Translations under genes and position numbers: made by a program
Assembly (NCBI RefSeq): GCF_006337165.1
Contig: NZ_CP040896.1
Coordinates: forward strand, 930,001 to 994,000
Source of the DNA: Hymenobacter jejuensis
Lineage (GTDB): Bacteria; Bacteroidota; Bacteroidia; Cytophagales; Hymenobacteraceae
Length of the DNA: 64,000 bases
Direction of reading: 5' to 3'
Shown here: positions 1 to 64,000 of the stretch, piece by piece
How positions within the stretch are numbered: the stretch's first letter is position 1
Layout of the letters: every line of letters begins with the position of its first letter
The notes under the pieces: generated by a model
Databases searched by the model: none
Seen by the model: the letters and a program-made list of their open reading frames with translations, nothing else
Told to the model about the DNA's origin: nothing

Positions 1-398
1 AACAGGAGGGCACCCGTGCCATTGCGGGCTCTATCTACGCCGCCGATATCGACATCACCAACCCCATTGGCTTCGGTTTGACCAACCGCCGCCTGTACGT
101 GTTCCGCAACGGCACTACCTTCCTGCGCCCCAGCCGGAACCCCTACGCAACGGTGGTGCAATACGCGGCCAAGCCACTGGTAAGCGGCTATGTATCACAG
201 GCCAACCTAAAGCAGATCAGCAACTCAGCGGCCGTGGTGGTCAGCAAAGTGGGAGCCGGGCGCGTCGTTCTTTTCGCCGACGACCCCAACTTCCGCCACT
301 ACTGGCACGGCACTTCGCGCTTGTTTGCCAACGCCCTGTTGCTGGGCCCACTGCTGAACCTGACGGAAGGCCCCGCGGCCATATCGGCTGAGGAATAG
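1..398 (+). CDS. M14 family zinc carboxypeptidase, C-terminal end (partial)
   Basis: The reading frame is open from base 3, so the gene begins before the window. The visible ~131 residues resemble the C-terminal tail of large Bacteroidota M14 carboxypeptidases, which follows the zinc-peptidase domain and has a glutamine-amidotransferase-like fold. Recognisable stretches are AADIDITNPIGFG, LYVFRNGTTFL, NPYATVVQYA and VLFADDPNFRHYWHGT. The zinc ligands lie outside the window, so the family call rests on this tail alone. The TTG at 78 is internal and is not a start. Members are normally secreted or periplasmic peptidases. Confidence 0.75.
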   Translation, partial: QEGTRAIAGSIYAADIDITNPIGFGLTNRRLYVFRNGTTFLRPSRNPYATVVQYAAKPLVSGYVSQANLKQISNSAAVVVSKVGAGRVVLFADDPNFRHYWHGTSRLFANALLLGPLLNLTEGPAAISAEE

Positions 399-481
399 CC
401 CGGGCGATCAGAAGCAACCCTGAAGCAGGCTAGGGCATCTTTTTGGTTGTCGGCAACGGTGTCGGTCCTTACGTCTGCTTC

Positions 482-1840
482 ATGGTTGCTTCCCGCTGGT
501 GCCCCGGCCTACTGTTGGCGGGTTTGTTGTGTTGCTTGCTGCCAGCCGTGCCGGCCAACGCCCAGCGCCTGCTCCCGCTCTCCCCGACCCAGTGGCAACA
601 GGATTTGCAGGTGGCCTGCGACTCGCTGCTGGCCCACGACCGCAGCTTTACGCCGGCGGCGCGCACTGCGTTCCGCCAAGAAGTAAAGCACCTGCAAGCC
701 GTAGCAGTCAACCAGACTCAGCCCCAACGCGTGGTGGGCCTGGCTCGCGCCGTAGCCGGGGCTGGCAACGCTCATACCCGCCTCTATCTGCTGCGCAACC
801 GTACCGAGCTGCGACGCTATCCCATCCGGGTGTGGTGGTTCCGCGACGGCCTGTACGTCGTCAAAACGAAGGCCGAATACGCGGATCTACTTGGCGCTAA
901 AGTATTGCGCCTAGCGGGGCTTAACGCGGCTCAGGCCCTGCGGCGGGTAGCACCGCTTTATGCAGGCAATGCGTCCTGGCAAGCGTACATCAGCACGTAC
1001 ACTCTCACCAGCCCGGAAATCCTGCAAGGACTAGGAATACTTACCGACACGGCCGGGACCTTGCCGCTCGTGGTGCGCACGCGCACCGGGCAGCACGTGG
1101 CGCGACAGTTGGTGCCTCTGTCGGGGCAGCGCAGCCGTCAGGCCTTGGAGGCGTGGTGGGACCTCTCGCCTTTGCATCCCGGCCGCGGGGCCGCTTGGCA
1201 GAGCGTGCTGACGGCCGACAGCACACGGCTGCCATTGTATTTGCGGCGGCCCGAGCAGGGATACTGGCACCAGGCTTTGCCAGCGCAACATGCGCTCTAC
1301 CTGCAATACAACCGCGCGGGCGACATGCCCAGCGGCGAATCGGTGAAGGCGTGGGGTGCGCGAGTGTTGCCTCTGTTGCCCGCGCTTGCCGGGGGCAAGC
1401 TCATCGTAGATCTGCGCTTCAACACCGGTGGCAACCTAGACGTAGCCTCCCCCTTCTTCGAGGAGTTGGCCGCTCAGGCACGGCAACACGCGGTGCGGGT
1501 GTATGTGCTGACTGGGCGAGCCACATTTTCGGCCGGCTTGTACCACGCCGCCCAACTACGACAGCTGGCCGATGCGCAGGTTGTGGGCGAACCGGCAGGC
1601 GACGCGCTGGATTTCTGGGCCGAAGGCGGCAACTTCGTGCTGCCTAACTCCGGCCTGACTGTGCATTACGCCGACCGCTTTCACGGGTACTCGCGCCGGG
1701 CCCCAACGGCCGATGAGGCCCGGTGGCTATACCGCGATTTAGCCGTAGAAACCTTGCAGCCCGCCCACCGGGTGCAGCAGCGGGCCAGCAGCTATTTGGC
1801 CGGCCAGGACCCGGCGCTGGACTACGTACTGCGCCCTTAG
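482..1840 (+). CDS. S41-family peptidase-like exported protein
   Basis: This 452-residue protein begins with a clear signal peptide (hydrophobic residues 8-20, ANA-Q cleavage site near 27). That is why the ATG at 482 is chosen over a longer in-frame start at 443. The C-terminal half has the S41 crotonase-like core: a GGKLIVDLRFNTGG strand-turn, then GRATFSAG with putative nucleophile Ser350, and VGEPAGDALDFW. No PDZ domain was recognised. S41 proteins of this kind are periplasmic or outer-membrane-associated serine peptidases, but the general base is not obvious here, so activity is inferred. It follows the M14 peptidase gene by 83 bp. Confidence 0.75.
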   Translation: MVASRWCPGLLLAGLLCCLLPAVPANAQRLLPLSPTQWQQDLQVACDSLLAHDRSFTPAARTAFRQEVKHLQAVAVNQTQPQRVVGLARAVAGAGNAHTRLYLLRNRTELRRYPIRVWWFRDGLYVVKTKAEYADLLGAKVLRLAGLNAAQALRRVAPLYAGNASWQAYISTYTLTSPEILQGLGILTDTAGTLPLVVRTRTGQHVARQLVPLSGQRSRQALEAWWDLSPLHPGRGAAWQSVLTADSTRLPLYLRRPEQGYWHQALPAQHALYLQYNRAGDMPSGESVKAWGARVLPLLPALAGGKLIVDLRFNTGGNLDVASPFFEELAAQARQHAVRVYVLTGRATFSAGLYHAAQLRQLADAQVVGEPAGDALDFWAEGGNFVLPNSGLTVHYADRFHGYSRRAPTADEARWLYRDLAVETLQPAHRVQQRASSYLAGQDPALDYVLRP

Positions 1841-1958
1841 CTTCTCAAAATTTACTGGCGCAGTTTTGCAAGTGCTTGCATTCATGATAAACTATTGATA
1901 ATCAATAATTTAATTCCTTTAACAAATCGAAAAACAACTTGGCGCGTTACGCTAAGCC

Positions 1959-1993
1959 AAAAGCCCCGTTTCCAGTCTGGAAACGGGGCTTTT
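1959..1993. terminator. Bidirectional rho-independent terminator
   Basis: A perfect 16-bp stem (1959-1974 with 1978-1993) and a 3-nt loop, with an A-run on the left arm and a T-run on the right so that it can act on both strands. It lies between the S41 gene (+) and the GH97 gene (-), which converge here. The stem core is nearly identical to that at 19910-19947. Confidence 0.85.
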
Positions 1994-2032
1994 AGTAGCA
2001 GACGAATTGCGTACGAATTCGGACGGGTTATA

Positions 2033-4552
<2,520 letters not shown>

Positions 4553-5437
4553 TCATACGCTCTCGAAGTAGCGCCCATGCTCAAGGTCGGCCAGCAGCGA
4601 GCGATGGCTTGGGTGCCAGCCTAGCCGCTGCTGCGTAAGCGCGCTGGAGGCCGGCGCATCCATTCCCACAAAGCGCGCCATCCAGCCAAAATGGTCGGCT
4701 GCTTCTTCGGGTGATTTGGACACTACTGGCACATCCAAGTGCCGACCGATGACGGCTGCGATGTCGCGCAGCGGCACGCCCTCGTCGGCGGCCCCGTGGT
4801 AGCAGGCGCCCGCTGCCCCTTGTTCCAGCACCAACCGGAACAGGTGAGCAGCATCGAGCCGATGGACCGCCGGCCACCGGTTGAGCCCCTCGCCCAGGTA
4901 TGCAGCCACACCTTTCTCGCGGGCAATACGGATGAGCGTCGGCACAAAGCCGTAATCGCCGTCGTCATGGACTGAGGCCGCCAAGCGCACCACGGATGCG
5001 CGCACTCCCTGCGCCGCCAGTTTCAGGGCCGTCTGCTCCGACATACGAGGCCCGGCGGCGGGGGTATCTTCTTCGGTGGCGGGGCGGCCCAGGGCAAACC
5101 CAGCCAGCCCCGCAGTAACGACTAAGGGACGGTCTGAACCGGAAAGTGCTTCGCCAAGCGCTTCAATGGCTAGCCGGTCGGTTTCGCCGGCGGCCATATA
5201 CTGTGAGAAGTCGTGGATGAAGGCCGCGTGGATGACCCCATCCGCGGCCGCGGCGCCGCGCCGCAGGCTGTCTACATCCTCGAGGGTGCCTCGATGAACT
5301 TCGGCGCCCGCGGCCGTGAGAGCCTGAGCGGAGGCCTCGGAACGGGCCAAGCCGAGCACCTGGTGGCCCGCGCCGCGTAATTCCTGAACAATAGCCGAGC
5401 CGATGAAGCCCGAAGCGCCGGTGACGAAGACTCGCAT
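4553..5437 (-). CDS. SDR family NAD(P)-dependent oxidoreductase
   Basis: A 294-residue Rossmann protein of the extended/atypical short-chain dehydrogenase group. The N-terminus carries the dinucleotide-binding motif GASGFIG at residues 7-13, followed by DGVIHAAFIHD and RLAASVHDDGDYG. A conventional Tyr-x-x-x-Lys catalytic pair is not evident, as in several atypical SDRs related to NAD-dependent epimerases. Substrate unknown; cytosolic. An AraC-type regulator is 108 bp upstream on the same strand, an arrangement often seen for SDRs controlled by that regulator. Confidence 0.85.
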   Translation of the reverse strand: MRVFVTGASGFIGSAIVQELRGAGHQVLGLARSEASAQALTAAGAEVHRGTLEDVDSLRRGAAAADGVIHAAFIHDFSQYMAAGETDRLAIEALGEALSGSDRPLVVTAGLAGFALGRPATEEDTPAAGPRMSEQTALKLAAQGVRASVVRLAASVHDDGDYGFVPTLIRIAREKGVAAYLGEGLNRWPAVHRLDAAHLFRLVLEQGAAGACYHGAADEGVPLRDIAAVIGRHLDVPVVSKSPEEAADHFGWMARFVGMDAPASSALTQQRLGWHPSHRSLLADLEHGRYFESV

Positions 5438-5545
5438 GTGGCAGTGTGGTTAGACGGTGAATTAATACTCAGCAAAGGTCCAGAGGCGCGGCAGCAACGT
5501 AGTTGCGCGGGCCAAACCATTTACTGTATAATTCAAACAACCATC

Positions 5546-6457
5546 TCACCCCCGGAAGGCGCTCGGGACTAAACCCGTTTGCCGCTTGAAGAAATGGCAG
5601 AAATGCGCTACGTCAGCAAAGCCCAAGCTGTCGGCAATTTCGGAAACCGTCCAGTTAGTTTGCTTCAACAACATCTTGGACTCCTGCGCTACCCGGCTGC
5701 TAATCAATGCAGTAGTGGTGTGGCCGGTCGTTTCCTTTAGCACCCGGTTGAGGTGGTTGACGTGCACGGCCAAATGCGAGGCGAAGTCCGTGGCGGTACG
5801 CAAGCGCAGTTGCTGATGCGGAGTTTCCAGAGGAAACTGCCGTTCCAGCAGGTCAGTAAACAGGCCAACCAGCCGGGCCGACGCATTGGGGGTAGGCGCC
5901 AGGGCGGTAGTCGGTTGGAGTTTCTGCCCGTGGTGAATCAACTCCACCAAATAGGCGCGCAGCAGGTCGTATTTGTGCAAGTAATCGGAGGCAATTTCTT
6001 GTTCCATCTTCCGGAAGATGAGTTCAAGCGCCGCGTATTCTTCATCCGTTATGATCAGCACCGGTACCCCACCCGGTTGGAAAACTGATAGCTCGCTCGG
6101 CACCATTCCGCTTTTGGCAGGCAGTAGGAATTCTTCAGTAAAAACGCAGAAGTAGCCGTTCTGCGCCAAGTCGTGCGGCAGCCAGCGATAAGGCACGCGG
6201 TGCGTGGCAAACCACAGGGCGTTGTGGTTCACCTCTACTCCTTGGTCGGCGTACTCAATCCGGCTGCGCCCACGAATTAGGCTGATTTTGTAGAAAGCCC
6301 GACGGTCAAACGTCATCGGCGGCCGGCTGCGGTAGCTGAGTATAAGGTCCGCTACGTTGAACACGTTGAAATGCCCAACTTCCCGCTGCCGGTCAACGGC
6401 TGGCGACGTCCCAGGCGGGAATTTGGTGTAGAGTTCTTCGAGCGAGTCAGATTTCAT
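5546..6457 (-). CDS. AraC family transcriptional regulator
   Basis: A 303-residue protein with an N-terminal cupin-like effector domain (about 40-150, FCVFTEEFLLP) and two helix-turn-helix units in the last ~100 residues (HVNHLNRVLKETTG and WTVSEIADSLGFADVAHFCHFFKRQTG, ending VPSAFRG). This is the canonical AraC/XylS DNA-binding domain. It is probably a local regulator of the downstream SDR gene, or of itself; the effector is unknown. A TAnnTTTG box lies 20 bp before the ATG. Confidence 0.93.
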   Translation of the reverse strand: MKSDSLEELYTKFPPGTSPAVDRQREVGHFNVFNVADLILSYRSRPPMTFDRRAFYKISLIRGRSRIEYADQGVEVNHNALWFATHRVPYRWLPHDLAQNGYFCVFTEEFLLPAKSGMVPSELSVFQPGGVPVLIITDEEYAALELIFRKMEQEIASDYLHKYDLLRAYLVELIHHGQKLQPTTALAPTPNASARLVGLFTDLLERQFPLETPHQQLRLRTATDFASHLAVHVNHLNRVLKETTGHTTTALISSRVAQESKMLLKQTNWTVSEIADSLGFADVAHFCHFFKRQTGLVPSAFRG

Positions 6458-6476
6458 GGCTTACGATTGTAGAAAT

Positions 6477-6484
6477 CAAAGATA
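6477..6484 (-). promoter_or_regulatory. Bacteroidota -7 promoter box (TATCTTTG)
   Basis: An exact match to the TAnnTTTG -7 element used by the Bacteroidota primary sigma factor, 20 bp upstream of the AraC-family ATG. A good -33 TTTG was not found at the expected distance, so the call is moderate. Confidence 0.45.
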
Positions 6485-6528
6485 AACTCCTTTGCTTTCT
6501 ACGCACTATCAAGAAAAAGCTGCTCCCC

Positions 6529-8403
6529 CTATGGCACGTCCCAGCGATAGAGACGCAACTTGCCCGACGTGGCCAGCAACGTGAGGTGCTGGCGGGCAGG
6601 AAAGGATCCGCCCGCTTCGATGAGCGCTCGCGCCTGGGGGTTGCTTTGCTGGGCACTCAGCGGGTTGGTGCCGTCGTAGTAGCTCTGGTCAAACAGCACT
6701 AAAATGGGTTTGCCCGCCGCCCGCAGCTGGGTGCGCAGTTCGGGAGCAGGCCCGTCAGCATCAAACAGGGTACGCAGTGCTTGCACGTGGGCCGGGGGCG
6801 TGCGCGACATCTTGCTGGCCATCAGCGGCAGATTGGTGCGCAGGGCCAACTGATAGGCATGCAACGAATGGGGATTGTCGTCGTCCACGGTCAAAGGCAG
6901 GTCCTCGCTGCCCACGTGGAAGAAGGGCACCGGCAACAGGGCTTGGTACTGCTCGGGCCGAAGGCCTTGCAGCAAAGGCGCCAGCTCGGGAAACCGGGCA
7001 GGATCGGTGAGCACGTTGGGCAACAAGCCCTCGCGGTTGTGCTTCACGGTATCGTAGGTGTCGAGCAAAGTCAAGGCAGCCAAGCCAACGGCCACGGCCC
7101 AGCGCCACGGCCAGCGGCTGACGCGCAGCCAATAGTCGAGGCCGGCGAGCACGAGCAGGTTCACGGCCCAGAAAAACGGCCAGCTAAATCGGCCCACTGT
7201 TCGGAAATGGGCCACGGCGCCGGTCAGCTTCTGGAGGTAAAAGAAGACGCTGAAGTAGTTGTAGACCTTGTATTGGCCGTCGGCTACGTCGTACTCGGTG
7301 CCCAGCGCCACCGCCAGCCCCAAAAGAGAAGCACCCAACCACAGGCCCAGAAATTGCCGCTCCGGGGTGGTCCGCCACGCAGCCCGGAACGCACGTACTG
7401 CCTGTGGCCGGAGCGCCCAAACGGCCACCGCCAGAGCGAGGCCAAATAAGGCAAATGCCCCCAAGTACGCCGCCGATTCGTAGGGAGGCGGGTCGCGGGG
7501 CTCCACCAAGAAATGCACCCGCTGGTAATCGTAGGCCCGAAACAAGGCCGAGAACTGCAACCGCCAAGGGCCGTAATTAAATCCCGTGGCCTCGCGCCGC
7601 AGCGAGTAGTAGCCGTCCGTGAGGCGCACCACCGCGTAGCACAGGGCCACAGGCGCCAGCGTGAGCACTGCTCCCACTCTAGCGGTACGCGCCCGCGGGC
7701 TACGCAGCAGCCAAACAGTGAAGAAGCCGGCCGTGGTCAGGGCCAGGATGAGTAGGTAGTAGAGGTGCACCAGCCCAGTTAAGGCAAAGGCCCCTACCAG
7801 CCAAGCAACCCACCGGCCCACCGGGCGCTCCGCCTCAATTCGGTCGTAGAGGCCCAGCAGACCCCAGATGGCCAGCAGCACAACGCCGCTGTAGGCTAGG
7901 TTGAAGTGACCGACCAACAGGCGACTGGTTTGCGGGTTGAGCCAAGGCAGTAGCACGGCAAAAAGCAGCACCAGCCCCCAGTGCCGCAGCAACCGATGCA
8001 AAATCAGCGTCAGCAGGGCCGTGCTTAGGAAAAACCCGGCCAGCAGCAGGGCGTGGTACACGTCCAGGGCATGAGGCGCAAGGTCGAAGACGTAGTGCGA
8101 CCAAAGCCGGACGGGCACGGCCAGCAGCGGGGTGTTATCGGTGTAAAAAAGGTAGTCCCCGTAGGGGTAGTTCATCTGGCCAAACCAGCGCAGGCCGTTG
8201 GCCCAAGGCTGCTGCACGTAGGCCTGAAAGGTGAAGTAGTTCTTGGCTCCGTCGTAGGTGCTCATCAGCAGGTGCTGGCCGGGCTCGCGCAGCAAGGCCC
8301 CGAAAGCCCGCCACACCAAAACCGCCTGCAGCAGCAGCGCCGCGCCCAGCAACCGCACCGGAGTCGGCTGCCACCGCCGGGCCGCGGCCCAGGAAATCTG
8401 CAT
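6529..8403 (-). CDS. Multi-pass membrane protein (glycosyltransferase-C-like, unknown function)
   Basis: A 624-residue integral membrane protein with roughly ten or more hydrophobic segments through about residue 450 and a soluble C-terminal part (about 480-624). The topology and the extracytoplasmic-loop residues NYPYGDYLFYTDN after the first segment recall polytopic GT-C or YfhO-like proteins, but no signature motif allows a firm family call. ATG at 8403 is preferred to an upstream TTG at 8448. It sits 71 bp upstream of the AraC gene on the same strand; no functional link is evident. Confidence 0.75.
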   Translation of the reverse strand: MQISWAAARRWQPTPVRLLGAALLLQAVLVWRAFGALLREPGQHLLMSTYDGAKNYFTFQAYVQQPWANGLRWFGQMNYPYGDYLFYTDNTPLLAVPVRLWSHYVFDLAPHALDVYHALLLAGFFLSTALLTLILHRLLRHWGLVLLFAVLLPWLNPQTSRLLVGHFNLAYSGVVLLAIWGLLGLYDRIEAERPVGRWVAWLVGAFALTGLVHLYYLLILALTTAGFFTVWLLRSPRARTARVGAVLTLAPVALCYAVVRLTDGYYSLRREATGFNYGPWRLQFSALFRAYDYQRVHFLVEPRDPPPYESAAYLGAFALFGLALAVAVWALRPQAVRAFRAAWRTTPERQFLGLWLGASLLGLAVALGTEYDVADGQYKVYNYFSVFFYLQKLTGAVAHFRTVGRFSWPFFWAVNLLVLAGLDYWLRVSRWPWRWAVAVGLAALTLLDTYDTVKHNREGLLPNVLTDPARFPELAPLLQGLRPEQYQALLPVPFFHVGSEDLPLTVDDDNPHSLHAYQLALRTNLPLMASKMSRTPPAHVQALRTLFDADGPAPELRTQLRAAGKPILVLFDQSYYDGTNPLSAQQSNPQARALIEAGGSFPARQHLTLLATSGKLRLYRWDVP

Positions 8404-9022
8404 AGATAGTCGTTTGGGTGAAAGGCCAAGAAACACATTATTCTGCAAACGGACCCGCTTTTTCGCCAGCCTGAATGTGAAGCATCTTGCTCCATACTAC
8501 CTATCTGGCAGTGGGCGAAATGGCTGCCGCTACCGCGTTATGGATCTGATGATGTGCGGATGGGTACAGCACTAAGGGTCACTCCCGTGCTCCGGCTGAA
8601 TTCCCTCGCTGACCTGTGCCCTCCAAAGACGATTAGATAGAGCGGTTTTCCCGTTGCTAAGCGATTTCTTGCAGATTCATAAAGCATTCATAATCAGACG
8701 TATATAAATACTAGATATTAATACGCGATGCGTACTACGGCGGGTTAAATGGGAGAGCAACCGGGAGTTGTTCGCGCTGCCCGTCGGGCCGTTGGCCGTT
8801 GTAAAGGTCATATTAGCTCTGACTCACTGCATTGAGCACACTTTTGGCCCGTAAGCGAGAGTTAACTAAAAAGGAATCAGTAAGTTGCGACACCCTCCTT
8901 CGATGCCGGCCGCATCCGACTCCGGCTCATCTCGCCACCAAGCTACTGGCTGCCCAGGTAATTAGCCACGCGCCCCCGTCCGCACCCCACTACCTTCTAC
9001 CATCTCCTCCGACCTCCTTCCT
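8404..9022. other. Intergenic region, no gene recognised
   Basis: A 619-bp divergent gap between the membrane protein (-) and the DUF4386-like gene (+). An AT-rich stretch at about 8680-8730 may hold promoters. The short open frames here have no coding character. Confidence 0.5.
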
Positions 9023-9745
9023 ATGCACCCCGCAGGTCTTCCCTCCCCTCGGTCGGCCTTTGCTATTGGCCGGCGAGTAGGTTTGCTTTTGTTGTTGCAG
9101 TTAGCTGCCGCGCTCACACTGCCCTTTATCTTAACCCAATCCCTCGTTGGGGGCTCGCTAGCGTTCCTGACGGGAGGCGCAGCGCATGCGGCAACGATTC
9201 GCGCGGCGGTGTTGCTTTCATTTGTCGGCGCTACATTAACTGTGTTGTTGGGAATCACGGCGTTTCCAGTCTTGCGGCGCCATAGCCAAGCGGCAGCGAT
9301 CGGGTTCGTGGTCGTGTGTGCCGGCAGTGCCACCCTGGATCTGGTTCAGGCAGCACACACCTTGTCCATGCTGGCCGTCAGCCAGGCGTTTGTGGCCGCT
9401 GGGGCCGCCGAGGCCGAGCGCTACCAAGTGGTCGGGGTAATTGTCGCGGCTGCCCGGCGAGCGGCCCATACCACGCAGTTGGTGGCAATTGGAGCTTGGC
9501 TGTTTGTGTTTTATGGTTCGCTGTTGCGCTTTCGCCTGGTGCCGCGGGTGTTGGCTGGAATCGGCCTGCTGGGCGTCGTCCTCCAATTCAGTGGCGTCAC
9601 CCTTATGATGTTGCTGGGGCAGCGCGCCATCGGCACGCTGGCGATGCCGTTGCTCCCCATCCAAATCACGGTGGCGATCTGGCTGCTGGTTAAAGGGTTT
9701 GACGAACACCTCCCGCCGCCCGCCGGGTCGGCAAGCGGGTCCTAA
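9023..9745 (+). CDS. DUF4386-like integral membrane protein
   Basis: A 240-residue protein with about six hydrophobic segments, ending in LVPRVLAGIGLLGVVLQFSG and a final membrane helix. The RxVLAGIGLLG pattern and overall layout resemble the DUF4386 family of small six-helix membrane proteins, whose function is unknown. Gene neighbours give no clue. Assignment is by pattern only. Confidence 0.65.
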   Translation: MHPAGLPSPRSAFAIGRRVGLLLLLQLAAALTLPFILTQSLVGGSLAFLTGGAAHAATIRAAVLLSFVGATLTVLLGITAFPVLRRHSQAAAIGFVVVCAGSATLDLVQAAHTLSMLAVSQAFVAAGAAEAERYQVVGVIVAAARRAAHTTQLVAIGAWLFVFYGSLLRFRLVPRVLAGIGLLGVVLQFSGVTLMMLLGQRAIGTLAMPLLPIQITVAIWLLVKGFDEHLPPPAGSASGS

Positions 9746-9795
9746 TATTCACCTAGCAACCGAATACGAACCAAACCCGACCGCAGCATAGCTTC

Positions 9796-11139
9796 CTACT
9801 TGCTTTGTAAGAAATTCACTCGCAAAAACTCGGCAAACACCTGATAATCAGATAGAATAATGCCGTGACCGCCCTCGTGCATGTAGTAGCTAAGTGTTTG
9901 TCCAACCAATTGGCCGGGCGCTGGCATCGGCCCGGCCGGCACGCCCTGCCGACCCAGTAAATTGTACACCGGCGTAGCGGCTACGGCCGACAGAAACTCC
10001 CCTTTAGGGTCGCTCCAGTAATCGGTGTTGCCGGTTTGCAGCAGCAAGGGTCGTGGCGCCACCAAGGCTACGAGCATGTGCGAATCCATGGGCGCATCGG
10101 TGCGGTTGGCGAGCCGCTGGTAATTCTGGCAGAACTGGTACGGATACCGAGTAGGTGCCACCAAGTGGGCGATGGTTTCGCCGTAGTTGCGCCGGGCCAG
10201 GGCTGCGCCGCCTTCTCCCGACACGCTGGCAATGACCAAGGCGAATCGAGGGTCGTTGGCGCCGGTCCAGAGTACCGTTTTGCCCAGCCGTGAGGCGCCG
10301 AGCAGGGCTACGTGCTTGCTATCCACGGCTTTATCCGTTTCGAAATAGTCCAGCGCCCGGCTCAGGCCCCAACTCCAGGCGGCCACGGCGCCCCACTCGT
10401 CGGGCGCAAATTTCTCTTGGCCGGCCTTGAGGTAAAGGCTGCGCACGCCGTATTTGACGCCACCATCAAAGTCGGGCTCGATGTCGCCGTAATACACCGA
10501 GGCGACGGCAATGCCTTTGTCGAGGAATGGCTCTACAGTGAGCTTCATGGGGCCGCTGGGGTTGTAAGCGGGCGCAGGCACCTTTTGTTTTTCCTTATTC
10601 CAGAGCTGCCCGGGCCGCACGCCGGGGTCATCGATGAGCGAGGAATTGGGCATGAAGTTGACGTTGAGCAGCAACGGCACCGGCTTGGTGGCATTCGCGG
10701 GCAGGTACACCAGCAAGTCCATCTTCGGCCCGTCGTTGCGCTCGGAGAAATATACCGTTACCTGCTTGCGCATGGCTTTCCCATTGAAGGCGGGCGTGCC
10801 TTTGTCGAACACCTCAAAACGCAGGTTGCGCGGCTTGCCGGGGGCGCGGCCGTACACGTTCTGCTCAAACCACGTCCGGATTTCCGGCCGCCGCTGCTTG
10901 CTCCAGGTGGCGGCATCGGTCACTTTTTTGCCATTACCCAACGCCAACGGGTCGGGCAGCGTGTAGGTGCCAACAGAATCTTCGCTGTAGTTTACCGGAA
11001 TGCCGGCCACCACGCGCGCCGGCTTCGTTACGGGGGCAGGTGCCGGGGCTGGCGTTTGACTCTGAGCCAGTAAAGCATTGGGTAACAGACCAATAGCCAC
11101 AATACCCAAGATAGCAGAGAAGAAGAAAGCAGGTTTCAT
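9796..11139 (-). CDS. CE15-like glucuronoyl esterase / alpha/beta hydrolase
   Basis: A 447-residue exported protein; the start at 11139 places a signal peptide (MKPAFFFSAILGIVAIGLL) at the N-terminus, whereas the longer frame to 11223 adds non-signal sequence. The C-terminal alpha/beta-hydrolase domain shows the CE15 arrangement: nucleophile Ser283 in GASRLGKT, Glu309 in SGEGGAAL and His425 in HEGGHG. CE15 enzymes cleave ester bonds between glucuronoyl residues of xylan and lignin alcohols; this substrate is inferred from the family. It lies immediately downstream of a decayed glycoside hydrolase remnant, suggesting a former plant-polysaccharide locus. Confidence 0.85.
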   Translation of the reverse strand: MKPAFFFSAILGIVAIGLLPNALLAQSQTPAPAPAPVTKPARVVAGIPVNYSEDSVGTYTLPDPLALGNGKKVTDAATWSKQRRPEIRTWFEQNVYGRAPGKPRNLRFEVFDKGTPAFNGKAMRKQVTVYFSERNDGPKMDLLVYLPANATKPVPLLLNVNFMPNSSLIDDPGVRPGQLWNKEKQKVPAPAYNPSGPMKLTVEPFLDKGIAVASVYYGDIEPDFDGGVKYGVRSLYLKAGQEKFAPDEWGAVAAWSWGLSRALDYFETDKAVDSKHVALLGASRLGKTVLWTGANDPRFALVIASVSGEGGAALARRNYGETIAHLVAPTRYPYQFCQNYQRLANRTDAPMDSHMLVALVAPRPLLLQTGNTDYWSDPKGEFLSAVAATPVYNLLGRQGVPAGPMPAPGQLVGQTLSYYMHEGGHGIILSDYQVFAEFLRVNFLQSK

Positions 11140-11648
11140 TTGGTTTGCATGATTAAAGAATGAGGCTTGCCGCCGAGGCACTGAAGTTGGGGAGGCCGTG
11201 TCTTGCTTTGCCGTGGGTCGCACGGCCCACGACGTATTCGAAGCATCGCCTCGCAGCGCCTGCGCATCAATAGCGCCAAGGCTGCTGTCGCACCCAACTG
11301 CAGGCGTGCCCCTTCAGCTTCGGCGTCGTACTTTGCAGCCTCGCGCCATGTGGGCGGGCCGAATCCTACCTTTTCGTTTACGGTTTGCTCGCCGCCGGCA
11401 CTCCCGTCGGCAAGTCGAAAGCCGGCGATACCGACCCGCTTCATCCGTTCCAGGGTCTTGGTAACACCTTCTTTGGTAACGTTGCTATTGGCCCAGTGCC
11501 ACCGAGTGCGCAGGCGGGCAGCCTCGGGCGTGTTTTTGAAGCCCTGTTCCGGCAATGCTCCGGCGTCCGGCGTCCACATGGGGAGCGGCGCCGTAAGGGC
11601 TAGGCAAACCAAGGCCTTGGTCATGAACCCTCGACGAGAAACAACCAT
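11136..11648 (-). pseudogene. Truncated GH106-like glycosidase remnant (N-terminus only)
   Basis: The first ~115 residues resemble the N-terminus of large (about 1000-residue) GH106-type alpha-L-rhamnosidase proteins: a signal-like stretch, FKNTPEAARLRTRWHW, NVTKEGVTKTLERMK, GIAGFRLADG and FGPPTWREA. After ARLQLG the similarity stops and the frame runs through unrelated arginine-rich sequence to a stop that overlaps the CE15-like start by four bases. The catalytic domain is absent. This is most simply a 3'-deleted pseudogene, with the deletion joining it directly to the esterase gene. Confidence 0.7.
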
Positions 11649-12290
11649 ATATTTTGGTAGGGTGGAATAGGTTGGGCGCGTAGTAAGTATAAGCGAAAAG
11701 CCGTCGTGCTCCCTCCTGCTCCGTCCTGCTGCAAGTAGGTATTTCGCAATCAGCGGTTTACGTGCTTAAGTTTAGCCCCCGTGTAGTATCAAAGCGGGAG
11801 TAGTTTCTCATAAGGCTTCGCATTTCGTTAAAACTGTAAAAAGCCCAATTAGACCATTGGCTGGCTCATGCCTAGCTCCTGCGCTGCGCCAGCCGCTGCA
11901 CGTTAAATTGCGGCATGAGCGAGTTGGCTTCCACCGCGCGCCTGGCATTTTCCAGATACCCGGGCTTGCCTTCACGTATAGCCCTGCTGGTCGGCATCGG
12001 GGAGCGTAACGTCCGCTCATAGAGCAGGCTTCTAGGCGCTGCGCTATTGCAGCTCGGAGCCATTAGGTAGGGTATCAGACAACTTTGGGCCCCTTAGCAT
12101 GCAATGGGAAATGAACGGTCGGTTTCTTTCTGGTACTTAACCCTGGCCCTCCTCACTCTTGCTGCGAGTTTTGCTTATACGCTACCTCCCTACTGCTTCG
12201 GCCACTTAAGTTAAGCTACGGCACAATCCATTTACCTTGCTGGCATCGTAGCTTGGCTTATTTCTTGGGATGGATGCTGCCTTATCCTGT
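11649..12290. other. Intergenic region with a possible minus-strand coding fragment
   Basis: A 642-bp gap. On the minus strand, 11872-12063 contains a short frame with protein-like composition (KPGYLENARRAVEAN, MPQFNVQRLAQ) but with no recognisable start region or domain; it may be a gene fragment. Nothing else was recognised. Confidence 0.4.
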
Positions 12291-13445
12291 ATGCGCTTTT
12301 TATACTTGCTTTTACTAGTTTCTATGGTTTCCGGTCCGGCGGTGCTGCGCGCCCAAACCCTGCCGCCGGTGCCCCTGGCGGAGCCCGCATCGGCTCCAAA
12401 AGCCAAAGGCGACAAGCCCAGCTTTATCCCTTTCCCCATTGTGTTTTCGCAGCCCGAAACGGGGCTGGGCTACGGGCTGGCCGTGCTGCCGGTGTTTCGC
12501 TTGGGCCCTGACTCGGCCACGCGCAAGTCCAGCGCGCGACTTATTGGCTGGCGCACCCAGAAAAAACAGAGCCTGATCCAGCTCACCCACAGCATTTTTA
12601 CGCCGGGCGAGCGGTTCTTTATCGCCGGCGAGGCCAGCTTTTACAACCAGTTTCCGATCAATTATTACGGCTTCGGGCCCGAAACGCGGCTGGCCGACAA
12701 GTCGGTTATTCAGTACAAGGTCTTCATCTTTCAGGAACGGGCGCTGAAGCGGTTGGCTCCGGGCCTGTTTGCCGGCCTGCAGTACCGGCTGACCGATTTG
12801 CGCGACGTGCAAGTGAATGAGGGCATCGGAAACGACCCGCTCAACAGCCGTCTTTTCGACCGGCCTGCCCGCGAGTACCAGCAAAGTACCCGCGTTTCCG
12901 GCTTCGGCCCGGCCCTGCTCTACGATGCCCGCGACAACGTGCTGAGCACCTACCGCGGCAGCTACCTGGAGGTGTCGGCCCTGCTCAATGGCAGTGCCCT
13001 GGGCAGCGATTACCGCTTCAGCCGCTACTTGCTCGATGCCCGTCGCTTTCAACCCCTGACTTCCGACAACAAGACCATCCTGGGCGTGCAGCTCATAGGG
13101 CAGTTTCAGAGTGGCGAGGTGCCGTTTCGGGAGTTGGCCAACCTGGGTGGATCGAACCTGCTGCGCGGCTACTACGAAGGCCGTTACCGCGACCGGCAGC
13201 TGCTGGCGGCACAGGCCGAAGTCCGCCGCGTGTTGTTTGGCCGCTTCAACGGGGTGCTTTTCGTCGGGCTGGGGCAGGTCGGCAATACGTTCCGTGATTT
13301 CGGCAAAGGGGGCCTGAAGGCGGCCGGCGGGGCCGGCCTGCGCTTCCGCTTCAACCGCCGCGACCGCCTCAATGTGCGCCTCGACTACGGCGTGGAGCGC
13401 GGGGGCTCCAGCGGTGTGTATTTCAGCATTGGCGAGGCCTTCTAA
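12291..13445 (+). CDS. Omp85/BamA-type surface antigen outer-membrane barrel
   Basis: A 384-residue protein with a signal peptide (MRFLYLLLLVSM...) when started at the ATG at 12291. The mature region starts with the IPFPIVFSQPETGLGYG motif common to short Omp85-like barrels of Bacteroidota, continues with alternating beta-strand sequence, carries LGGSNLLRGYYEGRYRD (the family's (V/L)RGY/F strand motif) and ends in an aromatic residue. No POTRA domains are visible, so this is the barrel-only group. It is probably in the outer membrane; role unknown. The next gene follows after 11 bp, suggesting co-transcription. Confidence 0.85.
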   Translation: MRFLYLLLLVSMVSGPAVLRAQTLPPVPLAEPASAPKAKGDKPSFIPFPIVFSQPETGLGYGLAVLPVFRLGPDSATRKSSARLIGWRTQKKQSLIQLTHSIFTPGERFFIAGEASFYNQFPINYYGFGPETRLADKSVIQYKVFIFQERALKRLAPGLFAGLQYRLTDLRDVQVNEGIGNDPLNSRLFDRPAREYQQSTRVSGFGPALLYDARDNVLSTYRGSYLEVSALLNGSALGSDYRFSRYLLDARRFQPLTSDNKTILGVQLIGQFQSGEVPFRELANLGGSNLLRGYYEGRYRDRQLLAAQAEVRRVLFGRFNGVLFVGLGQVGNTFRDFGKGGLKAAGGAGLRFRFNRRDRLNVRLDYGVERGGSSGVYFSIGEAF

Positions 13446-13456
13446 AAACAGATTCT

Positions 13457-14047
13457 ATGTGGCTGCTCGCCTTCTTCTGGGCTCTTTATTTCGCCCTGCA
13501 TAGCCTGCTGGCCACTACTTGGCTCAAAGCCGCCGTGGCCCGACGCTGGCCCACGGCGGCGCGCTTCTACCGGCTGGCCTACAATCAACTATCGGTATGG
13601 GGCTTTTTGCTGTTATTTCGCTACCAAAGTCATCTTCCTGATAATCAGCTATTTGCAATTACACCGCTAGGACTTGGCATTGGCTGCGGGCTGCTAGCGG
13701 CAGGCGTGCTGGTAGCCGTGGCCGCGTTGCGCGGCTACGACCTGGCCGAGTTTGCGGGCTGGGCCTACGCGCGCCGCGGCCCAGCCGCTGCCGATGGCCC
13801 CTTGCGCACTGAGGGCCTAAACCGGCTGGTGCGCCACCCGCTCTACCTGGGCTTATTGTTGGGGTTGCTGGGGTTCTGGCTACTGGCGCCTACTGCCGTA
13901 CGCACCGTGTTTGTGGGGTGTAACCTGGCGTATCTGCTGGTAGGCACCCGGCTGGAAGAACGCAAGCTGGCCCAGCGTTTTGGGGCGGCCTATGCGCTTT
14001 ATCGGGCGCGCGTACCGCAGCTGCTGCCGCTGAAAAGACGAGCCTGA
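13457..14047 (+). CDS. Isoprenylcysteine carboxyl methyltransferase-like membrane protein (ICMT/PEMT family)
   Basis: A 196-residue protein with four to five hydrophobic segments. The C-terminal half has the ICMT/PEMT/NnrU signature: GPLRTEGLNRLVRHPLYLG followed by GTRLEERKLAQRFG and YRARVP, the SAM-binding and catalytic section of these integral membrane methyltransferases. The substrate in bacteria is unknown; prenylated-protein methylation is not implied. It is 11 bp downstream of the Omp85-like gene. Confidence 0.85.
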   Translation: MWLLAFFWALYFALHSLLATTWLKAAVARRWPTAARFYRLAYNQLSVWGFLLLFRYQSHLPDNQLFAITPLGLGIGCGLLAAGVLVAVAALRGYDLAEFAGWAYARRGPAAADGPLRTEGLNRLVRHPLYLGLLLGLLGFWLLAPTAVRTVFVGCNLAYLLVGTRLEERKLAQRFGAAYALYRARVPQLLPLKRRA

Positions 14048-14099
14048 GGGCAGTTAACCGACCTTAACCCAACATGCTATCCATCAGATGTTTATAACT

Positions 14100-14139
14100 A
14101 AAAAGCCATCCAGACGGCGTAGCGCCCGGATGGCTTTTT
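14100..14139. terminator. Bidirectional rho-independent terminator
   Basis: A perfect 12-bp stem (14100-14111 with 14128-14139) with an inner GGCG/CGCC extension, an A-run on the left and T-run on the right, between convergent genes. Confidence 0.85.
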
Positions 14140-14157
14140 AGTTGCTGGCTTAAGGAT

Positions 14158-14973
14158 TTACTTCTGCTCGTTGAGCGCCCAGTTGTAGGTCAGGTACTTG
14201 AGCGGGGCATCGGCGGCAACTTTTGGGCCGGCCGAATACTTGTTCAACGTCTTTTGGATGGTGTTGTCCCCTTTTTTGAAGTCGCCGGGATAGAAGTTGA
14301 AGATCTCCGACACCTGCGGCGCATTGGCAGGCGCGAGCTTGTTTTTGGCCGGGTCGTTGATAAAATCCCGGGCCTGGTCTTCGAGCTGCTGGTTGAGGCG
14401 GCTGCCCACGTAGGCCTCGCGGCGCAGCTTTGGGCACGACATGGCCGCGCAGACAAGAGCAAAGTGCACCCGGTATTCATTGAACTTGCGCCGGATCAGA
14501 CGCTGCTCCAGGTCGTTGAGCGAGTATTTTTCCTTGTCCAGACGAATAAAGCGCTGGTCCCATACGGTGTTTACCAGGGTTTTGTCGCCGCCGAGCTGGC
14601 GGATACTTTTCACCGGATAGCCGCGCAGCACCCGCTGGATAGTGAAGGCGTTGTAGGCATTCAGCCAGTAAGCGAGCTGGTCGTTTTGGCTCCACTGCTC
14701 GTTGGGCAACGTGTTGCTGACGGTGGTCAGGTAAGCGTTTAGCTTGCTGGAATCGGCCCGGAAGGCGCGGTAATTGACCATTCCCTGCTCATCCACATAC
14801 TTTTTCAGCAGCGCATCAAACGGCTCCTGGCTGATGGGCTTGGTGCCAGGCATCGTGGGGTTCAAATCTCTCAGGTAGCGCAGGTATTGGCAGCTGCCCA
14901 GCAGGGGCCAGGTGAGCAGCAGCGCCAGCACAATCAGCCGGGAAGAGTAGATAGAAAGCGGTTTCAGGTTCAT
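14158..14973 (-). CDS. DUF547 domain lipoprotein
   Basis: A 271-residue protein. The ATG at 14973 gives a lipoprotein signal with lipobox LLGSC (Cys28); the frame extends far upstream but overlaps the divergent receptor gene. The body matches the DUF547 pattern: YWLNAYNAFTIQRVL, LVCAAMSCPKL and the C-terminal FNFYPGDF and YLTYNWALNE. DUF547 proteins are widespread, probably membrane-anchored, and of unknown biochemical role. It is divergent from the TonB-dependent receptor. Confidence 0.88.
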   Translation of the reverse strand: MNLKPLSIYSSRLIVLALLLTWPLLGSCQYLRYLRDLNPTMPGTKPISQEPFDALLKKYVDEQGMVNYRAFRADSSKLNAYLTTVSNTLPNEQWSQNDQLAYWLNAYNAFTIQRVLRGYPVKSIRQLGGDKTLVNTVWDQRFIRLDKEKYSLNDLEQRLIRRKFNEYRVHFALVCAAMSCPKLRREAYVGSRLNQQLEDQARDFINDPAKNKLAPANAPQVSEIFNFYPGDFKKGDNTIQKTLNKYSAGPKVAADAPLKYLTYNWALNEQK

Positions 14974-15183
14974 AGAAGCGAAAATCAAAAGAAAAAGGGT
15001 CAGAATCGGGGTACGCCACAAACCTACGCAGGAGCTTTTAGTTTGGATCCTGGTACGCCGGCCCGGGTTCAGGCGAGCATTTCTTTCTGCTCTTCCAACA
15101 ATCCGCCCGGCAGCAAGTGCCGTAGTTCTAGGCGCCGCGCCTGCACCGCAGCTTTCATTCCGTTTTTTATTTCCCCGTTTTTC

Positions 15184-18126
15184 ATGCTTCCAACCTCTAC
15201 TTTCTTCGGGCGGCTGCTTCCGGCTGCGGCCGTAGTCTGTGCCTTGGCTCCTGCCGCCCACGCTCAAAACGCGGCTTCAAGTTCGGTAACGGGCACCATT
15301 ACCGATGCCCAGGGTCAGCCTCTGGCGGGCGCTACGGTGGTGCTCAACCCCGGTCGCATTGGCACCGCTACCGACCGCAACGGCGCCTTTACGCTTGCGG
15401 CCCCGGCAGGCACCTATACCGCCACCGTATCGTACCTGGGATATAAGGTTGCTAATCAGACGATTACCGTAGGCGATGGTACTACGCCAGCGCTGAACGC
15501 CGCCCTGGCCCCCGACCCGCTGCTGATGGACGCGGTAGTCGTGACCGGCTCTTTCAACCCCCAGAGCAAGCTGGAAAGCGCCACCGCCGTGACCTCGCTT
15601 AACAACCGGCAGATTCAAAACCGGGTTTCGCGCGGCACGGCTGACCTGCTGATGGCCGTGCCGGGCTTCCGGGTGAACTCCGACGGCGGCGAGGCGGCCA
15701 ACTCCGTGTCGCCGCGCGGCCTGCCGGTAAATGCCGAGTCGGGCTTCGGGTTTTTGCAGCTTATGGAAGACGGCCTACCGATTCTGGAAGTCGGCTCGCT
15801 CACGTTTGCCAAGTCCGATATTCACTTCCGTGTCGATGAAACCATCGACCGGCTGGAGGTGCTGCGCGGGGGCTCGGCGGGCATTTTTGCCAATAACGCG
15901 CCCGGCGGCATCGTCAACTTTCTGAGCAAAACCGGCACCGGCGACAAAATCCACGGCATTGTGCGCCTTACCGGCGGCGACCAGGGCTTTCACTCCGACC
16001 GCACCGGCGCGGCCCAGCTTGGGGGCCTGCAGCGCTTCGACGCGAACGTGGGCGGCCCGATTGCCGGCACGGCGCTGCGCTTCAATATCGGCGGCTTTTA
16101 CCGCTACGACGTGGGCACCCGCTACGCCGGCTTCCCGGCCAACGTGGGCGGCGGCGTGAAAGCCAACGTGACCTACAACCTGAAAAATGGCTACGTGCGT
16201 CTCTACGGCAAGTACCTCAACGACCGGGTGGCCTACTACACCAGCATTCCCTACCAAAACTTGAACCACCCGCAGCAGATTCCGGGCGGCCCCGACTTTC
16301 ACCACGGCACGATGGAGTCGCAGTACCAGCAGGTTACCACCTTTCCCAACCCCTTCAACAACGGCCAGGGCGACCTGACCCGCAACCTGGCCGACGGCCA
16401 GCACACGCGCTACAAGGCCATTTCGTCGGAGGTGTTTTTTGATCTGGGCAACGGCTTCTCGCTCACCGACAACGCTCGCCTGCTGGACGCCAACCTGAGT
16501 ACCGACGGCGTGTACGACATTCAGCCGCCGGTGCCGGGCCTGGGCTTGGCTGCACAATATGCTGGTCTGAAAGCCTTTGGCGCGGGCACGCCACAGTTTT
16601 CCTACGCCGACGACCCGGCCCATACGCCCCTCAACATTGCCACCCTCAACGGCAATGGCCTGGTGAACATCGCCGGCATTTTCCCCGACGACAAGCCCGC
16701 GACCAACGCCATCAACAACCTGAAGCTGCAAAAAACGGTGGGCCAGCACCAGCTGACCGGGGGCTTCTACGCCAGCCGCTACACCATCAAGGAGCGGCTG
16801 AGCTATAACCTTGTGTTACAAGAAGTTGCCAACCGCCCCCGGTTGCTGAACATCATTATCCCTACGGCGGGGCCACTGTTCGGAGGCCAGCCGATTGAGG
16901 TCACGAAAAACGGCTTTCTGTACGAAAGCTACGGCAGCGGCATCCTGTTCAATTCCAGCAACACGACCCAGGTGCTGAGCTACTACGCCGGCGACCAGTG
17001 GCAGGCCACCGACAAGCTACGCCTCGACGGCGGGGTGCGGCTTGAAACCAGCCATGCGAAAGGCTACTCGCCCAAAACGGCCATTCTCAACCGCCCGGAT
17101 GCCACGTTTACCCCCTATCTGGGCGCTCCTTCGGCGGCCAACGGCTACGCCGGCTCCAACGGCGGCCTCGACGGGCAGTACCGGACCTTTTACGACAACC
17201 GCTTTTTGCAGAACATCAGCGACGTGCGCAGCTGGGACTTCAACTTCCGCACTTTCAATTACTCGCTGGGCGCCAACTACAAGCTCTCGGACAACGTGGC
17301 TGCCTATGCCCGCTACAGCAACTCGGGCGTGGCCCCTAGCAACGACCAATTTGCCTACGGCGTCAATCCGCGCGACCAGAACGTGACCATCCGCGGCGAG
17401 GTGCAGCGCGTGCTCCAGGCCGAAGCCGGCCTTAAAGTTGCTACTGCGCGCTTTAGTGCGGGCGTGGTACCTTTTTACAGCCGCAACAAGAATATTCCGT
17501 TCACGATCCAGACCTCCGATGCCAACGGCGGCCTGACCCTCGTGCCCCAGCGCGGCGACGTGGATAACCTGGGCGTAGAGCTGGAAACGACCTACTCGCC
17601 GGTGCAGGGCCTGACCCTGCGCGGTATCGGTACGGTGCAGCGGCCGCGCTTCCTCGATTTCAACATCCAGGTACCCTACGATCCGCAGACCCCGGCCAAA
17701 GCCGGCACCCAAATAATCAACCTCCGTGGCAACAAGCTGGAAGATACTCCCGACGTGCTGCTGGAAGGCGGTGCCGAGTACGCTTACCGGGGCTTTAGCG
17801 TATTTGCCAACTACCGCTGGTTTGGCGAGCGGTACGCTACCAAGCGCAACAACCTGCTACTGCCGAGCTACGGCGTGCTGTTTGGCGGCATCGTGTACGA
17901 CTTCACCGACGGCGCTCTGAAGGGCGCGCAGCTGCGTGTGCAGGGCTCTAACCTGCTTAACACCATTGGCTTTGGCGATGCCGCGGCCCGCAACGGCGAA
18001 AACTTCTCGGCCGAGTACCTCAAGGCCCAGGCCGCCAACGGCAAGACCAACGCCGAAAACGCTTACAACCTGGTGCGGCCCATTCTGCCGCGCAACATCA
18101 CGGCCAGCGTGGCCTACTCGTTTTAG
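15184..18126 (+). CDS. TonB-dependent outer-membrane receptor (siderophore-type)
   Basis: A 980-residue protein. The ATG at 15184 starts a signal peptide ending AHA-Q (about residue 27). Next come a carboxypeptidase-regulatory-like beta-sandwich (about 33-112, GTITDAQGQPLAGATV), the plug domain (about 118-235) and a large beta-barrel ending NITASVAYSF with a terminal Phe as required for Bam insertion. The overall pattern resembles FecA-type iron-complex receptors rather than SusC, and no SusD gene is adjacent. The ligand is unknown. It is divergent from the DUF547 lipoprotein; no Fur-like box was identified. Confidence 0.92.
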   Translation: MLPTSTFFGRLLPAAAVVCALAPAAHAQNAASSSVTGTITDAQGQPLAGATVVLNPGRIGTATDRNGAFTLAAPAGTYTATVSYLGYKVANQTITVGDGTTPALNAALAPDPLLMDAVVVTGSFNPQSKLESATAVTSLNNRQIQNRVSRGTADLLMAVPGFRVNSDGGEAANSVSPRGLPVNAESGFGFLQLMEDGLPILEVGSLTFAKSDIHFRVDETIDRLEVLRGGSAGIFANNAPGGIVNFLSKTGTGDKIHGIVRLTGGDQGFHSDRTGAAQLGGLQRFDANVGGPIAGTALRFNIGGFYRYDVGTRYAGFPANVGGGVKANVTYNLKNGYVRLYGKYLNDRVAYYTSIPYQNLNHPQQIPGGPDFHHGTMESQYQQVTTFPNPFNNGQGDLTRNLADGQHTRYKAISSEVFFDLGNGFSLTDNARLLDANLSTDGVYDIQPPVPGLGLAAQYAGLKAFGAGTPQFSYADDPAHTPLNIATLNGNGLVNIAGIFPDDKPATNAINNLKLQKTVGQHQLTGGFYASRYTIKERLSYNLVLQEVANRPRLLNIIIPTAGPLFGGQPIEVTKNGFLYESYGSGILFNSSNTTQVLSYYAGDQWQATDKLRLDGGVRLETSHAKGYSPKTAILNRPDATFTPYLGAPSAANGYAGSNGGLDGQYRTFYDNRFLQNISDVRSWDFNFRTFNYSLGANYKLSDNVAAYARYSNSGVAPSNDQFAYGVNPRDQNVTIRGEVQRVLQAEAGLKVATARFSAGVVPFYSRNKNIPFTIQTSDANGGLTLVPQRGDVDNLGVELETTYSPVQGLTLRGIGTVQRPRFLDFNIQVPYDPQTPAKAGTQIINLRGNKLEDTPDVLLEGGAEYAYRGFSVFANYRWFGERYATKRNNLLLPSYGVLFGGIVYDFTDGALKGAQLRVQGSNLLNTIGFGDAAARNGENFSAEYLKAQAANGKTNAENAYNLVRPILPRNITASVAYSF

Positions 18127-18247
18127 CCGTTGCGTTAGTCTTTGGCAATTAGGACTGTTTTTCAGGTTTCCAGGCTACTGTAAAAGCCACGGCTGGCCTT
18201 TGGGAAATCAAAAAAGCAGCCTTTTATTGCGTAAAATACTAGTAACC

Positions 18248-19414
18248 ATGCACTTGCAGCTAGTCAGCACCCGTCAGCACGCACGCGAATTCCTGCGGTT
18301 TTCGGTGCGGCTGTACCAGCACGACCCCCACTACATCCGCCCCCTCGACCACGATCTCGAGCAGGTGTTTGACCCGCTGCAAAACAAGTTCTTCCGCTCG
18401 GGCGCGTTGTGCCGTTGGTTGCTGCTCGACGCCCAGGGCCGCACGCTGGGCCGGGTGGCGGCCTTCGTCAACGAGCGCACAGCCCGCACCTTCGAGCAGC
18501 CTACCGGCGGCATGGGCTTTTTTGAATGCGTGGATAATCAAGAGGCTGCTAACATGTTGCTCGATGCCTGTAAGCAATGGCTGGCGGCCCGCGGCATGCA
18601 AGCCATGGACGGCCCCATCAATTTCGGCGACCGCGACCGGTGGTGGGGCCTGCTCATCGACAACTTCGGCCCGCCAATTTACGCCCAGAATTACAATCCG
18701 CCTTACTACCGTCGGCTGCTCGAAACGTATGGGTTTCAGCTGTATTTCAACCAGTACACCTATTTTCGCAAGGTAGCCGCGCCGCTTTCGCCCGACTACC
18801 GGAGAAAGGCCAACCGGCTGTACGCCGACCCCGATTACAGCTTTGAGCACCTGCGCCTGCGCCAGCTAAGCAAGTACACCGAGGACTTCCGGCGGGTGTA
18901 CAACGCAGCCTGGGTCAAGCACTCGGGCGTGAAGGAGATGAGCCCGGAGCAGGCCCAGGGCATCATGCGCAAGCTGCGCCCCGTACTGGATGAGCGCATT
19001 TGCTGGTTTGCTTATTACAAAGGAGAGCCCGTCGGGTTTTTCATCGCCCTGCCCGAGCTCAACGAATTGTTTCGCCATGTGGGTGGCCGGCTCGACTGGT
19101 GGGGCAAGCTCAAGTTTGCGTACCACCGCTGGCGCGGGGCCGTTCGCACGATGACGGGCATTGCCTTCGGCATCGTGCCCGATCACCAGGGCAAGGACCT
19201 GGAAACGGCCTTTATTCTGGCCGCTTCCCAAATAGTGCAGGACCCGCGCCAGGTCACCTACGAGAACTTCGTAATGAACTGGATCGGCGATTTCAACCCC
19301 AAAATGATGACCGTGGCCGTGCGCGTCGGCGGCACCATCTGGCGCACCCACGCCACTTTTCGCTACCTGTTCGACCGCAAGCAGCCCTTTGAGCGGGCAC
19401 CAGAAATTGACTAA
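18248..19414 (+). CDS. GNAT-like N-acetyltransferase family protein
   Basis: A 388-residue cytosolic protein starting at the ATG at 18248; a longer open frame overlaps the receptor and is not used. The sequence has the features of the long GNAT-type proteins of Bacteroidota: GRVAAFVNER near residue 75, MDGPINFGDRDRWWGLL, NYNPPYYRRLLETYGF, and a C-terminal acetyltransferase-like GEPVGFFIALPELNE with FGIVPDHQGKDLE (an acetyl-CoA pyrophosphate-loop-like stretch). The acceptor substrate is unknown. Confidence 0.75.
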   Translation: MHLQLVSTRQHAREFLRFSVRLYQHDPHYIRPLDHDLEQVFDPLQNKFFRSGALCRWLLLDAQGRTLGRVAAFVNERTARTFEQPTGGMGFFECVDNQEAANMLLDACKQWLAARGMQAMDGPINFGDRDRWWGLLIDNFGPPIYAQNYNPPYYRRLLETYGFQLYFNQYTYFRKVAAPLSPDYRRKANRLYADPDYSFEHLRLRQLSKYTEDFRRVYNAAWVKHSGVKEMSPEQAQGIMRKLRPVLDERICWFAYYKGEPVGFFIALPELNELFRHVGGRLDWWGKLKFAYHRWRGAVRTMTGIAFGIVPDHQGKDLETAFILAASQIVQDPRQVTYENFVMNWIGDFNPKMMTVAVRVGGTIWRTHATFRYLFDRKQPFERAPEID

Positions 19415-19909
19415 GGCCCCTGTGCTCATTTGCGTTTTTTGCTCAGCCTCAAGGTGTTTATTGCCAGGCAACAAACAGCAAGAATCTGCTAAAGGGATGC
19501 TACATCACCCCAAAGCGAAAGGCTGCTTAACTTCGAACGGGCTTGCCAACTGGCAGCAGGAGTGGTTGGTCGTTCCACACAGGTTACTTCCCAATTTGAT
19601 TGGGCCTAAAGTCTGCTCAGTAATGCAGACGCGGCCTACTAAAGAGGTATAGCTCTACAGTAGCTGAGTGACGCTTGGCCGGAGCTTTTTTGCCGAACAG
19701 CACTCCCACGGCACCACCGCCGTCGATCGTGCGTATCCACAGAGGCACTTTTTCCGGGTACATCCAGTGATTGTGGCGCCCAGCTTAGAAAAGCCCCCGG
19801 CCGGCCTCAGCCATGCCAGAGAAATGGGTAAGCGAAGTTAGGGCTAGCAAAGTCAGCCGGCTAGTGAGCTGACCCTAATCATGTTCCCTTAGCTTTTCCT
19901 CGTTCAAAC
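19415..19909. other. Intergenic region, nothing recognised
   Basis: About 500 bp between the GNAT-like gene and the tRNA-Ser terminator. No open frame with coding character, no repeat matching elsewhere in the window and no known RNA was recognised. Confidence 0.5.
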
Positions 19910-19947
19910 AAAAAGCCCCGTTTCCGAGCTCGGAAACGGGGCTTTTT
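19910..19947 (-). terminator. Perfectly palindromic terminator downstream of tRNA-Ser
   Basis: A 38-bp perfect palindrome (19910-19928 with 19929-19947) with A5 and T5 ends. It lies 3 bp past the 3' end of tRNA-Ser(UGA) on the minus strand and can act on both strands. Its core matches the terminator at 1959-1993. Confidence 0.85.
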
Positions 19948-19950
19948 CTG

Positions 19951-20035
19951 CAGAGGAGGAGGGATTCGAACCCCCGGAGGTTTAACCCTCAACGGTTTTC
20001 AAGACCGCCGCAATCGACCACTCTGCCACTCCTCT
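19951..20035 (-). tRNA. tRNA-Ser (anticodon UGA)
   Basis: 85 nt. The acceptor arms AGAGGAG and CTCCTCT pair, with discriminator G. The D-arm region, a long class II variable arm and the GGTTCGAATCC T-arm are present. The anticodon loop CTTGAAA gives anticodon TGA, reading UCA-type serine codons. CCA is not encoded. It follows the second tRNA-Ser by about 60 nt. Confidence 0.95.
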
Positions 20036-20094
20036 GAATGGCTGTTCGCTTAAGATACTTGCAAAGGCTTTTCAGCGAACGAAAAAGCCAGTTG

Positions 20095-20181
20095 CAGAGA
20101 GGGGGGGATTCGAACCCCCGATACCCTTGCAGGTATAACGGATTTCGAATCCGTCGCATTCGACCACTCTGCCACCTCTCT
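20095..20181 (-). tRNA. tRNA-Ser (anticodon CGA)
   Basis: 87 nt. The acceptor arms AGAGAGG and CCTCTCT pair, with discriminator G, a class II variable arm and the GGTTCGAATCC T-arm. The anticodon stem ACGGA/TCCGT encloses loop TTCGAAA, anticodon CGA, reading UCG. CCA is not encoded. It lies upstream of tRNA-Ser(UGA) and is probably co-transcribed with it. Confidence 0.95.
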
Positions 20182-20338
20182 AAGGCCCCAATGAGTGGTT
20201 TGGGGACGACAAAAGTAGCAGGGCGCAGCACGCCGTGCAAGCCCGGCCCGGCAAATTTTTCCCTTTTCTACGTGAGCCAGCAGCTTGCGTGGAGGCTAGA
20301 GGCCAAGCGTTAAGCGTTACTTATTCGCTGTGAAGCCG

Positions 20339-21280
20339 TTACCGCACTTTCAATCTTCCGGTCACCGCGTCGATGCTGACGTTTACTTCAAAGCCCAAAA
20401 TCAGGGTCATACACACAAAGTCGAGCCACACCATGAAGCCTACCAACGCGCCTACCGACCCGTAGAAGTGGTTGTAGCTGTCGAAAATCTTGACGTAAAG
20501 GATGAACAGAAACGACACCAGGAAGATCAGCAACGTGGCCACTATTGCGCCCGCCGAAATGAAAGGCCATTTGTCGTGCACGGGCGGCACGTAGTAGTAC
20601 ACCAGGCATGTGGTCATCAGGAATAGCCCCACGACCGATCCGTACTTGATCAGGGCAATAAGCTGGCTGGTAAACTGCTCGGGCACTATTTCGTTAAACA
20701 CCAGATCATCAATGATATATGTACCAAAGAAGATACCAGCAATCGCAAACAGCAGCACGAAGGAAAGCACCACCGTCAGTAGCGTAGCGATCACGCGCTT
20801 GCGTAGGTAAGTACGGCGCTTGAACGAGGGGTACTTCTTCTCGAAGGCGTCCAGCAATGCCATGAGCCCGTTGGAGCTCAACACCAGCGCCGTGGCAAAT
20901 CCGAAGGAAAGCAAGCCGCCGTGCGGAATGTTCACGATGTCTTCGATGGTCGTGGCCGTGGCGGCGTACATTTCCTTGGGCATTAAGTCGCTCAGAAATT
21001 GCAAGATATCCACGTTCAGGTTCGGGACCGGGATGTACGGGATGAGTGTAAACAGGAAGATGATGGTCGGGAAAATGGCAATCGTGAAGTTGAACGCCAT
21101 GTAGCTCGCCCGCTTCGTGATGCTGTCGAGCTTGGCTTCCTGAATCATCCGATCCACGACATCGTACACCGAGGCGCGCCCTTCGGCAATGTGCAACCCC
21201 TTGAGCCACACGATAAACTTGCGGTACGTACGCCGCTTGCGCACGTCGGAAAACTGATAACGGCGAACGGGCAGATGCAT
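20339..21280 (-). CDS. YihY/BrkB family inner-membrane protein
   Basis: A 313-residue protein with six hydrophobic segments and the YihY family pattern: KRASYMAFNFTIAIFPTIIF at the first segment, SNGLMALLDAFEKKY, KRVIATLLTVVLSF, then VYYYVPPVHDKW and the C-terminal YGSVGALVGFMVWLDF. YihY/BrkB proteins (once misnamed ribonuclease BN) are polytopic inner-membrane proteins of uncertain function. Last gene of a probable minus-strand group mltG - hypothetical - thioesterase - yihY. Confidence 0.92.
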   Translation of the reverse strand: MHLPVRRYQFSDVRKRRTYRKFIVWLKGLHIAEGRASVYDVVDRMIQEAKLDSITKRASYMAFNFTIAIFPTIIFLFTLIPYIPVPNLNVDILQFLSDLMPKEMYAATATTIEDIVNIPHGGLLSFGFATALVLSSNGLMALLDAFEKKYPSFKRRTYLRKRVIATLLTVVLSFVLLFAIAGIFFGTYIIDDLVFNEIVPEQFTSQLIALIKYGSVVGLFLMTTCLVYYYVPPVHDKWPFISAGAIVATLLIFLVSFLFILYVKIFDSYNHFYGSVGALVGFMVWLDFVCMTLILGFEVNVSIDAVTGRLKVR

Positions 21281-21373
21281 AAGCTATTAGGTAGGGACGC
21301 GTTGCCACGTCCGAGATTTTATAGTTTTATAACCTTCTTTTTGTCAATAACTTATAAAAATAAAAGGGCTAGT

Positions 21374-21865
21374 CTACTTGCCAAAAGTAGCTGGTGCCGG
21401 TGCGTCGTCTGGGCGCTTTTGCACGGGCGGAATAACCGGACCCACAATCTCCTCATCCGTAAAAAACGGGGCCAGCTTGCCCTGAATGTCCGCCGGAATC
21501 GGGACGGGCCGACCGGTGGCCGTGCTTACGAACACCATCAGCGTGTGGCCTTCGGTAAGCAGCGTCTGGGCTTCGTTGTAAATCTCGTACTCAAACAGTA
21601 TCCGCGAGCCTTCCGCTGGCTGACGCAACAGCAAGCGCACCGTCAGCAGGTCGTCGTAGCGGGCGGGGCGACGAAAACGAGTGCGGATCTCCCCTACCGG
21701 CATTCCTACGCCATCGGCTTCAAGGTCCTTGTAACGAATGCCCAATTGGCGAAATGCCTCAGTACGAGCCACTTCGAAATACGCTGCGTAGTTGCCGTGG
21801 TACACGTAGCCCATTTGGTCAGTTTCGGCATAGCGGACTCGGATTTGGACGTCGGAGGTATACAT
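21374..21865 (-). CDS. Acyl-CoA thioesterase (4HBT / YbgC-like hotdog fold)
   Basis: A 163-residue single hotdog-fold protein. The N-terminal signature RYAETDQMGYVYHGNYAAYF contains the catalytic Asp of the 4-hydroxybenzoyl-CoA/YbgC thioesterase group, followed by RTEAFRQLG and the beta-strand core with FEYEIYNEA. It probably hydrolyses short or medium acyl-CoA in the cytosol; the acyl chain cannot be told from sequence. It lies 22 bp after the small hypothetical gene and is likely co-transcribed. Confidence 0.9.
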   Translation of the reverse strand: MYTSDVQIRVRYAETDQMGYVYHGNYAAYFEVARTEAFRQLGIRYKDLEADGVGMPVGEIRTRFRRPARYDDLLTVRLLLRQPAEGSRILFEYEIYNEAQTLLTEGHTLMVFVSTATGRPVPIPADIQGKLAPFFTDEEIVGPVIPPVQKRPDDAPAPATFGK

Positions 21866-21887
21866 CTTTGAAGGTATTTAAAGCGAA

Positions 21888-22205
21888 TTATGGTATACCA
21901 TACGATTCCCGCAAATCAAGAATGAGGTGCCCATGAACAAGATTACAGCTTAGATCCACAACAATAACTAAGAATACATTAGGCTTCTTAGCTGGAATTA
22001 GCACATGGTCAAATCGTTGATCACCACTACGATAAACAAGTTCAACTATACCATTTTCTATGATATGTCCGTTCAAATCGTTTGGAGTGATGGCATCAAC
22101 GTATGGCCATATATCAAGTTGAGGATCAGCTGATTCTGTAACATTCTGCATCGGATCGCAAAATGTTTGCTGGAATTCATCATCGCTCAGGAGACGAGCA
22201 ATCAT
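21888..22205 (-). CDS. Hypothetical protein, 105 aa
   Basis: Not recognised. A small soluble protein with no signal peptide or membrane segment; the C-terminal half has beta-strand-like stretches (FDHVLIPAK, FLVIVVDLS, GHLILDLRE). Its ATG begins one base after the mltG stop codon and its stop lies 22 bp before the thioesterase, so translational coupling within an operon is likely; that context is the main support for it being real. Its base composition is more AT-rich than its neighbours. Confidence 0.65.
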   Translation of the reverse strand: MIARLLSDDEFQQTFCDPMQNVTESADPQLDIWPYVDAITPNDLNGHIIENGIVELVYRSGDQRFDHVLIPAKKPNVFLVIVVDLSCNLVHGHLILDLRESYGIP

Positions 22206-22206
22206 G

Positions 22207-23280
22207 CTACTTCATAATCGCCATGCGGTTCAGGGCAGCCTGGTACCGACGGGCGTTGACGAGGTGAGCTGCTTCGTTGGTCGCAAAGGCGTGGTAGCCG
22301 CTGAAATCCTCTTTCGCGCAGAAATACAAGTAGTTGTGCTGCTCCGGGTTCAGCACGGCGTCGATGCTGGCGATGCTGGGCAGGTTGATGGGGCCGGGTG
22401 GCAACCCCTTGTATTTGTAGGTGTTATAAGGCGAATCTTTGGCCAAATGCACGTTCAGGACGCGCTTGATGGTGAAGTCGCGGTTGGCATATATTACGGT
22501 AGGGTCGGCTTGCAGGAGCATACCGCGCTTGAGGCGGTTGAGATACACGCCGGCCACGCGGGGGCGTTCGTCGGCGTGCTGTTGCTGCTCGGCTTCCACA
22601 ATGCTGGCCAACGTACTGACTTGCTGACGATTGAGGCCCAGAGCTTTGGCCTTGGCATCGCGGGCCGGCGTCCAGAATTTCTCGTACTCCTTTTTCATGC
22701 GGTGCATGAGGTTGTCGGCCGACGTATTCCAATACAGCTCGTAGGTGTTCGGGATGAACATCGACAGAATGGTCGTCGTGTCGAAGCCTAGGCCGCGGGT
22801 GTAGCTGGGGCTGCTCAGGAGCGAGTCGAACTGATGGGGCCGGGAATCGATGGCGGTGCTGAGCTTTTTGGCCAAGTCTTCGCGCAGCCGGATGTTCTGA
22901 AACGTCAATTTCAGCGGCGACTGACGGCCTGCTCGCAAGTCGCTGACTAACTGACGGTTAGTGTAGCCATCTTTCAATTCATACCGACCAGGCTTCACCA
23001 GCCGATCGTACTTCATGAGCTTGGCTACGAAAGCAAAAGACAGCCGGTCGACAATCACGCCAGTAGCGTTGATGCTGTCGAGCACGGCTTTGTACGGCTG
23101 CCCGCGCCGGATGAGCACGTAGGTCGGCTGGCCTTTGGTTTCGACGTTGGCCGTGAAGAAAATCTGATAGAAATAATAGGAAAAGCAGACGAAAAACAGC
23201 CCCAGAACGGCCGTTATGGTAGCGTACCGATTGCGTCGCTTGATTGCCTGCGCTTTGTAGTCGAGGTGGGTTTTGGCCAT
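22207..23280 (-). CDS. mltG: Endolytic murein transglycosylase MltG
   Basis: A 357-residue protein with a short cytosolic N-terminus, one membrane segment (about 20-43) and a periplasmic YceG domain. The family hallmarks are SMFIPNTYELYWNTS, ASIVEAEQQQ carrying the catalytic Glu, VAGVYLNRLKRGMLLQADPT, and the C-terminal GLPPGPINLPS. MltG cleaves nascent peptidoglycan glycan strands at the inner membrane. The ATG at 23280 (MAKTHLDYK) is preferred over an upstream start at 23340. Confidence 0.95.
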   Translation of the reverse strand: MAKTHLDYKAQAIKRRNRYATITAVLGLFFVCFSYYFYQIFFTANVETKGQPTYVLIRRGQPYKAVLDSINATGVIVDRLSFAFVAKLMKYDRLVKPGRYELKDGYTNRQLVSDLRAGRQSPLKLTFQNIRLREDLAKKLSTAIDSRPHQFDSLLSSPSYTRGLGFDTTTILSMFIPNTYELYWNTSADNLMHRMKKEYEKFWTPARDAKAKALGLNRQQVSTLASIVEAEQQQHADERPRVAGVYLNRLKRGMLLQADPTVIYANRDFTIKRVLNVHLAKDSPYNTYKYKGLPPGPINLPSIASIDAVLNPEQHNYLYFCAKEDFSGYHAFATNEAAHLVNARRYQAALNRMAIMK

Positions 23281-23412
23281 GAGTGGCAACGTAACAGAAA
23301 GAGAAGTAAGGCCCGTCGTCAATCCTTTGCGCGGGCACACCGTTTAGAGTAGCTAGAAGACGCCAAAAGTACGAGTTCTATCTCTCAACGCTTTTTCTTT
23401 ATCCGTTGCTCC

Positions 23413-24261
23413 ATGACGAAAAACTTCTTCCGCAATTTCACCAAAACGGCGGGCGTAGCCGCCGTGCTTTGGGCGGGTGCTGTTTCGGCCGCGCAAGCTC
23501 AGTTGGCGGTATACTCCTTCACAGCTGCCCGCGGCAACGAAGAAAGCTATCAGGTTGATGCCCAACCGCTTAATGCTACGTTTACCCCGATGACGCGGGG
23601 CGCGGGCGTTGCTCCGACGCCGGCCGCCGACGCTTTTGCGGCCATCGGCTGGACTAGTGCCGCCGCGCCCGATGCGGCCGATTATTTTTCTTTTTCGGTG
23701 CAGCCGGCCAAGGGCTACGTCATTCGCCTCGACAACTTTATCCTCGACGAGAAGCGCTCCGCTACCGGCATTGGCGAGTGGGTGCTGCGCTCCAGCCTCG
23801 ACAACTTCACGGCGGATGTGGCTAAGGTTTCCGTGCCCGACAACGAGGACCCGCGCACTAACCGCCAGATTAATTTGCCGGCGCCCTTTTCCAAAATCGA
23901 AGGTTTGGTAGAGTTTCGGTTGTATGGTTACAAGTCTGAGAATGAAGCAGGTAGCTGGGCCATTGATAATGTGCGAGTAAACGGAGTTACCAACATCGTG
24001 ACGGGCACCAACTCGTCGGCGAGGCAGCTGGCTGTTTCTGTGTTTCCCAATCCGACGACTTCGCAACTGGTGGTGCGGCTGGGTGCGGCGGGGCGCGGCG
24101 CGCAGGTTGATATCCTCAACGCCTTGGGCCAATGCGTGCGCCACGCCGTTGCCACCGCCGATGAGCTACCACTTGACGTTACGGCCCTTAGCGCGGGCCT
24201 GTATTCGGTGCGGCTCACGACCCAGGCGGGTTTGGTGACCCGCACTTTTATAAAGCAATAA
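23413..24261 (+). CDS. Secreted protein with type IX secretion C-terminal sorting domain
   Basis: A 282-residue protein with a signal peptide (VSAAQAQ cleavage near 30), a central beta-rich region (about 32-195, no family recognised, possibly a carbohydrate-binding-like sandwich ending AGSWAIDNVRVNG) and a C-terminal Por/T9SS sorting domain (about 208-282: VFPNPTTSQLVVRL, ILNALGQCV, LSAGLYSVRL, final TRTFIKQ). It is expected to cross the outer membrane by T9SS and be released or surface-attached. Function of the passenger region unknown. Confidence 0.85.
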   Translation: MTKNFFRNFTKTAGVAAVLWAGAVSAAQAQLAVYSFTAARGNEESYQVDAQPLNATFTPMTRGAGVAPTPAADAFAAIGWTSAAAPDAADYFSFSVQPAKGYVIRLDNFILDEKRSATGIGEWVLRSSLDNFTADVAKVSVPDNEDPRTNRQINLPAPFSKIEGLVEFRLYGYKSENEAGSWAIDNVRVNGVTNIVTGTNSSARQLAVSVFPNPTTSQLVVRLGAAGRGAQVDILNALGQCVRHAVATADELPLDVTALSAGLYSVRLTTQAGLVTRTFIKQ

Positions 24262-24449
24262 AAGCTTAAAAAACGCGGCCTTACAGTACGCCATGCGCTC
24301 AGAAACGGCTTTTGGGAAGCACCGAAAAACTATACCACAACTTTCCGGGTAAAAAGCGCGAATGAGTGGCAGGTATATGCGCCACGTATTACCTTGCCCG
24401 GCGCCCGTCGGCGTTCCCTTTCCGATTGTCCATCTACTTCCGTCCTGCT

Positions 24450-25079
24450 ATGCCAGCCACACTGCTTCGCATCCATCCCGATAATCCGCCCCTCAACCGC
24501 ATTCTGCAAGCCGTAGAAGTGCTCCGCAACGGGGGCGTTATTATTTATCCTACCGACACCATTTATGGCCTGGGCTGCGATATCCACAACGCCAAAGCGG
24601 TCGAGAAACTCTGCCGCATCAAAGGCATTCATCCCGATAAAGCCAACCTGTCGTTTATCTGCCAAGATCTTTCGCACATCACCGACTACGCCCACGGCAT
24701 CACGACGCCGGTGTATAAAGTGCTGAAAAAGGCGCTGCCAGGGCCCTTTACGTTCATCTTCGAGGCCAGCCCCAAAGCCCCGCGCTATGGCGGCGTGAAA
24801 CGCAAAACGGTGGGCATCCGGGTGCCCGACCACGCAATTTGCACGAGCTTGGTGCGCGAGCTCGGCAACCCGATTGTCAGCACGTCCATCCGCGACGAAG
24901 ACGACTTGGTTGAATACACCACCGACCCCGATTTGCTGTATGAAAAATACCGCCTGCTCGTGGATATGGTCATCGACGGGGGCTTCGGCAACAACATCGC
25001 CAGCACCGTAGTCGATTGTACCAACGAAGATTTCGAGCTCGTTCGGCAAGGTGCCGGCGACATCGAGCAATATTTATAA
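24450..25079 (+). CDS. L-threonylcarbamoyladenylate synthase (Sua5/YciO/YrdC)
   Basis: A 209-residue YrdC-domain protein: GGVIIYPTDTIYGLGCD near residue 30, then KANLSFICQDLS, LPGPFTFIFEA and KTVGIRVPDH, with the nucleotide- and bicarbonate/threonine-binding residues of the family. It supplies threonylcarbamoyl-AMP for t6A37 tRNA modification, or is a YciO-type paralogue, which cannot be excluded. The ATG at 24450 is chosen because sequence upstream of it in frame does not look like family sequence. Confidence 0.9.
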   Translation: MPATLLRIHPDNPPLNRILQAVEVLRNGGVIIYPTDTIYGLGCDIHNAKAVEKLCRIKGIHPDKANLSFICQDLSHITDYAHGITTPVYKVLKKALPGPFTFIFEASPKAPRYGGVKRKTVGIRVPDHAICTSLVRELGNPIVSTSIRDEDDLVEYTTDPDLLYEKYRLLVDMVIDGGFGNNIASTVVDCTNEDFELVRQGAGDIEQYL

Positions 25080-25100
25080 CACCTTAATAATCAAATACTT

Positions 25101-25134
25101 AACAAAACAGCCCGGTATACCGGGCTGTTTTGTT
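25101..25134. terminator. Perfectly palindromic bidirectional terminator
   Basis: A 34-bp perfect palindrome (25101-25117 with 25118-25134) with A-rich and T-rich ends between convergent genes. It overlaps the stop codon of the minus-strand acyltransferase. Confidence 0.85.
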
Positions 25135-26068
25135 ACTCCTCTTCGCGCTTCAGCTTCCAGCGCCGATGCGACCACAAATAGTCGGAAGGCTGCTGGCGGA
25201 TGTCGCGCTCAATGCAGCGCGCAAATGCCTCGGTGATAGGATGTTCGGCTAGGTTCAGTGTGGCATTGCCATCGTAGATTTCGTGCAGCGTGAAAGTGTA
25301 GTGCCCCCGTTTTGCCCGCTGAATGCTGGCGTAGAGCACCGGACAATTGTATTCGACGGCCAACCGGTCGGCGCCGGTCAGGAAAGCGGTGTCTTGGTGA
25401 AGCAGGCGCGTCCAGTACGCGTATTTGCTTTTCGAAGGACTTTGATCGCAGAGCATGCTCAGCGACCGCACTTCGCCGCGCCGCGTTTCCATGTCCTTCA
25501 TCGTTTCGCGCATCGGAATGAGCGCCGTACCCAACCGCGTGCGCAGCCGGTACACGAAGTAATCGAAGAACTTGTTGCTCAAGGGCTTATACACAGCATC
25601 TACCTTGCCGGGCCAGCGCATGGCCGCCGCCGGCGCCACCCACTCCCAGTTGCCGAAATGCGAGCCCAGGGTCATGATGGTGCGCCCTTTGGCAAAATAG
25701 GCATCGCCCAATTCGCCGTTTACGATGGTGATGCGACGGTTTAGCTCGGTTGGGGTGATGGCTGCCAGCTTCACGATTTCCACAATCAGGTCGGACAGGT
25801 GCCGGTAGAAACCTGTTGCCACTTGTTGAATCTCCGCTTCCGACTTCTCCGGAAATGAATTACGCAAGTTACTCACAATCACCTTCTTACGGTATTTTAA
25901 CCCGTGTTGCATCAACAAGCGCAGGAAATCGGAAACGAGGTAGAGCACCGGCATGGGCAAGTACGCGAGCGCCATCAACAGCCCTTCTAGGGGCAAGAAA
26001 TACCATGCAAACTGGCGAGTTGGCTTTGGGTGATGGGTAGTGGCAGCCGAAACGGCATGGGTGGGCAT
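25133..26068 (-). CDS. LpxL/HtrB-type lysophospholipid acyltransferase, copy 2
   Basis: A 311-residue protein with an N-terminal membrane anchor (about 25-55, LMALAYLPMPVLYLVSDFL) and the LpxL-family acyltransferase core. The HX4E active-site motif is His137-Glu142 in GSHFGNWEWV, followed by DAVYKPLSNKFFD and SMLCDQSPSK, and it ends in YLWSHRRWK. Family members acylate lipid A or, in Bacteroidota, other lipids such as N-acyl amino lipids; substrate not determined. It is a tandem paralogue of the next gene. Confidence 0.9.
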   Translation of the reverse strand: MPTHAVSAATTHHPKPTRQFAWYFLPLEGLLMALAYLPMPVLYLVSDFLRLLMQHGLKYRKKVIVSNLRNSFPEKSEAEIQQVATGFYRHLSDLIVEIVKLAAITPTELNRRITIVNGELGDAYFAKGRTIMTLGSHFGNWEWVAPAAAMRWPGKVDAVYKPLSNKFFDYFVYRLRTRLGTALIPMRETMKDMETRRGEVRSLSMLCDQSPSKSKYAYWTRLLHQDTAFLTGADRLAVEYNCPVLYASIQRAKRGHYTFTLHEIYDGNATLNLAEHPITEAFARCIERDIRQQPSDYLWSHRRWKLKREEE

Positions 26069-26156
26069 AGGCAAGGCAAATCTGTAAGCAGGGGAAGAAA
26101 AACAATCGCGCCAACTATGCGGGACTACTAGATGCAAAAAAACGCAGACTGTTCAG

Positions 26157-27065
26157 CTATACGGCGGGCTTTGGGGTGCGCTTGTGCTTCCAGCGCCGAT
26201 GCGACCAGAGGTATTCGGTGGGCGCCGCCTGAATGTCGAGCTCCAGTTGCCGGGCAAATTTTTCGGCCAGAACAAAGTCGTTTTTGTCGAGCGGGCTGTT
26301 GCCGTCGTACAATGGGGCAAGCCAGACCTCGTAGTAGCCGCGCCGCACGCGTCGGATGCCTACGTACACCACCGGGTAGTGAAACTGGGCGGCCAATTTG
26401 TCGGCACCGGTATAAAAACTTGTGTCCTGGTGCAGAAAGGTCGTCCAGTAAGGCTGGTCTTCCGGCCCGGCCGCCTGATCGGACAGCAGGCTCAACGACC
26501 GCACTTCGTTGCGCCGCCGCACTAGGTCGCGCAGAGTGTCGCGCATGGGCACCATACGGGCGCCGGTACGGGTGCGCAGGCGGTACATAAAATCTTCGAA
26601 AAACGGGTTGCTTAGCGGCTTGTACACGCCATCGGCTTTGTCGGGAAACCAGAAAGCGCCGGCCGAAAGTATCCACTCCCAGTTGCCGGCGTGCGAGCCC
26701 ATCGCCAGCACCGTACGCCCTTGGTCAAACAAGTCCGTCATCACCTCTGGGTTGCGCATGCGCACGCGGCGCTGAAGCTCGGCGTGCGATATGGTACGCA
26801 GCTTCAGAATCTCGACCAAGATTTGCGAAAAATGGCGGTAAAACCCACGTGCCAAGGCGGCAATCTCGGTTTCGTTTTTTTCAGGAAAAGAATTGCGCAG
26901 GTTTTCCGTCACTACCCGCCAGCGGTAGCGCACGACGTAGGCCACGAGCAAATACACTCCGTCGGCAATCACGTACAGCACCGACAGCGGCAAGCTCGCC
27001 AAGGCCACCAACAGCCACTCAAGCGGCCGATAATACCACGGATACGGTTTTGAAATTGTGCTCAT
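26157..27065 (-). CDS. LpxL/HtrB-type lysophospholipid acyltransferase, copy 1
   Basis: A 302-residue paralogue of the downstream gene, colinear throughout, with an N-terminal membrane segment (LLVALASLPLSVLYVIADGV), HX4E motif His125-Glu130 in GSHAGNWEW, DGVYKPLSNPFFED, LLSDQAAGPEDQPYW and the same YLWSHRRWK end. The ATG at 27065 is preferred to a longer frame at 27161. Copy 1 precedes copy 2 by 88 bp. Each copy could add a different acyl chain, or act at a different position. Confidence 0.9.
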   Translation of the reverse strand: MSTISKPYPWYYRPLEWLLVALASLPLSVLYVIADGVYLLVAYVVRYRWRVVTENLRNSFPEKNETEIAALARGFYRHFSQILVEILKLRTISHAELQRRVRMRNPEVMTDLFDQGRTVLAMGSHAGNWEWILSAGAFWFPDKADGVYKPLSNPFFEDFMYRLRTRTGARMVPMRDTLRDLVRRRNEVRSLSLLSDQAAGPEDQPYWTTFLHQDTSFYTGADKLAAQFHYPVVYVGIRRVRRGYYEVWLAPLYDGNSPLDKNDFVLAEKFARQLELDIQAAPTEYLWSHRRWKHKRTPKPAV

Positions 27066-27115
27066 AACGATCAACCACGCGTCACCGATTTGCCACCGAA
27101 ACCGGGCGTATACAA

Positions 27116-27152
27116 AACCCAAAGTCCTGCTACATAAGCAGGACTTTGGGTT
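27116..27152 (-). terminator. Rho-independent terminator
   Basis: A perfect 16-bp stem (27116-27131 with 27137-27152) with a 5-nt loop. On the minus strand it is followed by a short T-run, so it terminates the 27216-28079 gene. Confidence 0.75.
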
Positions 27153-27215
27153 GCAAAACAACTAGGTGCGCACGGCTTAACCAATCCCTTCCGCAACTAC
27201 TTCATTATCAATTAG

Positions 27216-28079
27216 TTAATTAGAAGAAGCGCCAGAAGGTGCATATTCTTCCATATCGCGTTGCAAATGAGTGGTTTGCGTAGCGATCAGCTGTTTCTTC
27301 GAATCGCGTACTTCCATCGTGAAGGTGTACTTTCCGGAAGGCAGCGGGCCCAGCGGCAGCTCGCCGACCACGGGCGTAGGCCGGCCCGCCGCCGCTTGAT
27401 CTAGTTGCACTTCGGCTTCGGCAGCCGCTCCCTCTTCGGAGACTAGCTTGTACCGAACGCTCAGCGGCTGCCCTTGCGGAGCTTGATAAAGCTCGGTGTA
27501 AAAGAAAATCTGGCTGGTGCCGCGGGCGTACAAACCGCCGGGGGTGCGCACCAAGTTGTAGCCACCCCGCGCAAAACTGTTCTGGGCCGGCGATTTAGCC
27601 GCTGGCCGCGAGAGCAGCACGATGTCGCTCAGGCTCGCCTTTTTGGCGCCGGCTTCTAATATCAGAGGCACCTCTACAGTAGTTTCCTGGCCGGCGCGGT
27701 ACTGGTCGCGCACTTTGCCGCGCAGCGTGTACTGGCCGTCGGGCAAGGCAATGCGCTTTTGAAAGCTAACCGGGTTTTTGAGGGCAATGGAAGTATCGCT
27801 GAGTACCGGCGGCTTCAGCGTGATGGTTTCTTGGTAGGCCGGTTTGCCATCGGCCTTCAGCACTTCCAGCGTCACCACGGCGGCGGCCTGAAAAGCTTTG
27901 GGCGCCCGGCGCATGTACGTGAGCGACTGCCCCGGCACGGTCGCATAAATCTCCACAATGGCACCTTTCACGGCCATGTCTTCGTTATGAAACCGAGCTA
28001 CGTCGAGCAAGAGCTGGGGCGAAGCCGCGCGGGACGTGCAAGCAAGCAGCGCAAAAAGCAGAATAAGGAGTGGACGCAT
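27216..28079 (-). CDS. Hypothetical exported beta-rich protein, 287 aa
   Basis: Signal peptide MRPLLILLFALLACTSRA at the N-terminus when started at 28079. The remainder is beta-sandwich-like with repeated strand patterns (LLLDVARFHNED, GAIVEIYATVPG, SLTYMRR, LPDGQYTLRGKVRDQY, LPSGKYTFTMEVRDSK). The pattern resembles the N-terminal beta region of Bacteroidota GWxTD proteins, but no GWxTD motif is present. Probably periplasmic; function unknown. Confidence 0.75.
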   Translation of the reverse strand: MRPLLILLFALLACTSRAASPQLLLDVARFHNEDMAVKGAIVEIYATVPGQSLTYMRRAPKAFQAAAVVTLEVLKADGKPAYQETITLKPPVLSDTSIALKNPVSFQKRIALPDGQYTLRGKVRDQYRAGQETTVEVPLILEAGAKKASLSDIVLLSRPAAKSPAQNSFARGGYNLVRTPGGLYARGTSQIFFYTELYQAPQGQPLSVRYKLVSEEGAAAEAEVQLDQAAAGRPTPVVGELPLGPLPSGKYTFTMEVRDSKKQLIATQTTHLQRDMEEYAPSGASSN

Positions 28080-28223
28080 CGTGTCAGATTGTCGGGTGAA
28101 AGTACGCACTACTGCGCAAAAGGCTTTTTGGTAGGATAATGGTTCAGGCGTACGTGCCCCTTGGTGCGGCCGGGCGAAAACAACGCCTTTCGGCAGCTGC
28201 TTTTACCCTTGAACATTCGTCGC

Positions 28224-28856
28224 GTGCCCATCTTATTTGAATCGCAATACAATCCTCCGGCGGCCTTCTTTGCGGAGCTGGCCGGTGCCGATGCCCTGTG
28301 GCTGGAACGACACGAGCACTACCACAAACAAACGTATCGTAATCGTTGTCTTATACTTACCGTGCAGGGCGTAAAGCCGCTTACCGTGCCGGTGGTCAAT
28401 GGTAACCGTAGCGAGAAAGTAAAGACTTCGGAGCTCGAAATTGACTACAGCCAGAACTGGATTCATCAGCATTGGCGCACCCTGCAAACCGCATACAGCA
28501 GCAGTCCGTATTTCGAATACTACGCCGACTACCTGCACGACATTTACGTACAGAAACACTCGCTCCTCTTCGACCTGAACCTGACGCTTTTGCGTTTCTA
28601 TCTGCGCTGCCTTCGGCTGCAAATTCCCGTGGAGTTTACCGCCGAATATCATCCCTCCTACCCTACCGAAGCGGTCCGGGACCGACGCGATTGGCTGACA
28701 CCAAAAGCTGCGCATCCCGCGGAGCCTGACAACACGTCCGACCACGGCGGCGTCCGGCCCTACCCGCAGAGCTTTGGCGCATCTTTTGTACCGAGGCTCA
28801 GTATCTTAGACCTGCTGTTTATGCAGGGTCCGGCCGCGGGCAGATTTCTTACGTAG
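28224..28856 (+). CDS. WbqC family protein
   Basis: About 210 residues. The WbqC-like pattern is clear: FESQYNPPAAFFAEL, ADALWLERHEHYHKQTYRNR, LTVPVVNGNRSEKVKTSE, NWIHQHWRTLQTAYSSSPYFEYY and the C-terminal SILDLLFMQGP. WbqC-like proteins are found in polysaccharide and glycolipid gene sets but their chemistry is not settled. No ATG suits the N-terminus; the GTG at 28224 gives the family-typical start, while a TTG at 28161 would add 21 residues. An exact start cannot be decided. Confidence 0.85.
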   Translation: MPILFESQYNPPAAFFAELAGADALWLERHEHYHKQTYRNRCLILTVQGVKPLTVPVVNGNRSEKVKTSELEIDYSQNWIHQHWRTLQTAYSSSPYFEYYADYLHDIYVQKHSLLFDLNLTLLRFYLRCLRLQIPVEFTAEYHPSYPTEAVRDRRDWLTPKAAHPAEPDNTSDHGGVRPYPQSFGASFVPRLSILDLLFMQGPAAGRFLT

Positions 28857-28965
28857 TATCTGTACCCAGCTCGAACCTTCGCCCGAATCAACCTGTTTTC
28901 AGGTAGAATCGGCCCAATCCGCCGCTCCGGTTGCGGGGTTCCGTTTTTCTTCATTACTTATCTGC

Positions 28966-31566
28966 ATGGAAGCTAAATTCTCAAATCGAGTCAAGGAGGT
29001 AATCTCCCTGAGCCGGGAAGAAGCCATCCGGCTCGGTCACGACTATATCGGTACCGAACATTTATTACTGGGAATGATCCGCGAAGGGGAAGGCACCGCC
29101 ATTGGTTTGCTCAAGAAATTGGGTGTATCGGTGGAGGAGCTTAAGTACGCCCTCGAACAGGCCACCCGTAATACGGCCACGCAGGGCACGAGCATCACCG
29201 GCTCGATACCCCTGACAAAACAAACCGAGAAAGTTCTCAAGATTACCTACCTGGAGGCTAAAATCTTCAAGAGCGAAATCATTGGTACAGAGCATCTTCT
29301 GCTATCAATTCTGCGTGACGAAGACAATATTTCTTCTCAGATCCTTAGCAAATTCAACGTGAACTACGAAGCCGTTCGCGACTCGCTGGATTATCACGGC
29401 AATACTGCCCCCACCGACCGCGCCCCCGATACCGACGACGACGACAACGACAAGCTGTTTGGTGGCTCTAGCCGCGGCGGGGCTGGCAGCAGCTCTTCGG
29501 CCGCTAAGAAGCCCGGCGAAAAGTCGCGCACTCCGGTGCTCGACAACTTCGGCCGCGACCTCACTAAACTGGCCGAAGACGACAAACTCGACCCCATCGT
29601 GGGCCGGGAAAAGGAAATTGAGCGTGTAGCTCAGATCCTGTCACGTCGTAAAAAGAACAACCCGATCCTCATTGGTGAGCCCGGGGTTGGTAAAACGGCC
29701 ATTGCCGAAGGCCTTGCCCTGCGCATTGTGCAGAAGAAGGTATCGCGTGTGCTGTTCAACAAGCGCGTGGTTACCCTCGATCTTGCTTCGCTGGTTGCTG
29801 GTACCAAGTACCGCGGTCAGTTTGAAGAGCGCATGAAGGCCGTAATGAACGAATTGGAGAAGTCGCCCGACGTAATCCTGTTCATCGACGAGCTACACAC
29901 GATCGTGGGCGCTGGCGGGGCTTCGGGCTCGCTGGATGCTTCGAACATGTTCAAGCCGGCTCTGGCCCGCGGCGAAATTCAATGCATCGGTGCCACCACG
30001 CTGGATGAGTATCGTCAGTACATCGAGAAAGACGGCGCTTTGGCCCGTCGTTTCCAGATGGTAATGGTTGACCCAACTACGCCGGAGGAAACCATCGAGA
30101 TTCTGCACAACATCAAAGACAAGTACCAAGATCACCACCACGTGGTGTACACCGACAAGGCTATCGAAGCCTGCGTAAAGCTGTCGGATCGGTACATGTC
30201 GGATCGTTTCCTCCCAGACAAAGCCATCGATATTCTCGACGAGGCCGGCGCCCGGGTGCACATCAACAACATCGTGGTGCCGGAAGATATCTTGAAGCTC
30301 GAGGAGAGCATCGAGAACATCAAGACGGAGAAAAACCGCGTGGTGAAGTCGCAGAAGTACGAAGAAGCTGCTCAACTCCGCGATAAGGAGAAGAAGCTTC
30401 TCGAACAGCTCGACCAGGCCAAAAAGAACTGGGAAGACGAGACCAAAAAGAAGCGTTACACCGTGAAGGAGGAAAACGTGGCCGAGGTAATCGCCATGAT
30501 GACCGGCATTCCGGTAAGCCGTGTGGCCCAAAACGAAAGCCAGAAGCTGCTCAACATGGGCGAAGAGCTTCAGGGTCGCGTAATTGGTCAGGAGAAGGCC
30601 ATCAAGCAATTGGTGAAAGCCATCCAGCGTACCCGCGTTGGCTTGAAGGATCCGAAGAAACCCATTGGCTCGTTTGTGTTCCTCGGCCCAACTGGGGTGG
30701 GTAAAACAGAGCTCGCCAAAGTGCTTGCCACGTATCTCTTTGATAAAGAGGATGCTCTGGTACGTATCGACATGAGCGAATACATGGAGAAATTCAGCGT
30801 ATCGCGCTTGGTTGGTGCACCTCCCGGCTATGTAGGTTACGAAGAAGGCGGCCAGCTCACGGAGAAAATTCGCCGCAAGCCGTACTCCGTAATCCTGCTT
30901 GACGAGATTGAGAAAGCTCACCCTGACGTCTATAACTTGCTGTTGCAAGTGCTCGATGATGGCATTCTAACCGACGGTCTGGGCCGCAAGGTGGACTTCC
31001 GCAACACGATCATCATCATGACCTCTAACATTGGCGCTCGTGACCTGCAGGACTTCGGTGCTGGTATTGGTTTCGGCACCAAAGCCCGGTCAGAGAACAT
31101 CGATGAGATCACGAAGGGCACGATCACCAATGCGCTCCGTAAGACGTTCTCGCCAGAGTTCTTGAACCGCTTGGACGACGTGATCGTGTTTAACTCGCTC
31201 GATAAGAAGGACATCCATCGCATCATCGACATCTCGCTATCGAAGCTGCTGTCGCGCATCCAAACGCTGGGCTACAAGGTCGAGCTGACGGAGAAGGCCA
31301 AGGACTTCGTTGCCGAGAAAGGCTACGATCCGAAGTATGGGGCACGTCCGCTGAACCGAGCCATTCAAAAATACATTGAAGACCCGATCGCGGAGGAAAT
31401 CCTGAAGGCGGAAATCGCTCAAGGTGACGTGATTACTGCTGATTTTGAAGATGGTAAAGAGGAGCTCAACTTCTCCGTCTCAAAAAGTGGTGAGAAGCCG
31501 AACCTGCCGAGTGATGAGCGCCCCGCTGAAGCACCCGAATCTCCGGATGCTGAGAAGGGCAAGTAA
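28966..31566 (+). CDS. clpC: ATP-dependent Clp protease ATP-binding subunit ClpC
   Basis: An 866-residue class 1 Hsp100. It has a double Clp N-domain (residues 1-145), AAA domain 1 with Walker A GEPGVGKT at 237-244, a UVR-containing middle region (about 458-495, [15 protein letters not shown]), AAA domain 2 with GPTGVGKT at 574-581, and a C-terminal D2-small domain. The N-repeat plus UVR arrangement identifies ClpC rather than ClpA or ClpB. It unfolds substrates for ClpP in the cytosol. A strong terminator follows immediately. It marks the left border of the AT-rich polysaccharide island. Confidence 0.97.
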
Positions 31567-31582
31567 AATATAGCGTTAGATT

Positions 31583-31618
31583 AAAAACGGCCGAACCTTA
31601 ATTGGTTCGGCCGTTTTT
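31583..31618 (+). terminator. Rho-independent terminator of clpC
   Basis: A 15-bp perfect stem (31583-31597 with 31604-31618) with a 6-nt loop, then a further T-run, 17 bp after the clpC stop. Confidence 0.9.
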
Positions 31619-31717
31619 ATTTTTTTAATACTTGTAGGATAGGGCTCATAATCCTACCTTCATATTACAATATTTAATGGCTTTTGTCCAAAGCAGTTAA
31701 ATACTGATAATTTTAGT

Positions 31718-32749
31718 ATGCAACGTATGCCTTCGCCACTGGTAAGTGTAGTAATGCCGGTTTATAATACTTCTGACTATGTAGAAGAAGCAATACTCAG
31801 CATTCTAAATCAAAGCTTTACAGACTTCGAATTCTTAATTTTCAATGACGGCTCAACAGATAATAGTGCTGAAATCATCAGAAGCTTTAAGGATAGGCGG
31901 ATAAGATTTTATGATCATCCCCTAAACACTGGCTATGTTGTTCATTTGAATAAAGGGATCGAATTATCTAGAGGATGTTTCATAGCTCGTATGGATGCAG
32001 ATGATATAGCACATCCTGATCGTTTAAAAATTCAGGTAGAATACCTTCTAGCTCACCCATGTGTGGGAGTATGTGGAAGTCAAGTACGGTACATTGGAAG
32101 GCACAATGGTGAATCTGCATTCCCCACTGATAACGATGGAATCCGTATTGCACTGATGGCGTATTGCTCGTTGTGGCACCCTTCTGTTATGATCCGGAAG
32201 GAAGTGTTAACTGCTCACAAACTTACTTATGACCCTGATTTTTTATACACAGAAGATTATGACTTATGGTGTAAATTAACCAAAGTCACGCAGCTAGTTA
32301 ATCTACCTGACTATTTATTAAGCTATAGAAAACATGATAATCAAGTAAGCATTGTAAAAGAGCAACTACAAACAGAAGCTATTCAAATAATTGGCCAAGA
32401 ATATCTAAAGTCATTAGGATTTGATTTATCACAGAATCAAAGCGAATCCTTAAAGTACCTCAGTGAATATCCAATCACAATAAATGACCCTACTGAACTT
32501 AAGCATCTTCTTGAAGCAATGAATAAGATCAGAACTCAGAATTTTACCCTTAAAATATTTAATCCCGAGAAATTAGATGCATTCTTACAGCGACATTGGA
32601 TTAAAATAGTAGATAGTATCAAATATTTTAATCCTAAATTCATTATTCCATTAGTTAATACTGAAAAAACATTCATAAAGAATTTAAATATATTTGAAAC
32701 AATCAAATATATAATAAAGAGTCTATTATATTGGAACACAAGAATATAA
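31718..32749 (+). CDS. Family 2 glycosyltransferase
   Basis: A 343-residue GT-A protein. The N-terminal GT2 domain has SVVMPVYNTSDYVEEAILS, FLIFNDGSTDNSAEI, and the metal-binding DxD in ARMDADDIAHPDR (about residues 88-98), with TEDYDLWCKL later as the acceptor-side aspartate. It lacks membrane segments and is presumably cytosolic or peripheral. It is strikingly AT-rich compared with clpC, marking the start of the acquired island. It is separated from the main operon by the oppositely oriented next gene. Confidence 0.92.
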   Translation: MQRMPSPLVSVVMPVYNTSDYVEEAILSILNQSFTDFEFLIFNDGSTDNSAEIIRSFKDRRIRFYDHPLNTGYVVHLNKGIELSRGCFIARMDADDIAHPDRLKIQVEYLLAHPCVGVCGSQVRYIGRHNGESAFPTDNDGIRIALMAYCSLWHPSVMIRKEVLTAHKLTYDPDFLYTEDYDLWCKLTKVTQLVNLPDYLLSYRKHDNQVSIVKEQLQTEAIQIIGQEYLKSLGFDLSQNQSESLKYLSEYPITINDPTELKHLLEAMNKIRTQNFTLKIFNPEKLDAFLQRHWIKIVDSIKYFNPKFIIPLVNTEKTFIKNLNIFETIKYIIKSLLYWNTRI

Positions 32750-32835
32750 TATCAAATTAATTGCATAATAAGAAATTATCATTATAAGTATTTTAAGATA
32801 AAGTATATTTACTTTTTATAATTTTATTCTTTATG

Positions 32836-33753
32836 CTATCGCCACAAATTTCTTGATATCTGCACAATATTCCTAAATACAGGACAAGCATCGTAAATTG
32901 GCTTAATTATGGACAGCGGGAATGGTTGCTTAAAGATAAATTTATCTAATTTTTGAAGCATAGCTGGATGTCTATCCGCTTGATGAATGGTAAGTGCGGG
33001 GTAGCCTTTTTGATTCAATAAGCACCCTTGGCTATTGTAATTGTACTTAGAGGGATCGTCAGTGCCAACTGTTACAATAATGCCCTCCTCATTATGTAGC
33101 CGTATAGTTGGCTCTAATACACCTTGGTAGAGTAACACATTCTGAATAGCCTGATCTACACAATTTACGGCATCATTTGTGGCAACAATTGCTGTCAGCA
33201 TAATTTTCAGATATCGCTTTATTTGTTCAGTCGGTCCCATTGTAGTTCCGGCACAAGTAACCCTTTTATTTTTGATTCTATCTAATACTTCTTTGTCATA
33301 CCCAGCTAAAAGCCATTGTTTAGTCCAAATGCAATCGGAGATTATATGTGCCTCGATCGCAACGTATAGAGCGTCTTCAATTGTGAAATCAAATGGGTCT
33401 TTTTGAAAAATTACATCCTTAATATCTGTTAATAAAACATTGTCATATTCCTCACCATTCTCAAGCAAATAGTTGTAATACATAAAATGCCGATAATTAT
33501 AGATATGGATTGGCGAAGGCAAACTAGGGAAGTTATCAGGATGCGGTGTATCAATGAATGGAAAATCGAGCCTATATGAAATAAGTTCGATTTTTTTATT
33601 TTTCAGATTATATACAAGGTCTGGCTTATTATTAGGGCCAATAAAAATACAAATGTGTCCCTGAAAATTAACTTTTGATAAAGATTTAAAAAACCTAATC
33701 AGATCAAAATAACTATAATTATCAGCAATACCAAGAATCAAGTTTTTTTTCAT
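32836..33753 (-). CDS. Glycosyltransferase-like protein (nucleotide-diphospho-sugar transferase type)
   Basis: A 305-residue AT-rich gene on the opposite strand to its neighbours. The motif VLLTDIKDVIFQKDPFDF (about residues 108-125) resembles the TDxRDVxFQxDPF pattern of GT-A nucleotide-sugar transferases, with Asp residues in the metal-binding position. Further features are CAGTTMGPTEQ and NCVDQAIQN. No signal peptide. Probably a glycan-modifying enzyme of the island; donor and acceptor unknown. Confidence 0.65.
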   Translation of the reverse strand: MKKNLILGIADNYSYFDLIRFFKSLSKVNFQGHICIFIGPNNKPDLVYNLKNKKIELISYRLDFPFIDTPHPDNFPSLPSPIHIYNYRHFMYYNYLLENGEEYDNVLLTDIKDVIFQKDPFDFTIEDALYVAIEAHIISDCIWTKQWLLAGYDKEVLDRIKNKRVTCAGTTMGPTEQIKRYLKIMLTAIVATNDAVNCVDQAIQNVLLYQGVLEPTIRLHNEEGIIVTVGTDDPSKYNYNSQGCLLNQKGYPALTIHQADRHPAMLQKLDKFIFKQPFPLSIIKPIYDACPVFRNIVQISRNLWR

Positions 33754-34127
33754 AATTAGTTATCTTGAGTAAGTGGATTTTATTGAAGCTTCTTATACAC
33801 ACTAAAACCTTAATATTAAGGCATACAGCCAATACGACACACAGAGTGGGTGGGCACTGTATTAAACTAAGTATGAGAACTAATGCACAGACCTTTATTA
33901 TCTATCAACAACAGGCTGGCAGCTAGCAAAAGCTGCCAGTTCTATTAGAGACACCTACATTGGCGTAAGTTGTTACATCTTGGCTTTATTTAAGGTAAGT
34001 TTGTTCTTTACAAACTTCTAAATTGTACTTTCTAAACGCAAATACTTAGCTATACTACTGATGACCAGTGAATTGCGTTTCAAATCAGCCGCCTTGCTGG
34101 TATAGGGCCTAATTACCCAAGCAAAAC
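33754..34127. other. Divergent intergenic region with small hairpins
   Basis: A 374-bp AT-rich region between the minus-strand glycosyltransferase and the exporter operon. It contains a 9-bp hairpin (33916-33924 with 33931-33939) and an 8-bp hairpin (33997-34004 with 34010-34017). A TTTG at 34000 and a TACTTTCT at 34026 form a weak candidate -33/-7 promoter pair for the operon. No gene recognised. Confidence 0.45.
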
Positions 34128-34985
34128 ATGTCGATTACCTCAGAAAAAAAGTGGGACTGGGAAATCGCGCCTGCTACCAGTTGGTGGGGAGCCAGTATGG
34201 AAGCACTCTGGTCATACCGTCACTTAGCAATTGGACTTATCAGACGTGATTTTCTTCTCATCTATCAGCAAACCATCCTTGGCCCATTTTGGGTGTTATT
34301 GCAACCAGTACTAACCTTGGTCACTTATGTGCTGGTATTTGGGAAAGTAGTAGGGATCTCGACCGGCGGGATTCCGCCAGTATTATTCTACTTAGCTGGC
34401 ATCGTACTCTGGAATCTTTTTAATGAATCTTTTACCAGCATTACTTCCACTTTTCGCGACAACGCCCACATTTTTAGTAAGGTTTATTTTCCTCGCCTTA
34501 TTATACCGGTTTCGCGCCTCAGCGTTTATCTATTGCACTTCACGATTCAGTTTAGTTTACTTGTACTAGCACTATTATACTATCTGATTTTCAGCCCGTT
34601 GCAAGCCCCAGAAGCTATTTCGTTGATGCTTGTTCCGGTTGCTGTTGTGTTAGTGAGCATTATCAGCTTCGCATTAGGTTTGCTGTTTTCGGTAATTACA
34701 GCCAAGTATCGAGATGTAGGTCATTTATTAGGCCTCGTTGTGCGCCTGCTTATGTTTCTAACTCCCGTTATTTATCCTATAAGCTACGTATCAGAGAAGT
34801 GGCGTTGGATCGTGCAGCTGAACCCTCTAACACCTTTGTTTGAACTTTTCCGACGCGCGCTGCTAGGGCAAGGCGTCGTGACGATTCCACAATTCGTTTA
34901 TAGCTTCACCTTTGCTGGCCTTTTGCTGATCGTTTCACTGCTCATTTTCAATAAGCAAGGGGACAAACTAATTGATATTTTGTAA
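34128..34985 (+). CDS. Polysaccharide ABC transporter permease (Wzm type)
   Basis: A 285-residue ABC-2 permease with six membrane segments: DFLLIYQQTILGPFWVLLQP near residue 40, then GIPPVLFYLAGIVLWNLF, and C-terminal LVVRLLMFLTPVIYPISYV. This is the O-antigen/capsule exporter permease family, which moves a finished lipid-linked glycan across the inner membrane. The ATPase gene follows after 6 bp. First gene of the seven-gene operon running to 41104. Confidence 0.95.
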   Translation: MSITSEKKWDWEIAPATSWWGASMEALWSYRHLAIGLIRRDFLLIYQQTILGPFWVLLQPVLTLVTYVLVFGKVVGISTGGIPPVLFYLAGIVLWNLFNESFTSITSTFRDNAHIFSKVYFPRLIIPVSRLSVYLLHFTIQFSLLVLALLYYLIFSPLQAPEAISLMLVPVAVVLVSIISFALGLLFSVITAKYRDVGHLLGLVVRLLMFLTPVIYPISYVSEKWRWIVQLNPLTPLFELFRRALLGQGVVTIPQFVYSFTFAGLLLIVSLLIFNKQGDKLIDIL

Positions 34986-34991
34986 GTATTT

Positions 34992-36272
34992 ATGGCAGAG
35001 CCAGTTATCCAAGTAGAAGGTTTGTCTAAAATTTATCGGTTAGGAAGCATTGGTACGGGCTATTTGCTCCAAGATTTGCAACGCTGGTGGACGACAGCTA
35101 TTCGTAGAAAAGAGGATCCTTTTTTTCAATTACAGCCGCCGGCTGCATTATCGAGTGCACAGAACCAAACTTTGTGGGCTCTACAAGACATTAACTTTGA
35201 AGTTAAACAAGGGGAAGTTTGGGGCATTATTGGCAATAATGGCGCGGGCAAATCCACCCTGCTAAAAATCATTTCTCGCATTATCCGTCCCACAAAAGGC
35301 ATAGTCAGAGGAAAAGGCAAGGTCAGTAGCTTGTTAGAAGTAGGCACGGGCTTTCATCCGGAGCTATCAGGCCGGGAAAATATCTACTTGAGCGGCTACA
35401 TCCTGGGGATGAGCAAGGCAGAAATCAACGCCAAGTTTGATGAAATAGCGGCATTTTCCGGAGTCGAGAAGTTTCTGGACACGCCTGTAAAACGTTATTC
35501 TTCAGGCATGTATGTCCGGTTGGCGTTTGCTGTGGCAGCACATTTAGAGCCGGATATACTCATCATCGACGAAGTATTGGCTGTGGGTGATGCCGAATTT
35601 CAAAAAAAGTGTTTAGGCAAAATGCGGGAGGTCTCACATCGCGACGGGCGCACCATTCTCTTCGTAAGCCATAGCATGCAAGCCATTACCAACTTATGTG
35701 ACAAAGGCTTGTGGTTGCAACACGGAAAAATTCAGGAAATAGGTAATGCGACACAAGTTGTAAACCGCTACCTAACTGGCTTGCAGCGCTTGCAGCTCAA
35801 ACAGAGTTGGGATAATATGGAACAAGCTCCAGGCAACGAATACGTCAGGTTCAAATCCGTCGAGTTGATACCACATTTGCCTTTTCCCGATTCTCCTCTA
35901 GACATCCGCGCATCCTTGACTGTAAAGTTCCAGTTTTGGAATTTGATGGAAAATGCCGTGCTCGGTGCGGGCCTGCATTTGTTCTCTTACGCGGGCGAAT
36001 GCATCTTCGACGTGCCTGCCCCGCCTCTGGTATGCGAGAAAGGAGTCGTGTCCGGCGAGTGCCACATCCCGGGCAATTTCCTTAACGATGGTTCCTATTA
36101 CATTTCACTTATTATCATACAGAACGCTTCAGCAGAAGTATTCTATTACGAACAATGCCTGTCCTTCGACTTGGAGGATGCAAGAGGCGAAATTCATGGG
36201 TTTGGCAAATGGATGGGAGCCGTACGACCCAATTTGCCATTTCAGCTGAAACAAGAGAAGGTTCTTTTCTAG
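34992..36272 (+). CDS. Polysaccharide ABC transporter ATP-binding protein with C-terminal cargo domain (Wzt type)
   Basis: A 426-residue ATPase. The nucleotide-binding domain (1-255) has Walker A IIGNNGAGKSTLL, signature YSSGMYVRLAF and Walker B ILIIDEVLAVGD. An insert of about 30 residues lies before the core (ATTAIRRKEDPFF region). Residues about 275-426 form a Wzt-type C-terminal beta-sandwich (GAGLHLFSYAGECIF, PGNFLNDGSYYISLII), which in this family recognises the modified end of the glycan before export. This implies a specific terminal modification, perhaps made by the methyltransferase fused downstream. Confidence 0.95.
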   Translation: MAEPVIQVEGLSKIYRLGSIGTGYLLQDLQRWWTTAIRRKEDPFFQLQPPAALSSAQNQTLWALQDINFEVKQGEVWGIIGNNGAGKSTLLKIISRIIRPTKGIVRGKGKVSSLLEVGTGFHPELSGRENIYLSGYILGMSKAEINAKFDEIAAFSGVEKFLDTPVKRYSSGMYVRLAFAVAAHLEPDILIIDEVLAVGDAEFQKKCLGKMREVSHRDGRTILFVSHSMQAITNLCDKGLWLQHGKIQEIGNATQVVNRYLTGLQRLQLKQSWDNMEQAPGNEYVRFKSVELIPHLPFPDSPLDIRASLTVKFQFWNLMENAVLGAGLHLFSYAGECIFDVPAPPLVCEKGVVSGECHIPGNFLNDGSYYISLIIIQNASAEVFYYEQCLSFDLEDARGEIHGFGKWMGAVRPNLPFQLKQEKVLF

Positions 36273-36281
36273 TAGAAAACC

Positions 36282-37547
36282 ATGAGCTACTTCTTTCCCT
36301 ACCAAATTACCCATGTCTATTTAAACCAACAGCTGACATTGCCCGCTTTAACGTATCATCGGCAGGGAAATTATTTAGTCTTTTGGTGGAAAGAAACGGC
36401 AGTAGGGCACTTGTATATTGAGCCTGAACAGACGCTTTCTGAGGAGCAATACTACTCCGCGCTGTCAATGGCAATTACTCCTACTATTCGACATTTTGCA
36501 AACAAAAAGCATACGAACTCTGATTCTTGGCAGACTTGGTTAGCTCAACGAGATAATGCGCGTTTGGCTACTTGGATGGATTCCATTTTTCCAACTCCGC
36601 CGACGCTGCCTAAGCAGGTACCAGTTTCAGTAATTATCTGCACTCGGAATAGGGCCACTTTGCTGCGGAGATGCTTGCTTATGCTGCGTATGCTGGCATG
36701 TATGCCCCGCGAAATTATAGTGGTTGATAATGCTCCAATAGATGAGGCTTCTCAAAAAGTCACCCAAGATTTTGAAGAAGTAATTTATGTCGTAGAACCC
36801 CACCTTGGCCTCGATAGAGCGCGCAATACAGGCGTTAAAACGGCCCGGTTTCCTGTGGTTGCTTTCGTGGACGATGATGTAGTTGTGCATCCTTTTCTGG
36901 TTTACAGGGTTTGGGAAACTTTTCAGGAATCTTCTGTTGCTGCAATGACAGGTTTGGTTATTGCCATGAGCTTGGAAACAGAAGCGCAATTCATCTTTGA
37001 GCAATATTGGAGCTTCAACCGAGGCTACATTAATAAAATGTATACCCCTGATTATGTGCGGGTTGTCAATAAGCAAGCACCTCCAGTCTGGGAAATCGGA
37101 GCGGGCGCCAATATGGCATTTCGAAAATCAATTTTTGAGGAAATAGGTTATTTTGACGAACTGCTGGATGTGGGGGCAGCAGGCTGTAGTGGCGACTCAG
37201 AGTTATGGCACCGTATCTTGATTCGCGGACATTCCATTGAATACAATCCTTGGGCCATAGTATACCACGAGCACCGCAGGGACGCGACAGCTTTGAAACG
37301 CCAACTGTTTTATTACATGCGCGGCCACGCTGCCGCTGCCCTCATCCAACAAGAGTATAACCCACAAGCAGGCTATGAGCAGTACCTCTACAAAATTCTT
37401 CCCAAATACTACTTTGATTTAGCAAAGACCGATTTTCCTCATTTTCGTTATCGCAGCCGCACCTTGTGGGCCGAAATGAAGGGTCTGGTGTCTGGCATAG
37501 CTTTTTATTATCGTAACCGAAAGGGTGCACCTAAGCCTTCGCGCTAA
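36282..37547 (+). CDS. Family 2 glycosyltransferase with N-terminal extension
   Basis: A 421-residue protein: an unassigned ~110-residue N-terminal region, then a GT2 domain starting PVSVIICTRNRATLLRRCL, EIIVVDNAP, LDRARNTGVKTA and FVDDDVVVHPFLV (DxD-type site, about residues 197-201). The C-terminal region includes AGANMAFRKSIFEEIGYFDE and GDSELWHRIL, typical of rhamnosyl- and related transferases. It follows the ATPase by 9 bp. Confidence 0.92.
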   Translation: MSYFFPYQITHVYLNQQLTLPALTYHRQGNYLVFWWKETAVGHLYIEPEQTLSEEQYYSALSMAITPTIRHFANKKHTNSDSWQTWLAQRDNARLATWMDSIFPTPPTLPKQVPVSVIICTRNRATLLRRCLLMLRMLACMPREIIVVDNAPIDEASQKVTQDFEEVIYVVEPHLGLDRARNTGVKTARFPVVAFVDDDVVVHPFLVYRVWETFQESSVAAMTGLVIAMSLETEAQFIFEQYWSFNRGYINKMYTPDYVRVVNKQAPPVWEIGAGANMAFRKSIFEEIGYFDELLDVGAAGCSGDSELWHRILIRGHSIEYNPWAIVYHEHRRDATALKRQLFYYMRGHAAAALIQQEYNPQAGYEQYLYKILPKYYFDLAKTDFPHFRYRSRTLWAEMKGLVSGIAFYYRNRKGAPKPSR

Positions 37548-37550
37548 ATC

Positions 37551-39179
37551 ATGAGTGCGTCAAATGCTCCATCTGCTTGTCCTTTGGTTTCAGTTATAAT
37601 TCCGTGCTACAACCACGGGGCTTACTTGCAGGAAGCTTTTGATAGCATCTGGCAACAGGATTATCCGAGAATTGAAATTGTAGTAGTTGATGATGGCTCG
37701 ACCGATACAACAGCGCAGGTAGCGCAACGCCATGCCTCGGTTAAATACGTTTACCAAAAAAACCAAGGACTATCAGCAGCCCGCAATACGGGCGTCGTGC
37801 ATAGTACGGGCCAATATCTGGTCTTTCTGGATGCCGATGATTGGCTTCTCCCCGATGCTTTAAAAATAAATGCTCAGTATTTAGAGCAAAACCCTGAATT
37901 GGCTTTCGTATCGGGAGGTCACGATAAAATATTTGTCGCTACCGGCTTACTAAAAATCTATACCCGCGAAGTAACTGACAATCATTATCTACAGCTGCTT
38001 CAAGGTAATTACATTGGGATGCATGCGACAGTGATGTTTCAGCGTTGGGTATTTGATGCTTTCACCTACGATCCGACGCTGAAGGCTTGCGAAGATTATG
38101 ATCTGTATTTGCGAATTAGCCGCAAGTACCCGGTCGCTCATCATACCCAAAGAGTTGCCGCATATCGTCTGCACAGCACTAATATGTCTGGTGATATTCC
38201 TTTGATGCTGTCCACTGTATTATCCGTATTAAAACGGCAGAAGTCTTTCTTGCACACCGGCGAGGAGAAACAGGCCTATGCCCGTGGCCAGTTAATTTGG
38301 AAAGAGTATTATGGCAACGAGCTTTACCATAAAATCACGTCTTCACCGAGAGCCACTAAGGCTGAATTGGCGACCCTGTTGGCAATCCGGCCTGCACAAA
38401 CTGTGCGCCACCTTCTGCAACCGAAAATGTTTATGTTGAAGAGAATTTTAAGAAAGTATACACCGGACGCAGGGTTGCGATTATTGCACAAAGCCGGAAT
38501 TTATAAAAACTATCGGCCAGCAGTCGGACAAGTAATAACCGGTGATTTTGCGCGTCATACGCCGTTTAGCACTGAATTCGGTTACGACCGGGGCGGCCCT
38601 GTCGATCGGTATTATATTGAAAATTTTCTGCTGCGGGAATCACAGAGCATTCGGGACCGTGTACTGGAAATTGGGGATAATGAATACACTATGCGGTTTG
38701 GACAGAACATTACGCAAAGTGACATTTTGCATGTAGATGCTCGCAATTCCAAAGCCACTTTTGTGGGCGATTTAAGTGATTCCCCGCACATCCCAGACAA
38801 CTTGTTTGACTGTATTGTACTTACGCAGACACTACACCTAATTTATGACTACAAGCAGGCTTTAGCCACTTGCTATCGCATTTTGAAGCCTGGTGGCACT
38901 TTACTGCTTACAGTACCTGGGATTACCCCTATTGATCGTGGCGAATGGAGAAAGACGTGGTACTGGTCTTTCACGGATGTGGCATTACATCGCTTGCTGC
39001 ATGATACTTTTCCGGCTGCAACCATTACCATCGGATCATTTGGGAATGTATTCATTGCTACTGCATTCCTATATGGCATGGGTATTTCAGAAGTCACAAA
39101 AGAGCAGTTGGATATGTATGATCCACAATTTCAAGTTATCAATACTGTGAAAGCCATTAAAGCTCATCGTAGTGCTTAA
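37551..39179 (+). CDS. Family 2 glycosyltransferase fused to a class I SAM methyltransferase
   Basis: A 542-residue two-domain protein. Residues 10-250 are GT2 (SVIIPCYNHGAYLQEAFDS, IVVVDDGSTD, FLDADDWLLPDAL, CEDYDLYLRI). After a linker, residues about 360-510 form a Rossmann methyltransferase with RVLEIGDNEYTMRFG as motif I, DCIVLTQTLHLIYD and YRILKPGGTLLLTVPG. The motif I is EIGDN rather than the usual GxGxG, so catalysis is inferred. The fusion suggests that sugar transfer and methylation are coupled. The next gene overlaps it by 8 bp. Confidence 0.92.
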   Translation: MSASNAPSACPLVSVIIPCYNHGAYLQEAFDSIWQQDYPRIEIVVVDDGSTDTTAQVAQRHASVKYVYQKNQGLSAARNTGVVHSTGQYLVFLDADDWLLPDALKINAQYLEQNPELAFVSGGHDKIFVATGLLKIYTREVTDNHYLQLLQGNYIGMHATVMFQRWVFDAFTYDPTLKACEDYDLYLRISRKYPVAHHTQRVAAYRLHSTNMSGDIPLMLSTVLSVLKRQKSFLHTGEEKQAYARGQLIWKEYYGNELYHKITSSPRATKAELATLLAIRPAQTVRHLLQPKMFMLKRILRKYTPDAGLRLLHKAGIYKNYRPAVGQVITGDFARHTPFSTEFGYDRGGPVDRYYIENFLLRESQSIRDRVLEIGDNEYTMRFGQNITQSDILHVDARNSKATFVGDLSDSPHIPDNLFDCIVLTQTLHLIYDYKQALATCYRILKPGGTLLLTVPGITPIDRGEWRKTWYWSFTDVALHRLLHDTFPAATITIGSFGNVFIATAFLYGMGISEVTKEQLDMYDPQFQVINTVKAIKAHRSA

Positions 39180-40188
39180 AAACCTGCTTTCTGCAATCAA
39201 TTTTCTCCCCGAAGCGCATGCATGCGTGCTAATGTATCATCGCGTTGCAAAGTTGGAATCGGATATATGGGAAATTGCCGTAGACCCTGACAGATTTGAG
39301 CAACACATGCAGCTGATTAAAAGAAAGGCAAATGTTATTTCTGTTAAAGAATTAACGGAAGCCCTAGGGAAAAAGTCCATCAAAAAAAACACTATTGCAA
39401 TCACCTTCGACGACGGCTACGCCGACAATTTCCATGTAGCTAAGCCTATACTCGACTACTATAATTTGCCAGCTACCTTTTTTATTACGTCGCAAACAAT
39501 TGGAAAAGAGGAAGAGCTATGGTGGGATGAGCTTGAAAATATTATACTTTTTTCTGAAAGACTTCCAGCCAAGTGCTCATCAATTCTGGTTGGTAGCATA
39601 ACAGATTTTGATTTAGAGCAGGAAGTATATCTAAGTAAAGATTTGCTACTGAAGCATCAAAGTTGGAATGCGTGCGAACAAAGCCCGCCAACTTTGCGAT
39701 GCGTACTATTTTTTCACTTATGGCAAAAATTAAAACCTTTGCCGTATGCAGAACAGCAATTGCAGCTACGGAGTATCAGGCAGTGGGCTGGCAGAATACG
39801 CAACGCTAGACCCCAATACAAGTGCCTATCTTACAATGAGTTACAAATATTAGGCAACAGTATTTTGCACGATATAGGCGTTCATACCGAAACGCATCCT
39901 GCACTAGCTTTTCATGCGCCCATATTTCAAAAGCAAGAGCTGTTAGGAAACAAAACCTTTTTAGAAAAGGCGACCGGTAAAGACATAAACTTAGTGGCTT
40001 ACCCTTATGGAAACTACAATCAGGACACAACTGATGTTGTTAAAGAAGCAGGGTTTAAAGCAGCCTTTACAACGGAAGGAAAACCCGTTACTAACGACTC
40101 AGACAGGTATCGTTTGGGCAGATTTCAAGTAAAGAACAACCTGGAATACCAGTTCAGCCAGCAACTTCAGCACTGGCTGAACTCTTAA
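39172..40188 (+). CDS. Polysaccharide deacetylase (NodB/CE4 type)
   Basis: A 338-residue protein with GTG start at 39172, overlapping the previous stop by 8 bp. CE4 motif 1 is AITFDDGYADN (metal-binding Asp pair) and motif 2 is VHTETHPAL (paired His). Additional family features are LPATFFITS and LVAYPYGNYNQDT. It is not predicted to have a signal peptide, so it may act on a cytosolic lipid-linked intermediate. It probably removes N- or O-acetyl groups during glycan maturation. Confidence 0.92.
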   Translation: MLKNLLSAINFLPEAHACVLMYHRVAKLESDIWEIAVDPDRFEQHMQLIKRKANVISVKELTEALGKKSIKKNTIAITFDDGYADNFHVAKPILDYYNLPATFFITSQTIGKEEELWWDELENIILFSERLPAKCSSILVGSITDFDLEQEVYLSKDLLLKHQSWNACEQSPPTLRCVLFFHLWQKLKPLPYAEQQLQLRSIRQWAGRIRNARPQYKCLSYNELQILGNSILHDIGVHTETHPALAFHAPIFQKQELLGNKTFLEKATGKDINLVAYPYGNYNQDTTDVVKEAGFKAAFTTEGKPVTNDSDRYRLGRFQVKNNLEYQFSQQLQHWLNS

Positions 40189-40201
40189 GAACAAAATAAA
40201 T

Positions 40202-41104
40202 ATGAATCCTGATGCTCTTCCGCTTGTCTCAGTTGTTATAGCGTTCTTAAACGAAGAGCAATTTCTAGGCGAGGCTGTTGAAAGCGTTTTGTACCAAGAT
40301 TATTCTAATTGGGAATTGCTGCTAGTAGATGATGGCTCAACGGACCGCAGCACTGCTATGGCTAAGCAATATGCAGCGCAGATGCCCGATAAAATTATTT
40401 ATTGTGAGCACGACGGACACCTTAACAAAGGACTTAGTGCTAGCCGCAATCATGGCATTAAGAAGGCAAAAGGAAATTATGTTGCTTTTCTAGACGCTGA
40501 TGATATCTGGAAGACTAGTAAGCTTTCTAATCAAATAGCTATTTTTCAGAAATACCCGGATGTAACCATGGTAGCTGAGGCTTCGCTGTACTGGAACAGT
40601 TGGAGCAACCCTGAGAACAAAGATATTTCAATCCCTGTGGGTGCCCCAGGAGATCAAGTCTATCAGCCTGGCGAACTTTTGCTTCTTCTCTATCCTCTAG
40701 GAACAACAGCGGCGCCCTGTCCATCGGGGTTAATGATTACAAAACAAGGTTGTCTATCATCAGGAGGCTTTGAAGAATCCTTTAGAGGAGATTGTCAACT
40801 GTATGAAGATCAAGCCTTTCTGAGCAAAGTGTATACTAATGAGAAGGTGTACATTTCCTCTGCATGTAATAATCTGTATCGCCAGCGGCATGGGTCTATT
40901 GTACAAGCTGTGAAAGACAATGGGCATTATCATACGGTACGAAAATATTTTCTGGAGTGGCTTTCATCTTACCTACTTGAGCAAGGTGTTATAAACCATA
41001 AATTGGTTGTGGCTTTGAAAAAATCTCTTGAACCTTATCATCATCCTTATATCTACTCTTTCAAGAAATTAGCTGCAAGAATCATTTATAAAATAATTAG
41101 ATAA
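40202..41104 (+). CDS. Family 2 glycosyltransferase
   Basis: A 300-residue GT2 protein: SVVIAFLNEEQFLGEAVES, LLLVDDGSTDRSTAMA, GLSASRNHGIKKAKGNYVAF and LDADDIWKTSKL (DxD, about residues 98-102), with LYEDQAFLSKV as the later acidic motif. Last gene of the operon, 13 bp after the deacetylase. Its donor and linkage cannot be inferred. Confidence 0.92.
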   Translation: MNPDALPLVSVVIAFLNEEQFLGEAVESVLYQDYSNWELLLVDDGSTDRSTAMAKQYAAQMPDKIIYCEHDGHLNKGLSASRNHGIKKAKGNYVAFLDADDIWKTSKLSNQIAIFQKYPDVTMVAEASLYWNSWSNPENKDISIPVGAPGDQVYQPGELLLLLYPLGTTAAPCPSGLMITKQGCLSSGGFEESFRGDCQLYEDQAFLSKVYTNEKVYISSACNNLYRQRHGSIVQAVKDNGHYHTVRKYFLEWLSSYLLEQGVINHKLVVALKKSLEPYHHPYIYSFKKLAARIIYKIIR

Positions 41105-41147
41105 AAATCTATTCGGCAGCCATATACAAAATATAAATCAATAACAC

Positions 41148-41214
41148 AGTAGATAATTATTTAGAACAGATAGAATTAATAATTCTATCTGTTCTAAATA
41201 ATTATCTACTTTTT
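41148..41214 (+). terminator. 31-bp perfect hairpin terminator of the polysaccharide operon
   Basis: Bases 41148-41178 and 41180-41210 are perfect reverse complements with a one-base spacer, followed by a T-run to 41214. It is AT-rich like the island and lies 44 bp after the last glycosyltransferase. It can act on both strands, but there is no minus-strand gene to the right. Confidence 0.8.
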
Positions 41215-41341
41215 CCTTCGCAAGAAAGAATGAATTACAGCCTACCATGAATCTTGTAACCTAAAACCATTTTATTAGCTAAGGTGGATGTTCCTGCGCG
41301 TCTAGGGTATACTTCCTTACTTTTCCCGTCAACTATACACG

Positions 41342-41488
41342 ATGAGATACTTGACATATGAAGATGCCTCAGCAATGCGCATTACTGCATTGCAAAAGGA
41401 AGCTAATAACTTAGCTGTTGCAAGTGGGACTAGTAACCCTTACCAGACCACAATCGACTTCTGCACTACTTTTAAGCACGCATACTAA
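41342..41488 (+). CDS. Possible small protein, 48 aa, upstream of the carboxylase
   Basis: An ATG-started frame of 48 residues with protein-like composition and a predicted amphipathic helix ([20 protein letters not shown]), ending TTFKHAY. It ends 16 bp before the pccB-type ATG on the same strand, which suggests a leader-type or co-transcribed gene. It is unrecognised, and because it is very short it could be chance. Confidence 0.35.
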
Positions 41489-41504
41489 TTCCCCTTCTTC
41501 TGAC

Positions 41505-43073
41505 ATGTCTGATTCCAACGTCGATATCCAACTCAGCAAACTCGACATACTCGAACGCAAAAACGCCGAAGCTCTGCTCGGTGGCGGCCAGATTCGTATT
41601 GATGCTCAGCATAGCAAGGGCAAACTAACGGCGCGCGAACGCATTGATTTGCTGGTTGATGAAGGTTCGTTTGAGGAAATTGGCAAGTTTGTGATGCATC
41701 GCTCCAAGGATTTTGGCTTGGACAAAGAGTATTACTTGGGCGACGGCGTGGTGACGGGTTACGGCACCGTACATGGCCGACTGGTGTATGTATTCTCCCA
41801 GGATTTCACGGTGTTTGGCGGCTCGCTCTCCGAAACGCATGCCGAGAAGATTGTGAAAATCATGGACCTGGCCATGAAAAATGGCGCGCCTGTCATCGGG
41901 CTCAACGATTCGGGCGGGGCCCGGATTCAGGAAGGTGTGGTGAGCCTAGGAGGTTATGCCGATATCTTCTATAAAAACACGCTGGCTTCGGGTGTAGTAC
42001 CGCAGATTTCGGCCATTATGGGGCCGTGTGCGGGCGGAGCAGTGTATTCGCCGGCCATCACAGACTTTATTCTGATGGTGGAAAACACAAGCTATATGTT
42101 CGTGACCGGGCCGAACGTGGTCAAAACCGTCACCCACGAAAACGTATCAAGCGAGGAGTTGGGCGGCGCCAGCACCCATAGCGCCAAGAGCGGGGTTACT
42201 CACTTTTCGTGCGCCAACGAAGTAACCTGCATCAACCATATCAAACAGTTGCTGAGCTACATGCCACAGAACTGCGAGGAAACGGCTCCGATGCTACCTT
42301 ATGAAGCGCAGGGCGACGAGTTGCGCCCTGAACTGGACAATATCATTCCGGAAAATCCGAACCAGCCGTACGACATTCGCGACGTGGTGAATGGCATCAT
42401 CGACGCCGACTCCTTTCTGGAAGTACACCAGAACTTCGGCGAGAACATTGTGGTGGGATTTGCCCGTTTGGGTGGCCGCAGCATTGGCATTGTGGGCAAT
42501 CAGCCGGCTGTGCTGGCCGGCGTGCTCGACATCAATGCCAGTACCAAGGCTGCGCGTTTCGTGCGGTTCTGCGATTCATTTAATATCCCGTTGCTCGTGC
42601 TGGAAGATGTTCCCGGCTTCCTGCCTGGCACCGACCAAGAGTGGCGCGGCATCATCACCAACGGCGCTAAGTTGCTGTATGCGTTCTGCGAAGCTACTGT
42701 GCCGCGCATCACGGTGATCACCCGTAAGGCGTATGGCGGCGCCTATGATGTGATGAACTCCAAACACATCGGGGCAGATATGAACTACGCCTGGCCTACG
42801 GCCGAAATCGCGGTGATGGGCGCGAAAGGAGCTGCCGAAATCATCTTCAAACGCGAAATCGCGGCTGCGGCCGACCCGGAAGCCAAGCTGCAAGAGAAAG
42901 TTGAAGAGTATCAGGCCAAGTTTGCCACGCCTTACCGGGCCGCGCACCGTGGCTTCGTCGACGAAGTTATTTTGCCTTCCCAGACACGCCAAAAGCTCAT
43001 TCGTGCGTTTAAAATGCTGGAAAACAAAGTAGATCAGATGCCGCGGAAGAAACACGGCAACATCCCTTTGTAA
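41505..43073 (+). CDS. Acyl-CoA (propionyl-CoA type) carboxylase, beta subunit
   Basis: A 522-residue carboxyltransferase of the PccB/AccD5 group. It has [67 protein letters not shown] and [15 protein letters not shown], the two crotonase-like halves that bind the acyl-CoA and carboxybiotin. The ATG at 41505 is chosen because upstream in-frame sequence (from 41418) is not family-like. No biotin carboxylase gene is nearby. It converts propionyl- or acetyl-CoA to the carboxylated product in the cytosol; exact acyl-CoA unknown. It follows the small frame at 41342 by 16 bp. Confidence 0.95.
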
Positions 43074-43295
43074 ATATCTGATTATCATACAATTATGCAT
43101 ATCGACAATACTCAACTGGCAGATGAAAATGCCGTTGAGTTAGGAGGCATGCAGCCTTCGTTGTAGTTTCGGCTTTGCCAGTGGCACCTACTTTCGTTGT
43201 TGCTTGTTGAGGCCCCAAAGTTTTTGGCCAAAAGCACATCTAAACCTGCCTTCTGCGCGAAAGCACTTTTATTCCGGCCCTAATCTCACACCTAC

Positions 43296-44366
43296 ATGCG
43301 CACTGAAAGTTTCGATTTTCTAGAGAGATACATTAATAACGCTTCGCCGACCGGCTTCGAAAAAGAAGGCCAACAGCTGTGGCTTGAATACATCAAACCC
43401 TACGTAGACGACTATTTTGTAGACACTTACGGCACGGTGGTGGGTGTCATCAATCCGGAAGCGAAGTATAAAGTTGTAATCGAAGCGCATGCCGACGAGA
43501 TTTCGTATTTCGTCAATTATATCACCAAGGAAGGCTACATCTATTTGCGGCGCAACGGCGGCTCCGACCCGCTGGTAGCGCCTTCCAAACGCGTTAACAT
43601 TCACACGGCCAAGGGCATTGTGAAAGCCGTATTTGGCTGGCCCGCCATCCATGTGCGCAAAGTAGAGCAGGACAAAGCTCCTACCATCGAAACTGTATTC
43701 CTGGATTGTGGAGCGGCTTCTCGCGAAGAAGCCGAGGAAATGGGCATTCACGTTGGTTCGGTAGTCACTTTTGAAGACGACTTCATGGTGATGAACAGCA
43801 AGTACTACGTGGGCCGGGCCCTCGATAACCGCGTGGGCGGCTTTATGGTGGCGGAAGTAGCCCGATTGCTGAAGGAAAACAGCAAGACGCTGCCCTTTGG
43901 CTTGTACATCGTGAACGCGGTACAGGAAGAAATCGGGTTGCGCGGTGCCGAAATGATCGCGCATCGCATTCAGCCCGACGTGGCCATCATCACCGATGTA
44001 ACCCACGATACGCAGGCGCCGATGTACGAGAAAAAAACCAGCGGCGACATTCATTGCGGCAAAGGCCCGGTGATCACGTACGGCCCCGCAGTGCAGAATA
44101 ACCTGCGCGATCTTATCATTGGCACAGCACAAGAAACGGAAATCCCATTTCAGCGCGCGGCGGCTACGCGCGCTACAGGCACCGACACAGACGCTTTTGC
44201 GTATTCCAGCGCCGGCGTAGCTTCAGCACTTATCTCCTTGCCCCTTAAGTACATGCACACAACGGTAGAAACCGTTCATGCGGACGACGTAGACAACGTA
44301 ATCAAGCTGATCTACGAATCCTTGCTACGCATCGAAGACGGGCATGATTTCCGGTATTTTAAATAA
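43296..44366 (+). CDS. M42 family metallopeptidase
   Basis: A 356-residue cytosolic aminopeptidase: ASPTGFEKEGQQLW, VVIEAHADEISYFVNY (metal ligand His), RALDNRVGGFMVAEV, NAVQEEIGLRGAE (catalytic Glu pair) and IITDVTHDT, and C-terminal MHTTVETVHADDVD. These are the di-zinc/cobalt ligands and general base of M42 glutamyl-aminopeptidase/endoglucanase-type enzymes, which form large tetrahedral complexes. Confidence 0.95.
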   Translation: MRTESFDFLERYINNASPTGFEKEGQQLWLEYIKPYVDDYFVDTYGTVVGVINPEAKYKVVIEAHADEISYFVNYITKEGYIYLRRNGGSDPLVAPSKRVNIHTAKGIVKAVFGWPAIHVRKVEQDKAPTIETVFLDCGAASREEAEEMGIHVGSVVTFEDDFMVMNSKYYVGRALDNRVGGFMVAEVARLLKENSKTLPFGLYIVNAVQEEIGLRGAEMIAHRIQPDVAIITDVTHDTQAPMYEKKTSGDIHCGKGPVITYGPAVQNNLRDLIIGTAQETEIPFQRAAATRATGTDTDAFAYSSAGVASALISLPLKYMHTTVETVHADDVDNVIKLIYESLLRIEDGHDFRYFK

Positions 44367-44417
44367 AAATCACTGTTAATCAGCTTCTTAACTAGATTTT
44401 TGTTCGTTAAAATGTTC

Positions 44418-44444
44418 AAAACGCCCGCCTATGTCGGGCGTTTT
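44418..44444 (+). terminator. Terminator of the M42 gene
   Basis: A 10-bp stem (44418-44427 with 44435-44444), 7-nt loop, T-run at the 3' arm. It lies upstream of the next gene and shows that an in-frame ATG at 44431 inside its loop is unlikely to be used. Confidence 0.8.
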
Positions 44445-44484
44445 GTGTTTGGATACTTTTGGATTCCTGATTTTGCCGACCCTA

Positions 44485-45315
44485 ATGGAAGAGTTGTTCG
44501 ACAAAGGCCACCCGCCAGCTTTACCCCTGACTACCACCGACCAAATGAACCGCCGAGTGGTGGTGCCGTTTCCGCCGCAACGCATCGTGTCGTTGGTGCC
44601 TTCCCAAACGGAATTACTTTACGACCTGGGGCTGGGAGCGCGGATTGTGGGAGTAACCAAATTCTGCATTCATCCGGCAGAAGCACGCCAGCACGCTAAG
44701 GTAATCGGCGGTACCAAAAACTTTCACGTCGAGGAAATAATGACCCTGAAACCCGACCTGATTATTGGCAACAAGGAGGAAAATTATCAGGAAGGTATTG
44801 AACAGCTAGCGGCACAGCATCCGGTCTGGATGAGCGACATTGCGACGCTGCCCGAGGCGCTGCGCATGATTCGGCAAGTCGGCCTGATTACCGGCATGGC
44901 CCAGCGTGCCGACCGCTTGGCCCAGCAAATCGAGGTAACGTTTGCTGAATTGCCGCCGGCGCAAGCGGTTCGTTCCGCTGCCTATTTTATTTGGCGCAAA
45001 CCGTATATGGTAGCCGCTGCCGGCACTTTTATCGATGCTATGCTGGCGCGCGCAGGATTTGCCAACGTTTTTTCGCAACAAGCACGCTACCCCGAAATCA
45101 CCGCCGACCAACTGGCGGCGGCTCAGCCGGCCGTCATTTTGCTTTCCTCTGAGCCTTACCCCTTCGCCGAAAAGCACATCGCCGAATTTCAAGCACTATG
45201 TCCAACGGCTCAGGTGCGCATTGTCGACGGTGAAATGTTCAGCTGGTATGGCAGCCGCTTGCAATATGCGGCTACTTACCTTTCTTCACTAACTAGTTCT
45301 CTTGCAAACACTTAG
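44485..45315 (+). CDS. BtuF-like helical-backbone metal/cobalamin receptor without signal peptide
   Basis: A 276-residue class III periplasmic-binding-type protein: RIVSLVPSQTELLYDLGLGARIVGVTKFC at the N-terminal half, MTLKPDLIIGNKEEN, the long backbone helix, and YFIWRKPYMVAAAGTFIDAML in the second lobe. The family includes BtuF and siderophore-binding proteins. No signal peptide is visible with the ATG at 44485, and no ABC transporter genes are adjacent, so it may be cytosolic with a non-transport role, or be a partner of a transporter elsewhere. It is distinct from the TonB receptor at 15184. Confidence 0.85.
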   Translation: MEELFDKGHPPALPLTTTDQMNRRVVVPFPPQRIVSLVPSQTELLYDLGLGARIVGVTKFCIHPAEARQHAKVIGGTKNFHVEEIMTLKPDLIIGNKEENYQEGIEQLAAQHPVWMSDIATLPEALRMIRQVGLITGMAQRADRLAQQIEVTFAELPPAQAVRSAAYFIWRKPYMVAAAGTFIDAMLARAGFANVFSQQARYPEITADQLAAAQPAVILLSSEPYPFAEKHIAEFQALCPTAQVRIVDGEMFSWYGSRLQYAATYLSSLTSSLANT

Positions 45316-45318
45316 CAA

Positions 45319-46560
45319 CTAGCCAATCTCAAAACCAGCTTTCTCCAGCTCTGCCCAAAACTGCGGATACGATTTGCGTACCACTCCTGGTGCCTGCACT
45401 GCCAGCGGTCCGAGCAGCGCCAAGGGAGCGAATGCCATGGCCATGCGGTGGTCGTGGTAGGTTTCTATGGTTTGGCCATCAACTTGGAAATTGCTGGAAC
45501 GCACGTAGAATCGCTCGGCGCCTTCTTCCGTGAGCGAGGCGCCAAATTTGGCCAACTCGTTTTGCAGCGCCGCAATGCGGTCCGTTTCCTTGATCCGTAG
45601 GCTTTCCAAACCGGTCATTTCCAGTACAGTGCCTTTGGCCGCAGCTACTACGGCTACCGTTTGGGCCAAATCAGGACAATCGCTAAAGTCTTGACTAACT
45701 GAAGGTTGCGAAGGGCATTGTGTGAGGCGTACGCCATCGGTCAAAAACTCCGTGGCCACGCCTAGTTGCGCCATAATGCCCACGATGGCTTGATCCCCCT
45801 GCCACGATTGCTGTCGTAGGCCGGGCAGCGTAATCTCGGAGCCGGGGGGTGCTAACGCAACCATTGCGTACCAATAACTCGCTGCCGACCAGTCGCTTTC
45901 AATGGTGTAATCGGCGGGATGATAGGGCTGCGGCCGCACTTCAATAGCAGCACCCAAATCGCGACAATTGTTGCCGAAATGCTGCATCAAGGACTGCGTC
46001 ATGCGGATGTAGGGCCGGGAGCCGACTTTGCCAGTAAGCCGGATGCGCAAGCCCGCCGGCAACGTTGGCCCGATCATCATCAGGGCCGAAATGTACTGGC
46101 TGCTGATATCGCCGCGCACGCTTAGCTCAACTGGTTCGGTGGCGGTCAAATCTGGCTGCCACCCTTGCAGACGCAACGGCGGATAGCCCTGGTTAGCAGC
46201 GTATTCGATGGTAGCTCCCAGTTGTCGCAACGCGTCCACCAAAATGCCAATGGGTCGTTCTTGAGCGCGGGGGGTGCCCGTGAGCAGCACCCGCCGATCA
46301 GTAACGGTGAGGTAGGCCGTCAGAAACCGCATGACGGTGCCAGCGTCTTCGGCGTCCACTACTTCGGCGTTCGGCTCGGCTAGCAAGCGACGCATCAGTT
46401 GCGTGTCGTTGGCATCCGAAAGATTGTCGAGCTGGCCGCCGCCGGCGAGCGCTTGCAGGATGAGGGCGCGGTTGCTCTCGCTCTTGGAAGCGGGCAGTTG
46501 GGCCGTACCACCGAGCTGGCCACCGAGCCAGCGCAGGGTCAGAGAAGACTGAGCGTTAAT
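45319..46560 (-). CDS. aroA: 3-phosphoshikimate 1-carboxyvinyltransferase (EPSP synthase) with non-canonical start
   Basis: The fifth-listed chorismate enzyme, joining shikimate-3-phosphate and phosphoenolpyruvate. From the first in-frame ATG (46395) only 358 residues are encoded and the essential N-terminal PEP-binding region would be missing. Reading upstream restores LPASKSESNRALI, the canonical motif, then DNLSDANDTQL, directly continuous. The frame is closed by TAA upstream of 46563 and has no ATG, GTG or TTG before that motif; candidate starts are ATT at 46560 (413 aa) or CTG at 46542. Other motifs are SVRGDISSQYISALM, LESLRIKETDRI and DHRMAMAFA. It lies 43 bp after aroB. Confidence 0.9.
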   Translation of the reverse strand: MNAQSSLTLRWLGGQLGGTAQLPASKSESNRALILQALAGGGQLDNLSDANDTQLMRRLLAEPNAEVVDAEDAGTVMRFLTAYLTVTDRRVLLTGTPRAQERPIGILVDALRQLGATIEYAANQGYPPLRLQGWQPDLTATEPVELSVRGDISSQYISALMMIGPTLPAGLRIRLTGKVGSRPYIRMTQSLMQHFGNNCRDLGAAIEVRPQPYHPADYTIESDWSAASYWYAMVALAPPGSEITLPGLRQQSWQGDQAIVGIMAQLGVATEFLTDGVRLTQCPSQPSVSQDFSDCPDLAQTVAVVAAAKGTVLEMTGLESLRIKETDRIAALQNELAKFGASLTEEGAERFYVRSSNFQVDGQTIETYHDHRMAMAFAPLALLGPLAVQAPGVVRKSYPQFWAELEKAGFEIG

Positions 46561-46603
46561 AACTTACTACTTTAAAGATGAAACTCTGAGGCCGACTGTA
46601 TGG

Positions 46604-47656
46604 CTACAGGCGGTGGTAATAACGCAAGGAATCGATGATTTCTGCAAGCGTCACCGGCTGGTCGTACACGGCGCTACCAATGCGTTCCAGCAAGGTACAA
46701 TTGATCACATCGCCTGCGTTTTTCTTGTCCTGCCGGGCGTATTCGGCGATGGCTTCGGTTTCCAGCAGGATAAACTGAATCTTTTCGAACACCGAAAAGA
46801 GGAAGGTTTCGATCTTGTCGAGGGCGTCTTCATCGAGCAACCCTTTTTTTACCGAAAGCCACGTTTCGCACACCATGCCAGCAGCTACGGCCTCGCCGTG
46901 TAGCACTTCGCGGCCCGGTTGCGTTAGTAAGTAACTCTCAATGGCATGGCCGACCGTGTGCCCGAAGTTAAGAACTTTCCGCAGGCCACCCTCCAAAGGG
47001 TCGGCGGCTACAATGCGCTGCTTGGTAGTCACGGATTCGCGGATGATGCTGGTCCAGTCATCGACAAAAAGGCCGTTGTGGCGCTCGGTGTTAAACGCCT
47101 CTGCATCAGCAATTAACCAATGCTTCACGATTTCGGCATAACCAGCTTTGAGCTGACGCGGATCAAGTGTGGTCAGAAACTGCGGCTCGATAAAAACGCC
47201 CGCAGGCTCCTGAAATACGCCCAATTGGTTTTTGAAACCCAGAAAATCGACGCCGGTTTTACCCCCGACGCTAGCATCTACCTGCGCTAGCAGTGTGGTT
47301 GGCACCTGGGCGCAACGAATGCCCCGCTTGTACAAAGCGGCGCAAAAGCCCCCCAAATCGGTTACTACGCCCCCACCCAAGTTTACGAGCACCGAAAATC
47401 GGTCGGCGCGCTCTTCGGTCAGGGTAGTCCAGACGGTGTCGCAGGTCTGGATCGTCTTGTACTCCTCCCCGGCCGGAATTTCAATCAATACATGGTCTAT
47501 GGGCAAGTGTGGCTTCAACTGCGGGTAGCAGACACGCGCCGTATTGGAATCTGCCAACACCAGCACGCGGCTGACTGCTGGCTGACGCAACAGAGTAGCC
47601 AAAGCAGGCAAAGCTTCTGGGCCGATTACCAAAGATTGGTCTGAAAATTGTAGCAT
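46604..47656 (-). CDS. aroB: 3-dehydroquinate synthase
   Basis: A 350-residue NAD-dependent enzyme: PAGEEYKTIQTCDTVW, NLGGGVVTDLGGFCAALYKRGI, VPTTLLAQVDASVGGKTGVD (active-site Lys and metal region) and the metal His residues in NFGHTVGHAIES and LHGEAVAAGM. It converts DAHP to 3-dehydroquinate, the second step of the shikimate pathway. It is the first gene of an aroB-aroA pair and divergent from the small lipoprotein gene. Confidence 0.95.
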   Translation of the reverse strand: MLQFSDQSLVIGPEALPALATLLRQPAVSRVLVLADSNTARVCYPQLKPHLPIDHVLIEIPAGEEYKTIQTCDTVWTTLTEERADRFSVLVNLGGGVVTDLGGFCAALYKRGIRCAQVPTTLLAQVDASVGGKTGVDFLGFKNQLGVFQEPAGVFIEPQFLTTLDPRQLKAGYAEIVKHWLIADAEAFNTERHNGLFVDDWTSIIRESVTTKQRIVAADPLEGGLRKVLNFGHTVGHAIESYLLTQPGREVLHGEAVAAGMVCETWLSVKKGLLDEDALDKIETFLFSVFEKIQFILLETEAIAEYARQDKKNAGDVINCTLLERIGSAVYDQPVTLAEIIDSLRYYHRL

Positions 47657-47754
47657 TAAAAGAAATATTTGTTCTGCTTCTGTGTTTTACCACACAAAAA
47701 TACCTTGTTTTGATGCAACCCTGTCTGGTACGTTCTGCTCATACATTCACAAAC

Positions 47755-47762
47755 TAGTTTTG
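47755..47762 (+). promoter_or_regulatory. Bacteroidota -7 promoter box (TAGTTTTG)
   Basis: An exact TAnnTTTG match 16 bp upstream of the ATG at 47779. The upstream -33 element is weak, so it is a candidate only. Confidence 0.4.
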
Positions 47763-47778
47763 CCTATTTAAGAATTTT

Positions 47779-48234
47779 ATGCACTTTTTTTATCGGGTTT
47801 TAGCTATGGGCTGCTTGGTTGGCCTTGCTATAGTTACGTGGAATTGCAGTCGCGATTCCGTGCCCACCGTCGAAGAACAATTAGTAGGCCGTTGGGAGTG
47901 GGTTCAAACTACAACTAAATCCGGTGTGAACGCCGCTACGCCTAGCAACACGGGCCATACCAACGTTATCGAATTCGACCGGCGTGGCCGCGCTCGTTTC
48001 TACCACGACGGCAGCCTGACGGGAGCCGCCATGTTTTCGGTCCGCCGGGGAGTAAGCGCCAAAAACCACCGCAAAGGCCATTTTATCATCTACCGGGGCT
48101 ATAATAACGAGCAGTTTTGCTCAGTCTCCGGTGATAAACTGTTCTTGGAGGACGCGGGTGGCACGAAAGGTAGCCACGTGTTTTTCAAAGAAGCATCGCA
48201 TCGCAAATTTGCTACAGCAATGAACCAGCAATAA
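47779..48234 (+). CDS. Hypothetical small exported protein, possibly lipocalin-like lipoprotein
   Basis: A 151-residue protein with a hydrophobic N-terminus (residues 8-21) followed by Cys in TWNCSRDS, an atypical lipobox. The body, starting VEEQLVGRWEWVQTT, resembles the opening of lipocalin-like domains that often begin with L(V/I)GxW, then short beta strands (NVIEFDRRGRARFY, KLFLEDAG). Function unknown. It lies between aroB (divergent) and the DAHP synthase gene (convergent). Confidence 0.7.
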   Translation: MHFFYRVLAMGCLVGLAIVTWNCSRDSVPTVEEQLVGRWEWVQTTTKSGVNAATPSNTGHTNVIEFDRRGRARFYHDGSLTGAAMFSVRRGVSAKNHRKGHFIIYRGYNNEQFCSVSGDKLFLEDAGGTKGSHVFFKEASHRKFATAMNQQ

Positions 48235-48295
48235 GAAACGCGTTATCCACATAAGCATCTGACAATCTGATACTTATGTGAATAACGCGTTTCTT
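48233..48295. terminator. Bidirectional terminator with 23-bp stem
   Basis: Bases 48233-48255 pair with 48273-48295 with one mismatch; the 17-nt loop is unusually long. It lies between the convergent 47779 and DAHP-synthase genes and touches the stop codon of the former. Confidence 0.8.
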
Positions 48296-48322
48296 GCTTT
48301 TCCCTGAGGTGCTGAACTTGTG

Positions 48323-49417
48323 CTATTCTGGGCGGTTGAGCACTTCCGTTTGCTTTCGAATACTTTCCAAATGGATGAGCTTATACAGCTCGGCCACGAA
48401 TTTCTCGTTGACGTGCAGCTTGGCTGCCCATTCCGGCCGCGACGTGAAGATTTCGTTCCAGCGATCCAACTGCAGAATCTTGACGTTGTTTTCTCGCTTG
48501 TATTCGGCCAGCTCCTCTACCAAAGCCATGCGCCGGGCCAGCGCTTCGACGATTTCGCGGTCGGCCACATCCATTTTCTGCCGTAGCTCCTCAGCCTTAT
48601 TAATGTAGTCGGCGTTGTTGCTGGAGCGGTAGCGGTACTTGAGTTCACCTAAGATTTCGCCGAGCCGCGCAGGCGTCACTTGCTGCTCCGCATCGCTGAG
48701 GGCATGGTCGGGGTCGGGGTGGGTTTCGATGATCAGCCCATCGTAATCGAGGTCGAGTGCTTTCTGGGCGATGGGCAAAATCAGGTCGCGCTTGCCGCCC
48801 ATGTGGCTCGGATCGCAAATCAACGGAATGTGTGGAAAGCGAGTTTTGAGTTCAATGGCGATTTGCCAAGTCGGCGCGTTGCGGTAACGCGAAGGCGCAA
48901 ACGTGCTGAACCCACGGTGAATCGCCGCCAAGTCCCGGATGCCGGCGCGCTCCAGCCGCTCCAACGCCCCGGCCCACAGTGCCACGTCGGGGTTGACCGG
49001 ATTTTTGACCATGACGGGCACGCCTGTTCCAGCCAGCGCATCGGCCAATTCCTGCACAGCAAACGGGTTGACGGTGGTACGCGCCCCAATCCAGAGTACA
49101 TCGACGTCGTGTGCTAGCGCCTCTTCGACGTGGCGCGGCGTGGCTACTTCGACGGTAACGGGGATGCCGACTTCGGTGCGCACGCGTTGCAGCCACTTCA
49201 GGCCCACCGTGCCGATGCCCTCGAAGGAGCCGGGCCGGGTACGTGGCTTCCAGATTCCCGACCGGAACAAATCCACGCCTAAATCCTTAAGGGCCCAAGC
49301 CGTAGTCAAGATCTGGGCCTCGGTTTCGGCGCTGCACGGCCCGGCGAAAATCAGGGGTTGGCCCTTGGCAGCTAATTTGCGAGTGAAGAAAGTATCGGTA
49401 GCAGCAGTGGTTTCCAT
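48323..49417 (-). CDS. Bifunctional 3-deoxy-7-phosphoheptulonate synthase / chorismate mutase
   Basis: A 364-residue fusion. Residues 1-260 are a KDO8P/type I-beta DAHP synthase barrel: LIFAGPCSAETEAQI, RSGIWKPRTRPGSFEG, IGARTTVNPFAVQEL, MVKNPVNPDV, CDPSHMGGKRDL and IIETHPDPDHALSD. Residues about 275-364 are an AroQ chorismate mutase (MDVADREIVEALARRMALVEELAEYK, then WNEIF). It performs the first shikimate step and the chorismate-to-prephenate step. ATG at 49417 is chosen over a longer frame. It is upstream of aroB and aroA on the same strand, separated by the lipoprotein gene. Confidence 0.95.
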   Translation of the reverse strand: METTAATDTFFTRKLAAKGQPLIFAGPCSAETEAQILTTAWALKDLGVDLFRSGIWKPRTRPGSFEGIGTVGLKWLQRVRTEVGIPVTVEVATPRHVEEALAHDVDVLWIGARTTVNPFAVQELADALAGTGVPVMVKNPVNPDVALWAGALERLERAGIRDLAAIHRGFSTFAPSRYRNAPTWQIAIELKTRFPHIPLICDPSHMGGKRDLILPIAQKALDLDYDGLIIETHPDPDHALSDAEQQVTPARLGEILGELKYRYRSSNNADYINKAEELRQKMDVADREIVEALARRMALVEELAEYKRENNVKILQLDRWNEIFTSRPEWAAKLHVNEKFVAELYKLIHLESIRKQTEVLNRPE

Positions 49418-49572
49418 AACTAATAACAGAACAAACAAGACCGGCAAAAGATGCAGGCCCAAGCTGCACGCTCCACCCGGAAAAGATTTGGCGGGAAGGT
49501 AACTCTGTCCGCCGAAACGATGTTTAAAAGTATCTTCGCCCACCCAAAATCCCCGCCCAAATTTTGCTTCGT

Positions 49573-50766
49573 ATGCCTGTAACCCAAGCTCCGCCCATTT
49601 CCTTCGAAGACACGGCCGTCGCGTTTGCCTCCAAACCCGATTTTGCACTGCGCAAGATGTACGCCCTGTTCGCCGCCATGAACAACAACACGCTAGTGAA
49701 AGCCGGCGGCGGCCTGATGAAAGTCGCCCTGAAATGGCATCTTCCTGGTACTAAGGCACTTATAAAAAGCACCATTTTCAACCAATTTTGCGGGGGCGAA
49801 ACCATCAAGCAATGTGTGCCGGTAGTAGAAGAGCTAGGCCGCTATAACATCGGCACCATTCTGGACTATTCGGTGGAGGGTGAAGGCAGCGACAAAAGCT
49901 TCGACCACACCCGCGACGAGATTCTGGCGACCATCGATCTGGCGCATCGCTCCAAGCACATCCCCTTTTCGGTGTTTAAAGTAACCGGCCTCGCCGATAG
50001 CGGAGTGCTGGAGAAAGTACAGGCTAGCCAGCCTCTATCGGCCGCCGAGCAGGCCAGCTACGATCGCTCCAAAGCCCGCGTCGATGCCATTTGCGAGCGG
50101 GCTCACCGCTATGGCGTTCGGGTGTTCGTGGATGCCGAGGAAAGCTGGTTTCAGGAGACCATCGACAACCTCGCCTACGACATGATGGCCAAGTACAACC
50201 GCGAGTCGGCCATCGTTTTCAACACCTATCAGCTGTACCGCCACGATCGATTAGAAGCCATTCAGCGCGACTGCGAAAACGCCCAGCGCGATGGTTATTA
50301 CCTAGGAGCCAAGCTGGTGCGCGGGGCTTACATGGAAAAAGAAGCCCGTCGGGCCGTGGCGCAGGGGTATCCTACTCCTATTAACCCCACGAAGGAGGCA
50401 TCAGACCAGCTTTACAACGACGCATTGCGTTATTGCGTGGAACACGTTGGCCGCATCAGCATTTGTGCCGGCACGCACAACGAAGCTAGCTCGCTGTTGC
50501 TCACGCAGTTGATGCAGCAACATGGCCTACGCCCCGGCGACCAGCGCATCTGGTTTGCCCAACTCTATGGCATGAGCGACAACCTGAGCTATAATTTGGC
50601 CAATGCGGGCTACAACACGGCCAAATATGTTCCTTACGGCCCCGTGGAGGCCGTAATGCCATACCTGCTTCGCCGCGCCGACGAGAATACGGCCATTGCC
50701 GGGCAGAGCAGCCGGGAGTTTTTATTAATCCAGAAAGAAATTTCGCGGCGTAAGTCTATTAGATAG
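49573..50766 (+). CDS. Proline dehydrogenase family protein
   Basis: A 397-residue FAD-dependent PRODH barrel: NIGTILDYSVEGE, RVFVDAEESWFQETIDN, IVFNTYQLYRHDRLEA, YYLGAKLVRGAYMEKEARRA and the C-terminal YGPVEAVMPYLLRRADENT. This is the monofunctional enzyme oxidising proline to pyrroline-5-carboxylate; the P5C dehydrogenase is not in the window. The ATG at 49573 is preferred to an upstream TTG. Membrane-peripheral. It is divergent from the DAHP synthase gene. Confidence 0.95.
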   Translation: MPVTQAPPISFEDTAVAFASKPDFALRKMYALFAAMNNNTLVKAGGGLMKVALKWHLPGTKALIKSTIFNQFCGGETIKQCVPVVEELGRYNIGTILDYSVEGEGSDKSFDHTRDEILATIDLAHRSKHIPFSVFKVTGLADSGVLEKVQASQPLSAAEQASYDRSKARVDAICERAHRYGVRVFVDAEESWFQETIDNLAYDMMAKYNRESAIVFNTYQLYRHDRLEAIQRDCENAQRDGYYLGAKLVRGAYMEKEARRAVAQGYPTPINPTKEASDQLYNDALRYCVEHVGRISICAGTHNEASSLLLTQLMQQHGLRPGDQRIWFAQLYGMSDNLSYNLANAGYNTAKYVPYGPVEAVMPYLLRRADENTAIAGQSSREFLLIQKEISRRKSIR

Positions 50767-50803
50767 GATTTTTTCCTATCGGCACAATTTTAGCTTGAAA
50801 GTT

Positions 50804-50845
50804 CCTCCTGCTTGGGCACCCACCACAAGCAGGAGGCTTTTTTTT
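50804..50845 (+). terminator. Terminator of the proline dehydrogenase gene
   Basis: A 10-bp stem (50804-50813 with 50827-50836) and a run of eight Ts. A smaller hairpin (50762-50768 with 50774-50780) sits directly at the stop codon. Confidence 0.85.
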
Positions 50846-50882
50846 GCTAATTTCCCACCCCTAATCCCTTCTTTATTCGCTG

Positions 50883-51251
50883 ATGAACGGCAGAGTACGC
50901 AGCCATCTGATTCGCTTTTCCCGCCACCAGGTGGGCACCACTAGCTACCTCAACTTGGTTCAGGAAGCCGAGCTAGGGTTCAACCTGGAGATTTCGCACG
51001 AGAAAGCGCGCCTAAACGACATCCTGTCCGAAATTTCCGAGAAGGAATTTCATGCCGGGCGGCCTTTGCTGAGCTGCTTGGTAACCGTGAAAGGCGCTAA
51101 AGGACAAGGAGATAATTTTTTTAAGCTCTGCGAACGCCTCGGGTTGGGAGAGTGGCGCACGCTAAAACAAGATCCCGATTTCCTAAAAAACCTGCGCACT
51201 GAGTGCCGTGCTTTCTGGAAAGACGAAGCAAATTTTAAGCGCTTTGCATAG
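50883..51251 (+). CDS. Hypothetical protein, 122 aa
   Basis: Not recognised. A soluble, charged protein with no signal peptide; helical stretches DILSEISEKEFHAG and FFKLCERLGLGEW are visible, ending ANFKRFA. Compact size and coding-like composition support it as a real gene. It has its own position between two terminator-flanked genes, so it is probably monocistronic. Confidence 0.7.
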   Translation: MNGRVRSHLIRFSRHQVGTTSYLNLVQEAELGFNLEISHEKARLNDILSEISEKEFHAGRPLLSCLVTVKGAKGQGDNFFKLCERLGLGEWRTLKQDPDFLKNLRTECRAFWKDEANFKRFA

Positions 51252-51438
51252 AATAGGGATGGATTGAGGAATTGTGTAAAGGGAAAAATGAGCTAGCCCG
51301 AATTGACTTGCAGGATAAATTTCTGTAACCCCCGCGTCTGGCTCATCGTTAAGCTAACCAAGTCAGCGATACCAGCTTCCTTTCCAACTGCTGGTATGTG
51401 TGACTGTTATTCTCCCTTTCACATAACTATCCACCCCC

Positions 51439-52203
51439 ATGAACACCAACGATTCAATCAACCCGACGAATTCAGGCACTGGCTCAGGCGCAAACTATGG
51501 TACTGGCTCGGCCGGTAGCGGTTACGGCACAGGCAGCGAAGCCAGTTCGAGCGGCAATATGAGTAATTCTACCACTGGCGATTCTAGCTTGGCTGGTTCT
51601 ACCGGTTCTACTTCTTCAAGCACTACTTCAGGTTCTAACCTGTCGGGCAGCAGCGACTCTTCTTATAGCTCAACTTCGGGCTCTACCTCGGGTGGCATGC
51701 TGACCAGCACGTTCAAAGACCGTGACAGCGCCGAGCGTGCTTACAACTCACTATCGTCGCGCGGTTACGGCAAAGACGATGTGAACTTGCTCATGTCGGA
51801 TGAAACCCGCAAAAAGCATTTTGGCGATAATACTCCTGATACCGACCTAGGCGACAAGGCCATGGAAGGCGCTGGCGTAGGTTCGGCCATTGGTGGTACT
51901 GCCGGTGCCGTAATCGGCGCTATCGCGGCCATTGGTACTTCAGTAGCCTTGCCAGGCTTGGGCTTGGTGATTGCAGGCCCGATTGCAGCTGCCTTGGCAG
52001 GTGCCGGTGCGGGCGGTCTGACGGGTGGCTTAGTAGGCGCTCTAGTAGGCTCGGGCATCCCAGAAGATCATGCTGCTCAGTATGAGAGCGATATCAAAAA
52101 CGGCGGCATCGTAATGGGCGTGAAACCCCGCAACGACGAAGACGCTCGTTATTTCGAAGATGAGTTCCGTCGCAACCAAGGCGACCGTGTAGCTCGTTTT
52201 TAG
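51439..52203 (+). CDS. General-stress-like protein with Ser/Gly/Thr-rich tail and glycine-zipper region
   Basis: A 254-residue protein. Residues 1-88 are low-complexity Ser/Gly/Thr/Asn with repeated TGS/GSGS/TSGS units. Residues about 88-125 (MLTSTFKDRDSAERAYNSL, GYGKDDVNLLMSDET) resemble YflT/general-stress-type domains. Residues about 140-205 form a Gly/Ala-rich hydrophobic segment with GxxxG repeats, and the C-terminus is soluble (EDARYFEDEFRRNQ). It may associate with membranes; role in stress is inferred. Start at 51439. Confidence 0.7.
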   Translation: MNTNDSINPTNSGTGSGANYGTGSAGSGYGTGSEASSSGNMSNSTTGDSSLAGSTGSTSSSTTSGSNLSGSSDSSYSSTSGSTSGGMLTSTFKDRDSAERAYNSLSSRGYGKDDVNLLMSDETRKKHFGDNTPDTDLGDKAMEGAGVGSAIGGTAGAVIGAIAAIGTSVALPGLGLVIAGPIAAALAGAGAGGLTGGLVGALVGSGIPEDHAAQYESDIKNGGIVMGVKPRNDEDARYFEDEFRRNQGDRVARF

Positions 52204-52227
52204 TAGCTGCTAAAGCTCATTAAATAC

Positions 52228-52257
52228 AAAATGCCCTTCCCCACGGAAGGGCATTTT
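52228..52257 (+). terminator. Terminator of the stress-like gene
   Basis: A 13-bp perfect stem (52228-52240 with 52245-52257), 4-nt loop and T-run, 24 bp after the stop. Confidence 0.9.
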
Positions 52258-52526
52258 TGTTTATACAGAGAGGTAGAGAAAATAATTTCGGCCGGCCAAT
52301 CCGCTGCATTTTCGTTTTGGCAGGATTTTTTCAAAATAGAGTACTTCCGTCGCAAATTCGGTGCAACTTAGCCTTGTGCTACTGTGCCTTTTTGCTACCG
52401 ACGAAAACAGCAGGGCACTTATTTAGCCGTTGTTGGCGTTTTCAGGTAAACCGGCTCATCATGCCTTGCGTAAGCCTCAGAGCCGCTTTTACTTAAACTT
52501 GATTTTACCATCTTACTGCCATTTCC

Positions 52527-54671
52527 ATGTCTTCCCCCCGACTCAAAATAGGCCTATATGCCTCCTTGGTGTTGGCCGTCTTTGTGCTGGCTTCCTACAA
52601 ATTGTACCGGCGCAACGACGCACGCGCACCCCAGAAAGACGAGGTTCTGATTAAGGCCATGTTGCAGGGGCTCACCGTCGCGCACTACCAGCCCGAGAAG
52701 ATAGACGACACCTTCTCGAAGCGCGTGTACGACTTGTATCTCAAGCGCCTAGACGTCAACAAGAAGTTCTTGCTTCAGACAGACGTAGCCCAACTAGCTA
52801 AGTACCAAAACGATATCGACGACGAGGTAAAACGTGGTTCGCACGAGTTCCTCGACCTGAGCACCCAGATGGTGACGCAGCGTACCAAGGATATCCAAGC
52901 CTTGTACCGCGACATCCTGTCCAAGCCCTTCGACTTCACGACCGAAGAGTCGTTTGAGACAGAACCCGATAAGATGACGTTTGCAGCCGACAAAGCTGCC
53001 CAGCGCGAAGATTGGCGCAAGTTCCTGAAGTATCAGACCATGATCCGCGTGTCGGAGATGATGGACGAGCAGGCCAAGAAGAAAGACAAACCGCTGGCAG
53101 CTACTTCGGTAACGCCTTCTGCTGCAACCACTTCTGAGCCAATTCGCACTCCTGCCGAAATGGAAGTCGAAGCCCGCAAGCGTGTGCTAAAGTATTTCGA
53201 CGACCAGTTCAACGACTTGCTCCAAAACGACGCCGACGATCGCTTAGCCGTGTATGCTAATACGATTGCTAATACATATGATCCTCATACTGAGTATTTT
53301 GCACCAAAAGACAAAGACGCTTTCGATTTGGCCATGACGGGCCGTTTTGAAGGCATCGGCGCCACGTTGCAAGAGAAGGATGGCCAGATCAAAGTAAACG
53401 ACATTGTGCCCGGCAGTGCTTCCTATCGCCAAGGAGAGCTGAAAGCCGGCGACATTATTCTGCGGGTAGCGCAAGCAGCTGAAGAGCCCGTATCGGTAGA
53501 AGGCTGGCGCTTGGACAAAGCCATCACGCTTATTCGAGGCAAGAAGGGCACCGAAGTGCGCCTGACGGTCCGTAAGGCCGACGGCAGCACGAAAGTGATC
53601 CCTATTGTGCGCGACGTGGTGGTAATCGAAGAAACCTACGCGCAGTCGGCTACAATCAACGAAGGCGGCAAGAAAATCGGCTACATCAAGTTGCCAGGCT
53701 TCTACGCTGACTTCAACGAAAATGGTGGCCGCAGCAGCGCCGAAGACGTAAAGAAAGAGCTGGCCAAACTGCAACAGGAAAACGTGCAGGGCGTGGTACT
53801 TGACCTGCGCTTCAACGGCGGTGGCTCTTTGCAAGACGCTGTAGAAATGGCTGGTCTGTTCATCGACAACGGTCCTGTGGTGCAAGTAAAAGGTAGCCAA
53901 GGCGCCGCTAGCGTTCTGACCGACAAAGATCCACGCGTACAATACAGTGGCCCGCTGGTCTTGCTGGTGAATAAGTACAGTGCTTCCGCTTCCGAGATTT
54001 TGGCGGCCGCTGTGCAGGATTACAAGCGCGGCGTGGTAATGGGGACTACTACCTACGGCAAAGGCACGGTGCAGCGCATCTTCGATCTGGACGATGCTTT
54101 GCCTTCTGAATTCAACAATCTGAAGCCTTTCGGCTCGCTGAAGCTGACGACGCAGAAGTTTTACCGGATCAACGGTGGCTCTACCCAGTTTAAAGGTGTA
54201 GTTCCGGACATCATGGTGCCCGATGCGTATGCTTTCCTCGACCAAGGCGAAAAGGAATCGGATTATCCGTTGAAGTGGGATGAAATCAGCCCAGCTCGTT
54301 ATAAGACCTGGAACGACGCTCCACAAATTGCCAAGCTCAACGACAGCAGCAAGAAGCGCGTGGCTACCAACCCCAGCTTCCGGTTGATGAGCGAAATGGT
54401 ACAGCGCATGGTCAAGCGGAAGAACGACACGATGGTGTCGCTGAAGCTGGCTGCGTACCGTGCCGAGCAGCAGAAAGCCAAAGTGGAGTCGGATAAATAC
54501 GAAGAGGTACAGAAGGCCGCTCAAGCGCTAGCTATTGCACCGCTGGCTGTTGATCTCAAAGCCAAAGGCAGCGATTCGGTACAAGTAAACCGCGCTTCAC
54601 GTTTCGTGAAGCCTCTGAAGAAGGACATCATCCTTCACGAGGCCGTTTCGGTAATCAAAGACGAAATCTAG
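52527..54671 (+). CDS. C-terminal processing peptidase (Tsp/Prc type)
   Basis: A 714-residue S41A periplasmic protease with an N-terminal membrane anchor (about 10-24), the Prc-type N-terminal helical domain (about 35-240, DPHTEYFAPKDKDAFD), a PDZ domain (about 280-365, VNDIVPGSASYRQGELKAGD) and the catalytic domain. Catalytic Ser487 in YSASASEI and Lys512 in TYGKGTVQ are 25 residues apart, as in E. coli Prc (430/455). The C-terminal DUF3340-like region follows. It degrades or trims periplasmic proteins; in E. coli Prc handles MepS and FtsI-type substrates. Confidence 0.95.
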   Translation: MSSPRLKIGLYASLVLAVFVLASYKLYRRNDARAPQKDEVLIKAMLQGLTVAHYQPEKIDDTFSKRVYDLYLKRLDVNKKFLLQTDVAQLAKYQNDIDDEVKRGSHEFLDLSTQMVTQRTKDIQALYRDILSKPFDFTTEESFETEPDKMTFAADKAAQREDWRKFLKYQTMIRVSEMMDEQAKKKDKPLAATSVTPSAATTSEPIRTPAEMEVEARKRVLKYFDDQFNDLLQNDADDRLAVYANTIANTYDPHTEYFAPKDKDAFDLAMTGRFEGIGATLQEKDGQIKVNDIVPGSASYRQGELKAGDIILRVAQAAEEPVSVEGWRLDKAITLIRGKKGTEVRLTVRKADGSTKVIPIVRDVVVIEETYAQSATINEGGKKIGYIKLPGFYADFNENGGRSSAEDVKKELAKLQQENVQGVVLDLRFNGGGSLQDAVEMAGLFIDNGPVVQVKGSQGAASVLTDKDPRVQYSGPLVLLVNKYSASASEILAAAVQDYKRGVVMGTTTYGKGTVQRIFDLDDALPSEFNNLKPFGSLKLTTQKFYRINGGSTQFKGVVPDIMVPDAYAFLDQGEKESDYPLKWDEISPARYKTWNDAPQIAKLNDSSKKRVATNPSFRLMSEMVQRMVKRKNDTMVSLKLAAYRAEQQKAKVESDKYEEVQKAAQALAIAPLAVDLKAKGSDSVQVNRASRFVKPLKKDIILHEAVSVIKDEI

Positions 54672-54683
54672 AGTTTCGTAGAG

Positions 54684-54727
54684 AAAGAAAAAGCCCTCGT
54701 GCCTTATGGCGCGAGGGCTTTTTCTTT
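54684..54727 (+). terminator. Terminator of the Prc gene
   Basis: A 16-bp perfect stem (54684-54699 with 54712-54727), a 12-nt loop and T-rich tail. Confidence 0.9.
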
Positions 54728-54899
54728 GTTTTTTCCGTTTTGACAATTAAATTAGTAAATCGACCTGGATTTCCTGTTCTAAAACAATCTGTTGTTTTAT
54801 ACATAAATTATTGATTATCAACGTTTTATACACTCTTAAACATGGCAAATATTTTTAGTAAATATGCAACTCAAAGCTTACTGTTCCTGTTTACTTAGC

Positions 54900-55937
54900 A
54901 TGACAACGATAACGGAAAACAACATCTTCCCGCTCGTGACTGACGAGCAGAAGCAAGCTGAGGAAACGTGGCGCAAATCCATTCCAGCCCAGGTTTTCCT
55001 CAACTACTTTTTTGCGATCAACTACCACATCCAGGAGTACGACGATGAGGCGGGTGGTTTGCAACATCTCCCCTATTTCCGCGCGCACCAAGCGGAGTTG
55101 ACGGATACAGACGTGCAGGCCATCACAAAGCTGTTGCACGCTTGCTGGAGCACGGAGTACGCATTGAGGACCACCGCCGAGTTAGGCGACGAAGATTACC
55201 TGCGTAATGCGTTGCACTGGACTTTCCCCCAGGCTTACCACACCATCATGGCCGGTTTGCAGGGCTTTCTGTACACAACCGGGGTACGTTCTAATAATCC
55301 GTCGTTGGTGCGCCGCGAGGTAGGCCGATTGGTGGTGAAGAATGCCTATCCGCGCCCGGTGTCGTTCTATGCCGCTGGCCCGTATGGTGACTTCAGCATC
55401 CACCGTTTGCCTTTGGCCGGTTATAAGGCGGGGTTGCACATCGCGGCCAAAGAGATTGATGCTCAGGCTCAGATCGGGCAGTTCCTACGCACCACCCGCC
55501 GCATGAAAGCCCAGTGGACGCGTCAGCAGGTGCAGGCTAATCCCAACACGGCCTTGCGCAGCCAGAAGACAGGCAAGCTGCTCGACAAGTGGACTGCTTC
55601 GCATTGGCAGCAGATTACGTGGCGCTTGGGTTATACCACCATCTTCGACCTGCTAGGCCGTCTGCAAATCTCCCAGACCAGCCGTGAGATCGAGCGTTAT
55701 GTGGAAGCCGAAATCGACTTCAAGCTGTTTCACCAATCGCTGCTCAACATTGTGAGCTTCCTGAATGGAATTCATGAAAGCTACATCGCGAAAGCAGTAG
55801 GTTTGGCACGATATCAGCAAATAGTAGCTGAGCTGCCTAAGCACCTGCAAAACAGCTTCGTAGCCGAGCGTTTGCGTAGCAAAGTCGAGCCGCTACTCAC
55901 GGGCGAAGCTCCTACGCAGATGAACATTGCTGCTTAA
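54900..55937 (+). CDS. Hypothetical protein, 345 aa
   Basis: Not recognised. A soluble, largely helical protein without signal peptide: QKQAEETWRKSIPAQVFLN, LRNALHWTFPQAYHTIMAG, LQGFLYTTGVRSNNPSLVRRE, LGYTTIFDLLGRLQIS and HQSLLNIVSFLNGIHESYI. The tyrosine- and tryptophan-rich helices could be a HEPN-like or other all-alpha fold, but no catalytic motif is evident. Another ATG at 54864 would add 12 cysteine-containing residues. It is monocistronic, flanked by terminators. Confidence 0.75.
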   Translation: MTTITENNIFPLVTDEQKQAEETWRKSIPAQVFLNYFFAINYHIQEYDDEAGGLQHLPYFRAHQAELTDTDVQAITKLLHACWSTEYALRTTAELGDEDYLRNALHWTFPQAYHTIMAGLQGFLYTTGVRSNNPSLVRREVGRLVVKNAYPRPVSFYAAGPYGDFSIHRLPLAGYKAGLHIAAKEIDAQAQIGQFLRTTRRMKAQWTRQQVQANPNTALRSQKTGKLLDKWTASHWQQITWRLGYTTIFDLLGRLQISQTSREIERYVEAEIDFKLFHQSLLNIVSFLNGIHESYIAKAVGLARYQQIVAELPKHLQNSFVAERLRSKVEPLLTGEAPTQMNIAA

Positions 55938-55974
55938 TAGCACTGCTTTTTTACCCACTACTGCATATAGACCT

Positions 55975-56004
55975 AAGCGCCGCCCCACTGGGACGGCGCT
56001 TTTT
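55975..56004 (+). terminator. Terminator of the 54900-55937 gene
   Basis: Arms 55975-55982 and 55994-56001 pair perfectly, with an 11-nt loop and a T-run ending about 56004. Confidence 0.8.
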
Positions 56005-56057
56005 ATTTGTGGCGCCCCGTAGTGCCAATGAATCTGTTAAAATCTGCAGTTAGAGTT

Positions 56058-56065
56058 TACCTTTG
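56058..56065 (+). promoter_or_regulatory. Bacteroidota -7 promoter box of lysS (TACCTTTG)
   Basis: An exact TAnnTTTG match 24 bp before the lysS ATG; a weak -33 candidate TCTG lies 21 bp upstream. It argues against the upstream TTG start at 56063, which would overlap the box. Confidence 0.5.
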
Positions 56066-56089
56066 CAGGCTTATTCAACGACACTCCCC

Positions 56090-57652
56090 ATGCAGCACCT
56101 CAGCGAACAGGAACAGATACGCCGCCAGAAGCTGGAGGAACTTCAGAAGCTCGGCATCGAGCCGTATCCTTCCGAGCTATTCGATGTGAATTTTTACGCC
56201 CAGGAAATTCTGGACAACTACCATCCTGAACTCAACAACTTCCAGGACGTGAGTCTGGCCGGCCGGGTGATGTCGGTGCGCGTGAAAGGCAAGGCTTCGT
56301 TTGCGGAACTGCAGGACGCTTCGGGCCGCATTCAGCTCTACATCAACCGCGACGAAATCTGCCCCGGCGACGACAAAGAGCTGTATAACACCGTGTTTAA
56401 GAAGCTGCTGGACCTCGGCGACTTCATTGGGGTAAAAGGCCGCGTCTTCGTGACGATGGTAGGCGAGACGTCTATCCACGTCACTGGCTTCACGCTGCTT
56501 AGCAAGAGCTTACGCCCGCTCCCCGTAGTGAAGGAGCGCGTTGACGAAGCTACTGGCGAAAAAATCACCTACGACGCCTTCACCGACCCCGAGCAGCGCT
56601 ACCGCCAGCGCTACGTCGATCTGGTCGTCAATCCGCAGGTGCGCGACACCTTTATCAAGCGGACGCAACTGGTGCAAGCCATGCGCAACTACCTGAACGA
56701 CAAAGGCTACTTGGAAGTAGAAACTCCCATCTTGCAGCCGTTGTACGGCGGGGCCGCTGCCCGCCCCTTCAAGACGCACCACAACACGCTGGACATGACG
56801 CTGTACCTGCGCATTGCCAACGAGCTGTATCTCAAGCGGTTAATTGTGGGCGGTTTCGACGGCGTGTATGAGTTCTCGAAGGACTTCCGCAACGAAGGCA
56901 TGTCACGCTTCCACAACCCCGAGTTCACCCAGATGGAGCTCTACGTAGCCTACAAAGACTACTATTGGATGATGGACCTCGTGGAGGAAATGGTCGAGCG
57001 CGTGGCGATGGAGCTACACGGGAAAACGGAAGTACAAGTCGGTGAGAACCTGATCAACTTCAAGCGGCCGTGGCAACGTTTCACTATGTACGAAGCCATC
57101 CAGCACTTTTCAGGCGTCGACATTTCGGAAATGGACGAAGCGGGCTTACGCGAAACTGCCGCCAAGCTGCACGTGCCACTTGACCCCAGCATGGGCAAAG
57201 CCAAAATCATCGACGAGCTATTCGGCGAGCTGTGCGAGCCAAAGCTGATTCAGCCGACTTTCATCACCGATTACCCCGTCGAGATGTCGCCGCTGGCCAA
57301 AAAGCACCGCTCCAAGCCCGGCTTGGTAGAACGCTTCGAAGCGATCTGCAACGGCAAGGAAATCTGTAATGCGTTCTCAGAACTCAATGACCCCATCGAC
57401 CAGCGCCAGCGCTTCGAAGACCAGTTGGAACTGGGCAAGCGCGGCGACACCGAAGCGATGGTGCTCGACGAAGATTTTCTGCGCGCCCTAGAATACGGCA
57501 TGCCGCCCACCGCGGGCCTGGGCATAGGCATCGACCGCCTGAGCATGATCATGACCAACTCCAACTCGATTCAGGATGTGCTCTTCTTCCCGCAAATGAA
57601 GCCCGAGTACACCAAGTCGGAAAACGCGCCCAAAACGGAAGCGCCGAAGTAA
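56090..57652 (+). CDS. lysS: Lysine--tRNA ligase, class II
   Basis: A 520-residue enzyme. The N-terminal OB-fold anticodon domain (about 60-160) includes [19 protein letters not shown]. The class II core has motif 1 near [20 protein letters not shown], motif 2 [15 protein letters not shown] and motif 3 [11 protein letters not shown]. The start at ATG 56090 fits the family N-terminus. It charges tRNA-Lys in the cytosol. A 14-bp terminator stem follows the stop by 24 bp. Confidence 0.97.
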
Positions 57653-57672
57653 CCAACGGCATGGGCCTAAAA

Positions 57673-57909
57673 ATCGAAAAGCCTCCCGCGCATGTCGCGG
57701 GAGGCTTTTCTTTTAAAAACTAACTTTTCAGCAGAAAGGAAAACGTGAAGAAACTTGCGATGGGCAAACACGATTTTGCTACCAGGTTAATTAAAACCAA
57801 CCCCTGATAGAAGCTCTACCGCCGGCAATTTTACTTCGAATTACTTTCCGATCTTCTTCTAAGTCGGTTATGGCTTCTTTTACGGAGAGGGCTAAGCTAT
57901 TGTTGCAAA
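57673..57909. repeat. Direct repeat unit 1 (hairpin plus ~165-bp body)
   Basis: Homologous to 58008-58244 at an offset of 335 bp, sharing hairpin, GAAGAA-CTTGCGATGG, AGAAGCTCTA, GGCAATTTTACTTC, AAGTCGGTT and GTTGCAAA blocks in order. Identity is roughly 70% by eye. On the minus strand there is an open frame of about 40 codons ending at 57791 but no start codon. Confidence 0.75.
57677..57713 (+). terminator. Terminator of lysS
   Basis: A 14-bp perfect stem (57677-57690 with 57696-57709), 5-nt loop and T-run to 57713. It is also part of direct-repeat unit 1, and on the opposite strand it has its own T-tract. Confidence 0.85.
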
Positions 57910-58007
57910 CTGAGCAATAATTTTATAACATATTTACAACTAATTGACTATCAATTATTTGCAATAACTCAGTTAGTCTGAGATGCAATGTATACAAGCC
58001 CAGAAAA

Positions 58008-58244
58008 ACGAAAAGCCTCCTGCGGTAATCGCAAGAGGCTTTCCTACTAATCAACTGACTTACCCTTCCAATCGGGGTACTTAGAAGAAGCTTGCGATGG
58101 ACTGATACGATTTTACAAGTAGGCTAGTAAACCAAAACCTACGAGAAGCTCTATCACTCGGCAATTTTACTTCTGAAACCTCACCGATTTTCTTTCAAGT
58201 CGGTTGTGAAGTGGTTTACGAAATTGGAAGACGAGGGTTGCAAA
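58008..58244. repeat. Direct repeat unit 2
   Basis: Second copy of the 57673-57909 unit. The hairpin (58012-58024 with 58030-58042) has one G-U/mismatch and a T-tract on the minus strand. The frame seen in unit 1 is interrupted by stop codons here. It ends 18 bp before the stop of the YtxH gene. Confidence 0.75.
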
Positions 58245-58261
58245 TCCCCGAAAAACTTATG

Positions 58262-58699
58262 CTACAAACCTTGGCCGTAGCTGCTGGCGCCTGGGCGCCC
58301 GAGGCCTCCGTCGGGAGCGTCGTCGCCACCTACGTCGCTGAGGCTGGTGCCGCTAGGCGATTGGGTGGAGGCGATGCTGCGGTCGTCGGGGCTGGTGACG
58401 GGTTCGGCGCCGTGGTGCGAGCCCGTACCGGTATCGCCGGCCATGGACTGGAGTACTTCGTCGGCTGCCGATTGCCCGGCGGGCTGTTGGTCGCCGGTGG
58501 CGCTGCCTTTGAGGTCGTTTACGCGGGCGAGGCCGTCTTTGAGCAGCTTGCTGAGGTCGTCGCCCAGCTTAGCAGCCGACTTTTTGAGGCCGCTGCGGGT
58601 TTCGTCGCCGGTTTCGGGCGCCAGCAACAAGCCAGCAACGATGCCCGCTGTTGCGCCGGCGAGCAGGGAGAGAATTACTTTGCCACTGTTGTCTTTCAT
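58262..58699 (-). CDS. YtxH domain-containing protein
   Basis: A 145-residue protein beginning MKDNSGKVILSLLAGATAG, a short membrane-spanning YtxH segment with GLLLAPETGDETR, then a helical section (KKSAAKLGDDLSKLLKDG) and a low-complexity hydrophilic C-terminus rich in Ser, Asp and Gly. YtxH-domain proteins are small, general-stress-associated and of unknown mechanism. The ATG at 58699 matches the paralogue at 59299. It is downstream of that paralogue with a terminator between. Confidence 0.85.
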   Translation of the reverse strand: MKDNSGKVILSLLAGATAGIVAGLLLAPETGDETRSGLKKSAAKLGDDLSKLLKDGLARVNDLKGSATGDQQPAGQSAADEVLQSMAGDTGTGSHHGAEPVTSPDDRSIASTQSPSGTSLSDVGGDDAPDGGLGRPGASSYGQGL

Positions 58700-58799
58700 A
58701 GTAGGTAGGCGTGAAAAAGGATGGAAGCGTTGGAGGAAAGCCAACTTGCCGTGCTTGGCTGTTGGTGTACTAACGGCTTGGCCGGAAACTGGGTTGAAA

Positions 58800-58834
58800 A
58801 AAAAGCCTTTCTCAAAGTATGAGAAAGGCTTTTT
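58800..58834 (-). terminator. Terminator of the YtxH-CsbD gene
   Basis: A 15-bp perfect stem (58800-58814 with 58820-58834), 5-nt loop, followed on the minus strand by a run of Ts. Confidence 0.88.
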
Positions 58835-58864
58835 ATCAGTCATCTTTTGAAAAGGTCACACGAC

Positions 58865-59299
58865 TTACAAGTCGTTCAGGATCTTAGTGATTTCCTTTTT
58901 GCCTTTGCCAAGCTTTTGTTGCAGACGGCCCAAAAGGTCGTCTTCTTGGCCTTCCACGTAGTTCAGATCGTCGTCGGTGAGCTGGGCATACTGCTGACGC
59001 AATTTGCCTTTGGCCTCGTCCCAGCTGCCTTTCAGCTTGAGGCCGCTGCCAGCACCCGTAATGCCCAGATCTTCAAGCTTTTCCATGTAGCCTTTGAATT
59101 GGGTATCGAGTTGCTCGCCGTATTTGGAAAGCTGCTCGCCGAGTTGGCCGCTATATTTGGTGGCTGCGTTTTTCAGATTGTCGCGGGTAGCTTTGCCTTT
59201 GTCGGGGGCCATCAGCATACCGGCAATGATGCCAGCACCGGCACCAGCAAGAGCGGCGAGAAGGATTTTACCCGAGTTGTCTTCTTCGTGATACGACAT
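58865..59299 (-). CDS. YtxH domain fused to a CsbD-like domain
   Basis: A 144-residue protein. Residues 1-40 are a YtxH-type start (EDNSGKILLAALAGAGAG, MLMAPDKGKATRDNL), residues 45-85 are helical, and residues about 86-144 match the CsbD-like pattern (LKGSWDEAKGKLRQQY, LTDDDLNYVEGQEDDLLG, RLQQKLGKGKKEI). CsbD proteins are abundant stress proteins of unknown function; the fusion would tether such a domain to the membrane. It is paralogous to the next gene over its first 40 residues. Confidence 0.85.
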   Translation of the reverse strand: MSYHEEDNSGKILLAALAGAGAGIIAGMLMAPDKGKATRDNLKNAATKYSGQLGEQLSKYGEQLDTQFKGYMEKLEDLGITGAGSGLKLKGSWDEAKGKLRQQYAQLTDDDLNYVEGQEDDLLGRLQQKLGKGKKEITKILNDL

Positions 59300-59550
59300 G
59301 TTAGTAAATGGGGAGAAAGTGGAGGATGAAACAATAGTGTAGCGGCGGTTCTGCCAACGGAGCAGGTAACCAGCAAGCTGTGTGGGCTTGCTTTTAGCCG
59401 GTCTGCCTGCCTATACGAAGCACGGCGGCCGGGGTTTTGGGAGTAAGCTAAAAATAGTTGAAGTAAAATATATACGCAAGATTGCCACAGGCGGCTAGCC
59501 GCCCGTACTTTCACTTGTTCCGCTCATCCGTCCCTATTTTGCCTCTTTGT

Positions 59551-59796
59551 ATGAAGCTTACTTTCCTTGCCGCCCTGCTGTTGCTGAGCGCTGCCTGTAG
59601 CCGTCCTGCGCAGCCGGCCGCCACGGCCAAAACAACCTGCATCGACGCCAGCAAGATTCGCACAGACGCCATTTGCACCATGCAATACGACCCCGTTTGT
59701 GGCTGCGACGGCAAAGTATACAGCAACGCGTGCGCAGCCACCAACGCTGGCGTTACTTCTTTCACCAAAGGCGAATGCCCCACCAAAACCAACTAA
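59551..59796 (+). CDS. Kazal-type domain lipoprotein
   Basis: An 81-residue protein with a lipoprotein signal (lipobox LSAAC, Cys near residue 16) and a six-cysteine Kazal fold: [29 protein letters not shown] and KGEC. The [12 protein letters not shown] pattern is characteristic. Kazal domains usually inhibit serine proteases; here it would sit in the outer membrane or periplasm. Followed after 12 bp by a cupin gene. Confidence 0.88.
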
Positions 59797-59808
59797 CTTC
59801 TGTTCCTG

Positions 59809-60177
59809 ATGTCTGAAAAACGGTATTTCCGCCAGCAAAATCCTTTCCGCGTTCCCACCACCGACGGCAAGCTGATCGAAGAGCACATTGGCCATGCCAG
59901 CACGCACACCGGCGCGTACAGCGTGGCGCACATGGTAGCGCCGCCGCAGTGGGGCGAACCGCACCAAACGCCTGAATTTGATGAGATTACGATTGTGGTG
60001 CGCGGCCGCAAACGCTTCGAAGTCGACGGCGACGTAATTGAGCTTACGGCCGGCGAATCGCTGCTGATCAAGGCCGGCGCGCGGGTGCAGTATTCCAATC
60101 CCTTCGACGAAGAAGTGGAATATTGGTCAATCTGCGTACCGGCCTTCAGTCCCGATACCGTAAATCGAGAGGAATAA
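59809..60177 (+). CDS. Cupin domain protein
   Basis: A 122-residue small beta-barrel: APPQWGEPHQTPEFDEITIVVRG is cupin motif 1 (His, Glu metal ligands) and LTAGESLLIKAGARVQYSNP is motif 2. No additional domain. Function unknown. Separated by 12 bp from the Kazal gene and followed by a terminator. Confidence 0.88.
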   Translation: MSEKRYFRQQNPFRVPTTDGKLIEEHIGHASTHTGAYSVAHMVAPPQWGEPHQTPEFDEITIVVRGRKRFEVDGDVIELTAGESLLIKAGARVQYSNPFDEEVEYWSICVPAFSPDTVNREE

Positions 60178-60200
60178 CTTCTTGACTTTCAGAACAGTAC

Positions 60201-60229
60201 AAGCCCAACCGAGCCGGTTGGGCTTTTTG
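60201..60229 (+). terminator. Terminator of the cupin gene
   Basis: A 10-bp stem (60201-60210 with 60216-60225), 5-nt loop and a T-run. Confidence 0.85.
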
Positions 60230-60318
60230 CTGCGATCGGGCGTTCGTTGTGCAGCTAAGAACGCAGGCGTAGCTTTAAAAGCACGTACTCATCACCATTC
60301 GAAATCAAGCCTTTCTTC

Positions 60319-61617
60319 ATGAAACTTAAGTTACTGATAATCATTGCATTGTATTTTTCGCTTTGCCACGCGGCGCAAGCGCAGTCGAAGCTGAAAGCCA
60401 TCAAAGCCGGCCGGCTGGTCGATGTGGTAAAAGGCACGGTGCTCACCAACCAGATCATCCTCATCGACAACGATAAAATAGTGGACGTGGGGCCCTCGCT
60501 GGCGATTCCGCAGGGCGCCGAGGTAATCGATTTGAGCAACGCCACGGTGCTACCCGGCCTGATCGATTGCCACACGCACCTCTCCATGACGCCCGGCGAC
60601 AACTATTACGAAGACATTTTCCGCAAAACGCCCATCGATAAGGCGGTAGTGGCCCACCTCAACACCCAGCGCACCCTGGCAGCAGGCTTTACGATGGTGC
60701 GCGACCTAGGCGGCAGCGACCTGATAGACGTGTCGTTGCGCAACGCCATCAACGCGGGTACTATTCCCGGTCCGCGCATGCTGGTGGCCACGTTTGCGCT
60801 CAGCGCCACGGGCGGCCACGGCGACCTGACGGGCTTTTCGCCGGAAATCGACTGGAAAACCAACAAAGACTACACCGGCATTGCCGACGGCCCCGACGAG
60901 ATTCGCAAGCGGGTGCGCAACAACGTAAAATTCGGCGCCGACTGGATTAAAATTCACGCTACAGCGGGCGTATTGAGCGAAGAAGGCAGCGCCGGTGCGG
61001 CGCTCTATTCGCTGGAGGAAATGAAAGCGGCCGTGGACGAAGCGCATCGCTGGGGCAAAAAAGTAGCCGCCCACGCCCACGGTGCGGAGGGCATCAAGCT
61101 GGCGGTGCTGGCCGGCGTCACGAGTATTGAGCACGGCAGTCTGCTCGACGACGAGGACATCAAGCTGATGAAGAAAAACGGCACCTGGCTCGTCTCCGAC
61201 ATCTACGACGACGATTACATCCTGTCGGAATATGCCAAGAAGGGCTATCCCGCCAAGATCATCGAGAAGGAGCGCTCGGTGGGCAAATTGCAGCGCGAGA
61301 ACTTCCAGAAAGCCGTAAAAGCCGGCGTGAAAGTCGCCTACGGCACCGATGCCGCCGTGTATCCGCACGGCTGGAACGCCAAGCAGTTCTTTTACATGGT
61401 GAAATTTGGCCTCACGCCGATACAGGCGATCCAATCGGCTACGCTCAACGCCGCCGACCTGCTGGAATGGAAAGACCGCACCGGCTCCATCACCAAAGGC
61501 AAGCTCGCCGACATCGTAGCCGTAGAGGGCAACCCACTCGACGACATCACGATTCTGGAAAAAGTAAAGTTCGTGATGAAGGAAGGCTCGGTGTACAAAA
61601 ACGAGATGGCCAAATAA
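60319..61617 (+). CDS. Amidohydrolase family metal-dependent hydrolase (prolidase-like)
   Basis: A 432-residue exported enzyme: signal peptide ending HAAQAQ near 22, then amidohydrolase features: GLIDCHTHLSM metal-binding HxH, KIHATAGVL with metal Lys, AAHAHGAEGI and SIEHGSLLD metal His residues, GVKVAYGTDAAVYPHG catalytic Asp. Such periplasmic Xaa-Pro dipeptidase-like proteins act on small peptides or N-acyl amino acids; substrate unknown. It is directly followed by the nested repeat. Confidence 0.93.
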   Translation: MKLKLLIIIALYFSLCHAAQAQSKLKAIKAGRLVDVVKGTVLTNQIILIDNDKIVDVGPSLAIPQGAEVIDLSNATVLPGLIDCHTHLSMTPGDNYYEDIFRKTPIDKAVVAHLNTQRTLAAGFTMVRDLGGSDLIDVSLRNAINAGTIPGPRMLVATFALSATGGHGDLTGFSPEIDWKTNKDYTGIADGPDEIRKRVRNNVKFGADWIKIHATAGVLSEEGSAGAALYSLEEMKAAVDEAHRWGKKVAAHAHGAEGIKLAVLAGVTSIEHGSLLDDEDIKLMKKNGTWLVSDIYDDDYILSEYAKKGYPAKIIEKERSVGKLQRENFQKAVKAGVKVAYGTDAAVYPHGWNAKQFFYMVKFGLTPIQAIQSATLNAADLLEWKDRTGSITKGKLADIVAVEGNPLDDITILEKVKFVMKEGSVYKNEMAK

Positions 61618-61629
61618 GCTAGAGCTAAG

Positions 61630-61859
61630 AAGCTAGCTCCCCTCCTTATTTTCGAGGAGGGGGTGGGGGTGGTCAGCTAGAACTAGAAAGCTAATGTTAG
61701 AAACCCAGCGGTCATGCAGAGCGGAGCGAATCATCTCTGCCGCTTCGTTGGATTACTAACCAGTAGAGATGCTTCGGCTGCGCCTCTGCATGACGTTCTA
61801 CATAAACAACGCCTTTTACCACCCCCAACCCCTCCTTAAAAAAGGAGGGGAGCTAGCTT
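61630..61859. repeat. Triply nested inverted-repeat element
   Basis: Three nested inverted repeats share a common centre. The outer pair is an 18-bp perfect match (61630-61647 with 61842-61859). The middle pair is 20 bp with two mismatches (61654-61673 with 61819-61838). The inner pair is an imperfect repeat of about 30 bp (61711-61740 with 61763-61794). The element has no coding sequence and fills the gap between two + strand genes. Confidence 0.85.
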
Positions 61860-61916
61860 TTTAGTAGTAGATTTAGCTAGAACACACCTCTCCACTCTTC
61901 CCAATCATATCTAGCT

Positions 61917-62774
61917 ATGGATCAGCGCATTATCAATCTTTTCGACGAATATACCCACAAGCCGCTAACGCGTAAGGAATTCATGGAGCGGTTGGTGAAA
62001 CTGACTGGCGGCATGGCGCTGGCCATGTCGGCGTTGGCCGTGCTGGACCCTGGCTACGTGCAGGCCGCGACCATCCCCGAGGACGACAAAGACCTCGTGG
62101 CGGAAGATGTAACCTGGCCCGGCGACGACACCACCATGAAAGGCTACTTAGTGCACCCGAAAGGCCATAAGAAACGCGGCGCAGTGGTGGTTATTCACGA
62201 AAACCGCGGGCTTACGCCCCACATCAAAGACGTAACGCGCCGCGTGGCGAAAGCCGGGTACTTGGCGTTGGGTGTCGATGCGCTCTCCCCTTTCGGCGGC
62301 ACGCCCGCCAACGAAGACGAAGGCCGCACGCTCATCGGCAAGCTCGATCCACAGCAGAACCTCAGCAACTACGTTCGGGCCCTCGAATACCTGCGCAACC
62401 GCAAAGACAGCAACGGCAAAACCGGCTGCGTGGGCTTTTGCTGGGGTGGTGGCCTCGCCAACCAGCTCGCCGTGCACGATTCCAAGCTCAATGCAGCCGT
62501 AGCCTACTATGGTCAGCAGCCCAAGGCCGAAGACGTCCCGCTAATCAAATCGGCAGTCATGCTCCATTACGGTGGCCTCGACGAGCGCATCAATGCGGGC
62601 ATCCCGGCCTACGAAGCAGCCCTAAAAGCAGCCGGCGTGCGCTACGAGCTATACGTGTACGAAGGAGTTAATCACGCATTCAACAACGACTCATCGCCGG
62701 CGCGCTACAATGCGGAAGCAGCCAAACTGGCCTGGGAACGGACGCTACGGTTGTTTCACGAGCAGTTGGGGTAG
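61917..62774 (+). CDS. Dienelactone hydrolase family protein
   Basis: A 285-residue alpha/beta hydrolase. The N-terminal 50 residues include KEFMERLVKLTGGMALAMSALAVL, a Tat-like or membrane anchor stretch. The catalytic triad is Cys175 in GFCWGG, Asp222 in GGLDERIN and His253 in NHAFNN, as in DLH enzymes. Family members hydrolyse lactones or esters; the natural substrate is unknown. It lies just downstream of the nested repeat and ends in a strong terminator. Confidence 0.92.
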   Translation: MDQRIINLFDEYTHKPLTRKEFMERLVKLTGGMALAMSALAVLDPGYVQAATIPEDDKDLVAEDVTWPGDDTTMKGYLVHPKGHKKRGAVVVIHENRGLTPHIKDVTRRVAKAGYLALGVDALSPFGGTPANEDEGRTLIGKLDPQQNLSNYVRALEYLRNRKDSNGKTGCVGFCWGGGLANQLAVHDSKLNAAVAYYGQQPKAEDVPLIKSAVMLHYGGLDERINAGIPAYEAALKAAGVRYELYVYEGVNHAFNNDSSPARYNAEAAKLAWERTLRLFHEQLG

Positions 62775-62792
62775 CAAAAGACCGCTCCCTCT

Positions 62793-62838
62793 AAACACAA
62801 CGCCCCGCCGGTTCCAAGACCGGCGGGGCGTTGTGTTT
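62793..62838. terminator. Bidirectional terminator with 20-bp perfect stem
   Basis: Bases 62793-62812 and 62819-62838 are perfect reverse complements with a 6-nt loop between convergent genes. The A/T-flanks are short (AAACA, TGTTT). Confidence 0.82.
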
Positions 62839-62852
62839 ATGCTCAGCTTGGC

Positions 62853-64000
62853 TTACGACTTGGGCTGCGGCATGGCTTTGCGCGGCAGTTTCTGGTCGCG
62901 CATGGCGGTGTTGTACACGAACGAGGCGACGATCACCGAAGCCTGCTTGAGGTCGTCGGGTTGAAGGCGCTCGTAGGTATCCATGTTGGTGTGGTGGGTG
63001 CGCGTGCCGTAATCGAGGCCGTCCTGAATGAACTGGAAACCAGGCAAGCCGATGGCGTCAAACGACAAGTGGTCGGTGCCGCCAGTGTTGCGGGGCGTAA
63101 TGGTGGTCGCGCCGAGGTCGGCGAAGGGTTGCAGCCATGCCGTGAAGATTGGCGCAACTGCCTCATTCCCTTGCAGATAGATACCACGGATTTTGCCAGT
63201 ACCGTTGTCGAGGTTGAAGTAGCCGGCCAGCTTCTCATGATCCGGCAGCATCTTCATGGTGGCGGGGTCGCCGAAGTGGTTTTTCACGTAGTTTTTCGAG
63301 CCGTGCAGGCCTTCTTCCTCCTCACCCCACAAGGCAATCCGGATGGTGCGCTTCGGCTTGACGTTCAGGGCTTTCAGGATGCGGACGGCTTCCATCATCA
63401 CGGCGCAACCGGCGGCATTGTCGGTGGCGCCGGTGGCGGCGTGCCACGAGTCGAGGTGGCCGCCCAGCATCACGATTTCGCTTTTGAGCTTGCGGTCGGT
63501 GCCGGGAATTTCGGCGATGACGTTGTAGCCCTTCAAATCCTGCGTCTGAAACTTGGTAATGGTTTCCATCTCCACTTCCACCGGAATGCCGCCTTCCACC
63601 AGCCGAATCATGCGCAGCTGATCTTCGGGGGCCATTTCAATTTCGGGTAGCACAGGCTTAGTGTCGGCGGCGTAAGGCGCGCCGTTGCTGGTAAAAAACG
63701 TACCGTCGGAGCCGCCGCGGGGGTTGCTCAACACGGCGGAGGCACCTTCGCTCATCAGGAACTCCGTGATTTTACCGCGCAGCGCGATGCGGGCGCGGTA
63801 AGCAGCCATGGCATCGTCGGAGAGAGCCGGGCGAGCCGACGGGCCTGCCGTGGCGGCCGTCATTTTCTGCAATTCCTCGTCGGTGTAGCGCTTAGCATCC
63901 GGTTCAAAACCTGCCTTGGGCGGCGAGGTCACTTCCGTGATCACGATTTTATCACGCAGCTGGCCTTTGTATTTGTCGAGATCGGTTTCTGCGGCGGCTT
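62853..64000 (-). CDS. M28 family metallopeptidase (partial)
   Basis: The frame is open to the right-hand edge, so the N-terminus is missing; an internal GTG at 63944 is not the start. Zinc peptidase motifs are visible: MLGGHLDSWHAATGATDNAAG (His-Asp ligands), WGEEEEGLHGSKNY (Glu catalytic pair) and NTGGTDHLSFDAIG (terminal His). These are the co-catalytic di-zinc residues of M28 aminopeptidases. The visible N-terminal part may be a protease-associated insert (GASAVLSNPRGGSDGTF). Probably exported. Confidence 0.93.
   Translation of the reverse strand, partial: AAAETDLDKYKGQLRDKIVITEVTSPPKAGFEPDAKRYTDEELQKMTAATAGPSARPALSDDAMAAYRARIALRGKITEFLMSEGASAVLSNPRGGSDGTFFTSNGAPYAADTKPVLPEIEMAPEDQLRMIRLVEGGIPVEVEMETITKFQTQDLKGYNVIAEIPGTDRKLKSEIVMLGGHLDSWHAATGATDNAAGCAVMMEAVRILKALNVKPKRTIRIALWGEEEEGLHGSKNYVKNHFGDPATMKMLPDHEKLAGYFNLDNGTGKIRGIYLQGNEAVAPIFTAWLQPFADLGATTITPRNTGGTDHLSFDAIGLPGFQFIQDGLDYGTRTHHTNMDTYERLQPDDLKQASVIVASFVYNTAMRDQKLPRKAMPQPKS

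What the first reader, a model, noticed from the sequence alone, without database searches (positions are those of the whole stretch)
57673..58244. Pair of diverged 237-bp direct repeats, each with a terminator hairpin
Units at 57673-57909 and 58008-58244 align in order with conserved blocks and equal offset (335 bp). Each carries a hairpin with the same AAAGCCTCC stem, which on the minus strand is followed by a T-tract (TTTTCGTTTTT or TTTTCGATTTTT), so the units could be tandem small RNAs read leftward. Alternatively they are decayed copies of a short gene, since unit 1 has an open ~40-codon frame without a start and unit 2 has stops in it.
Basis: partly seen in the sequence, partly recalled or inferred. 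Interest (0 to 1): 0.6.

Follow-up and report, generated by a model that had tools for sequence, protein, structure and literature searches.

The report
Twin stress-promoter small RNAs in Hymenobacter
The two diverged repeats look like a pair of small RNA genes, each with its own stress-type promoter and terminator and folding into one long hairpin, kept at the same place in almost all Hymenobacter genomes examined and apparently not described before.

Summary
In detail: two 237-bp units (71% identity, E 2.8e-18), the only two copies found in this Hymenobacter genome. They are not decayed genes. Each is a complete minus-strand RNA cassette: a sigma-ECF-like promoter (AAC-N15..17-CGT), a ~155-nt unbranched hairpin and an intrinsic terminator, about 205 nt of RNA. 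I collected 71 homologous copies in 54 loci: 71 of 71 have the promoter boxes (67 with the -10 box exactly 8 nt before the core), and 71 of 71 a terminator hairpin. The hairpin has strong covariation: 88% of cells paired against 31-44% when slid, and 528 both-side changes against 72-118. In an order-wide model search 32 of 32 same-genus genomes have it; 52 of 54 loci lie between ytxH and lysS. No Rfam match. The same promoter precedes a YflT-like stress gene 6-7 kb away; in a genus scan 22 of 26 promoter hits were one or the other. Most likely a pair of stress-induced regulatory RNAs; two inverted copies of one conserved internal loop suggest a symmetric protein partner (inferred). A divergent RNA of similar build sits at the same locus in a sister genus. 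Expression, sigma factor and target are untested.

The parts
58215..58241 (-). sigma-ECF-like promoter of copy A (ytxH-proximal): GCAAC-N16-CGTAAA; AAC box 58239-58237, CGT box 58220-58218
   Evidence: AAC...CGT in 71 of 71 homologues
58051..58210 (-). core hairpin (rod) of small RNA copy A; predicted start of transcript near 58210
   Evidence: model R2 138.0 bits; covariation
58003..58042 (-). intrinsic terminator of copy A (hairpin with AAAGCCTC stem, then TTTTCGTTTTT on the minus strand)
57879..57906 (-). sigma-ECF-like promoter of copy B (lysS-proximal): GCAAC-N17-CGTAAA; CGT box 57884-57882
57716..57874 (-). core hairpin (rod) of small RNA copy B; predicted start of transcript near 57874
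   Evidence: model R2 113.4 bits
57669..57710 (-). intrinsic terminator of copy B (15-bp perfect hairpin, then TTTTCGATTTTT)
56063..57652 (+). lysS (lysyl-tRNA synthetase), convergent neighbour on the 3' side; found there in 53 of 54 loci
58262..58705 (-). ytxH-like gene, neighbour on the 5' side in the same direction in 52 of 54 loci
   Evidence: Pfam YtxH 1.8e-13
51324..51352 (+). same promoter element TGTAACC-N16-CGTTAA in front of the YflT-like gene
51439..52200 (+). YflT-like stress protein gene sharing the promoter type (Pfam YflT 4.5e-4, below the curated cut-off)

Best explanation
The repeats are two tandem, paralogous small-RNA genes on the minus strand. SHOWN by sequence comparison: each is a self-contained unit of sigma-ECF-like promoter, a ~155-nt unbranched hairpin ('rod') and an intrinsic terminator, predicting RNAs of about 205 nt. 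The rod is under selection for base pairing, and the gene (single or in tandem) sits at the ytxH-lysS junction in nearly all Hymenobacter loci examined. The promoter is shared with a nearby YflT-like stress gene, so the RNAs probably belong to the same stress regulon. INFERRED: a sigma-ECF factor switches the RNAs on under stress; transcription starts about 8 nt after the CGT box, a few nt before the rod's first strand. The rod then acts by binding a protein rather than mainly by antisense pairing. Its most constant parts are two copies of one internal loop (GYAAAAU facing a strand ending UUC) placed in opposite orientation about one helical turn apart, as expected for a two-fold symmetric protein. 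My split: small RNA gene ~0.97, ECF-type promoter ~0.9, stress regulon ~0.75, protein-binding mode ~0.4.
For: Homologues: 34 full copies in 26 loci, then 71 copies in 54 loci, one locus per genome. Structure: RIBOSUM consensus -66.9 kcal/mol against -8.6 +/- 3.0 for 50 column shuffles; three random splits give essentially the same rod. Pair counts on a structure-blind alignment: 88.3% of cells paired and 528 cells with both-side changes; slides of 1-3 columns give 31-44% and 72-118 cells; 0 of 500 shuffles reach any measure. Promoter: AAC-N15..17-CGT in 71 of 71, CGT to core 8 nt in 67 of 71; 32 of these copies (in L095-L123) were found by a core-only model. Terminator in 71 of 71 (70 by pattern, L059 by eye). 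Regulon: TGTAACCN{15,16}CGTTAA has 26 hits in 41 genus genomes against 4 for the reversed control; 15 precede the YflT-like gene, 7 are this RNA, 4 are elsewhere. In the 64-kb window the relaxed motif occurs only at the two RNAs and the YflT-like gene. Distribution: 32 of 32 same-genus genomes among 36 hits in 291 genomes of the order. Synteny on both sides 52 of 54. Sister genus: the type-B copies L145 and L146, not used to build their model, carry promoter boxes and terminator. Published parallels: a CGT -10 box read as sigma-ECF in Flavobacterium (PMC9723704, passages), a non-canonical promoter driving the GibS sRNA in Bacteroides (PMC7366714, passages).
Against: No transcript data. Upstream of 26 Sigma70_r2 matches in this genome the motif is found twice, with ~2.5 expected, so the sigma factor is not identified and no autoregulation is seen. 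ytxH itself lacks the motif (0 of 52). In the own genome the looser motif is rarer than its reversed control (9 vs 32). Single-sequence folding is only modestly better than shuffles (z -2.0 and -3.2), the MFE of copy B does not form the rod, and the plus strand scores z -3.1. RNAalifold without RIBOSUM on 71 sequences omits the two outer helices, although it found them with 34. The structure was derived from the alignment on which it was counted. The number of pairs with some both-side change (31 of 46) is less telling than the cells: shuffles give 24.6 and slides 18-26. One pair of helix 1 is unpaired in 28 sequences and helix 2 is only 77% paired. The UUC-side strand is AGCUUC in 64 of 71 copies in one module but only 38 of 71 in the other. 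The protein-binding mode rests on conservation and symmetry alone.
Confidence: 0.78

Rival explanations
1. The RNAs are the Hymenobacter form of 6S RNA: a long hairpin with a central bubble that traps RNA polymerase, in two paralogues as in Bacillus (Bacillus parallel recalled).
For: Rod of similar size and unbranched shape with large loops between helices 1, 2 and 3, presence in 32 of 32 same-genus genomes, two paralogues in part of the genus, and no Rfam 6S hit elsewhere in the relatives searched. A Bacteroides 6S with pRNAs is known (PMC7366714, passages).
Against: The conserved ECF-like promoter would be unusual for 6S (recalled); the most conserved parts are twin small internal loops away from the bubble; no 6S family appears at permissive thresholds. 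The Rfam negatives are weak: RF00013 rang in 5 of 14 controls, none of them a Bacteroides (one was presumably in the set, as), and RF01685 rang in no control.
Confidence: 0.12
2. ECF-induced trans-acting antisense RNAs that repress envelope or other mRNAs by base pairing, as RybB and MicA do under sigma-E in enterobacteria (recalled).
For: ECF-type promoter and Rho-independent terminator; GibS is a Bacteroides sRNA from a non-canonical promoter (PMC7366714, passages; its action on mRNAs recalled); the variable apical loop and internal-loop strands could expose seeds.
Against: Most of the RNA is in a covarying rod, leaving no long conserved single-stranded seed at the 5' end. No target search was run.
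Confidence: 0.35
3. Decayed or duplicated copies of a short protein gene.
For: A 43-aa open frame without a start in unit 1; 20 of 71 copies have at least one of six frames open over the whole core.
Against: Longest open stretches equal shuffles (44 vs 43 aa) and gap runs are mostly not multiples of three; strong covariation; promoter and terminator tightly flank the rod.
Confidence: 0.01
4. A mobile or repetitive intergenic element with palindromic ends, such as a small inverted-repeat element.
For: Repeated unit with a strong palindrome; in one genome (G206) the RNA sits about 114 kb from lysS.
Against: Only two full copies in the genome, fixed synteny in 52 of 54 loci, no plasmid or phage match at E 1e-5, no viral-contig match of one exact core pattern.
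Confidence: 0.02

Closest known systems
GibS small RNA of Bacteroides thetaiotaomicron (PMC7366714, passages read)
   Same: Bacteroidota intergenic small RNA with a non-canonical promoter (PM2); such promoters were later proposed to be read by ECF factors SigW-1 and SigH-1 (PMC12596196, passages read)
   Different: No sequence comparison with GibS was made; the PM2 motif is near-palindromic; GibS targets mRNAs (recalled); this RNA is a rod, often in tandem
6S RNA (Rfam RF00013) and 6S-Flavo (RF01685)
   Same: Long unbranched hairpin of similar size; paralogues occur in some species (recalled)
   Different: No Rfam match; ECF-type promoter; conserved twin internal loops instead of a promoter-like bubble
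SM6 sigma-ECF promoters of Flavobacterium psychrophilum (PMC9723704, passages read)
   Different: SM6 drives T9SS and Band-7 genes under low nutrients; no small RNA is tied to it in the passages seen
sigma-E-dependent RybB/MicA small RNAs of enterobacteria (recalled)
   Same: Small RNAs made from an ECF promoter with an intrinsic terminator as part of a stress regulon
   Different: Those are short, Hfq-dependent, with single-stranded seeds; this one is a rod

Membership tests
Structured small RNA family of Hymenobacter (new) | Compensatory changes supporting one secondary structure | tested here: met
   528 cells with both-side changes vs 72-118 slid; 31 of 46 pairs vs 24.6 shuffled; 0 of 500 shuffles
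Structured small RNA family of Hymenobacter (new) | Own promoter and terminator at fixed distance | tested here: met
   71 of 71 promoter boxes, 67 at 8 nt, 71 of 71 terminators
Structured small RNA family of Hymenobacter (new) | A transcript of the predicted size | not testable with these tools
   no RNA-seq available
sigma-ECF-dependent transcription unit | -35 AAC box and -10 CGT box about 16 nt apart, conserved against a variable spacer | tested here: met
   invariant AAC and CGT columns in 34 copies, spacer columns 0-0.4 bits apart from its first bases; 71 of 71
sigma-ECF-dependent transcription unit | Cognate ECF gene identified (often autoregulated) | tested here: not met
   2 motif hits upstream of 26 Sigma70_r2 matches, ~2.5 expected; lowers the claim of which sigma, not of the promoter type
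6S RNA | Match to RF00013 or RF01685 | tested here: not met
   0 of 39 and 0 of 41 genomes; controls weak for this phylum
6S RNA | Binds housekeeping RNA polymerase and templates pRNAs | not testable with these tools
   needs biochemistry
Any Rfam 15 family | Gathering-score match | tested here: not met
   none at the locus; best permissive hit there 25.1 bits against a cut-off of 50; none over its cut-off in 20 of the 26 loci with full copies
Antisense (base-pairing) small RNA | Conserved exposed seed complementary to mRNAs | not tested
   structure leaves little unpaired sequence; no target search run

The most novel reading that the evidence does not exclude
A Hymenobacteraceae-specific class of stress-induced decoy RNAs: a rod carrying two inverted copies of one internal-loop binding site that captures a dimeric regulator (an RNA-binding protein or part of the transcription machinery), duplicated and diverged at least twice, and represented in sister genera by a different rod under the same promoter at the same locus.
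Probability: 0.3. Interest if true: 0.8.

Novelty: new variant of a known kind. Interest (0 to 1): 0.62.

Why it matters
Small-RNA regulation in Bacteroidota outside Bacteroides and Flavobacterium is little studied (recalled). This is a compact test case: an RNA found in every same-genus genome of an order-wide sample, with a well supported structure model, a defined promoter and a likely regulon mate. It offers a handle for finding which ECF factor runs a response that includes a YflT-like protein, beside YtxH and CsbD proteins, in a genus known for radiation and desiccation tolerance (recalled). The repeated inverted internal loop makes a specific, testable prediction about a symmetric protein partner.

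Tried and rejected
Rfam at gathering and permissive thresholds: nothing credible. At the locus 13 of 14 permissive hits overlap a terminator hairpin. In 20 other loci the lowest E-value is 9.9e-6, a microRNA precursor family below its gathering score starting at the very end of the L025 terminator; some other hits lie outside the RNA. Protein-coding reading rejected. Mobile-element reading rejected. Autoregulated ECF gene as the source of the promoter: not found. ytxH as a member of the promoter regulon: 0 of 52. 6S: inconclusive, kept as a rival. Distant homologues: R2 found the RNA only in the own genus (3 of 395 genomes of the phylum); R1 only in three genera of the family (36 of 291 genomes of the order); both scans used strict filters that lose weak matches. 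The downstream-of-lysS region of five g23 genomes holds no such RNA. On checking, I asked whether blastn-negative same-genus genomes lack the RNA: see full report. Wehner et al. 2014 on 6S RNA was not held. Papers: searches for Hymenobacter with 'small RNA' (7 papers), Hymenobacter with 'sRNA' (4), mixed ncRNA terms, 6S/Bacteroidetes, Cytophagales with 'noncoding RNA'/'covariance model', ECF/CsbD/YtxH, ECF/sRNA and EcfO gave no description of this RNA in the listings and passages seen.

Full report
WHAT WAS CHECKED. The two units are real. The region holds collinear repeat blocks at offsets of 334-337 bp; unit 1 finds unit 2 at 71% identity, E 2.8e-18, and no other full copy in the 5.09-Mb single-contig genome. 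The genus is inferred: an exact core pattern hits 58 records among 84,980 species genomes, all titled Hymenobacter or Hymenobacteraceae, and seven contigs of genomes that the tool calls 'same genus' have exactly the lengths of seven of those records.

HOMOLOGUES. blastn found matches in 27 of 59 genomes, the own one included: 26 of 37 of the same genus, many as close pairs, and one outside (G045) that covers 28 bases at the terminator. Profile iteration over 27 loci gave 34 full copies in 26; G045's locus gave none. A covariance model of the core only (R1) found the RNA in 36 of 291 genomes of the order: 32 of 32 of the same genus (one, G243, by a partial match), 1 of 1 in genus g24 and 3 of 3 in g26, but 0 of 5 in g23, 0 of 4 in g25 and none in other families. 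The 46-pair model R2 found it in 3 of 395 genomes of the phylum, all of the own genus. Both broad scans used strict filters. Of the 11 same-genus genomes without a blastn match, six do have the RNA: G012 and G014, G021 and G032 (loci L059 and L056), G003 and G034 (121 and 118 bits). For G005 and G020 the stretches fetched hold no lysS and so say nothing; G028, G035 and G036 were not searched with a model. I collected 71 copies in 54 loci, one locus per genome; six of the 36 matched genomes gave no locus because of the cap and are not among them. In the 58 records, R2 finds 80 copies, 22 records with two; these overlap with the earlier genomes.

STRUCTURE. The consensus is one unbranched rod. 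On the structure-blind MAFFT alignment A4 of 71 cores, RIBOSUM-scored RNAalifold gives -66.9 kcal/mol against -8.6 +/- 3.0 in 50 column shuffles, and three random splits into halves give essentially the same rod. Counting pairs: 46 pairs, 88.3% of cells paired, 528 cells with changes on both sides; slid by 1-3 columns the figures are 31-44% and 72-118; none of 500 shuffles reaches any of the five measures. Pairs with at least one both-side change are 31 of 46, against 24.6 in shuffles and 18-26 in slides, a weaker contrast. Against the model: the structure was derived from the same alignment; without RIBOSUM the two outer helices drop out on 71 sequences, though they were found with 34; helix 2 is 77% paired, one pair of helix 1 is unpaired in 28 sequences, and single-sequence folding is only modestly better than shuffles.

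TWIN MODULES. The most conserved parts are two copies of an internal loop in opposite orientation: GYAAAAU on one strand facing a strand that ends in UUC, once at alignment columns 49-55/136-141 and once at 110-116/70-75. GYAAAAU is present in 69 of 71 copies at each place; both GYAAAAU strands plus both UUC strands in 68 of 71. The facing strand is AGCUUC in 64 of 71 in one module but in only 38 of 71 in the other, where ACAUUUC-like forms are common, so the symmetry is imperfect. A CAUC bulge lies between them in 63 of 71. The spacing of about one helical turn is my estimate from the structure. That this is a two-fold symmetric protein site is inference.

PROMOTER AND TERMINATOR. Upstream of the rod, 34 aligned copies have invariant AAC and CGT triplets with a spacer of low information. 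Over all 71 copies the spacing is 15 (1), 16 (49) or 17 (21) and the CGT ends 8 nt before the core in 67, 9 in 2 and 10 in 2. Four loci (L048, L056, L057, L059; five copies) were fetched by a promoter pattern and are not independent; 32 copies (in L095-L123) were found by a model that holds no promoter. AAC and CGT boxes at this spacing are the hallmark of sigma-ECF promoters (established knowledge, recalled); a CGT -10 box was read the same way in Flavobacterium (PMC9723704, passages). A terminator hairpin is present in all 71 (70 by pattern, one by eye in the same output).

REGULON. TGTAACCN{15,16}CGTTAA gives 26 hits in 41 genus genomes against 4 for the reversed pattern. Of the 26, 15 begin 85-124 nt before the ATG of a gene starting MNTND or MNTNE, 7 are this RNA and 4 are elsewhere, the control level. 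The gene has a weak YflT (heat-induced stress protein) match, below the curated cut-off. It lies 6-7 kb from the RNAs in this genome. In 13 other genomes of the family there are 12 hits against 5 control hits: 5 at type A or B RNAs by position, 4 before a gene that resembles the YflT-like one by eye, including one genome of g23, where the RNA was not found, and 3 elsewhere. In the own genome the looser pattern GYAACN{16,17}CGTWAA is not enriched (9 hits against 32 control), so motif presence alone is not evidence; position and conservation are. ytxH lacks the motif (0 of 52) and the sigma genes do not have it beyond chance.

LOCUS AND HISTORY. lysS lies convergently on the 3' side in 53 of 54 loci and ytxH on the 5' side in the same direction in 52 of 54. 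The exception G206 carries the RNA about 114 kb from lysS, with its own promoter and terminator. 17 of 54 loci hold two copies 265-336 bp apart. In a midpoint-rooted FastTree tree, 15 of 17 lysS-proximal copies form two clusters (11 and 4 copies, support 0.88 and 0.89) apart from the ytxH-proximal and single copies, while in the two tandem g26 loci both copies group together (0.82). The simplest reading is at least two duplications; gene conversion is not excluded. In four g25 genomes and in G206 (g24) the lysS-downstream site holds a different RNA, type B, which R2 does not detect at E 5. A promoter-like element was found by pattern in the four g25 loci; in G206 only a looser AAC-N15-CGT is seen by eye. 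Its model R3, built from these five, finds 5 of 291 genomes of the order, the same five, none in Hymenobacter, plus two unlinked copies in G227 and G257 that were not used to build it; both have AAC-N16-CGT and a terminator in place. Whether types A and B are homologous is open; some copies of each share promoter and start, CGTTAAAGAAGATATAAC.

NOVELTY. Nothing in Rfam 15, in the plasmid, phage or viral collections as searched, or in the paper listings seen describes it. ECF-driven small RNAs are a known kind; the family, its rod and the inverted twin modules are new as far as these searches go.

LIMITS. No expression data, no identified sigma factor, no partner. 6S cannot be excluded: RF00013 rang in 5 of 14 controls, none a Bacteroides (a Bacteroides is in the control list), although a Bacteroides 6S is known (PMC7366714, passages). 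On checking I changed counts and wording, not odds.

Noticed in passing
window 51324-52200 (+): YflT-like low-complexity gene behind the same ECF-like promoter as the small RNAs; the promoter-gene pair recurs in the genus, in g26 and in one g23 genome.
   Followed up: partly
L128-L132 (downstream of lysS), L145, L146: A second, divergent RNA type with a similar promoter, a long closing stem (13 pairs in model R3) and a terminator in sister genera g24 and g25.
   Followed up: partly
window 58865-59299 (-): Protein combining YtxH and CsbD domains, next to the ytxH gene: a small cluster of general-stress-type proteins.
   Followed up: no
window 58800-58834: Perfect 15-bp hairpin AAAAAGCCTTTCTCA/TGAGAAAGGCTTTTT between the two ytxH-type genes, probably a terminator.
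   Followed up: no
window 19950-20181 (-): Two adjacent serine tRNA genes with different anticodons (tga and cga).
   Followed up: no
L125, L126 just after the lysS stop: Long inverted repeats (GTAGCGCGG...CCGCGCTAC) between lysS and the RNA, looking like small inverted-repeat elements.
   Followed up: no
L206, L214: In two g25 genomes the promoter element also precedes a gene for a secreted-type protein of 423-430 aa.
   Followed up: no
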